A stretch of 64,000 bases of DNA from positions 62,001-126,000 of the forward strand of contig NZ_AJYA01000002.1 in assembly GCF_000265075.1 (NCBI RefSeq). Direction: 5' to 3'. This DNA comes from Nitritalea halalkaliphila LW7. Lineage in GTDB: Bacteria; Bacteroidota; Bacteroidia; Cytophagales; Cyclobacteriaceae. The stretch's first letter is position 1, and every line of letters starts with the position of its first letter. The translations under genes and the position numbers were made by a program. A model generated the notes under the pieces. It was not told the origin of the DNA, did no database searches, and saw nothing but the letters and a program-made list of their open reading frames with translations. Below, one piece after another: positions 1 to 64,000 of the stretch.

Positions 1-226
1 GATTCGTATCTTCCCTGATAAGCCTATTACCAAAAAGCCTGCAGAGGTTCGAATGGGTAAAGGTAAAGGTGCTCCAGAATATTGGGTAGCGGTTATCAAG
101 CCTGGAACCATTCTGTTCGAAGCTACCGGTGTGCCATTAGCGACAGCGCAAGAGGCATTAAGATTAGCACAGCAGAAACTTCCAGTTAGCACAAAATTCA
201 TAGTTCGTAGAGAGTACGAAGGATAA
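1..226 (+). CDS. rplP: 50S ribosomal protein L16, 3' end (partial)
   Basis: This is the C-terminal 74 codons of L16, read from base 2 to a TAA at 224-226; the start lies outside the window. The visible protein has the typical L16 tail, including [11 protein letters not shown] (the conserved loop near the peptidyl-transferase/A-site tRNA region) and [11 protein letters not shown] before the terminal [10 protein letters not shown]. rpmC follows after 8 bases, the standard L16-L29-S17 order of the S10 operon. Family assignment is secure. The cut-off is a window edge and not a biological truncation. Confidence 0.96.
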
Positions 227-234
227 TTAAGATT

Positions 235-429
235 ATGAAAAACGCAGAAATCAGATCACTTTCCGAAAGTGAAATCCTAGAGCGTATCGCAGCTGAGCAG
301 GAAAATTTAACGAAATTACGCTTTGCTCACGCCATCTCTCCAATAGAGAATCCCAATAAAATAAAAGAATCCAAGCGCTTAATCGCAAGACTTAAGACTG
401 CCTTGAGATCAACACAACTAGCTAAATAA
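235..429 (+). CDS. rpmC: 50S ribosomal protein L29
   Basis: A 64-residue L29, a small two-helix protein of the large subunit near the exit tunnel and a docking point for SRP and trigger factor. The sequence shows the expected pattern: an N-terminal helix ([29 protein letters not shown]), a short turn with [10 protein letters not shown], and a second basic helix ([12 protein letters not shown]). Length is normal. It lies 8 bases after rplP and 7 bases before rpsQ, so it is part of the same transcript. Confidence 0.95.
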
Positions 430-436
430 TAAGATA

Positions 437-700
437 ATGGCTACTACTGAGAGAAATCTACGTAAAGAAAGAATAGGGAAGGTAGTCAGCAACAAAATGG
501 AGAAGTCCATCACTGTTGCCGTAGAAAGAAGAATGAAACACCCAATCTACGGTAAGTTTGTTGCGAAGACTACCAAATTCATGGTTCATGACGAGAATAA
601 TGATTGCAACATTGGTGATGTTGTGAAAATTAGTGAGACTCGTCCGCTGAGTAAAAACAAGCGTTGGAGATTAGTAGAAATAATAGAAAGAGCTAAGTAA
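437..700 (+). CDS. rpsQ: 30S ribosomal protein S17
   Basis: An 87-residue S17, an OB-fold primary 16S rRNA-binding protein. Diagnostic stretches are [19 protein letters not shown] at the N-terminus, the conserved [12 protein letters not shown] loop, and the [23 protein letters not shown] signature. Length is close to the family norm. It sits between rpmC and rplN with gaps of 7 and 2 bases, so it is translated as part of the ribosomal operon. Confidence 0.97.
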
Positions 701-702
701 TT

Positions 703-1071
703 ATGGTACAACAGGAATCCAGACTAAGTGTAGCGGATAACTCCGGCGCTAAAGAAGTGCTAGTTATTCGTGTATTGGGTGGAACGAAAAAGCGTTACGC
801 GTCGATCGGTGATAAAGTTGTTGTAACCGTAAAATCTGCGCTTTCATCCAGCAATATGAAAAAAGGTACCGTTTCAAAAGCGGTAATTGTAAGAACGAAG
901 AAAGAAATCAGAAGAAAAGATGGTTCTTATATTCGCTTCGAAGATAATGCAGCTGTTCTCTTGAATAATAATGATGAGCCTAGAGGTACCCGTATTTTCG
1001 GCCCTGTAGCGAGAGAGTTAAGGGAGAAGCAGTTCATGAAAATTGTATCGTTGGCCCCTGAAGTTCTTTAA
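703..1071 (+). CDS. rplN: 50S ribosomal protein L14
   Basis: A 122-residue L14, a beta-barrel protein at the subunit interface that forms bridges with 16S rRNA. Features visible are the N-terminal [19 protein letters not shown], the basic [14 protein letters not shown] segment and the C-terminal [14 protein letters not shown] signature followed by [12 protein letters not shown]. It has the canonical length for bacteria. Only 2 bases separate it from both rpsQ and rplX. Confidence 0.98.
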
Positions 1072-1073
1072 TC

Positions 1074-1418
1074 ATGGTAAGAAAAGTAAAAATGCAAGGT
1101 AAATTGCACATAAAAACCGGTGATACCGTGAAGGTAATCAGTGGTGACGAAAAGGGTAAAACCGGAAAGGTGATCGCTGTGGACAGAGAGAAAAGCCGAG
1201 CTAAAGTGGAAGGTCTTAACATGGTGACGAAACATGTGAAGCCTACTGCCTCTAACCCACAGGGTGGCATCGAAAAGAAGGAAGCCGGAATTCATATTTC
1301 TAACTTGATGCTGGTAGACCCTAAAACAGGTGAAGCTACTAAGACAGGTAGAAAGCGTAACGAAAACGGTAAGTTAGTAAGGTATTCAAAGAAAACTGGG
1401 GAGGTGATCAATGGCTAA
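1074..1418 (+). CDS. rplX: 50S ribosomal protein L24
   Basis: A 114-residue L24, an assembly-initiating 23S rRNA-binding protein. The KOW motif is visible near the N-terminus ([18 protein letters not shown], residues about 17-34), followed by the [13 protein letters not shown] segment and the C-terminal extension typical of bacteria. The stop codon lies 8 bases inside rplE, suggesting translational coupling between L24 and L5. Confidence 0.97.
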
Positions 1419-1971
1419 TCCTAGAATGAAAGAAAAATATCTTGGTGAAATCGTACCTGCACTAAGAGAGAAGTTTCAGTATAAGTCTGTGATGCAGGTT
1501 CCTAAACTTACCAAGATTGTTATCAATAAAGGTATCGGTGCTGCTGTAGCGGATAAGAAATTAGTGGATCAGGGTGTAGAGGAATTAACACTTATCGCTG
1601 GTCAGCGTGCAGTCGCCACTAAAGCTAAGGTTTCTATCTCCAACTTTAAGCTAAGAGATGGTATGCCTATCGGAGCTAAAGTAACGCTTCGTGGCGTTCA
1701 GATGTACGAATTCTTAGATCGTTTAATGACTATTGCCCTTCCACGTGTAAGAGATTTTAAAGGAATTAGCGATAAGGGTTTTGATGGTCGCGGGAACTAT
1801 ACTCTTGGTGTAACAGAGCAGATTATTTTCCCTGAAATCAGCATCGAGAAAGTAAACAGAATCTCTGGTATGGATATCACTTTTGTTACGACTGCCGAGA
1901 CTGACGAAGAAAGCCTTGCTTTATTAAAAGCTTTCGGGATGCCTTTTGTGAATAAAAATAAAGCAGAATAA
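1411..1971 (+). CDS. rplE: 50S ribosomal protein L5
   Basis: A 186-residue L5, a 5S rRNA-binding protein of the central protuberance. Clear family blocks are [14 protein letters not shown] near residue 30, [24 protein letters not shown] in the middle and [18 protein letters not shown] near residue 130. The ATG at 1411 overlaps the end of rplX by 8 bases and is preceded by the purine-rich GGGGAGGTG. Length is normal for bacteria. Confidence 0.98.
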
Positions 1972-1974
1972 GAA

Positions 1975-2244
1975 ATGGCAAGAGAGTCGATAAAAGCGAG
2001 AGAAAGAAAAAGAGAGCGCCTAGTAGCGAAGTTTGCGAAGAAAAGAGCTGAATTAAAAGCCGCCGGTGATTATGAAGCGCTCGATAAACTTCCTAAAAAC
2101 GCCTCACCAGTAAGACTACACAACAGATGTAAACTTACGGGACGTCCTAAGGGCTACATGAGAAAGTTTGGTATCAACCGTGTGACATTCAGAGAAATGG
2201 CATCCGCAGGAAAGATACCTGGTGTTACGAAGTCTAGCTGGTAA
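1975..2244 (+). CDS. rpsN: 30S ribosomal protein S14, zinc-free type
   Basis: An 89-residue S14. It is the longer form without zinc: the C-terminal block [30 protein letters not shown] has a single cysteine where zinc-binding S14 has CxxC pairs. It ends with the conserved [11 protein letters not shown]. It follows rplE after 3 bases. An 88-base gap downstream, unusual inside this compact operon, holds a promoter-like box and a hairpin before rpsH. Confidence 0.97.
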
Positions 2245-2282
2245 TTAAAAGGACAAAAGTTTTTATTCTTAAATTCATTGTG

Positions 2283-2290
2283 TAACTTTG
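2283..2290 (+). promoter_or_regulatory. candidate internal promoter upstream of rpsH (TAACTTTG)
   Basis: TAACTTTG matches the Bacteroidota -7 consensus TAnnTTTG exactly. It lies 42 bases before the rpsH start, in the only sizeable gap of the spc region. No perfect TTG is seen about 20 bases upstream; there is a T-rich stretch (GTTTTTATT) instead. This would give rpsH and downstream genes an extra start site. Inferred from consensus only. Confidence 0.5.
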
Positions 2291-2313
2291 CACGCCCGTA
2301 AAATACGGGTGTG
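2291..2313 (+). promoter_or_regulatory. hairpin in rpsN-rpsH gap
   Basis: CACGCCCGTA and TACGGGTGTG form a 10-bp stem (one G-U pair) around an AAA loop. No U-run follows, so it is not an intrinsic terminator. It begins directly after the TAACTTTG box, so only read-through transcripts would carry the whole stem. It could be an RNA processing or r-protein binding site; the role is unknown. Confidence 0.5.
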
Positions 2314-2332
2314 CAGTTAGACTTCTATATAT

Positions 2333-2728
2333 ATGACTGATCCAATAGCTGATTATCTAACCAGATTGAGAAACGCCATCAAGGCCTCTCATAGAATCGT
2401 AGAAATCCCTGCTTCTAATATCAAGAAAGAGATTACTAAAGTTCTTTTTGACAAAGGGTACATCCAAAACTACAAATTCGTAGAAGATGGTCCTCAAGGA
2501 ACTATAAAAATCGCATTAAAATACAACCCTGTTACAAAACAGAATGCGATTGTAAGTCTTTCTAGAGTAAGTAAGCCAGGTTTAAGACAATATGCCAAGC
2601 ATGAAGCATTACCTCGTGTAATCAATGGTCTTGGTATTGCTATCCTTTCCACTTCTAAAGGTGTGATGAGCGATAAAGAAGCTCGCACTGAAGGAATCGG
2701 TGGAGAGGTACTGTGTTACGTATACTAA
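2333..2728 (+). CDS. rpsH: 30S ribosomal protein S8
   Basis: A 131-residue S8, a primary 16S rRNA-binding protein and, in Escherichia coli, the translational repressor of the spc operon. It begins with MTDPIADYLTRLRNA and ends with the RNA-binding signature STSKGVMSDKEARTEGIGGEVLCYVY. Length is normal. It is the first gene after the internal promoter/hairpin gap, which would be a natural place for autoregulation, although that is not shown here. Confidence 0.98.
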   Translation: MTDPIADYLTRLRNAIKASHRIVEIPASNIKKEITKVLFDKGYIQNYKFVEDGPQGTIKIALKYNPVTKQNAIVSLSRVSKPGLRQYAKHEALPRVINGLGIAILSTSKGVMSDKEARTEGIGGEVLCYVY

Positions 2729-2741
2729 TTTATACCATTTT

Positions 2742-3299
2742 ATGTCTAGAATAGGTAAAAAACCAATAAATATACCTGCGGGTGTTACTGTAGACGTGTC
2801 AGCACATAATACTGTCACTGTTAAAGGTCCTAAGGGTACGCTGACTCAGGAGGTAAATCCTGATATCACCGTAGTAGTGGAAGGGAATCAAGTGGTCCTT
2901 TCCCGTCCTACTGAGCAAAAAAGACATAAGTCTTTTCATGGTCTGTACCGTGCACTTATTAACAACATGGTTATCGGTGTAGCTGAAGGTTACAAAAAGG
3001 AATTAGAACTCGTGGGTGTAGGTTACAAAGCCTCCGTACAAGGTCAGGTCCTTGAGTTATCATTAGGTTATTCTCACAACATCTTCCTAGCCTTACCTGA
3101 TGTAATCGCTGTAAAAGCAGAGACTGCAAAAGGAAAAAATCCTATCATTACGTTAGAAGGAATTGATAAAGAATTAGTGGGCCAGGTGGCTGCTAAAATC
3201 AGATCCCTACGTAAAGTAGAGCCTTACAAGGGTAAAGGTGTACGTTTTGTAGGTGAGGTTGTACGTCGTAAAGCTGGTAAAACTGCAGGTAAAAAATAA
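2742..3299 (+). CDS. rplF: 50S ribosomal protein L6
   Basis: A 185-residue L6, which binds near the sarcin-ricin loop. I chose the ATG at 2742 (MSRIGKKPINIPAGV), which matches the universal L6 N-terminus; an upstream in-frame start inside rpsH would add 14 unsupported residues. Two L6 domains are seen, with the C-terminal signature around KSFHGLYRALINNM and KVEPYKGKGVRFVGE. It follows rpsH after 13 bases. Confidence 0.97.
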   Translation: MSRIGKKPINIPAGVTVDVSAHNTVTVKGPKGTLTQEVNPDITVVVEGNQVVLSRPTEQKRHKSFHGLYRALINNMVIGVAEGYKKELELVGVGYKASVQGQVLELSLGYSHNIFLALPDVIAVKAETAKGKNPIITLEGIDKELVGQVAAKIRSLRKVEPYKGKGVRFVGEVVRRKAGKTAGKK

Positions 3300-3304
3300 G
3301 TAGG

Positions 3305-3654
3305 ATGGCATTCAATAAGAACGAAAGAAGACAAAGAATCAAAAAAAGTATTAGGAGAAAGATCTCCGGTACGGATTCTAGACCGCGCCTTTCTGTATTT
3401 AAAAGCAATACCGGAATATACGCGCAATTAGTTGATGATCTGAAAGGTCATACCTTGGCATCTGCATCTTCAAAAGAGTTAGGTAACATCAAAAATGTTA
3501 ACATCGCTACTTCTGGAGAAGTTGGTAAAAAGCTAGCTGAAAGAGCTATAGCAAAAGGTGTCACTGAAGTTGTTTTTGACAGAAGTGGTTACCTTTACCA
3601 TGGCAATGTAAAAGCTTGGCTGATGGTGCGAGAGAAGGTGGCCTTAAATTTTAA
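3305..3654 (+). CDS. rplR: 50S ribosomal protein L18 (frame broken near the 3' end)
   Basis: L18, a 5S rRNA-binding protein. The N-terminal [19 protein letters not shown] and the middle [20 protein letters not shown] are typical. Near 3616 the reading frame slips: the normal ending [13 protein letters not shown] followed by TAA at 3652-3654 is present in the next frame, recovered by one extra T in GCTTGG. Read as given, the frame runs on into rpsE. Because L18 is essential and the lost base is in a T run, a consensus error is the likely cause. Confidence 0.93.
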
Positions 3655-3663
3655 TCAATTATC

Positions 3664-4182
3664 ATGTCACAGAATAGAAAAAAGCCAATCAGGGCTACAG
3701 ATACAGAACTTAAAGAGCGCGTCGTTGCTATTAACCGCGTAGCGAAAGTAGTAAAAGGTGGGCGTCGCTTCTCCTTCTCGGCCATCGTAGTGGTAGGGGA
3801 TGGTAAAGGTGTAGTAGGTTATGGATTAGGAAAAGCGAATGAAGTAACCGATGCGATTACCAAGGGAATAGAAGATGCCAAGAAAAACCTGGTGCGTGTT
3901 CCAGTTCTTAAAGGAACTATCCCCCACGAGCAATTAGGTAAATTCGGTGGTGGCTTCGTACTCATTAAGCCTGCCGCTGCTGGTACCGGTGTAATCGCCG
4001 GTGGTGCCATGCGTGCTGTTCTCGAGAGTGCGGGAGTTACTGATGTATTAGCGAAGTCTAAGGGTTCTTCTAACCCACATAACGTGGTGAAGGCAACAAT
4101 CGACGCTTTAATACAATTAAGAGACGCTATTTCCGTTTCTCAGCAAAGAGGGGTTAAATTATCTAAAGTTTTTAACGGTTAA
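3664..4182 (+). CDS. rpsE: 30S ribosomal protein S5
   Basis: A 172-residue S5, which takes part in translational accuracy and mRNA unwinding. It contains the double-stranded RNA-binding-like S5 N-domain ([29 protein letters not shown]) and the C-domain with [27 protein letters not shown]. Length is normal. It starts 9 bases after the corrected end of rplR and ends 5 bases before rpmD. Confidence 0.98.
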
Positions 4183-4187
4183 GAGAA

Positions 4188-4367
4188 ATGGCTAAAGTTA
4201 AAATAACCCAGGTAAGAAGTACAATCAAAAGACCTAAAGATCAAAAAGCGACTATTATTGCTCTTGGTTTAGGTAAGATGAACAAGTCTGTTGTGAAGGA
4301 AACTTCTCCTCAGATCGAAGGTATGATTAAAAAGATTAGTCATCTAGTTAAAGTAGAAGAAGCTTAA
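4188..4367 (+). CDS. rpmD: 50S ribosomal protein L30
   Basis: A 59-residue L30 encoded between rpsE and rplO (5 and 2 bases away). It starts [16 protein letters not shown] and contains the family pattern [13 protein letters not shown] followed by [16 protein letters not shown]. Size and position are exactly as expected in the spc operon. Confidence 0.96.
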
Positions 4368-4369
4368 TT

Positions 4370-4816
4370 ATGAAATTACATACACTTAAACCAGCTGAAG
4401 GCTCCATTAAGTCTCGTAAGAGAATAGGCCGTGGTCAAGGTTCAGGCCGTGGTGGAACTTCTACTAGAGGTCATAAAGGTGCGAAATCTCGTTCTGGCTA
4501 TAAGCAAAAACTAGGTTTCGAAGGTGGTCAGATGCCCTTACAGCGTAGAGTACCTAAGTTCGGTTTTAAAAATCCTTTCCGTGTAGAGTATAAGCCTATT
4601 AACTTAGAAACACTCGAGTCCCTTGCGACTGAACACAAGATTGAAGAAATAACTTTCGAAACTTTAGTCTCTCATGGCCTAGTTTCTAAAAAAGATCTTG
4701 TAAAAGTCTTAGGAAGAGGCGAACTTACCGCGAAAATTAACGTAAGCGCACATCAGTTTTCAGCTTCGGCCGTAGAGGCCATCGAAAAGGCTGGTGGAAA
4801 AACAAACAAGATTTAA
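4370..4816 (+). CDS. rplO: 50S ribosomal protein L15
   Basis: A 148-residue L15, a late-assembly 23S rRNA-binding protein. The glycine/arginine-rich N-terminal extension ([19 protein letters not shown] followed by [10 protein letters not shown]) and the [18 protein letters not shown] block identify it. The C-terminal domain ends [15 protein letters not shown]. It is placed between rpmD and secY as in nearly all bacteria. Confidence 0.98.
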
Positions 4817-4820
4817 GTAA

Positions 4821-6142
4821 ATGAAAAAGTTCGTCTCAACAGTTAAGAACATCTTTTCCATCGAAGATCTTAGAATCCGAATCTTAAACACGATTGGTTT
4901 CCTGATCGTGTTTAGATTAGGTTCTTTTATCGTTTTGCCTGGGGTAGATCCGTCTAAACTAAATGACTCTCCTGAAGGTATTTTCGGTCTAATCGATACT
5001 TTCTTAGGAGGTGCCTTCAGTAATGCCTCTATCTTTGGCCTTGGCATTATGCCTTATATATCTGCATCCATCGTGTTGCAGTTATTAACTGTTGGTGTAC
5101 CATACTTTCAAAAATTACAAAAAGAGGGCGAATCTGGTCGTAAGAAAATTACCCAGATTACGCGAATACTTACCATAGCGATTACAGTGGCTCAGGGTAT
5201 AGGTTATGTTACAGCCACTATCCTTCCTACTGGTGCTGTTATGATCTCGACCTCACTATTCATGGTTAGTTCATTGGTTCTGCTTTCTGCAGGTACTATG
5301 TTCTGTATGTGGCTTGGTGAAAAAATCACTGAAAAAGGTATTGGAAATGGTATTTCCATGCTGATCATGATTGGTATTATATCTGCATTACCGGGGGCTA
5401 TTATTGCTGAAGGTCTTTCTAAGGGTACTTCAGGTTTCCTTTTACTCTTGATCGAGGCAGGGCTTCTATTCCTAGTCGTTTTAGGTACTGTAGCTCTAAC
5501 AGAAGCTACCAGAAGAATTCCTGTGCAATATGCGAAACAAGTCGTAGGTGGTAAGGTTTATGGAGGGCAGCGTCAGTACATTCCCATTAAAGTGAATGCT
5601 TCTGGGGTTATGCCCATTATATTCGCACAGTCTCTCATGTTTTTGCCCGCTCTAATTTCTCAGATTTGGTCAGCAGATAATGATATAGCGAACTATATCG
5701 GTACGACTTTCTCTGATTTTACCAGCTGGCAATACAATCTTGTTTTTGCATTAATGATCATTCTTTTCACTTTCTTCTATACTGCTATTACGGTTAATCC
5801 AGAGCAAATTGCGGAAGACTTGAAAAGAAATGGAGGTTTCGTTCCTGGTATTAAGCCGGGTGCCCTACCTCTGACTTCATTGATAACATCATCTCCCGCA
5901 TCACGCTACCTGGATCTATTCTACTCTCAGTAGTAGCTATCCTTCCTGCTTTCGCTATAGTGGCAGGTGTGGGTGCAGAGTTTGCTCAATTTTACGGGGG
6001 CACCTCCCTTCTCATTATGGTAGGGGTTATCATGGATACATTAAGGCAAATCGAATCTTACCTTCTCATGCGTAAATATGAGGGTATGATGAAGAGTGGT
6101 AATATGAAAAATAATCCAACAAATTACGCGGCTGCTATATGA
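4821..6142 (+). CDS. secY: protein translocase subunit SecY (one frameshift)
   Basis: SecY, the channel subunit of the Sec translocon in the inner membrane. The first 350 residues show the expected chain of membrane helices and the SecY signature FRLGSFIVLPGVD and GIGNGISMLI. Near 5863-5865 the frame breaks after GIKPGA; the normal continuation (TSDFIDNIISRITLPG, then the last two helices and LMRKYEGMMKSG) is in the next frame. One extra C in the CCC run restores it. The stop overlaps map by 4 bases (ATGA). SecY is essential, so sequence error is likely. Confidence 0.95.
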
Positions 6143-6912
6143 TTCACTACAAGACTTCTGATGAAGTCCAGTTAATCAAAGATAGTGCGGAAATTTTGGG
6201 TAGGGCTCACGGTGAAGTAGCCAAATTTGTTAAAGCTGGTGTCAAAACCAGTTTCCTTGATAAGATTGCAGAAGAGTTTATTCGGGACCATGGCGCTGTA
6301 CCTTCGTTTAAAGGGTACAGCGGATTCCCCGCCTCACTTTGTATTAGCGTAAATGAGGTGGTTGTTCATGGGTTTCCGAGTGAATATACATTGAAAGATG
6401 GCGATATAATCTCAATAGATTGTGGAGTCTTTCACCAAGGTTTTCATAGCGATTGCGCTTATACTTACCCTGTCGGTGAAGTTTCCCCATCTGTTTTGTC
6501 TTTACTTAAACACACCAAGGAGTCTCTTTATTTAGGTATAGAACAGGCTGTGTTTGGGAATAGAATCGGTGATATCGGCCATGCTATTCAAAAGTATGTA
6601 GAGTCTCTTGGATATACTGTTGTTAGAGAACTCGTAGGGCATGGTTTAGGTAAAAATTTACATGAGTCTCCTGAGGTTCCTAATTATGGTAAGAAAGGCT
6701 CTGGTCCCGTACTGAAAAGTGGTTTAGTTATCGCTATTGAGCCAATGGTTAATTTGGGTTCCAGAAACATAGTTCAAGAGCGGGATGGTTGGACCATTCG
6801 TACATCTGATCGTAAGCCGAGTGCCCATTTTGAGCATACCGTCGCTATCTTTGAAGATCGTACTGAAATTCTGACAACGCATAAATACATAGAGGAAAAC
6901 TTTAATAAATAA
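6139..6912 (+). CDS. map: type I methionine aminopeptidase
   Basis: A 257-residue type I methionine aminopeptidase, which removes the initiator methionine from nascent proteins. The pita-bread metalloprotease residues are all present: D94 (SIDCG), D105 (HSDCAYT), H168 (VGHGLG), E201 (IEPMV) and E232 (FEHTVAIF), with the substrate-binding H77. It overlaps secY by 4 bases and infA follows after 2 bases, so expression is coupled to the secretion and initiation genes. There is no zinc-finger extension. Confidence 0.97.
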
Positions 6913-6914
6913 AT

Positions 6915-7133
6915 ATGGCTAAGCAGTCCTCCATCGAACAGGATGGTACCATAATAGAAGCATTATCGAATGCTATGTTTAAGGTGGAACTCGAGAATGG
7001 GCATCAGTTGATTGCTCATATATCGGGTAAAATGAGAATGAATTATATTAAAATCCTTCCAGGCGATAGAGTGAAATTAGAGTTGTCGCCTTATGACCTG
7101 TCGAAGGGTAGAATCGTTTATCGGTATAAATAG
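6915..7133 (+). CDS. infA: translation initiation factor IF-1
   Basis: A 72-residue IF-1, an OB-fold protein that blocks the A site during initiation. The sequence has the diagnostic [22 protein letters not shown] start, [23 protein letters not shown] centre, and [15 protein letters not shown] ending. Length is the usual 72. It lies between map and rpmJ, the standard position when secY-map-infA-rpmJ-rpsM are joined. Confidence 0.98.
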
Positions 7134-7139
7134 ATTGTC

Positions 7140-7256
7140 ATGAAAGTTAAGGCATCCATTAAGAAAAGAAGTGCTGACTGTAAGGTTATCAGAAGAAAGG
7201 GTAAGCTTTACGTGATCAACAAGAAGAATCCTAAGTTTAAACAAAGACAAGGTTAA
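7140..7256 (+). CDS. rpmJ: 50S ribosomal protein L36, zinc-free type
   Basis: A 38-residue L36 ([19 protein letters not shown] to NPKFKQRQG). The classical zinc ligands C11, C14, C27 and H33 are reduced to a single Cys at position 14; serine, asparagine and phenylalanine stand at the others, so it cannot bind zinc in the usual way. This C-minus form is common in Bacteroidota. It lies 6 bases after infA and 6 before rpsM. Confidence 0.96.
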
Positions 7257-7262
7257 AAAATT

Positions 7263-7640
7263 ATGGCAAGAATCGCTGGTGTTGACATTCCGGACAACAA
7301 AAGAGGAGAAATCGGCTTAACCTACATATTCGGTATTGGTAGAAGTTCAGCCAAAGCTATTTTAAGCAAAGCAGGTATATCTTACGATAAGAAGGCTGGT
7401 GAGTGGGATGATGAAGAGTCTACTGCTATCCGTACCATTATCGCTGAAGAATTTAGAACAGAAGGTGCTCTTAAGTCAGAGATCCAGTTAAACATCAAGC
7501 GTTTAATGGATATCGGTTGCTACAGAGGATTAAGACATAGAAAAGGTCTTCCTGTGCGTGGTCAAAAGACTAAAAACAACGCAAGAACGAGAAAAGGTAA
7601 GAGAAAGACTGTTGCTAACAAGAAGAAGGCAACTAAATAA
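7263..7640 (+). CDS. rpsM: 30S ribosomal protein S13
   Basis: A 125-residue S13, located in the small-subunit head and contacting P-site tRNA. It begins [26 protein letters not shown] and has the signature [21 protein letters not shown] followed by a lysine/arginine-rich tail. The helix-two-turn-helix region between is intact and the length is normal. It starts the alpha-operon part (S13-S11-S4-RpoA-L17). Confidence 0.98.
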
Positions 7641-7655
7641 AGCTTGATTTAGATT

Positions 7656-8054
7656 ATGGCTCAGAAAAGAAACGATAAAGCGAGAGGTAAAAAAAGAGTC
7701 GTTAAAGTTGAAGCAGTAGGCCAAGCCCACATCAAAGCTTCTTTTAACAACATTATCATCTCTATCACAAATAATTCAGGTCAAGTGATTTCTTGGGCCT
7801 CTGCCGGTAAAATGGGTTTCAGAGGGTCTAAGAAAAACACTCCCTATGCTGCGCAAATGGCTGCCCAAAACTGTGGACAGGTGGCGTATGATCTTGGTCT
7901 GCGTAAGATCGAGGTTTTCGTTAAAGGACCAGGTGCTGGACGTGAGTCTGCTATCCGCACACTCCAAAATGTAGGTTTAGATGTAACGACTATTACAGAC
8001 GTTACGCCATTACCACATAATGGATGTCGTCCTCCAAAGCGTAGAAGAGTTTAA
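7656..8054 (+). CDS. rpsK: 30S ribosomal protein S11
   Basis: A 132-residue S11 of the platform region that helps position mRNA. Recognised by [16 protein letters not shown], the [22 protein letters not shown] block and the C-terminal signature [23 protein letters not shown]. The length is typical. It follows rpsM after 15 bases. Confidence 0.98.
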
Positions 8055-8075
8055 TTTTAAAATTAGGATAATAGA

Positions 8076-8681
8076 ATGGCTAGATATAGAGGTCCAAAGG
8101 CAAAGATTGCCAGAAAATTCGGTGAAGCTATCGAAGGACATAGCAAGGCACTTCAGAAGAAAAACTATCCTCCTGGACAGCATGGTCGAGGACGTAGAAA
8201 AAAACAGTCTGAATATGCCATCCAGCTTCAGGAGAAGCAAAAAGCAAAATACATCTATGGTGTGTTAGAGCGTCAGTTTGCAAAGATGTTTGACATTGCT
8301 TCTCGTAAGCAAGGTATTACTGGTGAAAACTTACTTCAATTACTTGAAGCTCGTCTTGATAATATCGTGTATCGTTTAGGTATTGCCCCTACACGTAGAG
8401 GTGCACGTCAGCTAGTATCACACAGACATATTCTGGTAAATGGTGAGTTAGTTAACATTCCATCTTACACGGTTAAGCCTGGTGATATCGTCTCCGTTCG
8501 TGAGCGTTCTAAGTCTTTAGAGGCGATCACAAACAGCTTAGCAGGTAGAGGTGCAAGCAAGTTTCCTTGGCTGGAGTGGGATAACAGTTCCCTAGCAGGT
8601 AAGGTAGTTAGTACGCCTACTCGTGATGAGATTCCTGAGAATATCAAGGAACAGCTTATCGTCGAGCTTTACTCTAAGTAA
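8076..8681 (+). CDS. rpsD: 30S ribosomal protein S4
   Basis: A 201-residue S4, a primary 16S rRNA-binding assembly protein. It starts [17 protein letters not shown], contains the [12 protein letters not shown] loop, and has the S4 RNA-binding domain with [23 protein letters not shown] and [12 protein letters not shown]. No cysteines are present, so this is the zinc-free form. It lies 21 bases after rpsK and 34 bases before rpoA. Confidence 0.98.
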
Positions 8682-8715
8682 TTTTTATCATTCAGACTTA
8701 AAAAAAACTATTGAT

Positions 8716-9705
8716 ATGTCCATATTAGCATTTCAAATGCCCGAAAAGGTGGTAATGGAAAAGGCAGACGATTTTCATGGCCTCTTCACCTTTAAGCCGC
8801 TTGAAAAAGGGTATGGCGTAACAATCGGAAATGCACTTCGCAGAATTCTTTTGTCCTCACTCGAAGGGTACGCGATTACTTCCGTTCGCTTACCGGGTGT
8901 GGTGCATGAGTTTTCTACCATAGAAGGTGTCGTGGAAGATGTTACGGACATCATCCTTAACCTGAAACAGGTTAGATTCAAGAAAGTCCATGAGGCGATT
9001 GATAGTAAAATTACGATTGAAGTTAAAAATCAATCTGTTTTTACTGCTGGTGATATTGCAAAATACACCTCTTCCTTCGAAGTGTTAAACCCTGATTTGG
9101 TAATTTGTCACTTGGATGAATCAACTAGTTTGGAGGTAGAAATTACTGTAGAAAAAGGTCGTGGATATCTTCCTGCAGAAGAGTCAAAACCTAAAGAGCA
9201 AATTTTCGGTGTTATCCCAATCGACGCCATCTTTACACCTATCAAAAATGTAAAGTACAGCGTGGAAAATACTCGAGTAGAACAAAAAACCGATTTTGAG
9301 AAACTTATTCTTGAGGTAACTACGGATGGTTCTATTCACCCCGAAAAGGCATTACAGGAATCGGCTAAAATTCTCATCCAGCATTTTATGCTGTTCTCTG
9401 ATCAAACGATGGTCATCGATGCCCCAGGTGGAGATGCTCCAGAGCCAATCGATGAGGAGTATCTACACATGAGAAAGCTGCTTAAGACTTCCTTAAGCGA
9501 CCTGGATCTCTCCGTTCGTGCATTTAACTGCCTGAAAGCAGCCGATGTAAAAACACTGGGCGATCTTGCGAAACTTGAAATTTCGGACATGATGAAATTC
9601 CGTAATTTTGGTAAAAAATCCCTCGCCGAATTAGAACAATTGATTCAAGAAAAAGGACTTACTTTCGGCATGGATCTAAGTAAGTATAAACTTGACGAAG
9701 AATAA
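8716..9705 (+). CDS. rpoA: DNA-directed RNA polymerase alpha subunit
   Basis: A 329-residue RpoA. I chose the ATG at 8716 ([16 protein letters not shown]) because it matches the family start; an upstream in-frame start would overlap rpsD. The N-terminal dimerisation domain shows [23 protein letters not shown] near residues 24-46. After a linker the C-terminal domain (residues about 255-325) has the two helix-hairpin-helix motifs, [18 protein letters not shown] and [14 protein letters not shown], that contact DNA and activators. Confidence 0.98.
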
Positions 9706-9710
9706 ATAAA

Positions 9711-10223
9711 ATGAGACACGGTAAAAAATTTAACCACCTTGGAAGGAAGTCCGCGCATAGAAAAGCGATGCTTTCAAATATGGCTGCTTCCTTACTTCTT
9801 CACAAGCGTATCTCCACCACGCTTGCTAAGGCTAAGGAGTTAAGAAAATATGTGGAGCCTCTCGTAACGAGAGCGAAAGAAGATACGACGCATAACAGAC
9901 GCGTGGCTTTCTCTTACCTACAAAGCAAAGAAGCTATCAAGGAACTTTTCGGTGAAATCGCTGAGAAAGTAGGGAGCAGACAGGGTGGTTATACTCGAAT
10001 CATCAAAACTGGTTTCCGTTTAGGTGATAACGCAGAGATGTGTATCATCGAACTTGTAGATTTTAACGAGCTTATGCTGAAAGAAACTAAGCCAGCTAAG
10101 AAGACTACAAGAAGAAGCCGTAGAGGTTCAGGTGCAGCCAAGGCCACTGATAGTGCTTCTACCGAAGCGCCTAAAGCAGATGGCGATGCTGATGCTGGTT
10201 CTAATGAAGAAAACAAAGCCTAA
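9711..10223 (+). CDS. rplQ: 50S ribosomal protein L17 with acidic/alanine-rich tail
   Basis: L17 of 170 residues. The core (about residues 1-118) is normal: [21 protein letters not shown], then [21 protein letters not shown] and [24 protein letters not shown]. It is followed by about 50 extra residues: first basic ([10 protein letters not shown]), then Ala/Ser/Asp/Glu-rich. Such disordered tails are common on L17 in Bacteroidota. It is the last gene of the ribosomal operon, 25 bases before a strong terminator. Confidence 0.96.
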
Positions 10224-10247
10224 CATGCTTTGTCATCGACATATCGT

Positions 10248-10281
10248 AAGGGGGTTAAACGCTAGTTTAATCCCTTTTTTT
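10248..10281 (+). terminator. intrinsic terminator of the ribosomal operon
   Basis: AAGGGGGTTAAAC pairs with GTTTAATCCC(TT) around a GCTA loop and is followed at once by six to seven T. It lies 25 bases after the rplQ stop and before the carA promoter-like box. Confidence 0.9.
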
Positions 10282-10313
10282 ATGCCCTAACTTTCTCCTT
10301 AAGATTTATTGCT

Positions 10314-10321
10314 TAAATTTG
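10314..10321 (+). promoter_or_regulatory. candidate promoter of carA (TAAATTTG)
   Basis: TAAATTTG fits TAnnTTTG, 18 bases before the carA ATG and just after the ribosomal terminator. The upstream -33 element is not clear. This would give a short leader. Confidence 0.6.
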
Positions 10322-10339
10322 ACCTATATTCTATTATTC

Positions 10340-11434
10340 ATGAAAGCGCAACCTGCAACTCTTCTTCTCGCCGACGGAACACTATTCCGCGGTACGTTAA
10401 TCGGTAAGCCTGGGACTAATGGTGGTGAAATCTGCTTCAATACCGGTATGACTGGGTACCAAGAAATTTACACGGATCCTTCCTACACAGGTCAAATCGT
10501 GGTTACCACGACACCCCATATCGGCAACTACGGTGTTATCGACTCCGAAGTCGAATCTGCAGCACCTACTGTAGCGGGAATTGTGGTGAACAGTTTCTCT
10601 CACACGCATAGTAGGGTCGACGCGGATGATACACTTCAAGCCTACTTAGAAAAGGCGGGTATTACAGGTATTGCGGATATTGACACACGGAAACTTGTTC
10701 GTCACATTCGCGATAAGGGTGCTATGAATGCTATTATCTCTTCCGAGTACGAAGACGATTTGGCAGGCCTAAAAAAGCAGCTCAATCTTGTGCCCGATAT
10801 GCAAGGGCTTGAGCTTTCTTCACAGGTCTCCACGAAAGCGCCTTATTTCTTCGGCGACCCAGAAAGTCCTTTTAAAGTCGCTTGTCTCGATCTTGGTATT
10901 AAACTGAACATTCTCCGTAATCTTGCTTCTCGTGGTGTTTACTGTAAGGTATTTCCTGCCACGACTAAGGCCGAAGAGCTTATGGCCTGGGAAGCAGATG
11001 GCTATTTTCTGTCGAATGGTCCTGGAGACCCCGCCGCCATGCCTTATGCTGTGGAAACAGCTAAAACATTACTTTCCTCCGGAAAGCCTGTTTTCGGTAT
11101 TTGCCTGGGACACCAAATCATCGCCGAAGCTTGTGATTTGAAAACCTATAAAATGCACCATGGACATAGAGGAATAAACCATCCCGTTAAAAATCTATTG
11201 ACTGGGTTGAGCGAAATTACCTCCCAAAACCACGGGTTTGTAGTAGATAAAAACTCTCTAGAAGCGAATAGCCAAATAGAGGTGACCCATATTCATCTTA
11301 ATGATAATACCATCGCAGGCATTCGCCTGAAAGACCGACCTGTCTTCTCTGTGCAGTACCATCCAGAGGCAGGGCCTGGTCCACACGATTCCCGCTATCT
11401 TTTCGATGATTTCGTGTCCTTAATGAAAAATTAA
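10340..11434 (+). CDS. carA: carbamoyl-phosphate synthase small subunit
   Basis: A 364-residue CarA, the glutaminase subunit that feeds ammonia to CarB for carbamoyl phosphate (arginine and pyrimidine synthesis). I chose the ATG at 10340; an earlier TTG would lie inside the -7 box. The N-terminal CPSase domain is followed by a class I glutamine amidotransferase domain with C255 (GICLGHQ), H341 and E343 (YHPEAGPGPHDS) as the catalytic triad. carB is not next to it: eno follows after 20 bases, so the large subunit must be elsewhere. Confidence 0.96.
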   Translation: MKAQPATLLLADGTLFRGTLIGKPGTNGGEICFNTGMTGYQEIYTDPSYTGQIVVTTTPHIGNYGVIDSEVESAAPTVAGIVVNSFSHTHSRVDADDTLQAYLEKAGITGIADIDTRKLVRHIRDKGAMNAIISSEYEDDLAGLKKQLNLVPDMQGLELSSQVSTKAPYFFGDPESPFKVACLDLGIKLNILRNLASRGVYCKVFPATTKAEELMAWEADGYFLSNGPGDPAAMPYAVETAKTLLSSGKPVFGICLGHQIIAEACDLKTYKMHHGHRGINHPVKNLLTGLSEITSQNHGFVVDKNSLEANSQIEVTHIHLNDNTIAGIRLKDRPVFSVQYHPEAGPGPHDSRYLFDDFVSLMKN

Positions 11435-11442
11435 ACCTATAA

Positions 11443-12741
<1,299 letters not shown>

Positions 12742-12755
12742 TTTTTCCACCCTTT

Positions 12756-12779
12756 TCCTTTGCGCGGAAGCGCAAAGGA
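12756..12779. repeat. perfect 10-bp palindrome, TTTG-type
   Basis: TCCTTTGCGC and GCGCAAAGGA face each other across a GGAA loop. No T-run follows on either strand, so it is not a standard terminator. It shares the TTTG-S(n)...S(n)-CAAA form with other palindromes in this window (see the finding on dispersed palindromes). Confidence 0.85.
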
Positions 12780-12845
12780 TGGGGAAAGCGGCCTGAATAT
12801 GGAGTAGCCAAGTACACCAGTATAGCTACCTGTAAGGCTTATAGT

Positions 12846-12890
12846 TAAAAGCCATGACTTACTGCGGTAGGCCATGGCTTTTACTATTTT
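12846..12890. terminator. long stem, likely bidirectional terminator between eno and the carrier gene
   Basis: TAAAAGCCATGACTTAC pairs with GTAGGCCATGGCTTTTA across TGCG (17 positions, one mismatch, one wobble). The flanks carry A's on the left and T's on the right (CTATTTT). It sits between convergent genes. Confidence 0.65.
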
Positions 12891-12959
12891 AGACGCTAAA
12901 GGGGAGTAGCAGGAGGCAGCAAGAGGAATTACTGCAACCCTCGCTGGGAAGAAGCTTCT

Positions 12960-14294
12960 TTAGATGCCCAAAAAAACGCCCAGCAAGACCCCCGTAAGGG
13001 CAATCAAGAAAATCACTAGGATCGGTTTCCAAGCATAGGCCATCCATTCTTTATAGCTCAAGCCTGATGCAGCTAGGATCGCCATTAGCCCGCCATTACT
13101 GGGGGTGACCATATCCATGATGCCAGCCCCATACTGATAAGACAGCACCATGACCTGGCGCGATAAGCCGATTAGGTCTGCGATAGGGGTGAGGAGGGGC
13201 ATCGTCAGCACTGCCTGACCTGAAGTGCTCGGGATGGGGATATGCAGGAGCGCTTGCGCCAGCAGCATGCCCACCGCAGAAAGGGCCACAGGGAGCTCCT
13301 CCAGCGGGGTGAATAGCCCAAAAATGATGCTGTCAATGATCATCCCCTTCTCTAAAACCAAATAAATACTGCGTGCTAAGCCTACGATCACACCGGCAAA
13401 TACCAGCTCGGCGAAACCTGCCGTGTAGGCTTTGGCAGTGCCATTCCAGCCGAGCTTTCCGATTAGTCCACAGAGAAGACCCATCGCAAAAAACAAGGCC
13501 GACATTTCATTATAATCCCAGTCTAAGCGCGTTAGCCCAAAGACTAAAATCCCGAAGGTGAGCGCAACAAGCAGCAGAATTACCGCATGATGCCGTGCTA
13601 ATCCCCTGGCGACCTCTTCCTTAGGCTCGGCTACGAACTTGGGATCCTTCCCTGTGCGGATCACATAGACGATCCAGAAGCTCAGCGCTCCTGCTAATAA
13701 CAAGAGCCGAAATCCAGCAGCCGAAAATAAAGGAAGCTCTGCTAAATTTTGGGCGATCAAAACAGAAAAGGGATTAGCAGGGCCAAAAGCCCCTCCGATC
13801 AGGGAGGATCCCAAGCTGATGGCTACACCCGCCGTTCGCGTGTAGCCGATTTTGCGACAGAGGAGCATCAGCACGGGCACCATCGCGATGATTTCTTCCT
13901 GAAGGCCGTTCAAGACCCCCGCTGCTCCGAACAGTAGGCCCACCAGTGTAAGCAAATAGGATGTGGCCTGGTCAAAGCGACGAATCAGACTTTCCAGTCC
14001 AGCTTGGAAGGCTCCCGTCTGTTCGACTAGATAAAAAGCCCCCCCAATAATCAGAATCAGGACAACCACCTCCGCCCCCGCTATGATTCCTTCAGGAATA
14101 CTCAGGAAAAGCTGACCCAAGCCTACAGGAGTCGCATCCACCGTTCGGTAGGAGCCCTCCACCACGACCATACGTCCCGTACCCTCATCCAGCACGCGCT
14201 CATAGGAACCTGCTGGAATCAGATGTGTCAGAAAAGCGGCCAAAGCCACAAAAAATAACATAATCAGCAGGGGATGGGGAAAGCTTAGTTTCAT
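12960..14294 (-). CDS. YfcC/DcuC-family inner-membrane carrier
   Basis: A 444-residue integral membrane protein with about 11-12 hydrophobic segments. The N-terminal FPHPLLIMLFFVALAAFLTHLIPAGSYER followed later by GSYRTVDATPVGLGQ, the central EEIIAMVPVLMLLCRKIGY and the late IPIPSTSGQAVLTMPLLTPIADLIG and VTPSNGGLMAILAASGL match the YfcC branch of the DcuC (C4-dicarboxylate carrier) superfamily; homologues are annotated as C4-dicarboxylate or basic amino acid antiporters. The substrate cannot be told from sequence. It is divergent from the tricorn-like gene, with a TAnnTTTG box 20 bases upstream. Confidence 0.82.
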   Translation of the reverse strand: MKLSFPHPLLIMLFFVALAAFLTHLIPAGSYERVLDEGTGRMVVVEGSYRTVDATPVGLGQLFLSIPEGIIAGAEVVVLILIIGGAFYLVEQTGAFQAGLESLIRRFDQATSYLLTLVGLLFGAAGVLNGLQEEIIAMVPVLMLLCRKIGYTRTAGVAISLGSSLIGGAFGPANPFSVLIAQNLAELPLFSAAGFRLLLLAGALSFWIVYVIRTGKDPKFVAEPKEEVARGLARHHAVILLLVALTFGILVFGLTRLDWDYNEMSALFFAMGLLCGLIGKLGWNGTAKAYTAGFAELVFAGVIVGLARSIYLVLEKGMIIDSIIFGLFTPLEELPVALSAVGMLLAQALLHIPIPSTSGQAVLTMPLLTPIADLIGLSRQVMVLSYQYGAGIMDMVTPSNGGLMAILAASGLSYKEWMAYAWKPILVIFLIALTGVLLGVFLGI

Positions 14295-14313
14295 CTCGCG
14301 AGGTTTAAGGCTC

Positions 14314-14321
14314 CAAAATTA
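14314..14321 (-). promoter_or_regulatory. candidate promoter of the YfcC-like gene
   Basis: The minus strand reads TAATTTTG, a match to TAnnTTTG, 19 bases upstream of the start codon. A second TAATTTTG lies further upstream at 14363-14370. No clear -33 TTG is seen. Confidence 0.45.
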
Positions 14322-14512
14322 AGGATTAAATTTTTTCCAGAATAGCTTGCCGAAGCGTGACTCAAAATTAAAATGAATACGCTCCTGTACTTTTTCAGGC
14401 AAGTGGTAGTATTTAGATAGGTGCTTTGGGCTTTATTCAGTAAATTCCCAGCGAAAAATGTGCGTGGTTTCTGCTCAAATCGCGCCTCGCATGTGTAAAC
14501 CCAATAGATTTC

Positions 14513-17500
14513 ATGAGAAAAATAGTTCTAAGTATTTGCATCCTCCTACTCGGCTGGCCGCTTTTCGCGCAGCAAGAGGCGCTCTGGCTGCGCTATCCGG
14601 CCCTGTCGCCTGATGGAGAGGAGATCGTGTTCTCCTATAAAGGAGACCTCTTTAAGGTAAGCGCTTCCGGTGGGCTAGCTACCCCCCTCACGCTGCATGA
14701 TGCGCATGATTTCATGCCTGTATGGAGCCCAGATGGTCGCGAAATCGCTTTTGCAAGCGACCGATTCGGGAATTTCGATGTCTTCATCATGTCCGCAGCA
14801 GGTGGTCCTGCTAAGCGCTTGACCCACCACTCTACAAATGATTTTCCCTGGACCTTTAGCCCGGATGGTAGTGATGTGTTCTTTGGCTCTGGCCGGAATG
14901 ACCTCGCCTCTTCCGCTCGCTTCCCGAATAAGGGGCTTTTTATGAAGCTCTACAGGGTATCGAAAACAGGCGGTCGGAATTACCTCATCTCTACAGCGGG
15001 GATGCAGTCTGTTTCGCTTAGCCCCGATGGTAGAAAAATCGTTTTTCAGGACCGTAAAGGCTATGAAGACGAATGGCGTAAGCGGCATACTTCCTCCGTA
15101 ACACGCGATATCTGGCTCTATGACCGCGACGCGGAGCAGTACACGCAGATTAGCGATTTCGAGGGTGAGGACCGTGAGCCGCTCTTGTCCGCTGATGGCA
15201 GCACAGTGTTTTACCTCAGTGAGAAAAATGGCAGCCAAAATATCTTTTCCCGCAAGCTTAGCAGCGGTGAGGAGAAGCAGCTCACCCGCTTTGAAGACCA
15301 CCCAGTGCGTCACTTGAGCCGTAGTCGTGGGGATAAGTTGGCCTTCAGCTGGAATGGAGCCCTCTACACCTTGGAGCCTGGAGCTGAGCCGCAGCGCTTA
15401 CAGGTGCAGATCACGGGAGATTTCTCCGGAAGTGACATTCAGACAGTATCCGTGCGGAATGGGGCCACAGGCATGGCCCTTTCGCCTAACGGCAAAGAAA
15501 TCGCTTTCGTGTTCCGCGGAGAGGTTTTCGTGACCTCTGTAGCACATAATTTCACCAAGCGCATCACCAGCACACCGGCGCAGGAGCGCACCCTCAGCTG
15601 GGGTAAGGATGGCCGTAGCTTGTATTATGCCACCGAACGCGATGGCAAGTGGGACATCTTCCGCGCCCGCATCCAGCGTGACGACGAGCAGTTTTTCCAT
15701 GCCGCCACACTGATCACAGAAGAGCCGGTCATCGCCTCCGATAAGGATGAGTTTCAGCCGGTGGTTTCGCCTGACGGTAAAAAAATCGCTTACCTCGAAG
15801 AACGAAATATCCTAAAAGTCTTTGACCTAGATAAAAAGTCTAGCGTGACACTGATCGAAGCGGGTCAAAATTTCAGCTACTCCGATGGAGATCAAGACTA
15901 CGCCTGGAGCCCAGATAGTCGCTGGGTGGTGGCTAAAAATGCTTTGGGCCACTTTGGCAGCAGCCACATGGTCAAGTATGCTGCGGATGGTTCGGGGACT
16001 CCTGCTCAGCTGACCTTTAGCGGGTTTTCAGATGGGAATGCGACCTGGGCTATGGGTGGAAAAGCTATTTTCTACACGAACGATCAGGATGGCAAAAAGC
16101 CTCTCGCCTTCCAGGGTGCGCGCGAAGTGGATATTTACGCCATGTTCTTTGACCAAGACACTTACGATCAGTTCCGCCTCAGCAAGGAGGAGTACGAACT
16201 GCGACAGGAGATGAAAAAGAAGGACAAAGACGATAAAGAGAAAAAAGAAGAAAAAAAGGATGAACCCCTCACCTTCGATCTGGCACGGCTAGAAGAACGT
16301 ATGATGCGCCTTACGCCGGGTTCGGTCAACTTGTCTTCCTTCGAAGTGTCTCCGAAAGGGGATAAGGTGTATATGATGGCCCGCTACGAAAAAGGCTATG
16401 ATGTTTGGGAGCTGGACACGCGGACACGCGAACTTAAAGCTCTAGCTCGTTTAGGTGGCGGCGGCGGCAGCCTCAAACTGGACGACGAGGGTAAAAACCT
16501 TTTTGTACTTTCTGGAGGGAATATCTCGAAAATAGAAACGGCAAATGGGAAGGTATCGCGTGTGGGTATCGATGCCGAGATGGAGCTGAACCTCCCTGCG
16601 GAGCGAGAGTATATCTATCACCATGCCTGGAGACAGGTGAAGAAAAAGTTTTATGATCCTGAACTGCATGGTATCGACTGGGAAATGTACCGCGATGCCT
16701 ATGAGAAGTTTTTGCCGCACATCAACAATAATTATGACTTCCAAGAACTTCTGAGCGAGCTCCTGGGAGAGCTGAATGGTTCGCATACAGGTGGACGTTA
16801 TAGTCCGAGAAGTACGAATGGAGATGCTACCGCTTCCCTTGGACTTTTCTTCGATGAAATGAGTAAGGAAGATGGCCTTATCATCGAAGAAGTGATCGCT
16901 GGAGGTCCCCTCGATAATGCCGAAACGAAAATTAAGGCGGGCCATAGGATCTTAAAGATCGATGGTGTGGCGTTAAATCAAGAGCAAGACTGGAATGCAC
17001 TTCTCAACAGAAAAGCGGGCAAGCGTGTCCTGCTGAGCATGTTTAACCCGGAAACGCGTGAATCTTGGGAAGAGGTCGTACTTCCGATTAGTGGAGGTGC
17101 AGAAAACAATTTGCTTTATGAGCGCTGGGTGAAGATGATGCGTGATCGCGTAGCAGAACTCAGCGGAGGTAAGCTCGGCTATGTACATGTCAGAGGCATG
17201 AATGATGGCAGCTACCGCACGGTGTACAGCGAGGTGCTCGGCAGAAACATCGACAAGGAGGCACTTATTGTAGACACCCGCTTTAATGGTGGGGGCTGGC
17301 TGCATGAGGATTTATCTAATTTCCTAGACGGGAAGCCTTATGCGACCTTCCGCCCTTACGGCTTCGTGGCGAAAGGCGGTGAGCCGCGGGATAAATGGTC
17401 CAAGCCAAGTGTCGTGCTGATGAGCGAAAGTAATTACTCCGATGCGCATGCCTTCCCTTATGCCTATCGAGCGAAAGGAATAGGTAAACTGATCGGTATG

Positions 17501-17737
17501 CCAGTTCCGGGTACGAGCACCGCGGTATGGTGGGAAACGCAGATCGATCCGACACTTGTTTTCGGCATCCCGATGATCGCATTTTACGGCGTCGCGGAAG
17601 ACAGACCACTGGAGAACCTGCAGCTAGAGCCAGACATTAAGGTGGCCACTCCTTTTGAAGAAATTCTAAAGGGTGAGGATGCTCAGCTGCGTACAGCGGT
17701 GCAGACACTGCTCGAAGAGTTAGAAGCCAAAAAGTAG
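14513..17737 (+). CDS. tricorn-like S41 protease with beta-propeller and PDZ domains
   Basis: A 1074-residue secreted protein (signal peptide about residues 1-19, ending FAQ-Q). The first half holds TolB/WD40-like propeller repeats of the form SPDGxxIxF, then a strongly charged Lys/Glu linker around residues 566-585, then a core domain, a PDZ domain (about 770-850, ILKIDGVAL) and an S41 protease domain. By alignment with the archaeal tricorn protease the catalytic set would be S757-H758 (NGSHTGG) and S976-D977 (NYSDAH). It probably degrades peptides in the periplasm. It is followed by a bidirectional terminator; no frameshift is seen over this long gene. Confidence 0.93.
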   Translation: MRKIVLSICILLLGWPLFAQQEALWLRYPALSPDGEEIVFSYKGDLFKVSASGGLATPLTLHDAHDFMPVWSPDGREIAFASDRFGNFDVFIMSAAGGPAKRLTHHSTNDFPWTFSPDGSDVFFGSGRNDLASSARFPNKGLFMKLYRVSKTGGRNYLISTAGMQSVSLSPDGRKIVFQDRKGYEDEWRKRHTSSVTRDIWLYDRDAEQYTQISDFEGEDREPLLSADGSTVFYLSEKNGSQNIFSRKLSSGEEKQLTRFEDHPVRHLSRSRGDKLAFSWNGALYTLEPGAEPQRLQVQITGDFSGSDIQTVSVRNGATGMALSPNGKEIAFVFRGEVFVTSVAHNFTKRITSTPAQERTLSWGKDGRSLYYATERDGKWDIFRARIQRDDEQFFHAATLITEEPVIASDKDEFQPVVSPDGKKIAYLEERNILKVFDLDKKSSVTLIEAGQNFSYSDGDQDYAWSPDSRWVVAKNALGHFGSSHMVKYAADGSGTPAQLTFSGFSDGNATWAMGGKAIFYTNDQDGKKPLAFQGAREVDIYAMFFDQDTYDQFRLSKEEYELRQEMKKKDKDDKEKKEEKKDEPLTFDLARLEERMMRLTPGSVNLSSFEVSPKGDKVYMMARYEKGYDVWELDTRTRELKALARLGGGGGSLKLDDEGKNLFVLSGGNISKIETANGKVSRVGIDAEMELNLPAEREYIYHHAWRQVKKKFYDPELHGIDWEMYRDAYEKFLPHINNNYDFQELLSELLGELNGSHTGGRYSPRSTNGDATASLGLFFDEMSKEDGLIIEEVIAGGPLDNAETKIKAGHRILKIDGVALNQEQDWNALLNRKAGKRVLLSMFNPETRESWEEVVLPISGGAENNLLYERWVKMMRDRVAELSGGKLGYVHVRGMNDGSYRTVYSEVLGRNIDKEALIVDTRFNGGGWLHEDLSNFLDGKPYATFRPYGFVAKGGEPRDKWSKPSVVLMSESNYSDAHAFPYAYRAKGIGKLIGMPVPGTSTAVWWETQIDPTLVFGIPMIAFYGVAEDRPLENLQLEPDIKVATPFEEILKGEDAQLRTAVQTLLEELEAKK

Positions 17738-17798
17738 GCTACTTCTATGCTGCGAGCTCGCCGTTAGCGTTTCGCTACGTGTTAAATTGAAAAAAAAG

Positions 17799-17840
17799 AG
17801 GCTTTGGTGCTAGTATTAGGCTAGCGCCAAAGCCTTTTTA
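17799..17840. terminator. bidirectional intrinsic terminator
   Basis: AGGCTTTGGTGCTAG pairs with CTAGCGCCAAAGCCT (15 bp, one G-U) across TATTAGG. A run of eight A precedes it and TTTTTA follows, so it can serve the tricorn-like gene on plus and the convergent gene on minus. Confidence 0.9.
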
Positions 17841-17841
17841 C

Positions 17842-17983
17842 TTACTTGTCTTTTTTCAGCAGATGTGTTTTATAAATTCTGCCGTCTTTTCGCAAAGAAG
17901 CCCCCAAAATTTCATTCTCGGATATCCCGATGACTTCATGAAAATAGTTTTTCGGAGCACCATCGATTTGCTTGCTGCCGCGT
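17842..17983 (-). pseudogene. out-of-frame tandem copy of the upstream gene's C-terminal domain
   Basis: Directly downstream of the stop of the next gene (17984), another frame encodes 42 residues from QIDGAPKNYFHEVIG to THLLKKDK and a TAA at 17842-17844. They align without gaps to the last 42 residues of that gene (QIEGGPDEYFYEVIG to MHVLNRVK), with about half the positions identical. There is no start codon in this frame. Either the gene truly encodes two copies and two indels hide it, or the second copy is decaying. Confidence 0.65.
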
Positions 17984-18736
17984 TTACTTCACCCGATTTA
18001 AAACGTGCATTTTATATTTTCTACCCCGTCTTTCCGTCTCCGCCACCAAGATGAAGTCGTCACTCACCCCGATGACTTCATAAAAGTACTCATCCGGTCC
18101 TCCCTCTATCTGCGCGTCCACACCGCGTAGGTAGGATTTGGCAGCCTTTTCATTCGTGCGCTCTCCAAGCATCCCCATAGTAAAAAGCCGGCCGTCTTTT
18201 TCTTCCGTATTTTGAAAAGCCGATTGAACACGTAGTAAATCCTGTGCTTTGACCTTCGGCTTGTAGCGATTACGATTAAAAGTAGCCGTATTCATCACTA
18301 AAAACTCATTTCCTGCGATCAACTCTTTCGCCTTTGCCACAGGAATAGCTTCCGCACGATAAAAAGTCGCGACATAACTAACAAAACGCCCGAAACCACC
18401 ATTATGGGCCACACTTTTTACATAAATATGAGAAGCGCCCCGCATGGAAGCTTCTGCTTTTAACTTGCGCAGCGCGCGTTCGTGCACACTGTTCATGCTG
18501 GGGTAAATGCCGAAAGCCAGCGAATAGGAAAAGGTCCCACGTGCCTTACTAAAGGCCTCGCCCACGCGGATCATGCCCTCTACTTGTTTGTAATCATCCA
18601 CTACCACGATTTTATGGTCTGGCGTGTATCCGTCTACCTGAGGGATTTCCGTAAGCAGCTGGGCCGCACTTGGGTTTTGAAAACTAAATAGCAAGAGAAA
18701 TAGGATGCCTAAAGGCAAAAATGTGCTTTTTTTCAT
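17984..18736 (-). CDS. secreted protein of unknown function with repeated C-terminal domain
   Basis: A 250-residue predicted secreted protein; I chose the start at 18736 (MKKSTFLPLGILFLLLFSF), which gives a clean signal peptide cut near AAQ; an earlier ATG would add 26 residues without support. A central segment (FSKARGTFSYSLAFGIYPSMN and ASMRGASHIYVKSV) resembles small YdgH-like or lipoprotein-like stress domains only loosely. The last 42 residues form a small domain (YFYEVIGVSDD, GRKYKMHVL) repeated out of frame just downstream. I do not recognise the family. It converges on the tricorn-like gene. Confidence 0.75.
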   Translation of the reverse strand: MKKSTFLPLGILFLLLFSFQNPSAAQLLTEIPQVDGYTPDHKIVVVDDYKQVEGMIRVGEAFSKARGTFSYSLAFGIYPSMNSVHERALRKLKAEASMRGASHIYVKSVAHNGGFGRFVSYVATFYRAEAIPVAKAKELIAGNEFLVMNTATFNRNRYKPKVKAQDLLRVQSAFQNTEEKDGRLFTMGMLGERTNEKAAKSYLRGVDAQIEGGPDEYFYEVIGVSDDFILVAETERRGRKYKMHVLNRVK

Positions 18737-18930
18737 ACGATAGTGTAGGTTTGGTTTTATTCTTACGAACGGTTTACTGGCAATCAAGTTCCAATAAAAA
18801 ACCAAAAGATTCAAATTTTATTTGCTAAAAAATGAAAATAGCGTAACTTTATTTTACGTTATTCTTCTCTTCCCCAAGTGCCTGATCGATTCATCCGTGA
18901 GGGAGTTTCATTCTACCCTGTCTAAAAATA

Positions 18931-18959
18931 AAAAAGCCGCTTTATCGATTGAAAGCGGC
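18931..18959 (-). terminator. terminator of the TesA-like gene
   Basis: GCCGCTTT and AAAGCGGC form an 8-bp stem; on the minus strand it is followed by TTTTTTATTTTT. It is about 30 bases after the stop of the minus-strand esterase gene. Confidence 0.8.
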
Positions 18960-18989
18960 TTCTGTATTAAAATTTTAAACATCAGTGCA

Positions 18990-19709
18990 TTAGGCTCCCA
19001 CTAAAGGGGCTAAAAAGGGCCAAATCGTCTCAAAGACGATCGCGTGTCCCTCTGCTGTAGGATGTATGCCATCTGGTAAATTCAAATCTGGATCCCCCGC
19101 CACTCTTTCCAGTAGAAAAGGAATCAGCGTCACCCCCTCTTCAGCTGCTATCCGCGGGAAGAGCTGACGAAACGCTTCTGCGTACTCTGTGCCCATATTC
19201 GGAGGAATCTGCATCCCTGCCAGCAGGATGGCCGCATCTGGATAGCGCTCCTGCACCAGCTGAATCATACTGCGGAGATTTTTTTCCGTCTCTGTCAGGG
19301 CGATGCCACGTAAACCGTCATTGGCGCCCAGCTCCAAAACAAAGATAGCGGGCTCCTCCTCCAGAAACCAGTCGAGGCGTGTAAGGCCCGAGGCGGTGGT
19401 CTCGCCACTTAGGCCGGCATTAACCACGCGATACGCGATTTCCAGCTCCTTTAGGCGCGCCTCTACCAGCCCGGGGAAGGACTCCTCCGCATCTAGCCCA
19501 TAGCCTGCCGTGAGGCTATTGCCGAAAAACAGGAGCAAAGGTGCATTTTCGCCCTCCGCACCTTGAGCTTCCTGTTCTGCAAGCCCTTCCTCCTCGAAAA
19601 CATCCGAATCCCCCTTCTCAGCGGAAGGTGAACAGGCGGGAAAAGAGAGGACCACAAAGCAGAAAAAAAGACAATAAATAAGAGAAGGTGTAGGTGTCAT
19701 GCGAAACAT
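18990..19709 (-). CDS. TesA-type SGNH esterase/lysophospholipase, predicted lipoprotein
   Basis: A 239-residue SGNH hydrolase. Block I is FFGNSLTAGYGLDAEESFP with the nucleophile serine in GNSLT; block III is ELGANDGLRG; block V is DGIHPTAEGH with the catalytic Asp-His pair. This pattern is that of E. coli TesA and related arylesterases. The N-terminus has a hydrophobic segment and lipobox ending FPAC, followed by an acidic Glu-rich linker, so it should be a lipoprotein. It is divergent from the YbbA/YbbP-like ABC genes, the same arrangement as tesA-ybbA-ybbP in E. coli. Confidence 0.9.
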   Translation of the reverse strand: MFRMTPTPSLIYCLFFCFVVLSFPACSPSAEKGDSDVFEEEGLAEQEAQGAEGENAPLLLFFGNSLTAGYGLDAEESFPGLVEARLKELEIAYRVVNAGLSGETTASGLTRLDWFLEEEPAIFVLELGANDGLRGIALTETEKNLRSMIQLVQERYPDAAILLAGMQIPPNMGTEYAEAFRQLFPRIAAEEGVTLIPFLLERVAGDPDLNLPDGIHPTAEGHAIVFETIWPFLAPLVGA

Positions 19710-19773
19710 AAGGAGAGATTCAATGGCTTTCTGATCGGGACACTGAACATTTCAGACGCCCCCGCGTGTTATC

Positions 19774-19781
19774 CAAAGGTA
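19774..19781 (-). promoter_or_regulatory. candidate promoter of the TesA-like gene
   Basis: On the minus strand this reads TACCTTTG, matching TAnnTTTG, 64 bases upstream of the esterase start. It lies within an imperfect inverted repeat (TGTTATCC-AAA-GGTAACA, 19769-19786) located only 7 bases before the divergent ABC gene. The same short region may control both directions. Confidence 0.4.
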
Positions 19782-19793
19782 ACATTTTTCTTT

Positions 19794-20470
19794 ATGGCTA
19801 TATTAACCGTTTCTGAGCTCTCTAAGTTTTATTCCTCCGGAGAAAAGCAGCTCCGCATTCTCGATAAAGTATCCTTTTCCGTGCAGGCTGGCGATAAAGT
19901 CGCTATCGTGGGTCCCTCCGGCAGTGGCAAGACCACCTTGCTGGGGCTCTGTGCTGGCCTGGACACGGGAAGTGCAGGAAGCGTGCAGCTCTTCGGTCAG
20001 GCCCTGGAACCGCTTTCTGAAGACCAGCGCGCAGCCTTACGAAACGAGCACGTCGGTTTCATTTTCCAAAACTTCCAGCTTCTCCCCACCCTGACTGCCT
20101 TAGAAAATGTCATGGTGCCACTAGAGCTGAAAGGGCGTAAAGATGCCGCCCTCCGGGCAAAGGACTTGCTCGCGCAGGTGGGACTTCAGGATCGCCTCGG
20201 GCATTATCCGGCCATGCTTTCCGGCGGAGAACAGCAGCGGGTATCTATCGCCCGTGCCTTTGCGAATGAACCCAAACTGCTTTTTGCGGATGAACCCACA
20301 GGTAATTTGGACGCTGAAACTGGGCAGAAAGTGAGGAACTCCTGTTTAATCTAAATGCGGAAAAGGGAACTGCCCTCGTGCTGGTTACCCATGACCGTGA
20401 GCTCGCGAAACGTACCGACCAAGTGTACCTCATAAAGGGTGGCCAACTAAATGCCCTGTCTCATGCATAA
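19794..20470 (+). CDS. YbbA/LolD-like ABC transporter ATPase (one frameshift)
   Basis: The ATPase of a MacB/LolD-class exporter. Walker [11 protein letters not shown] (about residue 40), the [14 protein letters not shown] signature and Walker [13 protein letters not shown] are present. At about 20331 the frame breaks after TGQKV; the expected ending ([12 protein letters not shown], then [19 protein letters not shown] with the H-loop, stop at 20468-20470) is in the next frame, recovered by one added G. The start of the permease gene (20463) overlaps the restored end by 8 bases. Likely partner of the next gene. Confidence 0.9.
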
Positions 20471-22977
20471 GATATCCTGGATTTTAAAAATGGCCTGGCG
20501 TGATTTCCGTAAAAGTAGCGCCCGGCTGGTGCTATTCGTGGCGGCGATGGTGCTGGGCGTAGCGGCCATCGTGGCCATCTATAGTTTTGGGAAGCTGCTG
20601 CGCGCGGACATTGCCCGGCAGGGCAAAGAGCTCCTCGGCGCAGATCTCGTCCTCTCGAATAACCGCCCCCTCGACTCGCTGACATTCGCTCCCGAGCCCA
20701 TAGCCGAGGCCGCAGAGGTGAATTTCGCGAGCATGGTGGCTTTCCCGCAGACAGGGGAAAGCCGACTCACGCAGGTGCGCGCCCTCGAGGGAAACTTCCC
20801 TTTTTACGGGAAACTGGAGACCGTACCTGAAGCTGCGGAACAGACCTTTCGCGCTGGCGGCGCACGGGCTCTGGTGGAGAAAACGCTGATGGCCCAGTTC
20901 GGCGCCCAGGTCGGAGACAGCATTCAGGTGGGAAATCGGCGCTTCCGGATCGAGGGATTGCTGGAGAAGGTGCCTGGACAGACGGGCATTACGGCCACGG
21001 TGGCACCTGCAGTTTATATCCCGATGGCCTACGTCGAAGAAACGGGCTTGATTCAGTACGGCAGCCGCCTAAATTATGAGCGCTATTTTCAGTTCGAGGA
21101 AAGCGTGGATGTGGGCGCCTGGTGCGGGAAAATGATCAGGCTTGGGAGTCGGAGCGCATTCGAGCCACTACGGTGAGTGAGAGCCAAAACCGCACAGGAA
21201 GGGCCTTCGATAACTTAGCCGGATTTCTTAGTTTGGTGGCGTTTATTGCGCTGCTGCTGGGCTGCGTGGGCGTGGGAAGTGCTGTAAATGTTTTTATCAA
21301 AGAAAAGCTAGCCTCCGTGGCCGTACTGCGCTGTCTGGGCGTAAGCGCTCGTGTGGCCACGCTCATTTACCTGGTTCAGATCCTGCTGATGGGGACGGTC
21401 GGGGCTCTACTCGGTTCCACGCTGGGGACGGCGCTGCAGCTGGCTCTGCCCTACGTGCTGGGGGATTTTCTGCCCGTGGAAGTGAGCTTTGGGATTTCTT
21501 GGTCCGCGATTGGTTTAGGCATGCTAACAGGGATAGTCGTTTCCGTGCTTTTTGCGCTGCTGCCCCTGCTGAAAATTCGACGCGTTTCCCCGATGGCGAC
21601 CCTGCGCCCCGAGATGCAGGAGGCCTTCGGCCAAGACCCACTGCGTTACCTCGTGGTGCTGGCGATTTTGGCTTTTGTCTATGGCTTTAGCTACTTTCTT
21701 TTAGCTAATTTTCTGGTAGCGATCGGCTTTACTGCATTTGTCTGCGGGGCTTTTTTGCTCCTCTGGGGGCTGGCGACGCTGCTGATGAAAAGTATTCGCC
21801 GCTTTCTACCGCTGTCTCTTCCCTACACGCTACGGCAGGCACTTGCTAATTTATACCGCCCGAACAACCAGACAGTGGCCCTAATCGCTACTGTGGGCTT
21901 GGGGACAGCCATGATCAGCACCCTGATTTTCGTCCAAAGCCAACTGCTGGAAGAGGTGAAGTTCGCTGACAGAGGAGATCAACCGAATATGCTGCTCTTC
22001 GATATTCAGACACATCAGGTGGAGGCCGTTCGGGCCAAATTAGAACAGAAAGACCTGCCCATCCTGCAGCAGGTGCCGATCGTTACCATGGGCCTCGAAG
22101 CCATTAACGGGATAAGCCGGAAGCAAAACGATACCCTGCCCGAGGAAGAAAGGCGTTCGCGCTCCCTCTATAACAGAGAGTTTCGCGTCACCTATCGAGA
22201 CACCCTCATCGCTTCCGAGCGGCTTACAGCAGGCAAGCTGCGGCCTTACGCAAGTGGTAGCGACAGTATTTTCGTTTCTGTAGATGAAAGTTATGCGCGC
22301 CGAACAGGTTTGGAGCTCGGCGACCGACTGGACTTTAATGTACAGGGGAGACCGCTTCGCACCTATGTGGGTAGTTTACGCGAGGTCAAGTTCAACCAGG
22401 TGAGCACGAACTTTTTGGTGCTCTTTCCTGAAGGGGTGCTGACGAATGCCCCTAAGTTTCATGTCTTGATCACGAAAACCAAAGATGAATTCGAGGCTGC
22501 AGCGGTGCAGGCAGAGGTGTCCGCGCCTATCCGAATATTTCCATGGTGAACCTCGGCTCGATTCTGGAAACGCTCGAAGAGGTCCTGGGAAAAATCAGCT
22601 TGGTGATTCGTTTTATGGCACTTTTTAGCATCGCAACAGGGATTTTGGTGCTGATCAGTAGTCTGATTATGAGTAAGTACCAGCGGCTTTACGAGAGTAT
22701 TTTGCTCCGAACCCTTGGCGCTTCGAGTGCGCGTGTGGCGAAAATTCAGACGCTGGAGTACTTTTTCCTCGGCAGCTTAGCGGCGCTCAGTGGGGTGTTT
22801 ATTTCGGTAATCGCCAGCTATCTGCTCAGTGTACACGTGTTTCAGATCCCCTTCCGCTGGACTTTGCCAGAGGCCCTTTTCGTCTATGCTGCCATCACGG
22901 GGCTGACCGTTCTCCTCGGCTGGCTGAATGGACGCTCAGCGAAGGATACGGCTCCCATCGCCATCTTGCGCGGGTAG
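20463..22977 (+). CDS. YbbP-like ABC transporter permease (two frameshifts)
   Basis: A FtsX-type permease of about 838 residues, read through two breaks: near 21118 (one C lost in GCCTGG) and near 22525 (one base lost in GCGCC). The N-terminal [25 protein letters not shown] and one membrane helix are followed by a large extracytoplasmic domain, a helix cluster (LVAFIALLLGCVGVGSAVNVF), a middle domain and final helices ending with GRSAKDTAPIAILRG. Two FtsX domains and length fit YbbP. With the preceding ATPase and the divergent TesA-like esterase it forms a conserved trio whose substrate is unknown. Confidence 0.9.
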
Positions 22978-22996
22978 TCGTAAGGTGTAGGAAGCT

Positions 22997-23131
22997 CTTT
23001 TCGCGTGAAACAAGTGCTGCGAAAAGAAACTTATTTGTAGGTGCAGGCGTACACTATACCATTCGTAGCTCAGGGAGTGTCATGTCCGTAGATCTCATGA
23101 GACGTTCTGTCTTTTGGCCGGAGGCCAAAAG
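22997..23131. repeat. two palindromes in the gap before the alpha/beta hydrolase
   Basis: CTTTTCGC...GCGAAAAG (22997-23026, 14-base loop) and CTTTTGGCC-GGA-GGCCAAAAG (23111-23131, perfect 9-bp arms). Neither has a following T-run. The 235-base gap holds nothing else I can assign; no TAnnTTTG box is seen. Confidence 0.75.
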
Positions 23132-23212
23132 GAAAGCAATTCAAAAATAAATCGTCTTTCATGCAGGCAGCCTGCCGTAGCCGAATGTTATAAGTACCTA
23201 AACCGAACCACT

Positions 23213-24022
23213 ATGCCACAAGTTGAAGTCAATGGACACCATATTTTCTATGTCGAAGAAGGGGAGGGAGAAGAAACCCTAGTTTTCGCGCATGGGTTAC
23301 TCTGGAGCCACAAAATGTTTCGAGAGCAGTTCGCGCATTTTAAGAAGCGTTATCGGGTAATCGCGTATGACCATCCGGGCCAGGGCCAAAGTGAATTGCC
23401 TGCTGCGGGCATGGATATGGAAACCCTCACCGCTGATGCGCTTCAGTTTATCGTGAAAGTGGTCGGGAAACCGGTGCATTTTTTAGGTCTCTCTATGGGG
23501 GGATTTGTGGGCATGCGTCTGGCAGCGCGCCATCCGGAGTGGATAGCTTCTCTGGTGCTTATGGAGACCTCAGCAAATACGGAGCCAGTGGAAAACCTGC
23601 CTCAGTACAAGATGCTGAATGGAGCTGTTAAACTTTTCGGTGTTACCTCCGCGGTGGCAGGGCCCGTGATGAAGATTATGTTTGCGCAGAGTTGGTTGGA
23701 GAATCCTGCTCATGCTGAAGCGAAGGCGTTTTGGACGAAGGAGCTTAAGGCGAACAAGCGTAGCATAAGTCGATCGGTGGAGGCTGTTATTTACCGGAAG
23801 GGAGTCGCGGGGGAGTTAGGGCAGATCACCTGTCCGACTTTAGTCCTGGTGGGGGATGAGGATGTGGCGACTAAGCCAGAGAAGGCCAAATTTATTCAGA
23901 TGAATATCTCTGGGGCCAAGCTGCACATTATCCCAGGAGCTGGACACAGCTGTACCATCGAAAAACCAGAGGAGGTGAATCGCCTGCTGGAAGAGTGGTA
24001 TGCGGAGACGGTCGGGATCTAA
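23213..24022 (+). CDS. alpha/beta-fold hydrolase
   Basis: A 269-residue alpha/beta hydrolase; I chose the ATG at 23213 (MPQVEVNGHHIFYVEEGEG), the natural start of the fold, over an upstream one that would include a palindrome. The oxyanion region is FAHGLLWS, the nucleophile is S94 in GLSMGG, the acid D217 in GDEDVAT and the base H245 in GAGHSC. There is no signal peptide, so it is cytoplasmic. The substrate is unknown; it could be an esterase, lactonase or C-C hydrolase. It stands 174 bases before the MarR gene. Confidence 0.88.
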   Translation: MPQVEVNGHHIFYVEEGEGEETLVFAHGLLWSHKMFREQFAHFKKRYRVIAYDHPGQGQSELPAAGMDMETLTADALQFIVKVVGKPVHFLGLSMGGFVGMRLAARHPEWIASLVLMETSANTEPVENLPQYKMLNGAVKLFGVTSAVAGPVMKIMFAQSWLENPAHAEAKAFWTKELKANKRSISRSVEAVIYRKGVAGELGQITCPTLVLVGDEDVATKPEKAKFIQMNISGAKLHIIPGAGHSCTIEKPEEVNRLLEEWYAETVGI

Positions 24023-24163
24023 TCTATTTGCGGGTATTTCGATGTAGCTCTCATGCTGAGGCCTTTTTTTAGCCGTGGTGCCGTCGGATGCGTGGGATTT
24101 GTGCATGAGTCTGAAAAATTTTTAAGAAATTATACATTTTTTGTGAACAATTCTTTACTTTTA

Positions 24164-24177
24164 AATGTATATACATT
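24164..24177. promoter_or_regulatory. perfect 14-bp palindrome, candidate MarR operator
   Basis: AATGTATATACATT is its own reverse complement and lies 19 bases before the MarR-family start codon. Position and symmetry fit an autoregulatory site bound by a winged-helix dimer. I see no second copy in the window. Confidence 0.6.
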
Positions 24178-24196
24178 AAAGGCGTTTGTAAAAGAA

Positions 24197-24652
24197 ATGA
24201 GTATGAAATTAGAGGAGGCGATCAAGCAGAAGGCGTTTAAGGATCCGTATAACAAGACGGTGGTGAACCTCTTGTACACGAATAGCTTCGTGATCGCGTC
24301 CCAAAACGCGCTCTTTAAGCCTTTCGGGCTATCTCCAGAGCAGTATAATGTGCTGCGTATATTACGTGGGCAGAAGGGCAAGCCGATTACGGTGAGCTCC
24401 ATCCAAGACCGCATGTTAAATAAGATGTCTAATGCCAGTCGATTAGTAGAAAAGCTCAAGCAGAAGGAGCTGGTAAACCGAGAGGAATGTGCCACGGACC
24501 GCAGGCAGGTGGACATAACCATAACAGAGAAGGGCTTGGAGATTCTCAGCCAGTTAGACGTAGAAGTGGAGGAGTTTAACCGGCAGATCGTTCATCTTAC
24601 TGTGGAGGAAGCCGAGCAGTTAAATGACTTGCTGGATAAGCTTCGCGGTTAG
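24197..24652 (+). CDS. MarR-family transcriptional regulator (MhqR-like by context)
   Basis: A 151-residue MarR protein; I chose the start at 24197 (MSMKLEEAIKQKAF), because longer versions would include the palindromic operator. The winged helix runs from about residue 45 to 112 (LSPEQYNVLRIL, MLNKMSNASRLVEKLKQKELV, wing CATDRRQVDITITEKG). One cysteine, C98, stands at the base of the wing. Next to YceI, an MhqE-like dioxygenase and an MhqD-like esterase, it resembles MhqR of Firmicutes, which responds to quinones. That role is an inference from neighbours. Confidence 0.88.
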   Translation: MSMKLEEAIKQKAFKDPYNKTVVNLLYTNSFVIASQNALFKPFGLSPEQYNVLRILRGQKGKPITVSSIQDRMLNKMSNASRLVEKLKQKELVNREECATDRRQVDITITEKGLEILSQLDVEVEEFNRQIVHLTVEEAEQLNDLLDKLRG

Positions 24653-24690
24653 CACTGCATTCAGCGAAGTGCTTAAGGAAGCATGAGGTA

Positions 24691-24713
24691 AGGGGTGTGG
24701 CAGACCCCTTTTT
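24691..24713 (+). terminator. terminator after the MarR gene
   Basis: AGGGGT and ACCCCT pair around GTGGCAG and are followed by TTTTT. The stem is short (6 bp) but G+C-rich. Its presence suggests yceI is transcribed separately from the regulator. Confidence 0.75.
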
Positions 24714-24800
24714 AAGCACCTTAATCGGTGTATAGACATTAATTGCCTGGGCTGTTATATGGGGCTTTGCGCAAGCCGAGTCCTCCAGGCGTTCCCGAGT

Positions 24801-24851
24801 TCACCCGTATATGTTAGTCACCCGTGAAACATCGTCACCCGTATGCCTTCA
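24801..24851. repeat. three direct TCACCCGT repeats with 17-base period
   Basis: TCACCCGT occurs at 24801, 24818 and 24835, each followed by 9 variable bases (ATATGTTAG, GAAACATCG, ATGCCTTCA). The period is exactly 17. The repeats lie 110-160 bases before yceI, so they could be binding sites for a regulator. Too short and few for CRISPR. Confidence 0.7.
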
Positions 24852-24962
24852 ATTGGTAAATCGAGAACAGCGCTCCTTCACTGCGAGCGTTTGATTCAAA
24901 GTCTCTTTAACTCGCATTCATTTCTTACATAAACCATATCGTTCATTTAAATTAGCTAAATC

Positions 24963-25481
24963 ATGAGTGTAGCAAGCAACTGGGTAATCGACCCAACCCA
25001 TTCCGAAGTATCTTTTAAGGTAAAACATTTGGTAATTTCCACTGTAACTGGTTACTTTAGGGAGTTCGAAGGTAGTGCCGAGGCAGAAACAGAAGATTTT
25101 CAAGGCGCAAAGGTAAAATTCTCTGCTAAAATCGATTCTATTGACACGAATCAGAAAGACAGAGACGCGCACTTGAAGTCAGCTGACTTTTTTGATGCTG
25201 AAAATCATCCGAACTTGACCTTCGAAGGCCACATTCAGGGAGATGAATTAGTGGGAGAAATCAGTATTCGCGGCACGAAAAAGCCGATTACCTTAGCGGT
25301 AGATTTCGGTGGTGTCGCAGGTGATCCTTATGGCAATACAAAAGCCGGATTCGAGATTTCAGGTAAGTTGAACCGAAAGGAATTTGGACTTACTTGGAGT
25401 GCCGTAACTGAGGCAGGTAGTGTAGTAGTAAGTGATCAAGTACGCCTTTTACTGAGTGTACAGCTCGTAAAGCAGGCCTAA
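24963..25481 (+). CDS. YceI-family lipocalin-like protein
   Basis: A 172-residue YceI-domain protein. The start WVIDPTHSEVSFKVKHLVIS, the central DRDAHLKSADFFDAENHPNLTF and the TLAVDFGGVAGDPYG segment identify the family, whose fold binds polyisoprenoid or other long hydrophobic molecules. No signal peptide is visible, so this copy is cytoplasmic, unlike E. coli YceI. It stands between the MarR gene and mhqE/mhqD-like genes and may buffer hydrophobic quinones, which is inference. Confidence 0.92.
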   Translation: MSVASNWVIDPTHSEVSFKVKHLVISTVTGYFREFEGSAEAETEDFQGAKVKFSAKIDSIDTNQKDRDAHLKSADFFDAENHPNLTFEGHIQGDELVGEISIRGTKKPITLAVDFGGVAGDPYGNTKAGFEISGKLNRKEFGLTWSAVTEAGSVVVSDQVRLLLSVQLVKQA

Positions 25482-25530
25482 ACAAGCACTTTATAGTGAA
25501 TAGATAGATAAACGAAATAAAGAGGGGTCT

Positions 25531-25555
25531 GGTCATGTGGCTGACCTTTCTTTTT
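25531..25555 (+). terminator. weak hairpin with T-run after yceI
   Basis: GGTCA and TGACC around TGTGGC, followed by TTTCTTTTT. The stem is only 5 bp, so it may give partial termination before the dioxygenase gene. Confidence 0.4.
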
Positions 25556-25576
25556 ACCCTCCTAAATGACTGAAAC

Positions 25577-26527
25577 ATGCAAGCACATATTCAGGGCATC
25601 CACCATATCACAGCGATAGCAGGTGACCCACAAAAAAACATTGATTTCTACTGCGGTGTTTTAGGACTCCGCATGGTAAAAAAGACGATAAACTTCGATG
25701 CTCCCGACGTGTATCACTTTTACTTCGGTGACCGTGTAGGTACTCCGGGAACTGTTTTTACGACCTTCCCCTTTAAAGGCGCGCGAAAAGGCACTAAGGG
25801 AGTGGGTGAGGTGCAGTATACTGCTTTTTCTATTCCGAAGGGCAGCTTAGATTTCTGGAGAGCGCGTGTGAAGCGCTTTGGATTTCCTATCTCGGATACG
25901 CTGACACGCTTTGGAGAGGCTTACATTCGTTTTGAGGATCATGATGGCATGGGGATAGAGCTTATCGAAGCCAGTGAAGACGCCCGCGTCGGCTGGGGAG
26001 AGGGTCCTGTGCCGGAGGAGTATGCCATTAAAGGCTTTTATGGCGCCACGCTTACACTAAGAAGCCGAGAAGCTACAGTGAAGCTACTCACTGGATTTAT
26101 GAATTATCGCTTTATCGCTGAAGAAAATGGGCGTTACCGCTACGGAACCGCTGGACGGCCGGGGGATATCGTCGATATCGTGGAGCAGCCGGAGGGTAGG
26201 ACTGGGGTCCAAAGCGCCGGTTCTGTACATCATATCGCTTTTCGAACGGCGGATGGCAGTTCGCAGCGAGAAATTCAGGGAATCCTACACGCGAACGGTT
26301 ATTCGGTGACAGAGGTGAAAGACCGAAATTATTTCACTTCTATTTATTTCCGAGAGCCGGGAGGTGTTTTATTCGAAATAGCCACTGACACGCCTGGGTT
26401 TGCGATTGATGAGGACGAAGCCTTGTTGGGCGAGGCCTTAAAACTGCCGGGCTGGGCGGAGAAACATCGGGATAAAATCGAGGAGAGCTTACATCCTGTC
26501 ACGCTAGATTACAGCGCCTATGTCTAA
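25577..26527 (+). CDS. ring-cleaving dioxygenase, MhqE/MhqO-like (two VOC domains)
   Basis: A 316-residue protein with two vicinal-oxygen-chelate domains. The first begins IQGIHHITAIAGDPQKNIDFYCGVLGLRMVKK in pieces matching the family, with H9/H10 as likely metal ligands; the second has GSVHHIAFRTAD and GVLFEIATDTPGF. This is the pattern of MhqE/MhqO, proposed to open hydroquinone rings with Fe. The stop overlaps the next gene by 8 bases (shared with ATG at 26520), so the pair is translationally coupled. Confidence 0.9.
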   Translation: MQAHIQGIHHITAIAGDPQKNIDFYCGVLGLRMVKKTINFDAPDVYHFYFGDRVGTPGTVFTTFPFKGARKGTKGVGEVQYTAFSIPKGSLDFWRARVKRFGFPISDTLTRFGEAYIRFEDHDGMGIELIEASEDARVGWGEGPVPEEYAIKGFYGATLTLRSREATVKLLTGFMNYRFIAEENGRYRYGTAGRPGDIVDIVEQPEGRTGVQSAGSVHHIAFRTADGSSQREIQGILHANGYSVTEVKDRNYFTSIYFREPGGVLFEIATDTPGFAIDEDEALLGEALKLPGWAEKHRDKIEESLHPVTLDYSAYV

Positions 26528-27134
26528 TGTAAAGGTAGCAGGGAAGGCTTTGGGCGAAGCCCAAAGGGTGGCCATCTTACTTCACGGAAGGGGGGCGAGT
26601 GCCACAAGTATTTTAGGTCTGCGAGAGGCATTAGCGCTAGAGGATTTTGCGCTGCTGGCGCCCCAAGCACCTGGCAATACGTGGTACCCGTATAGCTTTA
26701 TGGCGCCGGATGCGTCGAATGAGCCGGCTTATAGTGCCGCTATTCGTATGCTTCAGGAGCTGGTGGAAGCCGTAATCGAACAGGGGTATAGCAGTGAACA
26801 GCTGTACTTTATCGGGTTTTCTCAGGGGGCCTGTTTGGCTTTAGAATTCACTGCACGGCATGCACGCCGCTACGGTGGTGTGGCGGCATTCACGGGAGGG
26901 CTAATCGGAGAGCAGCTTCGAGCAGACAAATATGAGGGGGACTTTTCCGGAACTCCTGTTTTTATAGGTGCCAGTCATCAGGATTTTCACGTTCCACTAA
27001 GTAGAATCGAGGAAAGTGTGCAGTTACTAACAGCAATGGGAGCTGTGGTGAAGACCATTATTGCCCCTGATACGCAGCATATTATCCGAGAGAAAGAGGT
27101 AGATTGGGTTAATACACATATCCTAAACCCCTAG
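26520..27134 (+). CDS. MhqD-like phospholipase/carboxylesterase
   Basis: A 204-residue serine hydrolase of the abhydrolase_2 group. The nucleophile is S101 in GFSQGA, the acid D155 in SHQDFHVP and the base H187 in DTQHII; LLHGRGASA forms the oxyanion region. It overlaps the dioxygenase gene by 8 bases. The same two-gene unit (mhqE-mhqD) is induced by quinones in Bacillus and Staphylococcus. A perfect CTTTGGGC-GAA-GCCCAAAG palindrome lies within its first codons (26549-26567). Confidence 0.9.
   Translation: MSNVKVAGKALGEAQRVAILLHGRGASATSILGLREALALEDFALLAPQAPGNTWYPYSFMAPDASNEPAYSAAIRMLQELVEAVIEQGYSSEQLYFIGFSQGACLALEFTARHARRYGGVAAFTGGLIGEQLRADKYEGDFSGTPVFIGASHQDFHVPLSRIEESVQLLTAMGAVVKTIIAPDTQHIIREKEVDWVNTHILNP
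26549..26567. repeat. palindrome inside mhqD-like gene
   Basis: CTTTGGGC and GCCCAAAG (8 bp perfect) around GAA, codons 10-16 of the esterase. In mRNA it could form a stable stem close to the start codon. It shares the TTTG...CAAA form of other palindromes here. Confidence 0.8.
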
Positions 27135-27249
27135 TCTCGGAGGCGTCTGAACTTCAAATCCGGATTCTTTTTTTGAGTGTAAACCCATTACCGGCTTGCG
27201 GATGGAATAAAAACAATCGATCTGCTTATAGGCCGCATACATAAACGAT

Positions 27250-27282
27250 AAACACCCAGGGCAGGATAAGCCCTGGGTGTTT
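27250..27282. terminator. perfect 12-bp stem between convergent genes
   Basis: AAACACCCAGGG pairs perfectly with CCCTGGGTGTTT around CAGGATAAG. It lies 115 bases after the esterase stop and 18 bases from the end of the minus-strand propeller gene. T-runs are short, so efficiency is uncertain, but position favours a shared terminator. Confidence 0.7.
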
Positions 27283-27300
27283 GTGTGTAGGATATGGCGT

Positions 27301-28389
27301 TTAGCTGAGTATAAATAAGAAAAATGAACTGCTAAAGTCACCTGTAAGGCTTGAAAGAAAGGCTTCGGAAGCATTTTCTGCGACTGATTCGCCATTTAGT
27401 CCAAAAACTGTTTTCCCCGGCTTCGATGCGGAGATATGGTAAAACTGCAAGTCACTTTTAAAATCGTCTTTTAAGACGGGATAGGTAGTCGCATTCGCTT
27501 CCGACATGTTCCAAAGCCCAAAGGTACCTCGCCCCTTCAGCCAAGCTCCGAATAAACACTTTCCAGGTTCTACCATAAACAGCTCTCCACTTAAATAGGC
27601 TAAAGACTTGTCGTTTAGCAGCTGCATCATGTCGAAGGGATTAGAAATTTGTTTTAAACGTTCTTCTGGCGAAGCATTGGCTCCGAAATCAATCGCGGCG
27701 TAGGGTCTCAGTCCCTCTTCGCTATCATACGCGTAAATGGTGTCATCAAAAAACCGAGCAAAAAGCAGCCCCTTTTCGTGTTTGGTGAAGGGGGCATGCG
27801 TTTGATAAACAAAGGGGTAGGTAGAAGGGTCTACTTCTAAGGCCTCATGCTGGACACTGTTGCCATCCGATGCGAAAAAGTCATGCGGGATCGCTTCATT
27901 GATCCGATTATTAAACGATACATAGCCTTTCGCATAGGGTAAGTGGTACTTAGCTTTCGCAGGGAGCTGTTCCACTTTTCCTTCTTTTAGTTCCTCATCG
28001 AACCACTGAATCGTTTGGCCCATTGCCACGACTCCTACGGTATTGCCTTTCACGACGAGCTGGGTAATGCCATCTATGGCTAACTTGGTATCTTCGTTGA
28101 AGGCAATACTATTTCGGATATTTCCCTTGAAGTCTACTTGGTAAAGACGCTGCGTATAATCCTGATCGAAGAGGTAGAAGTAGTTGTCTGCCAGTACGAT
28201 CTCCGGCATGGGGCCGATGGGAATATCGCTTTTGATTTCCAGTACTTGAAGGCTTTTGCCTAATTTAGAAAACAGGAGCGGGATATCTGCCTGCTGTAGA
28301 CGTAAAGATTTCACGGTGGCTTCCTGTTTTTCAGGGCCACCACATGCAGCAAAAACTGCCAGCATACAAGCTAAAAATAATTTTTTCAT
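27301..28389 (-). CDS. 6-bladed beta-propeller-like lipoprotein
   Basis: A 362-residue predicted lipoprotein; the start at 28389 (MKKLFLACMLAVFAAC) puts the lipobox cysteine at residue 16, followed by GGPEKQEA. The rest has the repeat style of 6-bladed propeller (BF3164/NHL-like) proteins of Bacteroidota: DNYFYLFDQDYTQRLYQVD, DFKGNIRNSI, GYVSFNNRI, DDTIYAYDSEEG. Such proteins sit on the outer membrane or periplasmic face; their ligand is unknown. It is separated from comM by a 250-base A+T-rich stretch. Confidence 0.78.
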   Translation of the reverse strand: MKKLFLACMLAVFAACGGPEKQEATVKSLRLQQADIPLLFSKLGKSLQVLEIKSDIPIGPMPEIVLADNYFYLFDQDYTQRLYQVDFKGNIRNSIAFNEDTKLAIDGITQLVVKGNTVGVVAMGQTIQWFDEELKEGKVEQLPAKAKYHLPYAKGYVSFNNRINEAIPHDFFASDGNSVQHEALEVDPSTYPFVYQTHAPFTKHEKGLLFARFFDDTIYAYDSEEGLRPYAAIDFGANASPEERLKQISNPFDMMQLLNDKSLAYLSGELFMVEPGKCLFGAWLKGRGTFGLWNMSEANATTYPVLKDDFKSDLQFYHISASKPGKTVFGLNGESVAENASEAFLSSLTGDFSSSFFLFILS

Positions 28390-28641
28390 GTGCGGTGTTC
28401 TTTGACACACCATCAAATTTCCGGCTGATGGCTTCCCGTACTTTCCTCTTGCGCAAGATAAAACATAGTCTCAATATGCGGTATTTTTATTTTTTTTTCA
28501 AAACTTAAAAATTGAAAAAAAATAACATCATTAAAATTAAATATAAATTTATCAAGTGTGTTTAGTTCTTTTATATGTATTGACCCCCTTATTTCAAGAG
28601 TGTGTTCGAGCCCTTAGGATCGTGTTACACATGCAAGGCTT

Positions 28642-30186
28642 TTAGTAGGCCTCTGCCCAAGAGGATCGGTCTAAACTTCGGTATTGGATGGCTTCGGCCA
28701 AGTGTTCCGGTAATATTTTTTCCGAACCAGCGAGATCTGCTATGGTTCTGGACACACGTAAAATACGGTCATAGGCACGTGCAGAAAGGCCTAGACGCTC
28801 CATAGCTGTCTTTAAAAGGAGTTTACACGCATCGTTTAGCACACAGACTTCCTTTACGAGCTGAGAGGGCATCATCGCGTTATGATAGATATGGGGCGTC
28901 TCACGAAAACGTGCGGTCTGCCTGGCTCTGCCCTGAATGACACGCTCGCGAATGGAAGTGCTACTTTCCGCTTTACGTGTGCTCGTAATTTCTTCGAAAT
29001 TCACTGGCGTCACTTCGATGTGTAAGTCGATACGGTCCAGTAAAGGACCACTTATTTTATTTAAATACTTCTGTACCACCCCAGGGCCACAGATACAAGC
29101 TTTCTCTGGGTGGTTATAATATCCACAGGGACAGGGGTTCATGCTCGCTACCAGCATAAAGCTGGCGGGGTAGTCGACTGTCGACTTGGCACGCGAAATG
29201 GTAACTTTTCGCTCCTCCAGTGGCTGCCGCATAACTTCTAAAACAGTTCGCTTAAATTCAGGGAGCTCGTCGAGAAAAAGTACACCGTTATGTGCCAGTG
29301 ATATCTCGCCAGGCTGCGGATTTCCACCTCCTCCGACCAGGGCTACATCACTAATGGTATGATGAGGTGCACGGTAGGGCCTTTGGGCCAAAAGGGCTGC
29401 CGTCTTTCCCAATTTTCCCGCTACGGAGTGAATCTTGGTACTTTCCAGCGCTTCGTGTAAAGTCATCGGGGGTAAAATGCCTGGAAGGCGCTTGGCAAGC
29501 ATGGTTTTCCCTGCTCCGGGAGGTCCGATCATGATCAGGTTATGTCCACCAGCCGCAGCGATTTCCATGGCCCGTTTGATGTTTTCCTGTCCCTGCACAT
29601 CAGCAAAATCATAAGGAAAATCTTCGAGAGAACTAAAAAAAAGCTCCCGAGTATCGGTGACCTTCGGGTGAATCTGTAGCTCCCTCGTTAAGAAGCCGAT
29701 GGCCTCTGCCAGACTTTTTACACCGATCACATCGATTTGATTCACGATAGCTGCTTCAGCTGCATTTTCTTCTGGTAAAATAAAGCCTTTAAAGCCCTTT
29801 TTTCGGGTAGCGATGGCGATGGGAAGGGATCCTTTTATGGGACGCAGCTGCCCATCTAAGGACAGCTCACCCATGATGGTGTACTGTTCCAGTTCCGGAA
29901 AGTGGCACTGACCGGAGGCCTGCAAAATACCTAGCGCGATTGGCAGATCGTATGCAGAGCCTTCTTTACGGATGTTTGCTGGAGCTAAATTCACCACCGT
30001 GCGCTGCCGCGGCATGACATAGTTGTAAAATTTTAATGCGGATTCCACACGCTGTTGGCTTTCCTTTACAGCATTGTCTGGGAGTCCTACCATGCGGAAA
30101 CTTGTTCCCTGACCGACGTCTACCTCTACGGTAATGTGATGCGCGTCCACACCATAAACGGTGCAGCCAAAAGTTTTTGCTACCAT
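28642..30186 (-). CDS. comM: YifB/ComM-family Mg-chelatase-like AAA+ ATPase
   Basis: A 514-residue ATPase. The N-terminal ChlI domain starts MVAKTFGCTVYGVDAHHITVEV and has VNLAPANIRKEGSAYDLPIALGIL. The AAA+ core has Walker A GPPGAGKT (about residue 220) and Walker B LFLDELPEF, then CPCGYYNHPEKACIC and LLDRIDLHIEV. In naturally competent bacteria ComM is a hexameric helicase promoting branch migration during transformation. The family is also widespread in non-competent bacteria. It is followed upstream on the same strand by a small membrane-protein gene. Confidence 0.93.
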   Translation of the reverse strand: MVAKTFGCTVYGVDAHHITVEVDVGQGTSFRMVGLPDNAVKESQQRVESALKFYNYVMPRQRTVVNLAPANIRKEGSAYDLPIALGILQASGQCHFPELEQYTIMGELSLDGQLRPIKGSLPIAIATRKKGFKGFILPEENAAEAAIVNQIDVIGVKSLAEAIGFLTRELQIHPKVTDTRELFFSSLEDFPYDFADVQGQENIKRAMEIAAAGGHNLIMIGPPGAGKTMLAKRLPGILPPMTLHEALESTKIHSVAGKLGKTAALLAQRPYRAPHHTISDVALVGGGGNPQPGEISLAHNGVLFLDELPEFKRTVLEVMRQPLEERKVTISRAKSTVDYPASFMLVASMNPCPCGYYNHPEKACICGPGVVQKYLNKISGPLLDRIDLHIEVTPVNFEEITSTRKAESSTSIRERVIQGRARQTARFRETPHIYHNAMMPSQLVKEVCVLNDACKLLLKTAMERLGLSARAYDRILRVSRTIADLAGSEKILPEHLAEAIQYRSLDRSSWAEAY

Positions 30187-30207
30187 AAAAAATATAAGTT
30201 TTGTGTA

Positions 30208-30588
30208 CTAAGATTTGAAATTTTGTCTGGGGCGTAAGCTGCTTCCGCGCTTGTCTTCTGGGCCACCTTCCTCTGCTCGCTCTCCTTTTTCTAGCCGCTG
30301 CAGCTTGATGCCTTTCTCCAGATCGTAAAGCTTTGCCTTGATTTCTTTAACGGCTAATTCCTTTTTATCTGCCTCATCTTGTAAAGATTTACGGACGAGC
30401 CAGCTGCTACCCCATGCAGCTAAAAACAGGAGAAGGCCGAATAGAAGGAAGTAGTTGACCGTTACTGTGCGCAGGCTTTCTAGACCGAAGAGGCCTTTAA
30501 AGCTATCAAAGGAGAGAAAAAAGACCAAGCTTACCGCGAAATACAGTAAAACAAGTAAATGTAGGATTTGATCGAGCTTTTTGCGCAT
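30208..30588 (-). CDS. small membrane protein with coiled-coil tail, unknown function
   Basis: A 126-residue protein with two transmembrane helices (about residues 8-29 and 45-62), then a charged helix likely to form a coiled coil (KSLQDEADKKELAVKEIKAKL) and a disordered Gly/Arg-rich end. I do not recognise a family. It lies between the MsbA-type exporter and comM on the same strand, 21 bases before comM and 44 after the exporter, so it is probably cotranscribed with them. Confidence 0.7.
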   Translation of the reverse strand: MRKKLDQILHLLVLLYFAVSLVFFLSFDSFKGLFGLESLRTVTVNYFLLFGLLLFLAAWGSSWLVRKSLQDEADKKELAVKEIKAKLYDLEKGIKLQRLEKGERAEEGGPEDKRGSSLRPRQNFKS

Positions 30589-30632
30589 GTTACTGTGGGT
30601 TTATGGAAGTGAAAAGCGAAATGGCCATATAT

Positions 30633-32464
30633 TTAAACGGTTTGCATGGTAGAAAGTTGTTTGTAGAGTCCATCCTCTCGGAGAAGGGCTTCGTGTGTCC
30701 CTGACTGAATGATGCGGCCGCCCTGCACGACTAGAATGCGGTCGGCATGCTGGATGGTGCTTAAGCGATGGGCGATGACCAGGGTGGTGCGGTCTTTCAT
30801 CAGATGATTTAAGGCTTCCTGTACGAGCCGCTCCGAAGCAGCGTCGAGCGCGGAGGTTGCCTCATCGAGGATGAGAATCGGTGGATTTTTAAGGATAGCT
30901 CTGGCGATACTGATCCGCTGTCGCTGGCCGCCACTCAGCTTACCTCCTCGCTCGCCGATATTTGTTTGGTACCCTTCTGGAAGGTCTTGGATAAAGTCAT
31001 GTGCATGGGCGATTTTAGCGGCTGCCTCTACCTGCTCTTGGCTGACCTGCTCCATTCCGAAGGCGATATTTTGAAATACGGTGTCATTAAACAGAATGGA
31101 CTCTTGAGTTACTATGCCCAGCTGGCTACGCAAGTCCTCCAGTGTGAAGTCTCGGATATCCTGCCCATCTAAGGTGATGCGTCCTTCCTGAGGATCATAA
31201 AAGCGGGGCAGAAGGTCTGCCAAAGTAGATTTTCCCCCTCCACTCGGTCCTACCAGTGCTACGGTCTCTCCTTTTTTCAATTCAAAAGAAACCCTGTCCA
31301 GTGTCTGCGTGTCTTGGTAGCGAAAGCTGACCTCTTCGTAGCGAATCGTCTGCTGAAAACCGGAAGGGGCTTGGGCTGGGCAGGGGATTGAATCTTGTTT
31401 TCGGTGTCGATGACTGCGAAGATGCGCTCTGCAGAAGCTAGACCACGCTGGATGCTGCTAGCTGCTCGTGAAATTTCTTTAGCCGGATTTAGCACCTGTG
31501 TGAAGATGATGATGTAGGTAATAAAGTCCGAGGCGCTCAGGCTACTGGTTTCCAAAAGCACAAGGTTACCCCCATAAACGAGAATGCCGGCGACTACACT
31601 AACTCCTAGAAACTGAGAGGTGGGGGAGGCCAATTCATTTTTTTTCGCCATGCTTACATTTACATCCGCATAATAATCTGTCTCTTGATCAAATTTACGC
31701 GTGACCCAGGGCACAGCCCCGAAAGCTTTTACCACACGCATGCCGCCGATGGTCTCGTCTAAAATATTCACAATCCTTCCTAAGGAGGTCTGGCTTTCCA
31801 CGGCTTTGCGCTTCAAGCGCTTCGTAATCCCTCCGATAATCGCACCTGAAATCGGGATGATGATGATGGTAAATAAGGTCAGCTCCACCGACATCAAGAA
31901 GAGCACCGCGAAATAGAGCAGGATGGTAGCAGGTTCGCGGAAAATGACGCGTAAAGACTGCACGATGCTGTTTTCCACCTCTTGAATATCATTTGTCATC
32001 TTGGAGATCAGGTCCCCTTTACGTTCGCCAGTGAAGTAGCCTAAGTGAAGCTGTGTCACTTTTTCGAAGATGCCCATCCGCATTTTTTTGATGATCTCCG
32101 CCCGGAACTGGGCTAACAGTACGCCCGATAGATAGGTGAAGAGGTTGGATAAAAAAACCGAGACCACGATGACGATGCAGACATACACCAGGGTGCCAAA
32201 CTTGCCGTAGCTTTGCTCCACTTGGAGCAGGAGATGGTTAAATGCATGTAAAAAATAATCGAGCGAAAAGGAGAAGGGCGGTAGCGTTTCGTATTTTTGT
32301 AGGCTGTTCGCATCCACCTGTTCGAAGATCACATCGAAAAGGGGTTTTAGTAATGTGAAGTTCAAAAGCCCAAAAATGATGGCAAAAAGCGTGAACAGCA
32401 CATATACAGGGATGTAGCGTCTAAAAGGTCTGCCGTAGCGTAATATCCTCCAGTAGGTTTTCAT
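30633..32464 (-). CDS. MsbA-type ABC exporter, fused membrane and ATPase domains (one frameshift)
   Basis: A half-transporter of about 610 residues. The N-terminal part has the six-helix ABC exporter domain (MTNDIQEVENSIVQSLRVIFREPA). Near 31363 (minus strand) one base is missing; then the ATPase frame continues with TIRYEEVSFRYQD, Walker A GPSGGGKST, signature LSGGQRQRISIARA, Walker B ILILDEATSALD and the H-loop VIAHRLSTI. The likely cargo is lipid A-core or another lipid. Read without correction it would give a truncated membrane half and a separate ATPase. Confidence 0.92.
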
Positions 32465-32752
32465 AATAGCGTAGTATGGCCGTGCAAGTTACCAAAATTT
32501 TATCGAAAGCTTCGGAAAGCCGCTTGCCCGACTGAAGCGAAACCTGGCGAAAAGACCCGCAGAAAGGCACAAGGTAGCACCTGGAAATTAAAAGAGTAGG
32601 GAAATAAGTGGGTAAGAACCGATTAAATCGGTTAGAAGGAAGCACATTTCTGTATTTATTTGCGCAGGAAGGCTTGGATAGTTTCGGCGAAAGCGATAAC
32701 TTTGCGGTTCATTTGAAAAAAGGCATACGATCAAGAGATAATTAATACGACA
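32465..32752. other. 288-base gap between the MsbA-type gene and rpmE2
   Basis: These divergent genes are separated by a region with an AACCGATT-A-AATCGGTT inverted repeat (32617-32633) and the rpmE2 promoter box at 32697. No gene or RNA fold was found. The inverted repeat has only a one-base spacer, so it is more likely an operator-type site than a hairpin. Confidence 0.6.
32674..32704 (+). promoter_or_regulatory. candidate rpmE2 promoter (TTG-N20-TAACTTTG)
   Basis: TTG at 32674-32676 and TAACTTTG at 32697-32704 are 20 bases apart, an exact match to the Bacteroidota TTG-N19/21-TAnnTTTG layout. The rpmE2 ATG is 48 bases downstream. Confidence 0.75.
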
Positions 32753-33001
32753 ATGAAAAAGGACATTCATCCAAACTATAGAGAAGTGATTTTCTTTGAC
32801 ACTTCCAGCGACTACAAGTTCATCACGCGCTCTACCATCGAAACTTCTGAGACGATGGAATGGGAAGATGGCAAAACCTACCCTGTATACAAGGTGGAAG
32901 TGAGCTCTAACTCGCATCCTTTTTACACAGGTAAGAAGATGATCCTCGACACAGCAGGTCGTGTGGAGAAGTTCAACAAGCGTTACGCGAAAAAGAAATA
33001 A
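32753..33001 (+). CDS. rpmE2: 50S ribosomal protein L31, type B
   Basis: An 82-residue type-B L31. It starts [28 protein letters not shown] in the family manner and contains [18 protein letters not shown] and RVEKFNKRY. The CxxC zinc motifs of type-A L31 are absent. It has its own promoter and is followed 27 bases later by a terminator, so it is monocistronic. Confidence 0.96.
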
Positions 33002-33027
33002 GTATTTCCTTTTCGGATATACTGCAG

Positions 33028-33065
33028 GTCTCTCGGATGGTTATTCGGGAGACTTTTCTATTTTT
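33028..33065 (+). terminator. terminator of rpmE2
   Basis: GTCTCTCG pairs with CGGGAGAC (8 bp, one G-U) and is followed by TTTTCTATTTTT. The T-run overlaps the -7 box of the next gene. Confidence 0.75.
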
Positions 33066-33066
33066 G
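33059..33066 (+). promoter_or_regulatory. candidate promoter directly at the alt-glmU start (TATTTTTG)
   Basis: TATTTTTG fits TAnnTTTG but ends only 4 bases before the ATG at 33071. If used, the transcript would start at or almost at the start codon (leaderless). The same T's form the tail of the rpmE2 terminator, so the match may be coincidental. Confidence 0.4.
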
Positions 33067-33070
33067 TGCT

Positions 33071-34260
33071 ATGAAGCAGTTGGTTCTATTCGATGATCCT
33101 GCCATTCGCGCAGGTCTTTTGCCGTTTACCTTTACACGCCCAGTAGCGGATATCCGTGTGGGAATTTTGCGTGTTGCTGAAAAATGGGCACATCATCTTT
33201 CAGCAGAGGTGGGGTACCTCACCCAAGATTTTTTACAGGAAAAGTTTCCCCTTTTGCCGGAGGCCACTCTTTTCATTAATGGGGCCTGCCTGCCCGACGC
33301 TGCTTTAGTGGAGGCAGTGGCTGCCCTTCAGGAGGGGGAGTCCATCTGGCAGGAGCAGACACTGATCGCCTACCAGGGGCTACGCCGCAGTTTCAGGTGG
33401 AGGCGATACCCGAAAAGGGGCGCAAGATGCTTTCAGGGCCGCTGCGTCTCATCCGCTACCCTTGGGATATCTTTCTTCAAAACGGACAAGCGATTCGTGA
33501 CGATTTCGCCTTGCTAACGGCAGGCCAGGAGTCAGCACCACTGCTGGACCCCCATACTAAGGTGTATGCGCCTGAAAACATTTTTATCGCGCCGGGGGCA
33601 CGCGTTCATGCCGCTGTGCTAAATGCTTCCACTGGCCCGATTTATATCGGTAAAGATGCTGAGGTTCAGGAAGGAGCGCTTATCCGGGGTCCTTTTAGCA
33701 TGGGCGAAGGAAGTGTGGTAAATATGGGCGCCAAAGTCCGTGGTGATACCAGTCTGGGACCTCACTGTAAAATCGGGGGCGAGGTTTCTAATGCTGTTTT
33801 CTTTGGCTACTCCAATAAGGGACATGATGGCTTCCTCGGAAACGCGGTCATCGGTGAGTGGTGTAACCTGGGCGCGGACACGAATAATTCCAACTTGAAA
33901 AATAATTATGCCCCCGTAAAGGTTTGGGATTATAGTAAGGGGCGTTTTACGCAGACGGGGCTGCAGTTTTGTGGCTTGCTTATGGGGGATCATGCGAAAT
34001 GTGGTATTAATACCATGTTTAATACCGGTACTGTGGTGGGCGTGGGCGCCAATGTTTTCGGAGCAGGCTTCCCGAGGAACTTTGTGCCCGATTTCTCCTG
34101 GGGAGGTGCAGCTGGGCTGAGCACCTTTACCTTTTCCAAGTTTGAGGAAACAGCCAGCGTGGTGATGAAGCGCCGCGGGCTGGACTTTGACGCAGTCGAA
34201 AAAAACATTTTAGTGCATGTCTTCCAGCTGACGGCAGCCTACCGAATCTGGGAAAAATAA
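33071..34260 (+). CDS. alternative GlmU-like sugar-nucleotide/acyltransferase (one frameshift)
   Basis: A protein of about 396 residues resembling the alt_bact_glmU group, in which a divergent nucleotidyltransferase domain (VLFDDPAIRAGLLPFTFTRPVADIRVG) precedes a left-handed beta-helix acyltransferase (hexapeptide repeats, GEVSNAVFFGYSNKGHDGFLG, NLGADTNNSNLKNNY). Its proposed role is UDP-GlcNAc supply for peptidoglycan and LPS. Near 33377 one G of a G-run is missing; the frame resumes as TPQFQVEAIPEKG. It heads the operon, 9 bases before holB. Confidence 0.88.
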
Positions 34261-34269
34261 AGCGAGGCC

Positions 34270-35403
34270 ATGTTATTTGCGGAAATTCCCGGACTGGGAG
34301 AAGTAAAGGATAAATTAGTACAGGCAGTCAAGCAGCAGCATGTGGCGCATGCCTTGCTCTTTCATGGCCCAGTGGGCAGCCCGACCTTATCGATGGCTTT
34401 GGCCCTGGCCACCTACCTGGTCTGTGAAAACAAGCAGGAGCAAGACGCCTGTGGTACCTGTGCTGCCTGTGTGAAGATGCAGAAGCTTGTGCACCCGGAT
34501 ATCCACCTGATTTTTCCCCTTCCCGGCGTGGCCAGTAAGGAGGACGAAAAGGAAAAAGAGGACAAGCCAGACGATAAAACCAGCTTCCGGCGCTTTATCC
34601 AAGAAAAACCCTATGGGCTCCCCAGCGACTGGCTCTATTTTTTAGGCGCCGAGAAAAAACAGTTGAACATTTCCAAAAACAGTGCCCGAGAGATCGTACG
34701 CAGCTTGTCTTTAAAATCCTTTGAAGGAGGTGCCAAGCTGATGTTTATCTGGTGCCCGGAGTTCATGCACGTGAATGCGGCGAATGCTATTTTGAAGATT
34801 TTAGAAGAGCCTCCCGCGCAGACCTATTTCTTTTTGATCACCCATCAGCCGGATCAGCTGCTGACGACGATTCTCTCGCGGACCCAGAAAATCGCCGTCA
34901 GGAGTTATACCGACCAAGAGGTGGCCGCCCACCTGACACAGGCAGGGCACTGCAGCGAGACGCAGGCCGAGCAGCTCGCTCCCCTAGCGGACGGAGACAT
35001 GCGTCGGGCCTATCAACTCGCCGCACAGGAGGAAGATAGCTATACTGAAAAAATCAAGCTTTGGCTCCGCAAGTGCTACGTGCTCGATGTGGTCGGCCTC
35101 GCGCAGGAAACCGAGCAGTATGCCAAGCTGGGGAAGGAAGGCCAGAAGGCCTTTTTGCTAGCAGGCCTAAATGTGATCCGAGAGGCCCTTTTACACAGCA
35201 GTCAGCTGAGCGATCTGATGCGTAGTGCGGCGGGCGAACGGGAATTTATACAGAAATTCAGCTCTGGGGTTTTAAATGCGCAAAAAATTGAGCAGCTTTA
35301 TATCTGCTTAAATGAGGCCTATACCCATATCGAGCGTAATGCAAATCCTAAAATTCAGTATACGGCCTTATCCTATCACATCTATCGCATATTAAGAGCT
35401 TGA
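34270..35403 (+). CDS. holB: DNA polymerase III delta' subunit
   Basis: A 377-residue clamp-loader subunit. The P-loop is degenerate (GPVGSPTLS, no Lys), typical of delta' and unlike DnaX. A four-cysteine zinc module C-x8-C-x2-C-x2-C (YLVC to CGTCAAC) and the SRC-like motif in LSRTQKI are seen; LKILEEPPAQTYFFLIT is the standard sensor region. A Glu/Lys/Asp-rich insert (residues about 96-112) interrupts the ATPase fold. The stop shares its last base with the start of the next gene (TGATG). Confidence 0.93.
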   Translation: MLFAEIPGLGEVKDKLVQAVKQQHVAHALLFHGPVGSPTLSMALALATYLVCENKQEQDACGTCAACVKMQKLVHPDIHLIFPLPGVASKEDEKEKEDKPDDKTSFRRFIQEKPYGLPSDWLYFLGAEKKQLNISKNSAREIVRSLSLKSFEGGAKLMFIWCPEFMHVNAANAILKILEEPPAQTYFFLITHQPDQLLTTILSRTQKIAVRSYTDQEVAAHLTQAGHCSETQAEQLAPLADGDMRRAYQLAAQEEDSYTEKIKLWLRKCYVLDVVGLAQETEQYAKLGKEGQKAFLLAGLNVIREALLHSSQLSDLMRSAAGEREFIQKFSSGVLNAQKIEQLYICLNEAYTHIERNANPKIQYTALSYHIYRILRA

Positions 35404-35860
35404 TGAGCATGAAGCAAGCAGGAAATTATCCCGTCGTCGGCAGAAGAGAACGTATCAGTGTGCCCGAGTGGGGATTCGCCGCGTGGCGGCAAAGGTCGAT
35501 ACAGGTGCTTACAGTAATGCCATTCACGTCTCCTATGCGCGCTTAGAAACAGCAGCCTCGGGGGAGGAGGTGCTCTGTTTTCTGCCTTTGAGCGAAGCGT
35601 TTAAAGCCTTCACCGGACAAGAAATCCGGACAAAAAATTTCACCAAGAAAAAGGTGCGCAGCTCCACAGGGGTGGCCAGTCTGCGCTTTAAAGTGAGCTG
35701 TGAGATGCTGCTCGGGGGAGAAAAAATCCCCGTGGACTTCACCCTGACGGATCGCTCAGAGATGCGCTTTCCTGTCCTGATCGGCCGTAAAGCCCTACAT
35801 AAACGCTTTTTAGTGGATGTGGCGGCTACGTATTTACTTTCAACGAAACACAAACCATGA
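35403..35860 (+). CDS. RimB-like retropepsin-type protease (one frameshift)
   Basis: A protein of about 152 residues of the ATP-dependent zinc protease family (Pfam Zn_protease). The start is [19 protein letters not shown]; a missing G near 35471 breaks the frame, which continues as [19 protein letters not shown]. The DTGA motif is that of retropepsin-type aspartic proteases, and [12 protein letters not shown] near the end is the second family block. In Pseudomonas a protein of this kind (RimB) trims glutamate tails added by RimK. It overlaps rimK by 4 bases. Confidence 0.85.
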
Positions 35861-36768
35861 AAATCGCTATATTATCGCGTAATCCTTCTTTATATAGTAC
35901 CCGGCGTCTTCAGGAGGCCATCGTAGCTGCGGGCCATGAGGCGCTGATCGTGGACCACTCGCTCTGCGACCTGGTGATCGAGCAGCAAGGTCCGAAAATT
36001 ATCTATAAAGGCCAGCACCTGACGGATATCGACGCCATCATCCCACGTATCGGCGCTTCGGTGACCTTTTATGGCACGGCGGTGGTGCGTCAGTTTGAGC
36101 TGATGGGGGCATTTTCTACCGTCGAATCGCAGGCGATCGTGCGAAGTAGGGATAAGTTGCGCAGCCTCCAGATTCTCTCCAAGGCGGGTTTAGGCATGCC
36201 GAAGACGGCCTTCACGAACTTTAGTAAAGGGGGTGAAAAGGCGCTCGTGGAGCAAGTTGGTGGCGCTCCGGTGATTATCAAGCTGCTCGAAGGTACGCAG
36301 GGCCTGGGTGTGGTCTTAGCGGAAACAAAAAAGGCAGCGCAGTCAGTAATCGAGGCTTTTCATGGGTTAAAGGCGCGTATTATCGTTCAGGAATATATTA
36401 AAGAAGCGAAAGGGGCTGATATCCGCGCTTTCGTGGTAAATGGAAAGGTCGTCGGCGCCATGAAGCGGCAAGGTGCGGAGGGGGAGTTTCGCTCTAACTT
36501 GCACCGTGGGGGAAAGGCCACCCTGATTAAGTTAAGCCGCGCAGAGCGGCAGGCGGCGTTACAAGCGGCGAAGGCCCTCGGCCTGGCAGTAGCGGGCGTG
36601 GACCTGTTGCAGAGCGAGCGCGGTCCTTTGATATTAGAGGTCAACAGTTCTCCGGGCTTAGAGGGTATCGAAAAGGCCACAGGCATAAACATCGCGGGCG
36701 AGATCGTTTCCTTTATAGAGGAAGGCGTGCGCAAAGGAAAACCGCTGAAAAGAGCTATAAAAGAATGA
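35857..36768 (+). CDS. rimK: RimK-family ATP-grasp ligase
   Basis: A 303-residue ATP-grasp enzyme. It begins [21 protein letters not shown], has [23 protein letters not shown], the ATP-binding [11 protein letters not shown] and [18 protein letters not shown] loops, and the metal-binding end [19 protein letters not shown]. RimK adds glutamates to the C-terminus of ribosomal protein S6. It is coupled by ATGA overlaps to both neighbours, the RimB-like protease upstream and hemC downstream. Alternative substrates in this family cannot be excluded. Confidence 0.93.
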
Positions 36769-37698
36769 AAGTAGTAAAAATAGGAACCCGCGGCAGCAAG
36801 CTGGCGCTTTGGCAGGCGTATCACATTCAGGACCTGCTAAAGGAAGCGGGGCTGGAGAGTGAAATCGTCACCATCGAAACGAAGGGCGATAAAATTTTAG
36901 ATGTCTCGATCGCGAAAATAGGGAGCAAGGGGGTATTCACCGAGGAGTTGGAGGAGCTTTTGGCCAGCGGCCAAGTGGACATCGCCGTGCATAGTGCGAA
37001 GGATATGCAGTCGCGCCTTCCGGAGGGCTTTGAGCTCATCGCATTTACAGAGCGTGAGCAGGAGCAAGACATTATTCTGAGCCATCTGGACACGATCGCG
37101 TATAAAAATCCGGAGAAGCCACTGCTTTTAGGGACTTCGTCTACCCGTCGGGTTGCCACGCTGAAGCATTACTATCCGCATATTCGGACGGTAGAGGTGC
37201 GGGGCAACTTGCAGACCCGGATCGCGAAAATGGAGTCTGGTGTATGTGATGCGCTTTTGCTGGCCTTCGCTGGTGCACACCGGATGGGCTATGATGCGCT
37301 CATTCGCCATCACCTTTCGCTGGAGGAGTTTACTCCGGCGGTGGGGCAGGGGAGTGTGGCCGTGGAGGCCGCGACCAGTCTGGATCCGGCTTTGCGCGAG
37401 AAGATTCGTAGGGCTTGTAATCATCCCGAGACGGAGCAGCGGCTTCTGGCTGAGCGCGCGTACCTGCGTGTGCTGGAAGGGGGCTGTAGCATTCCGGTTT
37501 TGCGCTGGCGCAAAGTACCCTGAAGGGCTTCAGCTCAGGGGAGGAATCGTCAGTTTAGATGGGCAGGAGCGCATCAGTAAGGTGGTCTCAGGGCCTGTAC
37601 AGGAGGCGGCTGCCCTAGGGGAGGCTCTGGCGGAACTGGTGCTTCAGGCAGGTGGTGACCGTATTTTAAAGGAAATTAAAACTCAGATGAATGGATAA
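36765..37698 (+). CDS. hemC: porphobilinogen deaminase (two frameshifts near the 3' end)
   Basis: Hydroxymethylbilane synthase of the haem pathway. The N-terminal RIGTRGS-like start ([17 protein letters not shown]), [31 protein letters not shown] and [13 protein letters not shown] are canonical. The cofactor cysteine is C241 (LEGGCSIPV). Right after it two single bases are missing (TTTT near 37499 and AAA near 37509), restored as [18 protein letters not shown] and on to a TAA at 37696-37698. The two breaks flank a TTTGCGC-TG-GCGCAAA palindrome. It overlaps rimK by 4 bases and the next gene by 8. Confidence 0.94.
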
Positions 37699-38536
37699 AC
37701 AGTACCTACATCCGATTTTTATACTCTTCGTGGGGCTAATGGCTTGGGGCTGCGCTTCCGAGCGTGATACCCTAGTGCGCATCGACACGCGCCATGGCGA
37801 GCTGGTAGCGATTTTGTTTGATGAGACGCCTAAGCATAAGGAAAACTTTCTTAAACTCGCTAAGGCGGGTCGCTTCGATAGCACCGAGTTTCATCGCGTT
37901 ATCGAAAATTTTATGATTCAGGGGGGCGATGTCTTCGGCAAAGAAGAGCTGCCACGCGAGGACTGGTATACCGTGCCTGCGGAGATCAAGCCGGAGCTTT
38001 TTCATCAGAAAGGAGCACTCGCTGCGGCGCGTATGGGTAACAATGTGAACCCGGAGCGGGCCTCCAGCGGAAGCCAGTTTTATATCGTGCAGGGAAAAAA
38101 ATATACGGCTTCTGAGCTGACCACAGACAAGCGCAAGCTGAACGAGCAGTTCATGAAATACTTAGGGCTCGAGAGTCAAAAGCCCCTGCGAGCCACTTAT
38201 ACGGCCTTTTATGAGGCTGGCGATATGCAGGCACTCGATAGCTTGGTGCTGGCCTATAAAGGGGAGTTAGAGTCCTTTTACTCCCTGGATCTGGGGAAAA
38301 AAATCGCTCCGGAGCGGGTGCGAGCTTATGTGGAAGTAGGGGGCACGCCACACTTAGACGATGAATACACGGTCTTCGGTCAGCTACTTTCAGGCTTCGA
38401 GGTGCTCGATAAGATCGCCGCTGAGCCTACGAACCGCTCCGATAAGCCAGAGGAGCCCGTTTACATGCGTGTCACTTTACAGGAAATGTCCAAAGAAAAA
38501 ATCTCCAAAGCTTATGGCTACACCTACCGAAAATAA
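37691..38536 (+). CDS. cyclophilin-type peptidyl-prolyl isomerase lipoprotein with insertion
   Basis: A 281-residue protein with an N-terminal lipobox (MAWGC, Cys 21). The cyclophilin domain begins RIDTRHGELVAILFDE, with FHRVIENFMIQGGD, GSQFYIVQGKKY and later DEYTVFGQLLSGFEVLDKIA. Between the last two blocks is an insertion of about 80 residues (helix-rich, TTDKRKLNEQFMKYLGL...) not found in classic cyclophilins. It probably folds periplasmic or outer-membrane proteins. It overlaps hemC by 8 bases and the following gene by 23. Confidence 0.9.
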   Translation: MDKQYLHPIFILFVGLMAWGCASERDTLVRIDTRHGELVAILFDETPKHKENFLKLAKAGRFDSTEFHRVIENFMIQGGDVFGKEELPREDWYTVPAEIKPELFHQKGALAAARMGNNVNPERASSGSQFYIVQGKKYTASELTTDKRKLNEQFMKYLGLESQKPLRATYTAFYEAGDMQALDSLVLAYKGELESFYSLDLGKKIAPERVRAYVEVGGTPHLDDEYTVFGQLLSGFEVLDKIAAEPTNRSDKPEEPVYMRVTLQEMSKEKISKAYGYTYRK

Positions 38537-39454
38537 GCGTCCCGTGCTCCTCATTACGGGGGCGAATGGCCTACTCGGCCAAAAGCTCGTGGCCCAAGCT
38601 GTGCAGGAGGGACATTTTCAGGTCTTAGCAACAGGGAGAGGTGCTGCGCGCCTGCCGGAGGAGTCGCTACAGGGCGTGCACTGGGAGCAAATGGATGTGG
38701 AGCAGGAAGCGGATGTTATGGGCGTCTTCCAAAAGTGGCGCCCCTCGGTATGCATCCATACCGCAGCTATGACGCAGGTGGACGACTGCGAAACAGCGCG
38801 CCAGGCGGCCTATCGGGCGAATGTAGAGGCAGTGGCGCATATCATTCGCGCCTGTGAGCAGGCAGATACGCACCTGATTCATCTGTCGACAGATTTTATT
38901 TTTGATGGAGCTGATGGCCCCTATGACGAGGAAGCAGCGCCGAATCCAGTGAATTACTATGGGGAAACCAAGTTAGCAGCTGAGCGCTTGGTGCAGGCAG
39001 CAGCTTGTCCCTGGGCGATCGTGCGGACTGTCCTGGTGTATGGGATCGCGCATGATATGAGTCGCTCGAATATCATCCTTTGGGTGAAGGCTTCTCTGGA
39101 ACAAGGGAAAAAGATACAGGTGGTAGACGATCAGTGGCGTACACCGACGCTGGCAGAGGATTTGGCAGATGGCTGTCTTCGGATAGCGGCGCAGGCGCCA
39201 AAGGGATTTTTAATATTTCGGGGGAAGACTTTATAAGTCCCTATGCTATGGCGCAGCAGACAGCAGCCTATTTCGGCTTAGATGCCTCACTTATTCAGCG
39301 AGCGGACAGCAGCATCTTTACACAGCCGGCAAAACGCCCGCCAGTGACAGGATTTTCTTTGGAAAAAGCAAAAAAAGAATTGGGCTACCAGCCTAAAAGT
39401 TTTATGGACGGGATTGCTATTTTATCAAAACAACTTAAATTAGCCCGTTCGTAA
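38514..39454 (+). CDS. RmlD-like dTDP-4-dehydrorhamnose reductase family protein (one frameshift)
   Basis: A short-chain dehydrogenase of about 313 residues. The ATG at 38514 gives MATPTENKRPVLLITGANGLLGQKLV with a GxxGxxG NAD(P) motif, preceding IHTAAMTQVDDCETARQAAY, LSTDFIFDG and YGETKLAAERLV (Tyr-x3-Lys catalytic pair). This is the RmlD/StrL branch. At about 39201 one A is missing; the frame resumes as GIFNISGEDFISPYAMAQ and ends with KKELGYQPKSF. It starts 23 bases inside the cyclophilin gene and ends the operon. Confidence 0.88.
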
Positions 39455-39489
39455 AGAATAATTAATTTCACTAAAACGTTTACATTCTT

Positions 39490-40878
39490 ATGGCAATGAG
39501 TGCTGACACTCAGGGTAGGGGCCAGTTTGGGTCTCGACTAGGGTTTATAATGGCTGCAGCCGGGTCGGCGGTTGGCTTAGGTAACATCTGGAGGTTTCCG
39601 TACATTACAGGTGAAAATGGAGGGGGCGCTTTTGTCTTTGTATATGCGATCTGTGTGGTACTCATCGGTTTACCGCTCCTGATGAATGAAATTTCCTTAG
39701 GTAGATTATCAGGAAAAAACCCCATCGGAGCGATTCGCGCCACAGGTGGAAATAAGTTTTGGCAAATCGCAGGTGGGCTCTGTATCCTCGTTTGTTTTTG
39801 TGTATTGAGTTATTACTCGGTAATCGCTGGCTGGACGATCGGTTATATCTTTACTGAGCTGATAGACATTCCTGTAGATTTTAAAGAATTTCAAAGCACA
39901 CCGGCTTATGTAGTCCCGCTGTGCTTTTTGTTTATCTTCATGACCATCGGCGTCGTGCTCGGTGGTGTTTCGGGTGGTATCGAGAAGGCAGCGAAGTTTT
40001 TGATGCCTGTACTTCTGATCATCGTGGTTTTTATCGCAGGTAGAGCGGTTACCTTAGAAGGTGCTTCTGCGGGTATCGAGTATTATTTAAAGCCTGACTT
40101 TTCTAAAATTACGGGTAAAACCATCCTTCAAGCACTTGGACAGGCGTTCTTTTCTATGTCTGTAGGATGGGGGCTTATGATCACGTTCGGTTCCTACTTG
40201 CCGCGCAAGGCAAATATCGTGGGGTCCGCGGGCTGGATCGCGGGCATGGACGGCATAGTCGCTCTATTAGGGGGCTTGATGGTATTCCCAGCGCTTTTTG
40301 CACTACTTCCGGGTAAAGATCCTGCGGGTGGACCTGCGCTGGTATTCGATGTACTGCCGAAAGTATTCGACGCGATGCCTGGCGGCAATATCGTCGGTGC
40401 ACTTTTCTTCTTGCTCCTCCTGGTAGCTGCCCTTACTTCTAGTATTTCTATGCTGGAGGTTCCCGTAGCCTTCTTTATCGATGAGAAAAAGTGGAGCCGT
40501 CAGAAGGCTGCTTGGACTGTAGGTATAGCTGCCATGGCACTTTCTATCCCATCTGCACTCTCTTCTATCGATGGTAACTTCTTTAGTACCATTACCTTTA
40601 AACTTGGGGGGAATGTACAAACCGGGTTCTTTGATATCATGGACTTTGTCTTTGGAACTTTTGCCGTCGTACTGATCTGTTTCATGCTTAGCCTGTACAC
40701 AGGCTGGGCGAAGAAAATCGGCACCTTCGCAGATGAATTAGCCAGCGGCTCTCCAGAGTTTAAAGGCTTTTTACGTGGCGCTTGGATCTTCTTTATTAAG
40801 TGGGTATGTCCATTGATCATCGCCCTTGTATTATTAGATACGCTCGGTGCCTTCGGTACCCCACAAGAGGGAGGTTGA
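39490..40878 (+). CDS. sodium-dependent transporter, NSS family
   Basis: A 462-residue LeuT/SNF-type symporter with 11-12 predicted helices. The first helix carries the sodium- and substrate-binding sequence GSAVGLGNIWRFPYITGENGGG in consecutive parts; NPIGAIR and SVGWGLMITFGSYLPR (TM6-7 region) follow the family. It imports an amino acid or related amine with Na+. The substrate cannot be assigned. It follows the reductase after 35 bases and is closed by a strong stem with T-run. Confidence 0.92.
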   Translation: MAMSADTQGRGQFGSRLGFIMAAAGSAVGLGNIWRFPYITGENGGGAFVFVYAICVVLIGLPLLMNEISLGRLSGKNPIGAIRATGGNKFWQIAGGLCILVCFCVLSYYSVIAGWTIGYIFTELIDIPVDFKEFQSTPAYVVPLCFLFIFMTIGVVLGGVSGGIEKAAKFLMPVLLIIVVFIAGRAVTLEGASAGIEYYLKPDFSKITGKTILQALGQAFFSMSVGWGLMITFGSYLPRKANIVGSAGWIAGMDGIVALLGGLMVFPALFALLPGKDPAGGPALVFDVLPKVFDAMPGGNIVGALFFLLLLVAALTSSISMLEVPVAFFIDEKKWSRQKAAWTVGIAAMALSIPSALSSIDGNFFSTITFKLGGNVQTGFFDIMDFVFGTFAVVLICFMLSLYTGWAKKIGTFADELASGSPEFKGFLRGAWIFFIKWVCPLIIALVLLDTLGAFGTPQEGG

Positions 40879-40905
40879 TCCCCGTTTCATCAGATAGCAT
40901 TTAAT

Positions 40906-40957
40906 AAAAAAAAGTCCCTTTCAAGTAGCTGCTTGTTAGGGGCTTTTCTTTTTTTTA
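40906..40957. terminator. terminator after the NSS transporter
   Basis: AAAAGTCCCT and AGGGGCTTTT pair (one G-U), with an inner CAAG/CTTG stem, A's before and a long T-run after. It can work in both directions. Confidence 0.88.
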
Positions 40958-41111
40958 TTAAGATTTTTTAACAGATTTGCTCGTTTTGGCCTTTTTTATG
41001 CTCTTTGGTAAATCTGAAAGATACTGGAGGCACGTTACTTGATAACTATATCACTTCCAGTGCGTTTTTAACTTTACAAGCAACTAATACTCACACACAA
41101 TCAGACACATT

Positions 41112-41686
41112 ATGAAAAAACTAATGGTTGTAGCCCTGCTCCTCATGGGCTTTGCCGCACAGGCACAAGAATTTTCTATCGGTCCTAAAGTAGGAGTTAA
41201 TCAGGGCAATATCCGCGTGAATGGCGCAGGTTTCGAGTCTGGGGATGCGCAGTTAGGCTATCATGTGGGTGCATTTATTCGCTTAGGCGGCAATTCACTG
41301 TTTGTTCAGCCGGAGGTGCTATTCACGAATACGGGAGGAGAAATTTTAGCGGATGTAAACGGGGATCAGTTTCGTTTAACGCTAGTTTTAATCGTTTAGA
41401 TGTTCCGTTTATGGTAGGCTTTAAGCTAGCGAATTTTTTCCGCATTCAGGCAGGTCCTGTAGCCAGCTTCCTAATAGATGGTAATATAGCGGATGCACCT
41501 TCGGATATCTCTTTTAATAACACCACCTTCGGCTACCAGGCGGGTATCGGTGTGGATATCGGGAACATGATTATTGATTTTAAATACGAAGGTCCCTTTG
41601 GGCGTATCGCCCAAGGTATCGATGGCTTTAATACCGACCAGCGGCAGAATCAGCTGATCCTCTCCGTAGGCTTTAGATTATTCTAA
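41112..41686 (+). CDS. outer-membrane beta-barrel protein, PorT-like (one frameshift)
   Basis: A barrel of about 191 residues with a signal peptide (MKKLMVVALLLMGFAAQAQ) and the start EFSIGPKVGVNQGNI typical of PorT/opacity-like barrels of Bacteroidota. One T missing near 41375 breaks it after GDQFR; the frame resumes as NASFNRLDVPFMVGFKL and ends in LILSVGFRLF, a C-terminal Phe used for BAM-dependent insertion. A CCTTTGGGC/GCCCAAAGG palindrome lies at 41596-41618. Function unknown. TAACTTTA at 41069-41076 may be its promoter. Confidence 0.85.
41596..41618. repeat. palindrome inside the barrel gene
   Basis: CCTTTGGGC and GCCCAAAGG (9 bp perfect) around GTATC. It encodes PFGRIAQG. It has the same TTTG-GGC...GCC-CAAA core as the palindrome in the mhqD-like gene. 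Confidence 0.8.
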
Positions 41687-41696
41687 GCAGGTTTCG

Positions 41697-41704
41697 TATC
41701 TTTG
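41697..41704 (+). promoter_or_regulatory. candidate divIC promoter (TATCTTTG)
   Basis: TATCTTTG matches TAnnTTTG and ends 24 bases before the divIC ATG, directly after the barrel gene stop. No strong -33 TTG is visible. Confidence 0.5.
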
Positions 41705-41728
41705 CCCTGAGCATTAGAAGCAAAAATT

Positions 41729-42018
41729 ATGAGGGAGATAAAATGGAAAGACAGCCGTCAAATTTACTGGATATTACTTCTGGTGTTTGGGGTATGGATT
41801 TCCTTTTTTGATGCAGCAGTTTACGCGTACAGCTGGATTTATGGAAGACGAAGCGCTCCTTAGAGAAGCGTAAGGCGTACTATGAGTCCCGGATGGAGCA
41901 GCTGATTCAGGAGCGCGAGGAGCTCTTAGGAAGTGATGCCCTACTCGAAAAATATGCGCGCGAACGTTATTTTATGAAAAAAGCGAATGAAGACGTGTAT
42001 GTCGTGGAAGAAAATTAG
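41729..42018 (+). CDS. DivIC/FtsB septum-formation protein (one frameshift)
   Basis: A short bitopic divisome protein of about 96 residues that is broken here and so easily missed. The first frame gives MREIKWKDSRQIYWILLLVFGVWISFFDA (a membrane helix after a short cytoplasmic tail, given here in one run of the FtsB/DivIC style). After a base lost near 41813 the second frame continues VQLDLWKTKRSLEKRKAY, a coiled coil, and LLGSDALLEKYARERYFMKK followed by ANEDVYVVEEN, the FtsB/DivIC signature end. Its stop (42016-42018) lies inside the next gene. Confidence 0.85.
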
Positions 42019-42547
42019 TCTTGCTCTCCTTTTCGGTCTAGTACTTTCTATAGGGATGGAGGTACAGGCGCAGCGGTTTATAGATCCACAGGACTCTCCC
42101 CCTTTTAAAGACCGCCTGTATTATGGGGCGAATCTCTCCCTACAGTTCGGGACGATCACTTTTATAGATGTCTCTCCTCTGGCAGGAGTGATGATCACCG
42201 ATAAGTTTTCGGCAGGATTAGGGGCTACGTACCAGTACTTTAACGATAGGCGCTTTATCGGAGGGGATCAAAGTATCTTCGGTGGGCGGATTTTTACACG
42301 CTACAACCTGTTTCCCAATATCTTCGCTCATGCCGAATACGAGTCATTAAACTTAGATGTGTTTAACAGGCAGTCCGAGACGTTTCAGCGCGAATGGGTG
42401 CCCGGGCTTTTCGTTGGGGCTGGTTACTTCGTTCCGTATGGAGAGCGTGGAGGGGCTAATTTCAAGCTGCTCTTCAACCTGCTGTATGACAATTTGCGCT
42501 CACCGTATGCTGAACCATTCGTGATTCGTGTGGGTTTTGTTTTGTAA
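41999..42547 (+). CDS. predicted outer-membrane protein, unknown function
   Basis: A protein of about 182 residues with a signal peptide (MSWKKISLALLFGLVLS, ending VQAQ). The mature part is rich in alternating beta strands (LYYGANLSLQFGTITFID, GLGATYQYF, VGAGYFVPYGERGG) and ends PFVIRVGFVL, a barrel pattern. The start at 41999 overlaps the end of divIC by 20 bases; an alternative ATG at 41987 is possible. I do not recognise a named family. cysE follows after 28 bases. Confidence 0.78.
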   Translation: MSWKKISLALLFGLVLSIGMEVQAQRFIDPQDSPPFKDRLYYGANLSLQFGTITFIDVSPLAGVMITDKFSAGLGATYQYFNDRRFIGGDQSIFGGRIFTRYNLFPNIFAHAEYESLNLDVFNRQSETFQREWVPGLFVGAGYFVPYGERGGANFKLLFNLLYDNLRSPYAEPFVIRVGFVL

Positions 42548-42575
42548 CGAAACGAAGCTTACCACCCCCTAAAGC

Positions 42576-43403
42576 ATGTCTGATTTTACCCGAAAACTAT
42601 TTAAAGCCCATCAAGCTTGCCCTGACTGCCCTTCCCCTCAGGCGGTGCATCAGTATTTCGAGCAGCTGATGGCGCTCTTATTTCCGGAATACACTTTGGA
42701 GATTTTGCGCAGCGAGACTGCTGTCCAGGCAGGACTTTTGCGCTTAGAATATGAGTTAGAGCAGCTACTGCTTCGCAATAAACACCTGGTGTCCACCCCT
42801 GCTTCGGAGGTGGTCGCTACATTTTTTAGTCAGCTAGAAGAAATTTACGATGCTATCCAGCAGGATATCGATGCGATGTATGCGGGGGATCCTGCGGCCA
42901 AGTCGCGAACGGAAATTTTAAGAAGCTATCCGGGGTTTTATGCCATCGCCGCCTATCGGGTGGCGCATGCGCTCCATCACCTCGGCGTGCGGATGATTCC
43001 GCGTATGCTTACGGAAATCGCTCATAGCAAAACCGGTATCGACATACACCCGGGCGCTGAGATCGGTGCGCACTTCTGTATCGACCATGGTACGGGTATT
43101 GTCATCGGCGAAACGACGAAGATCGGTGCACATGTGAAAATTTATCAGGGGGTTACTCTGGGTGCCCTCAGCGTGGATAAGGCCGACGCGGATAAAAAGC
43201 GTCACCCGACCATCGAGGAGGGAGTGGTCATTTATGCTGGAGCCACCATTTTAGGAGGCAAGACGGTGATCGGGGCTAACTCCATCATCGGCGGGAATGT
43301 CTGGCTGACGAAAAGTGTCCCCGCTGGCAGTAAAATCTATTATCAGTCGAAAATGTACGATGCTTCCGGAGATGTCTCAGACGTCTACGTGCTGAAAACG
43401 TAA
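42576..43403 (+). CDS. cysE: serine O-acetyltransferase
   Basis: A 275-residue EpsC/CysE-type enzyme that acetylates serine for cysteine synthesis. The helical N-terminal domain (about 1-150) is followed by the left-handed beta-helix with GIDIHPGAEIGAHFCIDHGTG (active-site His in DHGTG), VIGETTKIGAHVKIYQGVTLG and the loop with KRHPTIEEGVVIYAGATILGG. The longer N-terminal domain is of the EpsC kind. It lies 8 bases before cysM, so the two pathway steps are cotranscribed. Confidence 0.95.
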   Translation: MSDFTRKLFKAHQACPDCPSPQAVHQYFEQLMALLFPEYTLEILRSETAVQAGLLRLEYELEQLLLRNKHLVSTPASEVVATFFSQLEEIYDAIQQDIDAMYAGDPAAKSRTEILRSYPGFYAIAAYRVAHALHHLGVRMIPRMLTEIAHSKTGIDIHPGAEIGAHFCIDHGTGIVIGETTKIGAHVKIYQGVTLGALSVDKADADKKRHPTIEEGVVIYAGATILGGKTVIGANSIIGGNVWLTKSVPAGSKIYYQSKMYDASGDVSDVYVLKT

Positions 43404-43411
43404 AGCGAATC

Positions 43412-44316
43412 ATGAAAAAATTAACGGACCTGATCGGAGGCACGCCTCTGGTGGCCTTACAGCGCATTCCCACCCGCCCATCCGTGAAAATCTACTGCAA
43501 GCTGGAGGGGCAGAATCCCGCAGGAAGTGTAAAAGACCGTGCGGCATTTAACATGATTCAGGCAGCTTTAGAGCGCGGGGAGCTTCAGCGAGGAAGTCAT
43601 CTCATCGAGGCCACCAGTGGAAATACCGGTATCGCATTAGCCATGGCAGCGAATCTCCTGGGCGTCAAAATGACTTTAGTGATGCCCGAAAATGCTACTC
43701 GGGAGCGTGTGCTCTCCATGGAAGCCTATGGTGCCCGCGTTTTACTCACAGATGCGCAGGGGGGGATCGAGTATGCCCGCACCTTTGCCGAAGGCCTACG
43801 CGACAGGGAAGGCTACTTTATGCTGAATCAGTTCGCGAATCCTGATAATTACCGCGCCCATTATAAGACCACGGGCCCTGAAATCTGGAAGGATACGGAG
43901 GGCAAGGTCACCCACTTCGTCTCTGCCATGGGGACTACCGGTACCATTATGGGGGTGAGCCAGTATCTAAAGGAACAGAATCCTGCGATCCAAATCGTGG
44001 GTACCCAACCTACGGAGGCTCCAGCATCCCGGGAATTCGACGCTGGTCGCCAGAGTTTTTACCCCAGATTTTTGATCCTTCTCGTGTGGATCGGGTGATC
44101 GATGTGAGTGAGGCCGAGGCCAAAGCCATGACGCGAAGGATGGCGCTGGAGGAGGGGATTCTCGCGGGGATGAGCAGTGGAGGGGCGCTTTGTGCGGCTT
44201 TAAAGCTCGCCGAGGAGCTGGAGGAAGGGCTCATCGTAGCGATCACCTGCGATAGAGGCGATCGCTACCTGAGCAGTGATCTCTTTGCGCCGGAGGCGGA
44301 AAAGCCAGCGGGCTAA
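43412..44316 (+). CDS. cysM: cysteine synthase, CysM-like (one frameshift)
   Basis: A PLP enzyme making cysteine from O-acetylserine and sulfide (or thiosulfate). The PLP lysine is K41 in AGSVKDRAAF; EATSGNTGIALA is the substrate loop and SAMGTTGTIMGVSQYL the phosphate loop. A lost G near 44017 breaks it after QPTE; the restored frame reads GSSIPGIRRWSPEFLPQIF, which is the CysM-type version, and ends SSGGALCAALKLAEEL with VAITCDRGDRYLS. It directly follows cysE. Confidence 0.93.
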
Positions 44317-44326
44317 AAACCTGCCA

Positions 44327-45403
44327 TTAAAGGGGCAGCGCTACGCCCATAGATTTTCCAAGGGCCTGCAAATCACTGATAACGGGGTCTAGAAGCGGGA
44401 TGCCCTGCCGTGTGCGCTCGGCTTCTAATAGGCGCTCGGGCTCTCCGGGGATAAGTACCCGCTCGGCGCCTTCCACAGTCTGGGCGGATGAAAAGCGTCG
44501 AATCCACTGATCCATGTGCTGCTTAAACGTCTCCGCCGGGCGGAAGGCGTCCACGCGCATGGCGCCGAAAAAGTGGCCGAGACCCTCTCCGACGGGGTTG
44601 GGATCCGGCTCTAAAAATGCGACGAAAGGGGGTACCCAAGGGCCATAATTCGCACCTGACAGCACAGCGGAAAAGATATCCACGATGGCACCTAAGGCAT
44701 AACCTTTATGTGAGCCATGTTCTCGGTCTCCTCCTAAGGGCAGCAGTGCGCCTCCTTTTTTCACCCATGTGCATCCTGTGTGGGCAGTCCCGCGGCGTCT
44801 TGGATCCAGCCTCGGGTGCGTCTTGGCCCTTACGCATTAAGATTTCTAGTTTGCCATTCGCGGCTGTGGTGGTGGCCATGTCGGCGACGAAAGGGGCCTC
44901 TTCTCCGGCAGGGATCGCCACGGCTATGGGGTTTGTGCCCAGTAGGCGTTCGCGCGAAAAGGTCGGGCTTACCAGTGGACTGGCATTCGTCATGGCGATG
45001 CCGATCATGTCTGCCTGCAGCCCCATCATGGCATGATAGCCAGCGATGCCGTAGTGATTGCTGTTTTTAACACTCACCCAGCCGGTCCCTGCGCCTTCGG
45101 CCTTGCGCATGGCTACTTTCATGGCAAAGGGACCGACCACCAGGCCAAGCCCTCCATCACCATCTACTACGGCAGTGCTGGGAGTTTCATGAATCACCTG
45201 TATGTTCGGGCGGGCATTAATTCTGCCTTTTCCCAGAGCCGCACATAGCCACTCAGGCGGGCGACGCCATGGGAGTCTACTCCCCGCAGATCTGCGCTTA
45301 GCAAGACACGGGCGGCAAGCTCCGCCTCCGGTTCCGGACATGTCATTTGGAGGAAAACGGACTTCGTAAAATCAAATAATGTAGCGTAGGAAAGTAGCTG
45401 CAT
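44327..45403 (-). CDS. Ldh-family malate/L-lactate/ureidoglycolate dehydrogenase (three frameshifts)
   Basis: A member of the Ldh_2 family (NAD(P)-dependent 2-oxoacid reductases such as YbiC, AllD, malate dehydrogenase of archaeal type). The protein appears in four pieces: LSADLRGVDSHGVARLSGY, then after a break near 45229 RPNIQVIHETPSTAVVDGDGG, VKNSNHYGIAGYHAMM and NPIAVAIPAG, then breaks near 44808 and 44765, then DREHGSHKGYALGAIVDIFS and a normal end. Three breaks in one non-essential gene might also mean decay, but all look like single-base homopolymer losses. It is 10 bases from the convergent cysM. Confidence 0.85.
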
Positions 45404-45419
45404 AGCATCTTTTTTAGGG

Positions 45420-45461
45420 GCGCATGGCGCAAAAATCGGGCAATTCTTTGCGCCCCGCGCG
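45420..45461. repeat. inverted repeat between ppx and the Ldh-family gene
   Basis: GCGC-AT-GGCGCAAA faces TTTGCGCC-CC-GCGC across a 13-base loop: 8 perfect pairs plus a 4-pair outer stem. No U-run follows on the minus strand. It occupies nearly the whole gap between the two minus-strand genes and could be an mRNA-stabilising or attenuation stem. Confidence 0.65.
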
Positions 45462-46418
45462 TCAAGAAATAAGGGTGGAATTAAATATACGTGCTACAGC
45501 ACCCTCTTTAAGGGCATAGCTGGTGCAGGTGATCGGGGCTTCAGGGAGTAGGGTGAGGATATGGTCGATGAGGCAAATGGCTACCACGATCATATCAGCA
45601 CGCATGGGAATCATACCGGGTAGTTGCAGGCGTGCCTCGCGATCACTTTCCAGGATCTTTTTAGCCATTTTCTGGTAGCGTTCGAGGGGGAGCGCATGTG
45701 TCAAGTATTTTTCTCGCTTATGGGGCTGGCCCTTAGCTGCGGCGGCGCGGTCCATGTCGTGCAGGGTGTCGAAGGTTCCGGAAGCCCCTACCAGTCTTTT
45801 GGGCTGATAGTGCTGGATGGCTTCGGCTAGAGGGAGCAAAGCCTCCTGGAGGTAGCAGTGCAGGTCTTGCTGTTCGCTGGGAAGTAGACGCGCCTCGGGT
45901 TGGTGAAAGCGATCCATCAGGCGCTGTCCGCCGATTTCAAAGCTCTGTTTCCAGTCCACACGCTCTTCGCTACCGATGATAAACTCCACCGAGCCACCGC
46001 CTATATCCATCATGAGTGCGCGTTCTCCTTTTAGAGCGCCAGAGAGGCGGATCCCCTCATAGATGAGTAGGGCTTCCGTGTCGCCGTCTATAATTTGGAT
46101 GTCAAAACCAAAGCGCTGGCGTACTTGTAGCAAAAAATCCCCGCTATTGCGTGCATTTCTAAGGGCACTGGTGCCGAAAACCTGTAGATGCGTCACTTCT
46201 TCGGCTGCTAGCAGCTGGGCGAAATGCTGGAGGGTGTGCAGCCCCCTTTTCATGGCAGCCTCGCTGAGGATGTTTTTAGAAATACCACCCTCGCCCAGTT
46301 TAACTGGAATTTTTTCTTTGTATACCGTGCGAAAGTGCTGCTGCTCAAGGAGCTCGACGATGAGCAGGTGGAAGGTATTCGTTCCCAGATCGATAATGGC
46401 GGCTTTGGAGAAGCTCAT
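45462..46418 (-). CDS. Ppx/GppA-family exopolyphosphatase/pppGpp phosphatase
   Basis: A 318-residue member of the sugar kinase/Hsp70 superfamily. The phosphate-1 loop is AAIIDLGTNTFHLLI, the second MMDIGGGSVEFIIG, with FGTSALRNARNSGDFL and LVGASGTFDTLHDMDR further on. The length fits the short two-domain Ppx/GppA of Bacteroidota. It would hydrolyse polyphosphate or pppGpp; which one cannot be told. It is upstream of the Ldh-family gene on the minus strand, 58 bases apart. Confidence 0.92.
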   Translation of the reverse strand: MSFSKAAIIDLGTNTFHLLIVELLEQQHFRTVYKEKIPVKLGEGGISKNILSEAAMKRGLHTLQHFAQLLAAEEVTHLQVFGTSALRNARNSGDFLLQVRQRFGFDIQIIDGDTEALLIYEGIRLSGALKGERALMMDIGGGSVEFIIGSEERVDWKQSFEIGGQRLMDRFHQPEARLLPSEQQDLHCYLQEALLPLAEAIQHYQPKRLVGASGTFDTLHDMDRAAAAKGQPHKREKYLTHALPLERYQKMAKKILESDREARLQLPGMIPMRADMIVVAICLIDHILTLLPEAPITCTSYALKEGAVARIFNSTLIS

Positions 46419-46554
46419 TATGTAGATTTTTTTTCCCTGCGCGAATATAGGTAGTTATTCCATAGCTTTTGCCGTATGTATAAAAAATGCCACGAACTAT
46501 TGCAATTTATCATTCTTTTGGCAGTAAAAGTTTTAGGCGGTATCTTTTGCTGCT

Positions 46555-46562
46555 TATATTTG
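46555..46562 (+). promoter_or_regulatory. candidate promoter of the acyl-CoA carboxylase gene (TATATTTG)
   Basis: TATATTTG fits TAnnTTTG, 21 bases before the ATG at 46584. The -33 region is T-rich (GTTTTAGG) without a clean TTG. Confidence 0.5.
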
Positions 46563-46583
46563 GTAAATTTAAATCGTTAGTAT

Positions 46584-48167
46584 ATGGATAGTCAGACGAA
46601 AGGTGTTTATACTTTACCCAGTAACCAAGAGAAAATAGAGCTACTGAAGAAAAAAAATGCGGAAGCACTTTTAGGGGGTGGCGAGGAGCGTATCGCGGCG
46701 CAGCATAAAAAAAGGCAAGCTTACTGCGCGCGAACGTATTCATTTACTGATGGATGAAGGCACTTCCAGGAGATCGATAAGTTCGTGATGCATCGTGCGA
46801 AAGATTTCGGATTAGATAAAACACATTATTTAGGAGACGGTGTGGTCGTGGGTTATGGGGAGGTAAACGGTCGTCTGACGTATGTGTTTTCTCAGGATTT
46901 TACTGTCTTTGGGGGCTCTCTATCTGAAACTCATGCAGAGAAAATCTGCAAAATTATGGATATGGCCATGAAGAATGGTGCTCCTGTTATCGGTCTTAAT
47001 GATTCTGGAGGGGCTCGAATCCAAGAGGGTGTGGTTTCTTTAGGAGGTTATGCGGATATTTTTTACCGGAATACGCTTGCCTCAGGGGTGATTCCGCAGA
47101 TTTCTGCCATCATGGGGCCATGTGCTGGTGGGGCAGTGTATTCGCCTGCGATTACGGACTTTATTTTAATGGTGGAGAATACCTCCTACATGTTCGTGAC
47201 TGGGCCTAACGTAGTAAAAACCGTGACGCAGGAAACAGTTACGGCAGAGGAACTGGGTGGTGCCAGTGCGCATAGTTCTAAGTCTGGCGTAACGCATTTT
47301 GCCTGCGCAAACGAACTAGCTGCGATTCAGCATATTAAAAAATTACTGAGCTATATTCCACAAAACTGCGAGGACGATGCGCCCGTGTATCCGTATGAGA
47401 TGCTGGCCTCTGAGCGCAGGGAGGTATTAGATACCCTTATTCCGGATAATCCGAACACGCCGTATGACATGCGTGAGGTGATCGCCGGCATCGTGGATGA
47501 GGAGTCTTTCTTCGAAGTGCATAAAGATTATGCGGAAAATATCGTGGTGGGCTTCGCGCGTATCGCAGGGCGTAGCATCGGTATCGTAGGGAATCAGCCA
47601 CAGGCTATGGCAGGCGTTCTCGATAACGATGCATCGGTGAAGGCTGCCCGTTTTGTGCGCTTTTGTGATAGCTTTAATGTTCCTCTGCTCGTATTAGTAG
47701 ATGTGCCGGGCTTCTTACCAGGGACAGACCAAGAGTGGAACGGGATCATTACGAATGGAGCTAAGCTACTGTATGCTTTCTCCGAGGCCACCGTGCCACG
47801 TATTACGGTGATTACACGGAAAGCGTATGGGGGTGCTTATGATGTGATGAACTCGAAGCACATCGGTGCAGACTTGAACTTTGCTTGGCCTACAGCTGAG
47901 ATCGCTGTTATGGGTGCTAAAGGTGCTGCTGAAATTATCTTCAAGCGTGAGATCGCGGAGGCAGAAGACCCTGAGGCGAAGCTGCAGGAAAAAGTAGATG
48001 AGTACACGGCGAAATTCGCGAATCCGTACCGTGCTGCACACCGCGGGTTTATCGATGAGGTAATCATGCCGGCAGAAACGCGCGAGAAACTTATCCGTGG
48101 CTTTAAGATGCTCGAAAACAAGGTGGATCAGCTTCCGAAAAAGAAGCACGGAAATATTCCTTTGTAA
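46584..48167 (+). CDS. acyl-CoA carboxylase carboxyltransferase (PccB/MmdA-like) (two frameshifts)
   Basis: The biotin-dependent carboxyltransferase beta subunit, about 527 residues, of propionyl-CoA carboxylase or methylmalonyl-CoA decarboxylase type. The start [19 protein letters not shown] and [20 protein letters not shown] are separated from the main part by an extra A near 46708 and a lost T near 46766. The main part holds the N- and C-carboxyltransferase domains, with [28 protein letters not shown] and later [16 protein letters not shown] and [11 protein letters not shown]. No biotin carboxylase or biotin carrier gene is next to it. Confidence 0.92.
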
Positions 48168-48236
48168 GGTTTCGGGACAGCCGCAGACCTGAAACGCCAT
48201 GCTCAGGTCCGCAGCCCTGTGTACCGAAGCGGATGA

Positions 48237-48266
48237 AGCCGGAGGTAAGCCTACCTTCGGCTTTTT
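48237..48266 (+). terminator. terminator after the carboxyltransferase gene
   Basis: AGCCGGAGGTA pairs with TACCTTCGGCT (11 bp, one G-U) around AGCC, followed by TTTTT. Confidence 0.9.
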
Positions 48267-48390
48267 GCGTGCATGTAGATGCAGGGATACTCCTTAGGTT
48301 CGTTCGAGTACTGAGGCAGGCATGCTAAAAGCCAGGCGGCAGGAACTCCGCCACCGCTTACGCGTTATGTAAAAGAGTAAACAGCATACG

Positions 48391-49455
48391 ATGACATCGA
48401 AAGAATTTTTATTTCAGTATTTAAACACGGCTTCTCCTACAGGATTTGAAGCCAGCGGTCAGGCCATTTGGCTCGACTACATCAAGCCGCATGTAGACAG
48501 TTATTTCACCGACCAGTACGGTACAGCGGTGGGCGTACTTAATCCGGACCACCCTTTTAAGGTAGTGATCGAGGCGCATGCCGATGAGATTTCTTGGTTC
48601 GTGCACTACATCACGCCTGAGGGGTATATTTACGTACGTAGAAATGGAGGCTCTGATCACATGATCGCTCCCTCTATGCGTGTTAATATCCATACCGATA
48701 AAGGGGTCGTGGACGGTGTATTCGGCTGGCCCGCTATTCATGTACGCAAGTCTGGTAAGGAGGAAGCACCCACACAGCAGTCTATCTTTATCGATGTAGG
48801 CGCTCGCTCGAAGGAGGAAGTCGAGGAAATGGGCGTCCACGTGGGCTGCGTCATTACCTTTAAAGACCAGCTGAGCGAGCTGAATGGTGCTTTTTACACC
48901 GGCCGTGCTTTGGATAACCGGATAGGCGGTTACATGATCGCCGAGGTGCTCCGTCGCATTCGGAGCGCGGGGAAGCAGCTTCCCTTCGGTCTTTATGTGG
49001 TAAATGCAGTGCAGGAGGAGATCGGTTTGCGCGGAGCGCAAATGATAGCGGCCCGAATTAAGCCACAGGTAGCGCTTATTACTGATGTTTGCCATGATAC
49101 TACGGCGCCGATGTATAATAAAATCGAGAGCGGAGAGCAGGTCGCTGGAAAAGGGCCTGTGCTCACCTATGGGGCGGCGGTGCATAAAAAGCTGCTCGAC
49201 CTGCTAATCGACCAGGCGAAGCGTTCTGGCATTTCTTTTCAGCGCGCCGCGGCCAGCAGAAGTACAGGCACAGATACTGATGCCTTCGCCTATAGTAATG
49301 AGGGTGTTCCTGCTGCGCTGATCTCTCTGCCGCTGAAGTACATGCATACCACGGTGGAGACCGCCAGCAAGCAGGACATCGAGGATGTCATCCAGCTGAT
49401 GCATGACTTTCTGGTGGATTTCGATCCATCCTTCGATTTTCGTTACATCAAATAA
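48391..49455 (+). CDS. M42-family aminopeptidase
   Basis: A 354-residue co-catalytic metallopeptidase (glutamyl aminopeptidase/endoglucanase-like M42). Visible ligands and catalytic residues: the His and Asp in VIEAHADEIS, Asp of GRALDNRIGGY, the Glu pair in NAVQEEIGLRGAQM, Asp in LITDVCHD and His in LKYMHTTVETA. Such enzymes form tetrahedral dodecamers in the cytosol and trim peptides. Length is normal, no signal peptide. The next gene follows 20 bases later. Confidence 0.94.
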   Translation: MTSKEFLFQYLNTASPTGFEASGQAIWLDYIKPHVDSYFTDQYGTAVGVLNPDHPFKVVIEAHADEISWFVHYITPEGYIYVRRNGGSDHMIAPSMRVNIHTDKGVVDGVFGWPAIHVRKSGKEEAPTQQSIFIDVGARSKEEVEEMGVHVGCVITFKDQLSELNGAFYTGRALDNRIGGYMIAEVLRRIRSAGKQLPFGLYVVNAVQEEIGLRGAQMIAARIKPQVALITDVCHDTTAPMYNKIESGEQVAGKGPVLTYGAAVHKKLLDLLIDQAKRSGISFQRAAASRSTGTDTDAFAYSNEGVPAALISLPLKYMHTTVETASKQDIEDVIQLMHDFLVDFDPSFDFRYIK

Positions 49456-49475
49456 ACTCATTTATTCCCCCTACC

Positions 49476-50267
49476 ATGCTACACGTTACGGATATGATGG
49501 GCAGGTCGATCTCCCTGTCCGACTTCCCGAAAAGAATCATTTCTTTAGTTCCTTCGCAGACGGAGCTTTTAGTGGATCTCGGACTCCGTGATCGCCTGGT
49601 AGGGGTTACTAAATTTTGTGTGCATCCTGCGGGCTTAAAGAAGTCTTGCACCCTAGTAGGGGGCACGAAGCAGTACCGGATGGAGCAGATTCAGGCCTTA
49701 GCACCCGATCTTATAATCGGTAATAAAGAAGAAAATGAGCGCGAAGGTATTCAAGCCCTGGCAGAAAAGTATCCTGTCTGGATGAGTGATATCGTGACCC
49801 TGGAGGATAGTTTCCGGATGATGCAGGGAATCGGAGCAGTGACTGGGGCTGAGGAGCGCGCTGAAGCACTAGTGACGCAGCTTCGCGCCCAGCGGCTGCA
49901 GTGGCCGCGCTTTTCGGGTCGGGTGGCCTATTTTATTTGGAGGAACCCGCACATGGTTGCGGGAAGGGGTACTTTCATTCATGAAATGCTCACGGAGCTG
50001 GGTTTCGAAAATGTGATCCAGCAGGAGCGCTATCCCGAGGTGCAGCTGCCTGAGCTGAAGGCGCTGGCGCCAGAGTATATTTTTTTAAGCTCGGAGCCCT
50101 TTCCATTTAAGGAAAAGCATGTGGAGGAGTTCCGTTTTTTGGCCCCCGGGGCCAAAGTCATCATCGTCGATGGGGAGCTTTTTTCCTGGTACGGCAGTCG
50201 CTTACTGCATGCGCGGGATTATTTTACAGGAATATTTTCAGAAAGCCTACAGGCATCGGTAAAGTAG
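49476..50267 (+). CDS. helical-backbone metal receptor (BtuF/FhuD-like binding protein), no signal peptide
   Basis: A 263-residue class III periplasmic-binding-protein fold. RIISLVPSQTELLVDLGL and VGVTKFCVHPAGL start the first lobe, and ALAPDLIIGNKEENE and LPELKALAPEYIFLSSEPFPF follow the cobalamin/siderophore-binding pattern. No signal peptide or lipobox is visible at this start, and none is evident upstream, so it appears cytoplasmic, as in a Bacteroidota subgroup of this family. No ABC permease or ATPase lies nearby. A TTTGGCCCC-C-GGGGCCAAA palindrome is at 50138-50156. Confidence 0.85.
   Translation: MLHVTDMMGRSISLSDFPKRIISLVPSQTELLVDLGLRDRLVGVTKFCVHPAGLKKSCTLVGGTKQYRMEQIQALAPDLIIGNKEENEREGIQALAEKYPVWMSDIVTLEDSFRMMQGIGAVTGAEERAEALVTQLRAQRLQWPRFSGRVAYFIWRNPHMVAGRGTFIHEMLTELGFENVIQQERYPEVQLPELKALAPEYIFLSSEPFPFKEKHVEEFRFLAPGAKVIIVDGELFSWYGSRLLHARDYFTGIFSESLQASVK
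50138..50156. repeat. palindrome inside the metal-receptor gene
   Basis: TTTGGCCCC and GGGGCCAAA (9 bp perfect) around a single C. It encodes the LAPGAK region. Same TTTG-S(n)...S(n)-CAAA form as the others. Confidence 0.8.
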
Positions 50268-50467
50268 AAATAAGTTCAATTTAATGTAGGTTTTCTATAA
50301 GTTTTAAGCAAAGGCCGGTTTAGCCATATAATGTTTGGTTGAGGGTTGTTTTTTTAAGTGCTTAGTAGTTTTTTATTCGTTTTAATAGAATAGTTAAAAT
50401 CATTTTTTAGCCATTAATCAATCGAAAAGGCCGCTCTTCGATAAATCCGAGTAGAGAAAAATATTTT

Positions 50468-50486
50468 TTGGTAGATTCATTACCAA
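50468..50486. promoter_or_regulatory. inverted repeat upstream of susC (TTGGTA-N7-TACCAA)
   Basis: Perfect 6-bp arms 25 bases before the susC ATG, nested next to a second pair GTAGATT (50471-50477) and AATCTAC (50498-50504). It could be a regulator site for the SusC/SusD operon or a leader hairpin. No regulator gene is adjacent. The 244-base gap holds nothing else assignable; it is A+T-rich. Confidence 0.45.
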
Positions 50487-50511
50487 CCAGTACAAATAAT
50501 CTACATATCTT

Positions 50512-53475
50512 ATGAAGAAAAGCTTTATCCCCTTATTGCTGCTCTTCCTGTTGTGCTTTCATTTTGTGGAAGCACAGCAGCGGAGCGTGAGCGGCGTTGT
50601 GATTTCGGGTGACGACAAGGAGCCCATTCCCGGTGTTAGTGTCCAAGTAAAGGGCAGCACCACAGGTACCGTCACAGATTTAGACGGTAAATTTACGATT
50701 AATGTGCCTGGACCGGAGGCCATTTTAGTGTTTTCCTACATCGGTTATCAGGCACAAGAGATTGCGGCAGGATCGCGAAGCACCTTAGATGTTACCTTAA
50801 ATGAAGATGTGCGTCAGTTAAGTGAAGTGGTGATCGTGGGTTACGGTGAGCAGGACAGAAAGACGCTTACTTCTTCGATATCCTCTGTAAGCGCGAAGGA
50901 CATCGAAAATCTGCCGATGCCGAGTACGGATCAGATGATGCAGGGGCGTGCACCTGGTGTTCTCGTTTCGGCGAACTCAGGAACCCCAGGTGGTGGTATG
51001 TTCGTACGTGTGCGAGGATCTACTTCGATTAATGCGGATAATGATCCTTTATATGTAGTGGATGGGATACCGATCGTATCGGGGAACCAGTCTGCGATCG
51101 GCTTAGGGGGTAGCACGGCTAACTCGATGGCGGATATTAACCCTGCGGACATCGAGTCGATCGAAATTCTGAAAGATGCTTCTGCCACAGCGATTTATGG
51201 TGCGCGTGCGGCGAATGGTGTGGTACTTATCACAACCAAGCGCGGTAAAAGCCAGAAAGCAAAGGTGAGCATAGGCTCCTATGTAGGTACGCAGAGTGCG
51301 TGGAGGCTTCCTGATTTAGTAGATGGGCCTACCTTCGAGATGCTACGTAATGAGGCCGCTGTGAATAATGGAGGACAACCGATTTATGCGAATCCAGAAA
51401 ACGCACATAGCACGAACTATGGGGAGCTGGTATTCCGTGATGCGCCGATTCGTAATTTCGATGTTTCAGTTTCTGGAGGGAATGATCAAATCCGGTATCT
51501 CGTTTCAGCGAATGATTTCGATCAGCAGGGGATTATCGCCCCATCCGACTTTTCACGTAGAACGGGACGCTTAAACTTAGACGCCTTCGTCTCCGACAGA
51601 ATAAAAGTAGGAACGAGTATTTTATACTCCCGTAATATTCGGAATCGAGTGACGAATGACGATAATATCGCGGGTGCTTTAGGTGGTGCTCACTTCTTCC
51701 CTTCGAACCTTCCCCCTTTCCAAGAGGATGGTAGCTATACGAAGTTCAGCATTTTCGAAAACCCGATCGCTGTAGTAAATGAGAATGATATCTCTATGGT
51801 GACGAATCGTGTCTTGGCTACTGTTTACGGAGAGTTCGAGTTTTTCCCTGGGTTAACGCTACGTTCTACCTTCTCGGTGGATTATAATAACATTAAAGAA
51901 GACCGCTACATCAACACCCTGTTAAATGCGGGTGCAGCGGTTAATGGTGATGCTTCTTCCATCGTTACTGTGAATGACAACTGGATCCAGGAGAACGTAT
52001 TGAATTATCAGACCAACTTTGGCGGACGCCATGACTTAAGTATTCTTTTAGGAAACACACTTCAGGAGTCTACTTTCGAGCGTACATCGGCATTCGGACA
52101 ACAGTTCCCATCGAATGACTTTAGAAGAATCGCTTCTGCTGCTGTGCAGACCTCCTCTTCGAGCGGTAGTGCTTGGGGAATCTCTTCTTTCTTTACGCGT
52201 GTTAATTATAGTTTGGATAAAAAGTATCTCTTTACAGTAAATATGCGAAGAGATGGTAGCTCCCGATTTGGTGCGGCGAATCGCTGGGGGACATTCCCTT
52301 CTGCTGCTGTAGGCTGGAGAATTTCGGAGGAAGCCTTCTTTACAAAGGGTAAGCTGGTTTCTGATCTAAAATTACGTTCTAGTTATGGGGTTACAGGTAA
52401 CCAAAACGGGATTAATGATTTCCAGTCCAGAGGCTTGTGGAGAGGGGGTGCCAACTACACCATCACACCGGGTACGGAGCCTTCCCAGCTTGCGAACCCA
52501 GATCTGCGCTGGGAGCGTACAGCCCAGTTTAATATTGGGGTAGATTTATCCATGTTTAATGACCGCATGACAGTGGTATTAGAGTATTACGACAAGCAGA
52601 CGACAGACTTACTTTTAGCTGTCCCCGTACCACGCTCCAGCGGATTTACCAGCATCTTCCAGAACTTCGGTGCTATGGAGAATAAGGGGTTTGAGTTTAT
52701 GATTGCGGGTTCTCCTATAGTCACAAAAGACTTTACCTGGGATGTCAACTTTAACATCGCGCAAAACAGAAATAATATCAAGCGCCTAGCGCAGCCAATT
52801 CCGGTTTATAACCGAGACATCATTCGAATGGAAGAGGGAATTCCGATGTATTCGTTCTGGATGCATGAGCAGCTTGGGGTAAATCCTGAAACAGGTGCTC
52901 CGATCTGGAGAACGATGGAAGAAGGTCGAGAATTTGATCCTAACATCGACCGCTTCATCGTAGGGAATGCATGGCCAGATTTCTTTGGCGGTATTACCAA
53001 TACCTTCCGTTATAAGAACTTCGATGCTGTGATTTTCTTCCAGTATTCTTACGGAAATGACCAGCTGTTCTGGAACCGATTCTTCCAAGAGCATGGCGGA
53101 ACGCGAAATACGAACTTCCTTGCCAGCCAGTTAGACAGATGGCAGCAGCCTGGAGACATCACGATGGTTCCGAAGATGACAAATGCGAACTATGCGGCGA
53201 ATTTAAGGCCTTCCCGTTTTGTGGAGGATGGTTCGTACCTACGCTTGAAAAACATCTCGATCGGTTACACGTTACCGGGCAGTGTCGCATCTAAGTTAGG
53301 CATGAGCTCTGCGCGCGTTTATGTGAGTGGTCAGAACGTTTTGACGTGGACGAATTACAGTGGAATGGATCCAGAGGTGAACTCCACTGCTTCTACAGCG
53401 ACTACACAGGGTGTGGACTTTTTCGGGATGCCACAGCCACGTGTCTTCATGGCCGGATTTAACATTACCTTTTAA
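50512..53475 (+). CDS. SusC/RagA-family TonB-linked outer-membrane transporter
   Basis: A 987-residue SusC-like receptor. After a signal peptide (to about residue 22, HFVEA) comes the CarboxypepD-regulatory-like domain (RSVSGVVISGDDKEPIPGVSV), then the family signature LSEVVIVGYGEQDRKTLTSSIS, the plug with LYVVDGIPI and the ILKDASATAIYGARAANGV block, and a large beta-barrel ending PRVFMAGFNITF. It imports large nutrients (often glycans or peptides) using TonB energy. The frame is intact. The SusD partner follows after 11 bases. Confidence 0.96.
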   Translation: MKKSFIPLLLLFLLCFHFVEAQQRSVSGVVISGDDKEPIPGVSVQVKGSTTGTVTDLDGKFTINVPGPEAILVFSYIGYQAQEIAAGSRSTLDVTLNEDVRQLSEVVIVGYGEQDRKTLTSSISSVSAKDIENLPMPSTDQMMQGRAPGVLVSANSGTPGGGMFVRVRGSTSINADNDPLYVVDGIPIVSGNQSAIGLGGSTANSMADINPADIESIEILKDASATAIYGARAANGVVLITTKRGKSQKAKVSIGSYVGTQSAWRLPDLVDGPTFEMLRNEAAVNNGGQPIYANPENAHSTNYGELVFRDAPIRNFDVSVSGGNDQIRYLVSANDFDQQGIIAPSDFSRRTGRLNLDAFVSDRIKVGTSILYSRNIRNRVTNDDNIAGALGGAHFFPSNLPPFQEDGSYTKFSIFENPIAVVNENDISMVTNRVLATVYGEFEFFPGLTLRSTFSVDYNNIKEDRYINTLLNAGAAVNGDASSIVTVNDNWIQENVLNYQTNFGGRHDLSILLGNTLQESTFERTSAFGQQFPSNDFRRIASAAVQTSSSSGSAWGISSFFTRVNYSLDKKYLFTVNMRRDGSSRFGAANRWGTFPSAAVGWRISEEAFFTKGKLVSDLKLRSSYGVTGNQNGINDFQSRGLWRGGANYTITPGTEPSQLANPDLRWERTAQFNIGVDLSMFNDRMTVVLEYYDKQTTDLLLAVPVPRSSGFTSIFQNFGAMENKGFEFMIAGSPIVTKDFTWDVNFNIAQNRNNIKRLAQPIPVYNRDIIRMEEGIPMYSFWMHEQLGVNPETGAPIWRTMEEGREFDPNIDRFIVGNAWPDFFGGITNTFRYKNFDAVIFFQYSYGNDQLFWNRFFQEHGGTRNTNFLASQLDRWQQPGDITMVPKMTNANYAANLRPSRFVEDGSYLRLKNISIGYTLPGSVASKLGMSSARVYVSGQNVLTWTNYSGMDPEVNSTASTATTQGVDFFGMPQPRVFMAGFNITF

Positions 53476-53486
53476 ACCTGACTTCT

Positions 53487-54899
53487 ATGAAATTTAAGTA
53501 TATACTAAGCACGGTAGCTGTAGGGGGCATGCTTTATTTAAGCTCCTGTGATGTGCTGAACCAGGACCCGGAGTTAGAAATCTCCGATGAGTCTGCTTTT
53601 ACGAATGAGAATAGTGCAAATGCTGCACTTGCCGGACTGTATCATCAGCTGCAGGCTGGAGCCTATTATGGCCGAAACTTTCAGATTATCGCAGATGTGT
53701 CTGCGGATGTTTCCCAGAGTGTGGGAACATGGGATTTCTATCGGGAAATGGATACCTATCAGTTGGATGCTTCTAACCTAGAGCTCACTAACTTTTATAC
53801 GGCTGCATATCGTGCTGTAAATCAAGCGAATAATATCATAGCTGAGGTTCCTAATATCGAAATGGCTGCTTCTCGCCGTGATAACATCATCGGTCAGGCG
53901 CATTTAGTTCGAGGGTTGGCTTTCTTCGATCTGAATCGGGTCTTCGGTGGCGTACCAGGCGTTATCGGTGAGCTCAGTGTAGTGCTACCGCTAACACCTT
54001 CTCGTGGCGTGGGTGAAAGTCTTTTCCCTTCTCGCCCTTCGCTAATGGATGGTTATAACCAGGTAAAGGCGGATTTGGAACTGGCCCTGCAGCTACTTCC
54101 AGAAGAGCAGAGCAGTAATTCGTTTACGCGCTCTCGTGCTGTGAAGGCAACCGCCAGGGCCCTTCTGGCTCGCTTACATCTGTATATGGGGAATTTTCCG
54201 CAGGCAGCATCCTTCGCTAGCGATGTGATTTCAGATGGAAAATACAGTCTAGTATCCAATTATCTTAACATATTCTCCACCGACTTCAGCTCCGAGTCTA
54301 TTTTTGAGCTTGACTTTATCGCCGCAGATCAGAGTGGGCTTCGCTTTTGGTACTTTCCTGGCGCACAGGGTGGTCGTGGCGAGTTAGCTGTAAATAATGA
54401 CTTCTTGGCTTCTATTAAAGCGAATCCGGACGACATCAGAGGAACTATGTTCGGTTTTGATCCTATTCAGAATGTAAGTTTTCCTACGAAGTATCAAAAA
54501 CCTGGGAACATCGATAACGCGCATCTTATTCGAATCGCTGAAATGTATCTTATCCGCGCTGAGGCTCTAGCGCGCACAGGAAACGTGAGTGCGGCTGTAG
54601 CGGATGTCAATAAAATTCGTAACCGCGCAGGGGTAGCAGATTACAGTGGTGCCATGACGGCGGAAGCAGTGCTCTTAGAAATCGAAAAGCAAAGACGATT
54701 TGAGCTGGCTTTCGAAGGACATACCTTCTTTGACCTGGTGCGTACAAACCGCGCCTTGACCGTACTGTCCTCTGTAAATCGTGTGAACTCCTCAGCTCCT
54801 GTTAGCCTGGACCAGCCTTGGAAACAAATCCTTCCGATCCCTCGTGATGAGCTGCTCTCTAACCCTAATATGGTTCAAAACCCCAATTATGGGAATTAA
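53487..54899 (+). CDS. SusD/RagB-family surface nutrient-binding lipoprotein
   Basis: A 470-residue SusD-like protein with lipobox cysteine at residue 21 (YLSSC), followed by DVLNQDPELEISDESAF. The N-terminal TPR-like region (NIIAEVPNIE, GQAHLVRGLAFFDLNRVFGG) and the C-terminal block (IRIAEMYLIRAEAL, VNKIRNRAGV, EIEKQRRFELAFEGHTFFDLVRT, ILPIPRDEL) are typical. It caps the SusC pore and delivers ligand. No glycosidase, sulfatase, protease or sigma/anti-sigma gene lies next to the pair, so the substrate cannot be guessed. Confidence 0.96.
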   Translation: MKFKYILSTVAVGGMLYLSSCDVLNQDPELEISDESAFTNENSANAALAGLYHQLQAGAYYGRNFQIIADVSADVSQSVGTWDFYREMDTYQLDASNLELTNFYTAAYRAVNQANNIIAEVPNIEMAASRRDNIIGQAHLVRGLAFFDLNRVFGGVPGVIGELSVVLPLTPSRGVGESLFPSRPSLMDGYNQVKADLELALQLLPEEQSSNSFTRSRAVKATARALLARLHLYMGNFPQAASFASDVISDGKYSLVSNYLNIFSTDFSSESIFELDFIAADQSGLRFWYFPGAQGGRGELAVNNDFLASIKANPDDIRGTMFGFDPIQNVSFPTKYQKPGNIDNAHLIRIAEMYLIRAEALARTGNVSAAVADVNKIRNRAGVADYSGAMTAEAVLLEIEKQRRFELAFEGHTFFDLVRTNRALTVLSSVNRVNSSAPVSLDQPWKQILPIPRDELLSNPNMVQNPNYGN

Positions 54900-54970
54900 T
54901 TAGCAGGCCCCATCAGCGAAGAGTGCTACATTTTGCCCCAGGTGTACCCAGCGCCATGAAGGCAATGCCA

Positions 54971-55012
54971 GAAAGCCCTTCCTCTGACCCCGTGTCGGAG
55001 TGAAGGGCTTTC
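54971..55012 (+). terminator. hairpin after susD
   Basis: GAAAGCCCTT and AAGGGCTTTC are a perfect 10-bp pair across 22 bases, followed by CCCCTTT. The T-run is weak, so it may act with the next stems as a composite terminator. Confidence 0.6.
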
Positions 55013-55015
55013 CCC

Positions 55016-55033
55016 TTTGCGCCGGGGCGCAAA
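55016..55033. repeat. palindrome TTTGCGCC-GG-GGCGCAAA
   Basis: Perfect 8-bp arms with a two-base centre between susD and nrdA terminators. Its A's run into the poly-A tract that is the T-run of the minus-strand terminator. Confidence 0.8.
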
Positions 55034-55065
55034 AAAAAAAGTGCCGTTTACGTAACGACACTTTT
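55031..55065 (-). terminator. terminator of nrdA
   Basis: On the minus strand AAAAGTGTCGT pairs with ACGGCACTTTT (one G-U) around TACGTAA and a run of ten T follows. It is 42 bases downstream of the nrdA stop. Confidence 0.9.
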
Positions 55066-55106
55066 CTGATCTATATGCTAGAATTTAGTACTACTATCTC
55101 TAATTA

Positions 55107-57481
55107 TTAAGAGCCACACATCTCGCAGTCATCCGGATTGTCCAGAGAACAGGCGATGGCTTCCTGCTTTTGGGCGAGGAGCTCTTCGTCTTCCTTCAGC
55201 GAAGTCTTATCGACAGTAAACTGAATGGCGCTAGCGGCTGCTTGAGAACGTAGGTAGTACATACCTGTCTTTAGGCCACTTTTCCAAGCATAAAAGTGCA
55301 TGGAGGTTAGTTTTCCGAAGTTTGGATCCTGTAGGAAGAGGTTCATGCTTTGAGACTGACAGATGTAAGCACCACGGTCTGCTGCCATGTCGATAATCAC
55401 CTTCTGGGAAATTTCCCAAACCGTCTTGTAGAGGTCCTTAATATGCTGCGGGATGCTGGCGATGTTCTGAACCGAGCCATTCGCTGCGATCAGCTTGTTT
55501 TTCATCGTGTCGTTCCACAGATTCAGCCGAATCAAGTCTTTCAGCAGGTGCTTGTTGACGACAATGAACTCGCCCGAAAGGGTTCTTCGCGTGTAAATAT
55601 TGGACGTGTAAGGCTCGAAGCACTCGTTATTTCCTAAAATCTGAGAGGTAGAAGCCGTCGGCATAGGTGCCACTAGAAGGCTGTTGCGCACACCAAATTT
55701 CATTACACGTTCGCGGAGATCTTCCCAGTTCCAGCGCCCTGATTTTGGGGTTTTACCCCAAAGGTCAAACTGGAACTTACCCTCAGAAATAGGGGAGCCT
55801 TCGTAGGTTTCATAGGTGCCTTCCACCTTTGCCAGTTCCATGGAGGCTTCCATAGCTCCGTAGTAAATGGTTTCGAAGATATCTTCATTTAGTCCACGAG
55901 CTTCTTCCGAATCGAAAGGCATGCGTAGGAGCATAAACGTGTCTGCGAGCCCCTGAACGCCCAGTCCTATCGGACGGTGACGGAAGTTGGAGCGCTTGGC
56001 TTCCTCGATAGGATAATAATTGACATCGATTACCTTGTTGAGATTACGCGTGATCACCTTAGTGATTTCGTATAATTTCTGATGATCGAAGGTCTTTTTG
56101 CCATCGGCTGTGCTTCGCACAAATTTCGGGAGGGCAATAGAGGCCAAATTACATACTGCGACCTCATCTGGAGCAGTGTACTCCATGATTTCGGTACAGA
56201 GGTTGGAAGACTTAATCGTCCCTAGATTTTTTTGATTCGATTTTTGGTTCGCGGCGTCCTTATACAGCATATAAGGGGTGCCTGTTTCGATCTGGGATTC
56301 GAGGATCTCAAACCAGAGGTCTTGCGCTTTCACTTTTTCACGTGCACGCCCTTCTCTCTCGTACTTTTCGTATAGGCGTTCGAACTCATCGCCATAACAG
56401 TCCGAAAGTCCAGGGCATTCATTCGGGCAGAATAGGGACCATTCCTCATTCGCTTCTACACGCTTCATAAAGAGATCGGGGATCCACATGGCGTAGAAAA
56501 GGTCCCGTGCACGCATTTCTTCTTTCCCGTGGTTCTTTTTCAAGTCCAGGAAGTCTTTTACATCAGCATGCCAAGCTCCAAATAGATGGCGAAGCTACCC
56601 TTGCGCTTACCGCCCCCCTGATCCACATAGCGTGCCGTCATGTCAAAATTTCTGAGCATCGGCACGATCCCATTAGAAACACCATTTGTGCCGCGGATGT
56701 ACGATCCCTTCGCGCGGACATTATGGATAGAGAGACCGATTCCGCCGGCCGACTGAGAAATTTTCGCACAGTTTTTAAGCGTATCGTAGATGCCATCGAT
56801 GCTGTCGTCTTTCATCGCGAGTAAGAAGCAGCTGGAAAGCTGAGGCTTCGGAGTGCCTGCATTGAAAAGGGTAGGGGTAGCATGCGTAAACCAGCGCTCA
56901 GAGAGTAGGTTATAGGTTTCGATGACGGCTTCCAAGTTTTCTTTGTGAATACCCACGGCCACACGCATCAGCATGTGCTGCGGACGCTCCACCACTTTTC
57001 CGTCTAACTTGATAAGATAACTCCGCTCTAAGGTTTTAAAACCAAAGTAATCGTAGCCGAAATCGCGCTCATAGTCGATCGCTTCGTCTAGTTTCGCAGC
57101 ATTCGCCTTGATCACGCCATAGACATCTGGAGCGATGAGCGCAGCGTTCTGCCCCGTCACTGGGTTGATGTACGTATACAGGCGCTTCATGGTATTCGAG
57201 AAGCTGCTGCTGGTGGTTTTATGCAAGTTAGAAATCGCGATGCGCGCCGCCAAAGTGGCGTATTCTGGGTGCTTCACCGTGAGTGAGGCACAAATTTCCG
57301 CCGCTAGGTTATCCAGTTCGGTTGTCGTTACGCCGTCATAAAGGCCGTCGATTACTTTTTTCGCAACTTCTATCGGTTGGATATAGCGTCTATCTAATCC
57401 GGTACAGAGGTTTTCTATACGGGCTGTTATTTTATCGAAGCGGACGGATTCTCGGCGCCCATCTCTTTTTACTACTAGCAT
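55107..57481 (-). CDS. nrdA: class I ribonucleotide reductase alpha subunit (one frameshift)
   Basis: The large catalytic subunit, about 791 residues. The N-terminal ATP cone starts [18 protein letters not shown]. The reductase core has [20 protein letters not shown] with an active-site Cys, [36 protein letters not shown] and the [21 protein letters not shown] block. The end is [10 protein letters not shown], the CxxC redox pair. A base lost near 56575 breaks the frame at AIYLE; the restored text is [17 protein letters not shown]. It lies 27 bases after nrdB. Essential, so sequence error is likely. Contains a TTTGGGGT-TTT-ACCCCAAA palindrome at 55744-55762. Confidence 0.95.
55744..55762. repeat. 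palindrome inside nrdA
   Basis: TTTGGGGT and ACCCCAAA (8 bp perfect) around TTT, in the part encoding WGKTPK. Same TTTG...CAAA form as the other palindromes. Confidence 0.75.
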
Positions 57482-57508
57482 ATACTATTTGTGTTGTTTT
57501 TTAGGTGA

Positions 57509-58516
57509 TTAAAAGTCTTCTCCTATTGCAAATTTAGGCTTATCTGAAGTGTCTTCTTTCTTCATTACACCCGCCTTCTGATAATCACCAACCCGCTTCT
57601 CGAAGAAATTCGTTTTGCCCGGCAGGGAAATCATGTCCATAAAATCAAACGGATTCGAGGAACCCCATACGCGCTCGTTTCCTAGTTCGAGCAAGAGACG
57701 ATCCGCTACGAATTCGATGTACTGGCACATCAGGTCGGCGTTCATGCCGATGAGACGTACGGGTAAAGCGTCTGTCACAAACTCTTTTTCTATTGCTACC
57801 GCATCCATGATAATTTTCTTCACGGTCTCTTTTGGAAGCTGGTTCACCACATGCTTGGTGTAGAGGTGACAAGCGAAGTCGCAGTGCAGCCCTTCATCGC
57901 GTGAAATAAGCTCATTCGAGAAGGTAAGCCCAGGCATCAGGCCTCTTTTCTTTAACCAGAAGAGGGAACAGAAGGAGCCGGAGAAGAATATGCCCTCTAC
58001 GGCCGCGAAGGCGATAAGCCTTTCTTGGAAGCTTCCATTATCAATCCAGCGAAGTGCCCAGTCAGCCTTTTTTTGTACGCAAGGGATCGTTTCGATTGCG
58101 TTTAACAGATAATCTCTTTCCTGCGCATTTTTAATGTAAGTGTCGATCAGCAAGCTGTACGTTTCCGAATGGATGTTTTCCATCGCGATCTGGAAACCAT
58201 AGAAGAACTTAGCCTCCGTGTACTGCACTTCAGATACGAAGTGTTCGGCAAGGTTTTCATTTACGATACCATCGCTAGCCGCAAAGAAGGCGAGGATGTG
58301 TGAGATAAAGTGGCGCTCGCCATCTGTTAGGTTTTTCCAGTCATTTAAATCCTGGCTCAGGTCGATTTCTTCTGCAGTCCAGAAGCTGGCCTCCGCTTTT
58401 TTATAAAACTGCCAGATGTCGTTATGTTGTATAGGAAAAAGAACGAATCGATTTCCATTGTCCTGAAGTATTGGCTCTTGATTTTGCATGTCTTTTGTAC
58501 CCTTTTTTGATTTCAT
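57509..58516 (-). CDS. nrdB: class I ribonucleotide reductase beta subunit
   Basis: A 335-residue radical-generating subunit (start [15 protein letters not shown]; a second ATG at 58489 is possible). The di-iron ligands and radical site lie in the usual blocks: [41 protein letters not shown] (His ligand and the radical Tyr in SETY), then [20 protein letters not shown] and [15 protein letters not shown]. It precedes nrdA in an nrdB-nrdA operon. The frame is intact and the C-terminal [10 protein letters not shown] would bind the alpha subunit. Confidence 0.96.
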
Positions 58517-58774
58517 TTACCGTTCTTACACTTTCCAACAGGTCCCCAAAAGGATTGTTTAAGACAAATATTACGGAATTCTCGGTGAAAACCAAGTGGC
58601 TAAAGGCTTGAAAACAGCGAAAAATGAACGGATGGTTAATTAACATAAACCACTATAAATCAGTAAATAAATAAGGTATAAGTAAAGTAACACATGCATC
58701 TTTAGCGCTGAAAATTAAGGCGTGAAAAAAAGTGAAATTTTTCCTTTGCAAAAAATGGCGAAAAAACAGGTAAT

Positions 58775-58800
58775 TTTTTGACTATTGGTCAAAAATTGAC
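58775..58800. promoter_or_regulatory. overlapping inverted repeats (TTGAC cluster)
   Basis: TTTTTGAC-TATTG-GTCAAAAA (58775-58795) is a perfect 8-bp inverted repeat, and the GTCAA then pairs again with a second TTGAC at 58796-58800. Three TTGAC words in alternating orientation suggest an operator array between nrdB and rplU. Confidence 0.5.
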
Positions 58801-58897
58801 ATGAGGGCGTCAGCTCAAGGGTGCAGCGCAGTAGGTCCAGCGTTCTGCGTAAGACATTATTTTTTAAGTACTTTTCTGCTTATCAGAAAAAATCCTT

Positions 58898-58905
58898 ATC
58901 TTTGC
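58898..58905 (+). promoter_or_regulatory. candidate rplU promoter (TATCTTTG)
   Basis: TATCTTTG matches TAnnTTTG and lies 33 bases before the rplU ATG. TTTTCTG about 18 bases upstream may be the -33 part. Confidence 0.65.
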
Positions 58906-58938
58906 GGACTATTTGGTATAAATCTAAGCACGTAATTT

Positions 58939-59250
58939 ATGTACGCAATTGTTAACATCGCTGGGAAGCAGTTCAAAGTAACGAAAGATCAGTATGTTTA
59001 CGCCCCTAAATTGGCAGTAGACGCTGGCGCTTCAGTGGAATTTGATGAGGTACTATTGGCTGATGACAATGGAACGATCTCATTAGGTGCTCCTACTATC
59101 GCAGGAGCGAAGGTGACTGGTAAAGTATTAGACCATGTCCGTGGAGATAAAGTTATTGTCTTCAAGAAAAAGAGAAGAAAAGGGTATAAGAAGAAAAACG
59201 GTCACAGACAGGATTATACCAAAGTATTAATCGAAAACATTTCACTTTAA
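58939..59250 (+). CDS. rplU: 50S ribosomal protein L21
   Basis: A 103-residue L21, a 23S rRNA domain I binding protein. It begins MYAIVNIAGKQFKVTKDQYVY and ends with the KKKRRKGYKKKNGHRQDYTKV signature. Normal length. rpmA follows after 28 bases, the universal L21-L27 pair. Confidence 0.98.
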   Translation: MYAIVNIAGKQFKVTKDQYVYAPKLAVDAGASVEFDEVLLADDNGTISLGAPTIAGAKVTGKVLDHVRGDKVIVFKKKRRKGYKKKNGHRQDYTKVLIENISL

Positions 59251-59278
59251 GAGTTTCGACTCATAAACGTAAAACATT

Positions 59279-59539
59279 ATGGCTCACAAGAAAGGTGTCG
59301 GTAGTTCCAAAAACGGAAGAGAGTCCCATTCCAAAAGACTGGGTGTGAAAAAATTTGGTGGCGAGGCTGTTATCGCTGGTAACATCATCGTAAGACAGCG
59401 TGGCACGAAGCATCACGCTGGCGAAAATGTAGGTGTAGGTAAAGACCACACACTATTCGCTTTAGCTGATGGTAAGGTTGCTTTCAAAAAGAAATTTGAC
59501 GGCAAGTCTTACGTAAGTGTACTTCCTGTAGAAGCATAA
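59279..59539 (+). CDS. rpmA: 50S ribosomal protein L27
   Basis: An 86-residue L27, whose N-terminus reaches the peptidyl-transferase centre. [22 protein letters not shown] and [19 protein letters not shown] match the family. The mature N-terminus is used directly; there is no cleavable extension of the Firmicutes kind. A strong terminator follows 23 bases after the stop. Confidence 0.98.
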
Positions 59540-59562
59540 GCATTTCGCAGACAAAACATGAG

Positions 59563-59595
59563 TCGGTATTCGCTTAGCGGATACCGATTTTTTTT
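59563..59595 (+). terminator. terminator of rplU-rpmA
   Basis: TCGGTATTCGC pairs with GCGGATACCGA around TTA (one wobble), then eight T. Confidence 0.92.
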
Positions 59596-59715
59596 ATCCA
59601 TTTTTCGCTCGTTCGCGTGGAGGGCAGTCCCTTCTTTGGACTATTTTACCACTGATATAAGAGAGAATCCATTCCTATCGGATTTTTTATAGCTTACAGA
59701 CTAAATTCAAGTCAT

Positions 59716-62458
59716 ATGAAGCTAACGATACGTTATGTAGTGCCGCTTTTTTGCTTGCTCTTCACCGCCGCAGTGTCGGCACATGCGCAAGAAAAAAAAG
59801 GTGCTTTCCTTAGAAAATTACCCCGAATGGTCCCGAGTGGTGGCGCCCACTCTCTCTGAAGATGGGAAACTCTTCGCGTATAGTTTGCGCCCAAATGGCG
59901 CAGATGATACGCTGCACATCCGTCAAGTAAATGGTGAACGTATAAAAACGATCCCAAACGGCCTCAATGCGGCCTTCAGTGCGAATGCCAATTTCTTCGC
60001 CTATTTCACCAAGCCAGACCAGAAAAAGACGAAAGAATTGCGCCGCGCGCGTAAACCCGTCCTTCAAAAAGCGTTTTTAGCCTCCGCTGATGGAGAAACC
60101 CGCTTCGAAGTGGAGGCAGCCGTTTCCATGGCCTTCTCACCGGATGAGCGCTTCTGGATGGTAAAGCGTGCGAAGGACGATAGCGATAAAACCACACATA
60201 AAGGCAGTGACTTGGTCGTCTATGACATCGCTGCAGGGACGGCCACTGTGATCGGAAATGTGACCGAGTATGCGCTGAACAACAAAGGTACCCACTTGGC
60301 CTACCTCGTGGATGCTCGGGATGGACTCGGAAATGGAGCTTACCTCCTGCGTCTTAGCGATGCGCAGACACGTACGTTAGACGCTTCGAAGGAGGAATAT
60401 GTGCAGCTCACCTGGAATGATGCGGGCACGAAGCGCTCCGAATGGATGAAAAAAGGGGATCGCCTGGCTTTTTTAAAGGGTACAAAGGTGGATTCGCTGA
60501 CGCAAACGCCCCGCACCCTACACGTAGTGTCCGGCATCGGCAGTGGAAATCCGCAGCTCCGCAGCTTGACCACCTCTGCGACGGGCTTTCCCGAAGGACA
60601 TGTGATAAGCGATAAGGCCTCTGTTCGCTTCATGGCAGATGGCAAGAGCGTTTGGCTCGGTATAAAGGAACAAGAGCCTGTGCTGAAAGGCGATAAAGAT
60701 ACTATACCGAATGTGGATGTATGGCACTGGAAAGACGATTACATACAATCTGTTCAGATCGTGCGTGCGAATCGGAATAGAAACAAGACCTATTCCGCGC
60801 TTTTTAATCCGGATAAGGAGAGCTTTACGCGCTTGGCGCAAACGGACATGGACGTGGTGCTGCCCTCTCGGCACAACAGGTACTTTGTGGGTAGAAACGA
60901 TCAGCCGTATATCAGTGATATCAATTGGGGTATTTCGCCTGCAGATCTGTACCGTGTGGATGCGGAGACTGGGGAGGCCAAGTTATTCGAATCCTTTGTC
61001 ACTCGTGCGTTGCAGGGCTCTCCAGATGGCAGGTATTACTTGTATCAGAAAGATTCTGCCATCATGCTCTACGATTTAGAGACGGATAAAAAAGTAAATC
61101 TAACGGCCAATACGCAGGTGAATTTCATGGACATGGAGCATCCTTATCCGCATGAAAACCCGCCCTTTGGCGTAGCCGGATGGACTAAGGACATGCGCTC
61201 CGTCATCCTGAATCATAAATACGATCTGTATCGGGTTTCACTCGATGGGAAGTCGGTTCAAAACATTACCCAAATCGGAGATCAAGAAGAAATTCGCTTT
61301 CGTCTGCTCGATTTAGATCCTGAAGAGGATTATGTGGATCTAAAAAAGGGTGCCTACCTGACGGCTTATGGGGAGTGGACCAAGAAGGCAGGCTTCTATC
61401 GTCTCACGGATAAGGGGGCACCGACTCCGCTGCTCATGGAGGACGCGCTCTTTGGCCGCCCGATGAAAGCCACGCGTGCGGACGTTCTCCTGCTTACGCG
61501 CCAAACGTTCGAGCAAGCGCCTGATTATCACATGACGGATATGCAGTTTAAGAACATGCAGCAGCTGACACGCTCGAACCCACAGCAGGAAAACTATGCT
61601 TGGGGTTCTCGGAAGTTGGTGGACTTTGAAAATAAGCGTGGCGATAAGCTTCAGGGGACATTGACCTTGCCAGCCAACTACGAGGAGGGCAAGCAGTATC
61701 CGACGATTATTTATTTCTACGAGAAGATGTCTGACAGGCATCATCAGTATTCCATGCCAGTGTATGATGATCGTCCGCATATGTCGTATTATGCGAGTAA
61801 TGGCTACATGGTGTTTATGCCGGATCAGGTTTTCGAGGAAGGCCGTCCAGGGACTAGTGCGTTAGATAATATCACCAGCGCTGCGCAGAAACTGATTGAT
61901 TTAGGCTATGCGGACCCAGAGAAAATCGGTTTGCAGGGACATAGCTGGAGTGGATACCAGACTTCCTTTATTTTGACGCAGACCGACATGTTTCGCTGTA
62001 TCGTGACCGGTGCGCCGCCGACAAATTTAGAGAGCTTTTATAACAACCTCTACGCGAGCACGGGTACTGTGCATCATGGCATTATGGAAATCGGGCAGGT
62101 GCGTATGGGGAACGGCGTAACCCCCTGGACACATCGTGAAGCTTACATGCGTGAAAATCCTATGGCGCATATTCCGAATATTAAGACCCCTTTCTTGATC
62201 CTACATGGCACTGCGGATGGCGCGGTAGACTGGGCACAGGGTCTAGAGCTCTTTAATGCTGCGCGCCGTATGGGCAAAGAGGTGATTTTCCTGAGTTATC
62301 CAAATGAAGGGCACCATTTGACCAACGAGGCGAATCAGAAGGACTTCTTGACACGCATGAAGGAATACTTCGATTATTATTTAATGGAAAAAGAAGCCCC
62401 TGCATGGATGGAAAGTGGCATCCCACACTTGGAAAAGGTGTACGATAAGGTGCAGTAA
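59716..62458 (+). CDS. secreted S9 prolyl-oligopeptidase-family peptidase (one frameshift)
   Basis: A protein of about 913 residues. I place the start at 59716 (MKLTIRYVVPLFCLLFTAAV, signal peptide ending AHAQ). An A-run at 59792-59799 seems one base too long; removing it joins EKK to VLSLENYPEWSRVVAPTLS. An uncorrected reading would start at 59783 without a signal peptide. The N-terminal half is a propeller, the C-terminal half an alpha/beta hydrolase with nucleophile Ser in LQGHSWSGYQ, Asp in HGTADGAVDW and His in NEGHHLT. It probably degrades peptides in the periplasm. Confidence 0.9.
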
Positions 62459-62484
62459 AGGAATCGCACAAGTAAATCCCTAAA

Positions 62485-62515
62485 AAAGACCAGCCCCCGC
62501 CCGGGCTGGTTTTTT
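62485..62515 (+). terminator. terminator after the S9 peptidase gene
   Basis: ACCAGCCC pairs with GGGCTGGT around CCGCCC, with six T following. Confidence 0.92.
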
Positions 62516-62602
62516 CATAACGTTTTTTTACCAATGGTCATTTTTATGCTGCTTATACGCGCTCGTTCTAGTAAATTCCAAACAAATAATAACCCTAAAG
62601 CT

Positions 62603-64000
62603 ATGAAGAGAATATTATCCCTGTTCGTGCTTCTGGGTGTGCTGTTTTGTTTTGATCAGAACAGTTACGCGCAGACGTTCGATGAAAAAGTTTATGATGC
62701 CGTACAGTGGCGGAATGTAGGCCCCCACAGAGGGGGTAGATCAGCAGCGGTAGCCGGTGTGGCCAGTGAGCGTAACACGTTCTACTTTGGAGCGACCGGT
62801 GGCGGGGTGTGGAAAACACTCGATGGTGGTAACACCTGGAAAAATATATCCGATGGGTTTTCGGAGGGAGTATCGGGCTGTCACAGTGGCAGAGTCGGAT
62901 CCGAATATCATCTACGTCGGTGGTGGAGAAAAGACAGTACGGGGAAATGTTTCCTATGGATACGGTATGTTTAAAAGTACAGATGCCGGTAAAACTTGGG
63001 AACCAAAAGGCCTAGAAGATAGTCGCTTCATTTCCCGTGTACGTGTGCACCCTACTAATCCTGATATCGTCTATGCGGCCGTTATGGGTGACTTATTCAA
63101 GCCCACTCCGGAGCGCGGAGTCTACAAGTCTACTAATGGGGGCGACACTTGGGAGCGTGTACTTTTCGTAGATGAGAAGTCCGGCGCAGTAGACCTTATC
63201 TTGGATCCGAAAAATCCTGAGGTGATGTATGCGACCTCTTGGCAGGTGCAGCGTACTCCCTATAGCTTGGAAAGCGGCGGCCCAGGAAGTAAAATGTTTA
63301 AAAGTACAGATGGAGGAAAAAACTGGACAGAAATTTCCAGAAACCCTGGCCTGCCGAAGGGACTTTTAGGAATTATGGGCATCACTGTCTCGCCAGTAAA
63401 CTCGAATAGGCTGTACGCGATCATCGAAAATTTAGACGGGGGCGTCTTCGTTTCCAATGATGCAGGCGCGACCTGGGAGAAGACGAATGATGACCGTAAT
63501 CTCAGACAGCGCGCTTGGTACTACACGCGAATTTATGCCGATACACAAGACGAGAATACTGTCTATGTCATGAATGTGAGCTACCATAAGTCCACGGATG
63601 GCGGTAAAACCTTTAAGGGCGCTAATGCCCCTCACGGAGATCACCACGACCTATGGATCGACCCAGTAGATCCTAAGCGGATGATCATCGCTGACGATGG
63701 AGGTGCGCAAGTTACCTTCGATGGGGGAACTTCTTGGTCCACCTATATGAACCAGCCCACGGCACAGTTTTACCGTGTGACTACGGACGATCACTTCCCT
63801 TATCGCATTTACGGTGCACAGCAGGACAACTCGACCATGCGTATTAGCCACCGTAACGATGGCTTCGGTATCACTGAAGACGACTGGGAGGTCAGTGCAG
63901 GGAGTGAAAGTGGCTGGTTAGCAGTAGACCCTACGAATAACGATATCGTCTATGGAGGAAATTACGGTGGACTTCTTCAGATGAAAAACCATGCCACTGG
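62603..64000 (+). CDS. VPS10/BNR-repeat (sortilin-like propeller) secreted protein, 5' part (two frameshifts)
   Basis: The beginning of a large secreted protein running off the window. I chose the ATG at 62603 (MKRILSLFVLLGVLFCF, signal peptide ending YAQ). The pattern WRNVGPHRGGRSAAVAGV, TFYFGATGGGVWKTLDGGNTW and repeated FKSTDGGKNW/YKSTNGGDTW units (BNR/Asp-box motifs) identify the sortilin-like propeller proteins common in Bacteroidota, often annotated as glycosyl hydrolase. Between 62860 and 62880 two bases appear lost; the frame resumes VTVAESDPNIIYVGGGE and stays open to 64000. Function unknown. Confidence 0.85.

Follow-up and report, generated by a model that had tools for sequence, protein, structure and literature searches.

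In E. coli, the TetR-type repressor NemR controls NemA, an old yellow enzyme of the N-ethylmaleimide reductase type. To our knowledge, no clear role has been assigned to cytosolic YceI proteins. The B. subtilis quinone regulons MhqR, YodB and CatR also contain nitroreductases and quinone reductases, as stated in the accessible part of PMC6798810. In Paenibacillus sp. B2, an mhq operon was proposed as a degradation pathway for the lignin fragment DDVA (PMC12673573, accessible part). YceI proteins carry isoprenoids or ubiquinone-8, and many of their structures have been solved, most with isoprenoid or ubiquinone in the barrel (PMC9113575, accessible part). In the accessible portions of the open-licence literature, no description of a MarR-YceI-dioxygenase-hydrolase association and no comparable quinone/detoxification regulon in Bacteroidetes were found.

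The locus analysed here lies in a window of 64,000 nucleotides from Nitritalea halalkaliphila LW7. It is predicted, with a probability of about 0.7, to be the autoregulated hub of a MarR-controlled regulon for the detoxification of electrophiles, most likely quinones/hydroquinones.

The four-gene block and its products

The marR, yceI, dioxygenase and hydrolase genes were found where an earlier note on this DNA had placed them, all on the plus strand (Table 1). Position 24164, given there as the beginning of the block, has no start codon; the palindrome AATGTATATACATT begins there, and the probable start of marR is the ATG at 24197 (or 24203). The 8-nt overlap between the dioxygenase and hydrolase genes (26520-26527) is real. 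The next genes downstream in the window, on the opposite strand, encode a protein weakly matching a beta-propeller and one of the ChlI type.

Table 1. Genes and predicted regulatory elements of the locus (positions in the window)
Feature	Positions	Strand	Basis
Putative Bacteroidota -7 element TACTTTTA	24156..24163	+	directly before operator 1
Operator 1 (predicted), perfect palindrome AATGTATATACATT	24164..24177	.	core TGTATATACA at 24166-24175
marR, MarR-family repressor, 151 aa	24197..24652	+	Pfam MarR_2/MarR; MarR_2 41.3 bits
Operator 2 (predicted) TGTATAGACA	24729..24738	.	upstream of yceI, slightly degenerate
yceI, YceI-family beta-barrel protein, 172 aa	24963..25481	+	PF04264 146.9 bits (gathering score 23.7), from residue 7
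MhqO-type VOC ring-cleavage dioxygenase, 316 aa	25577..26527	+	PF00903; 3OAJ E 2e-90
Abhydrolase_2, MhqD-like esterase or C-C hydrolase, 204 aa	26520..27134	+	Abhydrolase_2 76.6 bits; 4H0C E 4e-62

The nearest solved relative of the yceI product was 1WUB (E 4.8e-29). With the domain starting at residue 7 and no earlier in-frame start in the list of open reading frames, a signal peptide would not fit; its absence had been stated in the earlier note, and the protein is therefore considered cytosolic. Among solved proteins, the dioxygenase was most similar to B. subtilis MhqO (3OAJ), followed by the 2,6-dichlorohydroquinone dioxygenase 4HUZ; of the former label MhqE-like, the membership in the MhqA/E/O family was retained, with MhqO as the nearest solved protein. 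The metal ligands of 3OAJ are His11, His218 and Glu266 (PMC12673573, accessible part). The aligned residues His10, His219 and Glu267, the predicted metal ligands, were invariant in 85 distinct orthologues, and the His-His-Glu metal site of VOC-fold extradiol dioxygenases (MhqO/LinE type) is present. The hydrolase retains an intact nucleophile motif, GFSQG, with Ser101. Its description as MhqD-like held at the level of Abhydrolase_2 and failed at that of the NCBIfam MhqD equivalog (21.3 bits vs the cut-off of 325). The marR product has one conserved cysteine, Cys98, beside the wing, present in 76 of 78 distinct orthologues. In a phmmer search among solved sequences its best match was 3U2R (E 1.6e-15), with S. 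aureus MhqR (SaMhqR, 9QDR) at E 3.3e-5, the 20th of 49 distinct sequences.

Loci of 80 named relatives, picked by dioxygenase similarity, were surveyed for neighbours related to the proteins of the window. The marR-yceI-dioxygenase-hydrolase block was complete in 77 of them, with order and strand identical in all 77. The three exceptions (L042, L087 and L111), left out of the synteny count, were two contig ends and one MAG join. The fixed neighbours of yceI in the complete loci were marR and the dioxygenase gene, with cytochrome b561 not among them. Such a neighbourhood survey had been proposed as a check, and it revealed strong co-occurrence within one family and a few cases beyond. Outside the class, the four families also co-clustered in other orders (L244, L245 and L246), and the operator described below was absent from the clusters L244 and L246. 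As a possible fifth member, the upstream alpha/beta hydrolase gene (23213-24019) was checked and lay within 700 nt upstream of marR in only 39 of 76 loci; it was therefore not regarded as core. The four genes form a conserved locus with YceI as a core member.

Predicted operators and the regulon

The core of operator 1 ends 21 nt before the marR ATG, and operator 2 is located 224 nt upstream of yceI. Of 78 named loci, 73 carried the exact TGTATATACA core in the 120 nt preceding marR and 4 more a version with one mismatch; in 74 of the 78, a site with at most one mismatch was detected in the marR-yceI gap, directly before yceI. The reversed pattern used as a control gave 2/78 at the marR site and 2/78 in the gap, compared with 77/78 and 74/78. 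The dioxygenase-hydrolase pair lacks a separate site, with one present in the yceI-dioxygenase gap of 1 of 78 loci. The marR-yceI gap of the window, 310 nt, exceeds that of the relatives (median 86 nt, range 69-163, n=77, taken as the distance between the marR stop and the first yceI residue in the alignment), with about 200 nt of extra sequence between operator 2 and yceI. This sequence is present in a single copy in the genome and was rejected as a repeat.

The TACTTTTA sequence, which we take to be a -7 element, matches 5 of 6 specified bases of the Bacteroidota consensus TAnnTTTG. In 29 of 77 relatives the consensus itself was found no more than 13 nt ahead of the operator (expected 0.18 loci), and the looser TAnnTTT[AG] in 52 of 77, L115 being left out of these counts. 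A sigma-70 promoter scan was uninformative (4 found vs 4.4 expected). A terminator-like hairpin after marR was spotted by eye and is missing from the scan output.

A search of eight genomes revealed 66 TGTATATACA sites, 39 of them with an ATG-initiated ORF within 60 nt and 31 in families recurring in at least two genomes. The corresponding numbers for the reversed pattern were 23, 6 and 0. Two of the eight recurrent families were artefactual: a TolC-like family, whose two sites (L133 and L156) were judged by eye, reading in frame, to lie inside the apparent end of an upstream RND-pump gene, and a spurious antisense ORF opposite marR, at sites already counted for marR. This left 29 sites. The families preceded by TGTATATACA, with representatives named by Pfam/NCBIfam, included nitroreductase, pirin, a NemA-like old yellow enzyme, a second, exported lipoprotein YceI (5 of 7 genomes) and marR itself; no azoreductase was among the recurrent families of this search. 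In the own genome, the distances from site to ATG were 15 nt for the nitroreductase, 9 nt for pirin and 25 nt for the old yellow enzyme, in addition to 21 nt for marR and 224 nt for yceI. SodA, a possible further target with a site at 43 nt, had one in the own genome only and was not counted.

With the families fixed beforehand, six further named genomes were analysed (G208, with the same coordinates as G031, and L057 were dropped, as were 2 of 42 sites whose sequence context was repeated within a genome). Eighteen of the 40 distinct sites lay within 60 nt of a regulon family; 6 of these were marR sites of previously seen loci, leaving 12 of 34 non-marR sites as new. The new sites preceded lipoprotein YceI in 5 of 6 genomes, pirin in 3, nitroreductase in 2 and the old yellow enzyme in 2.

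The TGTATATACA motif alone is not specific. No regulon family was located within 250 nt at 27 of the 66 sites in the first eight genomes and 20 of the 40 in the six further ones, the pattern in genome G001 was no commoner than its reverse (9 vs 9), and just two of the own genome's five additional TGTMTAKACA sites, those of yceI and old yellow enzyme, precede a regulon gene. A CarboxypepD_reg/Plug outer-membrane protein had a site in 6 of 7 genomes and is graded as a possible member because the sites are 92-244 nt away and recurred in 2 of 6 further genomes.

From the conserved block, the paired operators and the genome-wide sites, YceI is regarded as a core member of the module in which the earlier note had placed it, and a wider regulon centred on this locus seems a better description than a single operon. 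The predicted content (nitroreductase, old yellow enzyme, pirin, YceI, ring-cleavage dioxygenase and hydrolase) resembles that of known quinone/electrophile regulons.

Proposed function and alternative explanations

In the proposed mechanism, a MarR dimer would bind TGTATATACA just downstream of the marR -7 box and the slightly degenerate site before yceI, and would block transcription. Release may follow from a quinone-like ligand in the pocket or from modification of the wing Cys98. Judging by family chemistry, the nitroreductase and old yellow enzyme encoded elsewhere in the regulon would reduce quinones or enones, the MhqO-type dioxygenase would open the hydroquinone ring and the overlapping hydrolase would cleave the ring-fission product. 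The inducer could be an electrophile other than quinone, as the regulon content names none. As other YceI proteins bind isoprenoid/ubiquinone, the cytosolic YceI and the lipoprotein YceI of the relatives may bind and buffer oxidised lipids or lipophilic quinones, one protein on each side of the inner membrane. We tentatively suggest that one MarR commands quinone handling in two compartments, with the lipoprotein YceI capturing in the envelope and the cytosolic YceI passing lipophilic (mena)quinones or adducts to the dioxygenase and hydrolase for destruction. Such two-compartment MarR-YceI electrophile sensing would possibly be previously undescribed in Bacteroidota.

The regulon might instead respond to lipid peroxidation and reactive carbonyls (aldehydes, enones), with YceI as an antioxidant lipocalin and the NemA-like enzyme as the main effector. 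BcnA, a YceI lipocalin, acts in a system against lipid peroxyl radicals (PMC9113575, accessible part), the own-genome old yellow enzyme reached 372.9 bits against the N-ethylmaleimide reductase subfamily, whose cut-off is 403, and a site precedes SodA. However, it is not evident what a ring-cleavage dioxygenase, a constant partner in the operon, would do in carbonyl stress, and the fixed neighbours of yceI are not the cytochrome b561 gene as in Burkholderia; this explanation is considered rather unlikely. Less probable still is a catabolic operon for one aromatic (a lignin- or algal-derived phenol or a chlorinated hydroquinone), in which MarR would sense the substrate and stress protection would be secondary. 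It would fit the homology of the dioxygenase to MhqO and dichlorohydroquinone dioxygenase and the 400-1000-fold induction of the Paenibacillus sp. B2 operon by DDVA (PMC12673573, accessible part), but the predicted co-regulated reductases, pirin and YceI form a stress set, not a pathway; around the block in relatives, the survey covered neighbours related to proteins of the window.

A reading of YceI as a bystander with no functional tie to the regulator and the mhqOD-like pair on either side is very improbable. Across the wider phylum, most cytosolic YceI genes do lie beside others (of 37 loci, 13 had a Crp-type neighbour, 12 pirin, 1 MarR and 1 the dioxygenase and hydrolase); yet the conserved operator directly precedes yceI, the exported YceI carries it in both genome sets, and 4 of 22 other loci have YceI next to a related MarR. 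The phylum set comprised 40 loci, mostly the best-scoring matches with some skipped; three, in which no YceI ORF was recognised, were dropped, G168 and G133 (same family, block present) were left out, and L214, the sole locus with MarR, was added out of rank order. Equally improbable is an MhqR locus of the usual kind, common to this lineage and Firmicutes or acquired from them: the classes of regulator, dioxygenase and hydrolase are the same, and MhqR of S. aureus has its operator at -6 to +12 (PMC6798810, accessible part), much as the operator here comes immediately after the predicted -7 box, but 19 other distinct sequences precede SaMhqR, the S. aureus operator TATCTCGAA-ATCGAAATA is unlike the conserved TGTATATACA, and the hydrolase falls far below the MhqD cut-off.

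In the preferred reading as a detoxification regulon, the cytosolic and, in relatives, the exported YceI share a single predicted operator with enzymes typical of quinone detoxification. YceI quinone/electrophile handling is therefore testable in vivo in culturable Algoriphagus and Belliella, for which the analysis supplies a concrete predicted operator and target list.

Relation to known systems

The regulon is predicted to work like the MhqR system of Bacillus and Staphylococcus. Identity with it is withheld because the operator differs, other solved regulators match this MarR better than MhqR does, and the hydrolase stays below the MhqD cut-off; the regulator is retained as a MarR-family protein. 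Shared with mhqRED of S. aureus and the MhqR regulon of B. subtilis are a MarR-type repressor, a ring-cleavage dioxygenase and a phospholipase/carboxylesterase-type hydrolase, whereas the locus described here has another operator, a YceI with its own predicted operator, and predicted targets that include pirin, a NemA-like old yellow enzyme and lipoprotein YceI. The mhq operon of Paenibacillus sp. B2 likewise has an MhqO-type dioxygenase beside an alpha/beta hydrolase and a MarR regulator, but it contains an azoreductase and an MFS transporter, and YceI is unmentioned in the accessible part of its description (PMC12673573). The BcnA-LcoA-PsrA system of Burkholderia shares a YceI protein and acts against lipid-derived oxidative stress; BcnA is periplasmic and linked to cytochrome b561, in contrast to the cytosolic YceI linked to MarR and the dioxygenase here (PMC9113575, accessible part). 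Neither BcnA-type feature, signal peptide or cytochrome b561 neighbour, was found for this YceI (domain from residue 7; 77 loci). NemR-NemA of E. coli also places a repressor over an N-ethylmaleimide reductase-type old yellow enzyme, although its regulator is of the TetR type and it has neither YceI nor a dioxygenase.

The four-gene block and its conservation

The marR, yceI, dioxygenase and hydrolase genes were found where the earlier note had placed them, all on the plus strand, and the last two do overlap by 8 nt. Because the YceI domain begins at residue 7 and the frame has no start codon further upstream, this protein should be cytosolic; the absence of a signal peptide had been correctly noted.

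Coordinates of features in the window
Feature	Position	Strand	Remark
ABC ATPase	19794		adjoins the split permease
FtsX/MacB-type ABC permease	20451-22977		three overlapping reading frames (MacB_PCD, FtsX, FtsX)
PcaD-like alpha/beta hydrolase	23213-24019		140 bits, cut-off 256
marR	24197-24652	+	
Operator 2 (predicted)	24729-24738		TGTATAGACA
Extra sequence	24740-24935		three copies of TCACCCGT (24801, 24818, 24835)
yceI	24963-25481	+	Pfam domain from residue 7
Dioxygenase, MhqO-type	25577-26527	+	nearest solved protein 3OAJ
Hydrolase	26520-27134	+	GFSQG motif

For the dioxygenase, called MhqE-like in the earlier note, the closest solved protein is B. subtilis MhqO (3OAJ, E 2e-90), followed by 4HUZ, a 2,6-dichlorohydroquinone dioxygenase. 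Residues His10, His219 and Glu267 align with His11, His218 and Glu266, the metal ligands of 3OAJ according to PMC12673573, and are invariant in an alignment of 85 distinct orthologues. The nucleophile motif of the hydrolase was kept in 80/80 distinct orthologues aligned. MarR has a cysteine next to the wing, Cys98, that is shared by 76/78 orthologues and 18/22 paralogues. Since a cysteine at this position is common among MarR proteins, thiol sensing is only a possibility.

The co-occurrence survey proposed in the earlier note was run as a contig search with the dioxygenase as the query. Of 206 relatives the best 80 were retained, named records of Algoriphagus, Belliella and their kin, and 77 of these loci contained the whole block, a count biased by selection on dioxygenase similarity and not an unbiased frequency. 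Order and strand were identical in all 77 complete loci. The three exceptions were two contig ends (L042, L087) and one MAG contig (L111), in which the sequence upstream of yceI looks foreign.

With MarR as the query against 59 relatives, 51 gave a match at E 1e-20 or better, and identity was at least 66% in 8, the own genome included. Among 30 loci fetched, yceI and the dioxygenase both lay within 1.5 kb at all eight of these and at none of the 22 loci of 47-58% identity. At least seven of the 22 stand next to a further gene of this functional set: an exported YceI (L029, L030, L034 and L039, the last also with an FMN reductase), a pirin (L025), an old yellow enzyme (L027) or a nitroreductase (L038); the neighbours of the remaining 15 were read by eye only.

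Upstream of marR, the PcaD-like hydrolase, adjacent to marR in 39/76 relatives, is possibly a loosely linked partner of the block. Further upstream, the single permease split over three frames appears to be a broken gene or the product of assembly frameshifts.

Predicted operators and regulon

The perfect palindrome AATGTATATACATT (operator 1) precedes marR, with its core TGTATATACA ending 21 nt before the ATG. Within 120 nt upstream of marR, the core was exact in 73 of the 78 named loci, with one mismatch in four and three mismatches in one; the reversed control reached one mismatch in 2/78. The -7 box consensus, TAnnTTTG, was found within 13 nt before operator 1 in 29/77 loci (0.18 expected by chance) and its relaxed form TAnnTTT[AG] in 52/77, the putative box in the window being TACTTTTA. 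As the box directly precedes the operator, a bound repressor would cover the predicted transcription start.

The inclusion of YceI in the module, proposed in the earlier note, was borne out: it is a core member preceded by a conserved predicted operator. Between marR and yceI, 74/78 loci have another site that departs from the core by one mismatch at most (16 exact; control 2/78). The yceI-dioxygenase gap contained a site in just 1/78. In the window, operator 2 lies 224 nt before yceI because the marR-yceI gap is 310 nt here, not about 86 nt. The approximately 200 extra nucleotides are single-copy in the genome and carry a threefold repeat with 17-nt spacing.

The own genome contained six TGTATATACA sites (reversed control 0) and seven relatives with a close marR contained 60 (control 23), although in one of these genomes, G001, the pattern was no commoner than the control (9 versus 9). 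An ATG-initiated ORF of at least 80 aa started within 60 nt of 39/66 sites (control 6/23), and 31/66 belonged to families seen in two or more genomes (control 0/23). TolC was rejected as a family, which removed two sites and left 29. The recurrent targets, named from identified representatives, were marR and pirin (7 genomes each), YceI, either cytosolic or, judged by eye from the N-terminus, a lipoprotein (6), nitroreductase (4) and, in two genomes each, old yellow enzyme and a SnoaL-like protein. In five of seven genomes (L126, L128, L147, L152, L174), a lipoprotein YceI gene diverges from a gamma-carbonic-anhydrase-like gene around one TGTATATACA site. An outer-membrane CarboxypepD_reg/Plug protein also recurs, at a larger distance. 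A TGTATAGACA site lies 25 nt before an old yellow enzyme gene in the own genome; three other looser sites of this kind there precede no regulon family. The operator-bearing pirin of this genome (L003 1522-2151, contig C29) comprises the N-terminal Pirin domain alone (210 aa) and seems to be truncated or frameshifted in the assembly; its relative at L138 has 284 aa with Pirin_C.

Target families were fixed beforehand for Belliella aquatica, Algoriphagus ornithinivorans, A. vanfongensis, Rhodonellum psychrophilum, Litoribacter ruber and Pararhodonellum marinum. These six genomes contained 42 sites (reversed pattern 4). Of 40 distinct contexts, 20 had a fixed family no more than 250 nt away and 18 had one no more than 60 nt away, six of these matches being marR sites of loci seen earlier and hence not new. 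For new, non-marR sites the values were 14/34 and 12/34, respectively.

Occurrence across the phylum

Among 148 genomes drawn evenly from the phylum, YceI of the window type was detected in 97 (E 1e-25) and the dioxygenase in 45 (E 1e-60). Forty YceI neighbourhoods, mostly best matches, were fetched, and 37 had a recognised YceI ORF. Within 3 kb of it were a Crp-type gene in 13 (so labelled for resembling two queries, of which one was Pfam-checked), pirin in 12, the dioxygenase plus hydrolase in one and MarR in one. The hydrolase was within about 3.5 kb at 12/20 fetched dioxygenase loci; MarR and YceI accompanied 4/20, which is no frequency, as these four were selected for a nearby YceI already detected. 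L262, from the same family as the window organism, has MarR, YceI and the dioxygenase. The other three, outside the class, have the orders YceI-MarR-dioxygenase-hydrolase (L244), YceI-MarR-pirin-dioxygenase-hydrolase (L245) and weak MarR-YceI-dioxygenase-hydrolase (L246), and the predicted operator of the window locus was absent at L244 and L246. The association thus exists in more than one arrangement.

Cytosolic YceI also stands beside a Crp-type regulator and/or pirin in other Bacteroidota (L184, L206, L211 and others). Because L184 has the order YceI-Crp-dioxygenase-hydrolase, the enzyme module may swap regulators.

Proposed mechanism and comparison with MhqR

The locus is real and better founded than could be known from the first reading; the searches made of an open-licence library found no description of this association. 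What can be read from the sequences is the identity of the genes, their kept order, the two conserved predicted operators, the recurrent targets, and metal ligands and a nucleophile motif that are intact; MarR binding, repression, ligand and chemistry are what we infer for the regulon. An electrophile or quinone stress regulon is the most economical reading, the quinone label being a good hypothesis and not a result. MarR would bind the predicted operators and repress the regulon. Nitroreductase and old yellow enzyme would carry out reduction, the MhqO-type dioxygenase would open the ring and its partner, the overlapping hydrolase, would then act by hydrolysis. YceI would capture lipophilic quinones or oxidised lipids, a step supported by PMC9113575, in which YceI proteins elsewhere hold isoprenoids or ubiquinone-8 and BcnA guards against lipid peroxidation.

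The predicted regulon would work like the MhqR regulon described in PMC6798810 and PMC12893000, but the MhqR operator (PMC12893000) is unlike the window palindrome. SaMhqR ranked only 20th of the 49 solved sequences matched by the window MarR, and the hydrolase, labelled MhqD-like in the earlier note, scored 21.3 bits, below the MhqD cut-off of 325. These tested features speak against membership in the MhqR regulon; the window MarR may not be an orthologue of MhqR.
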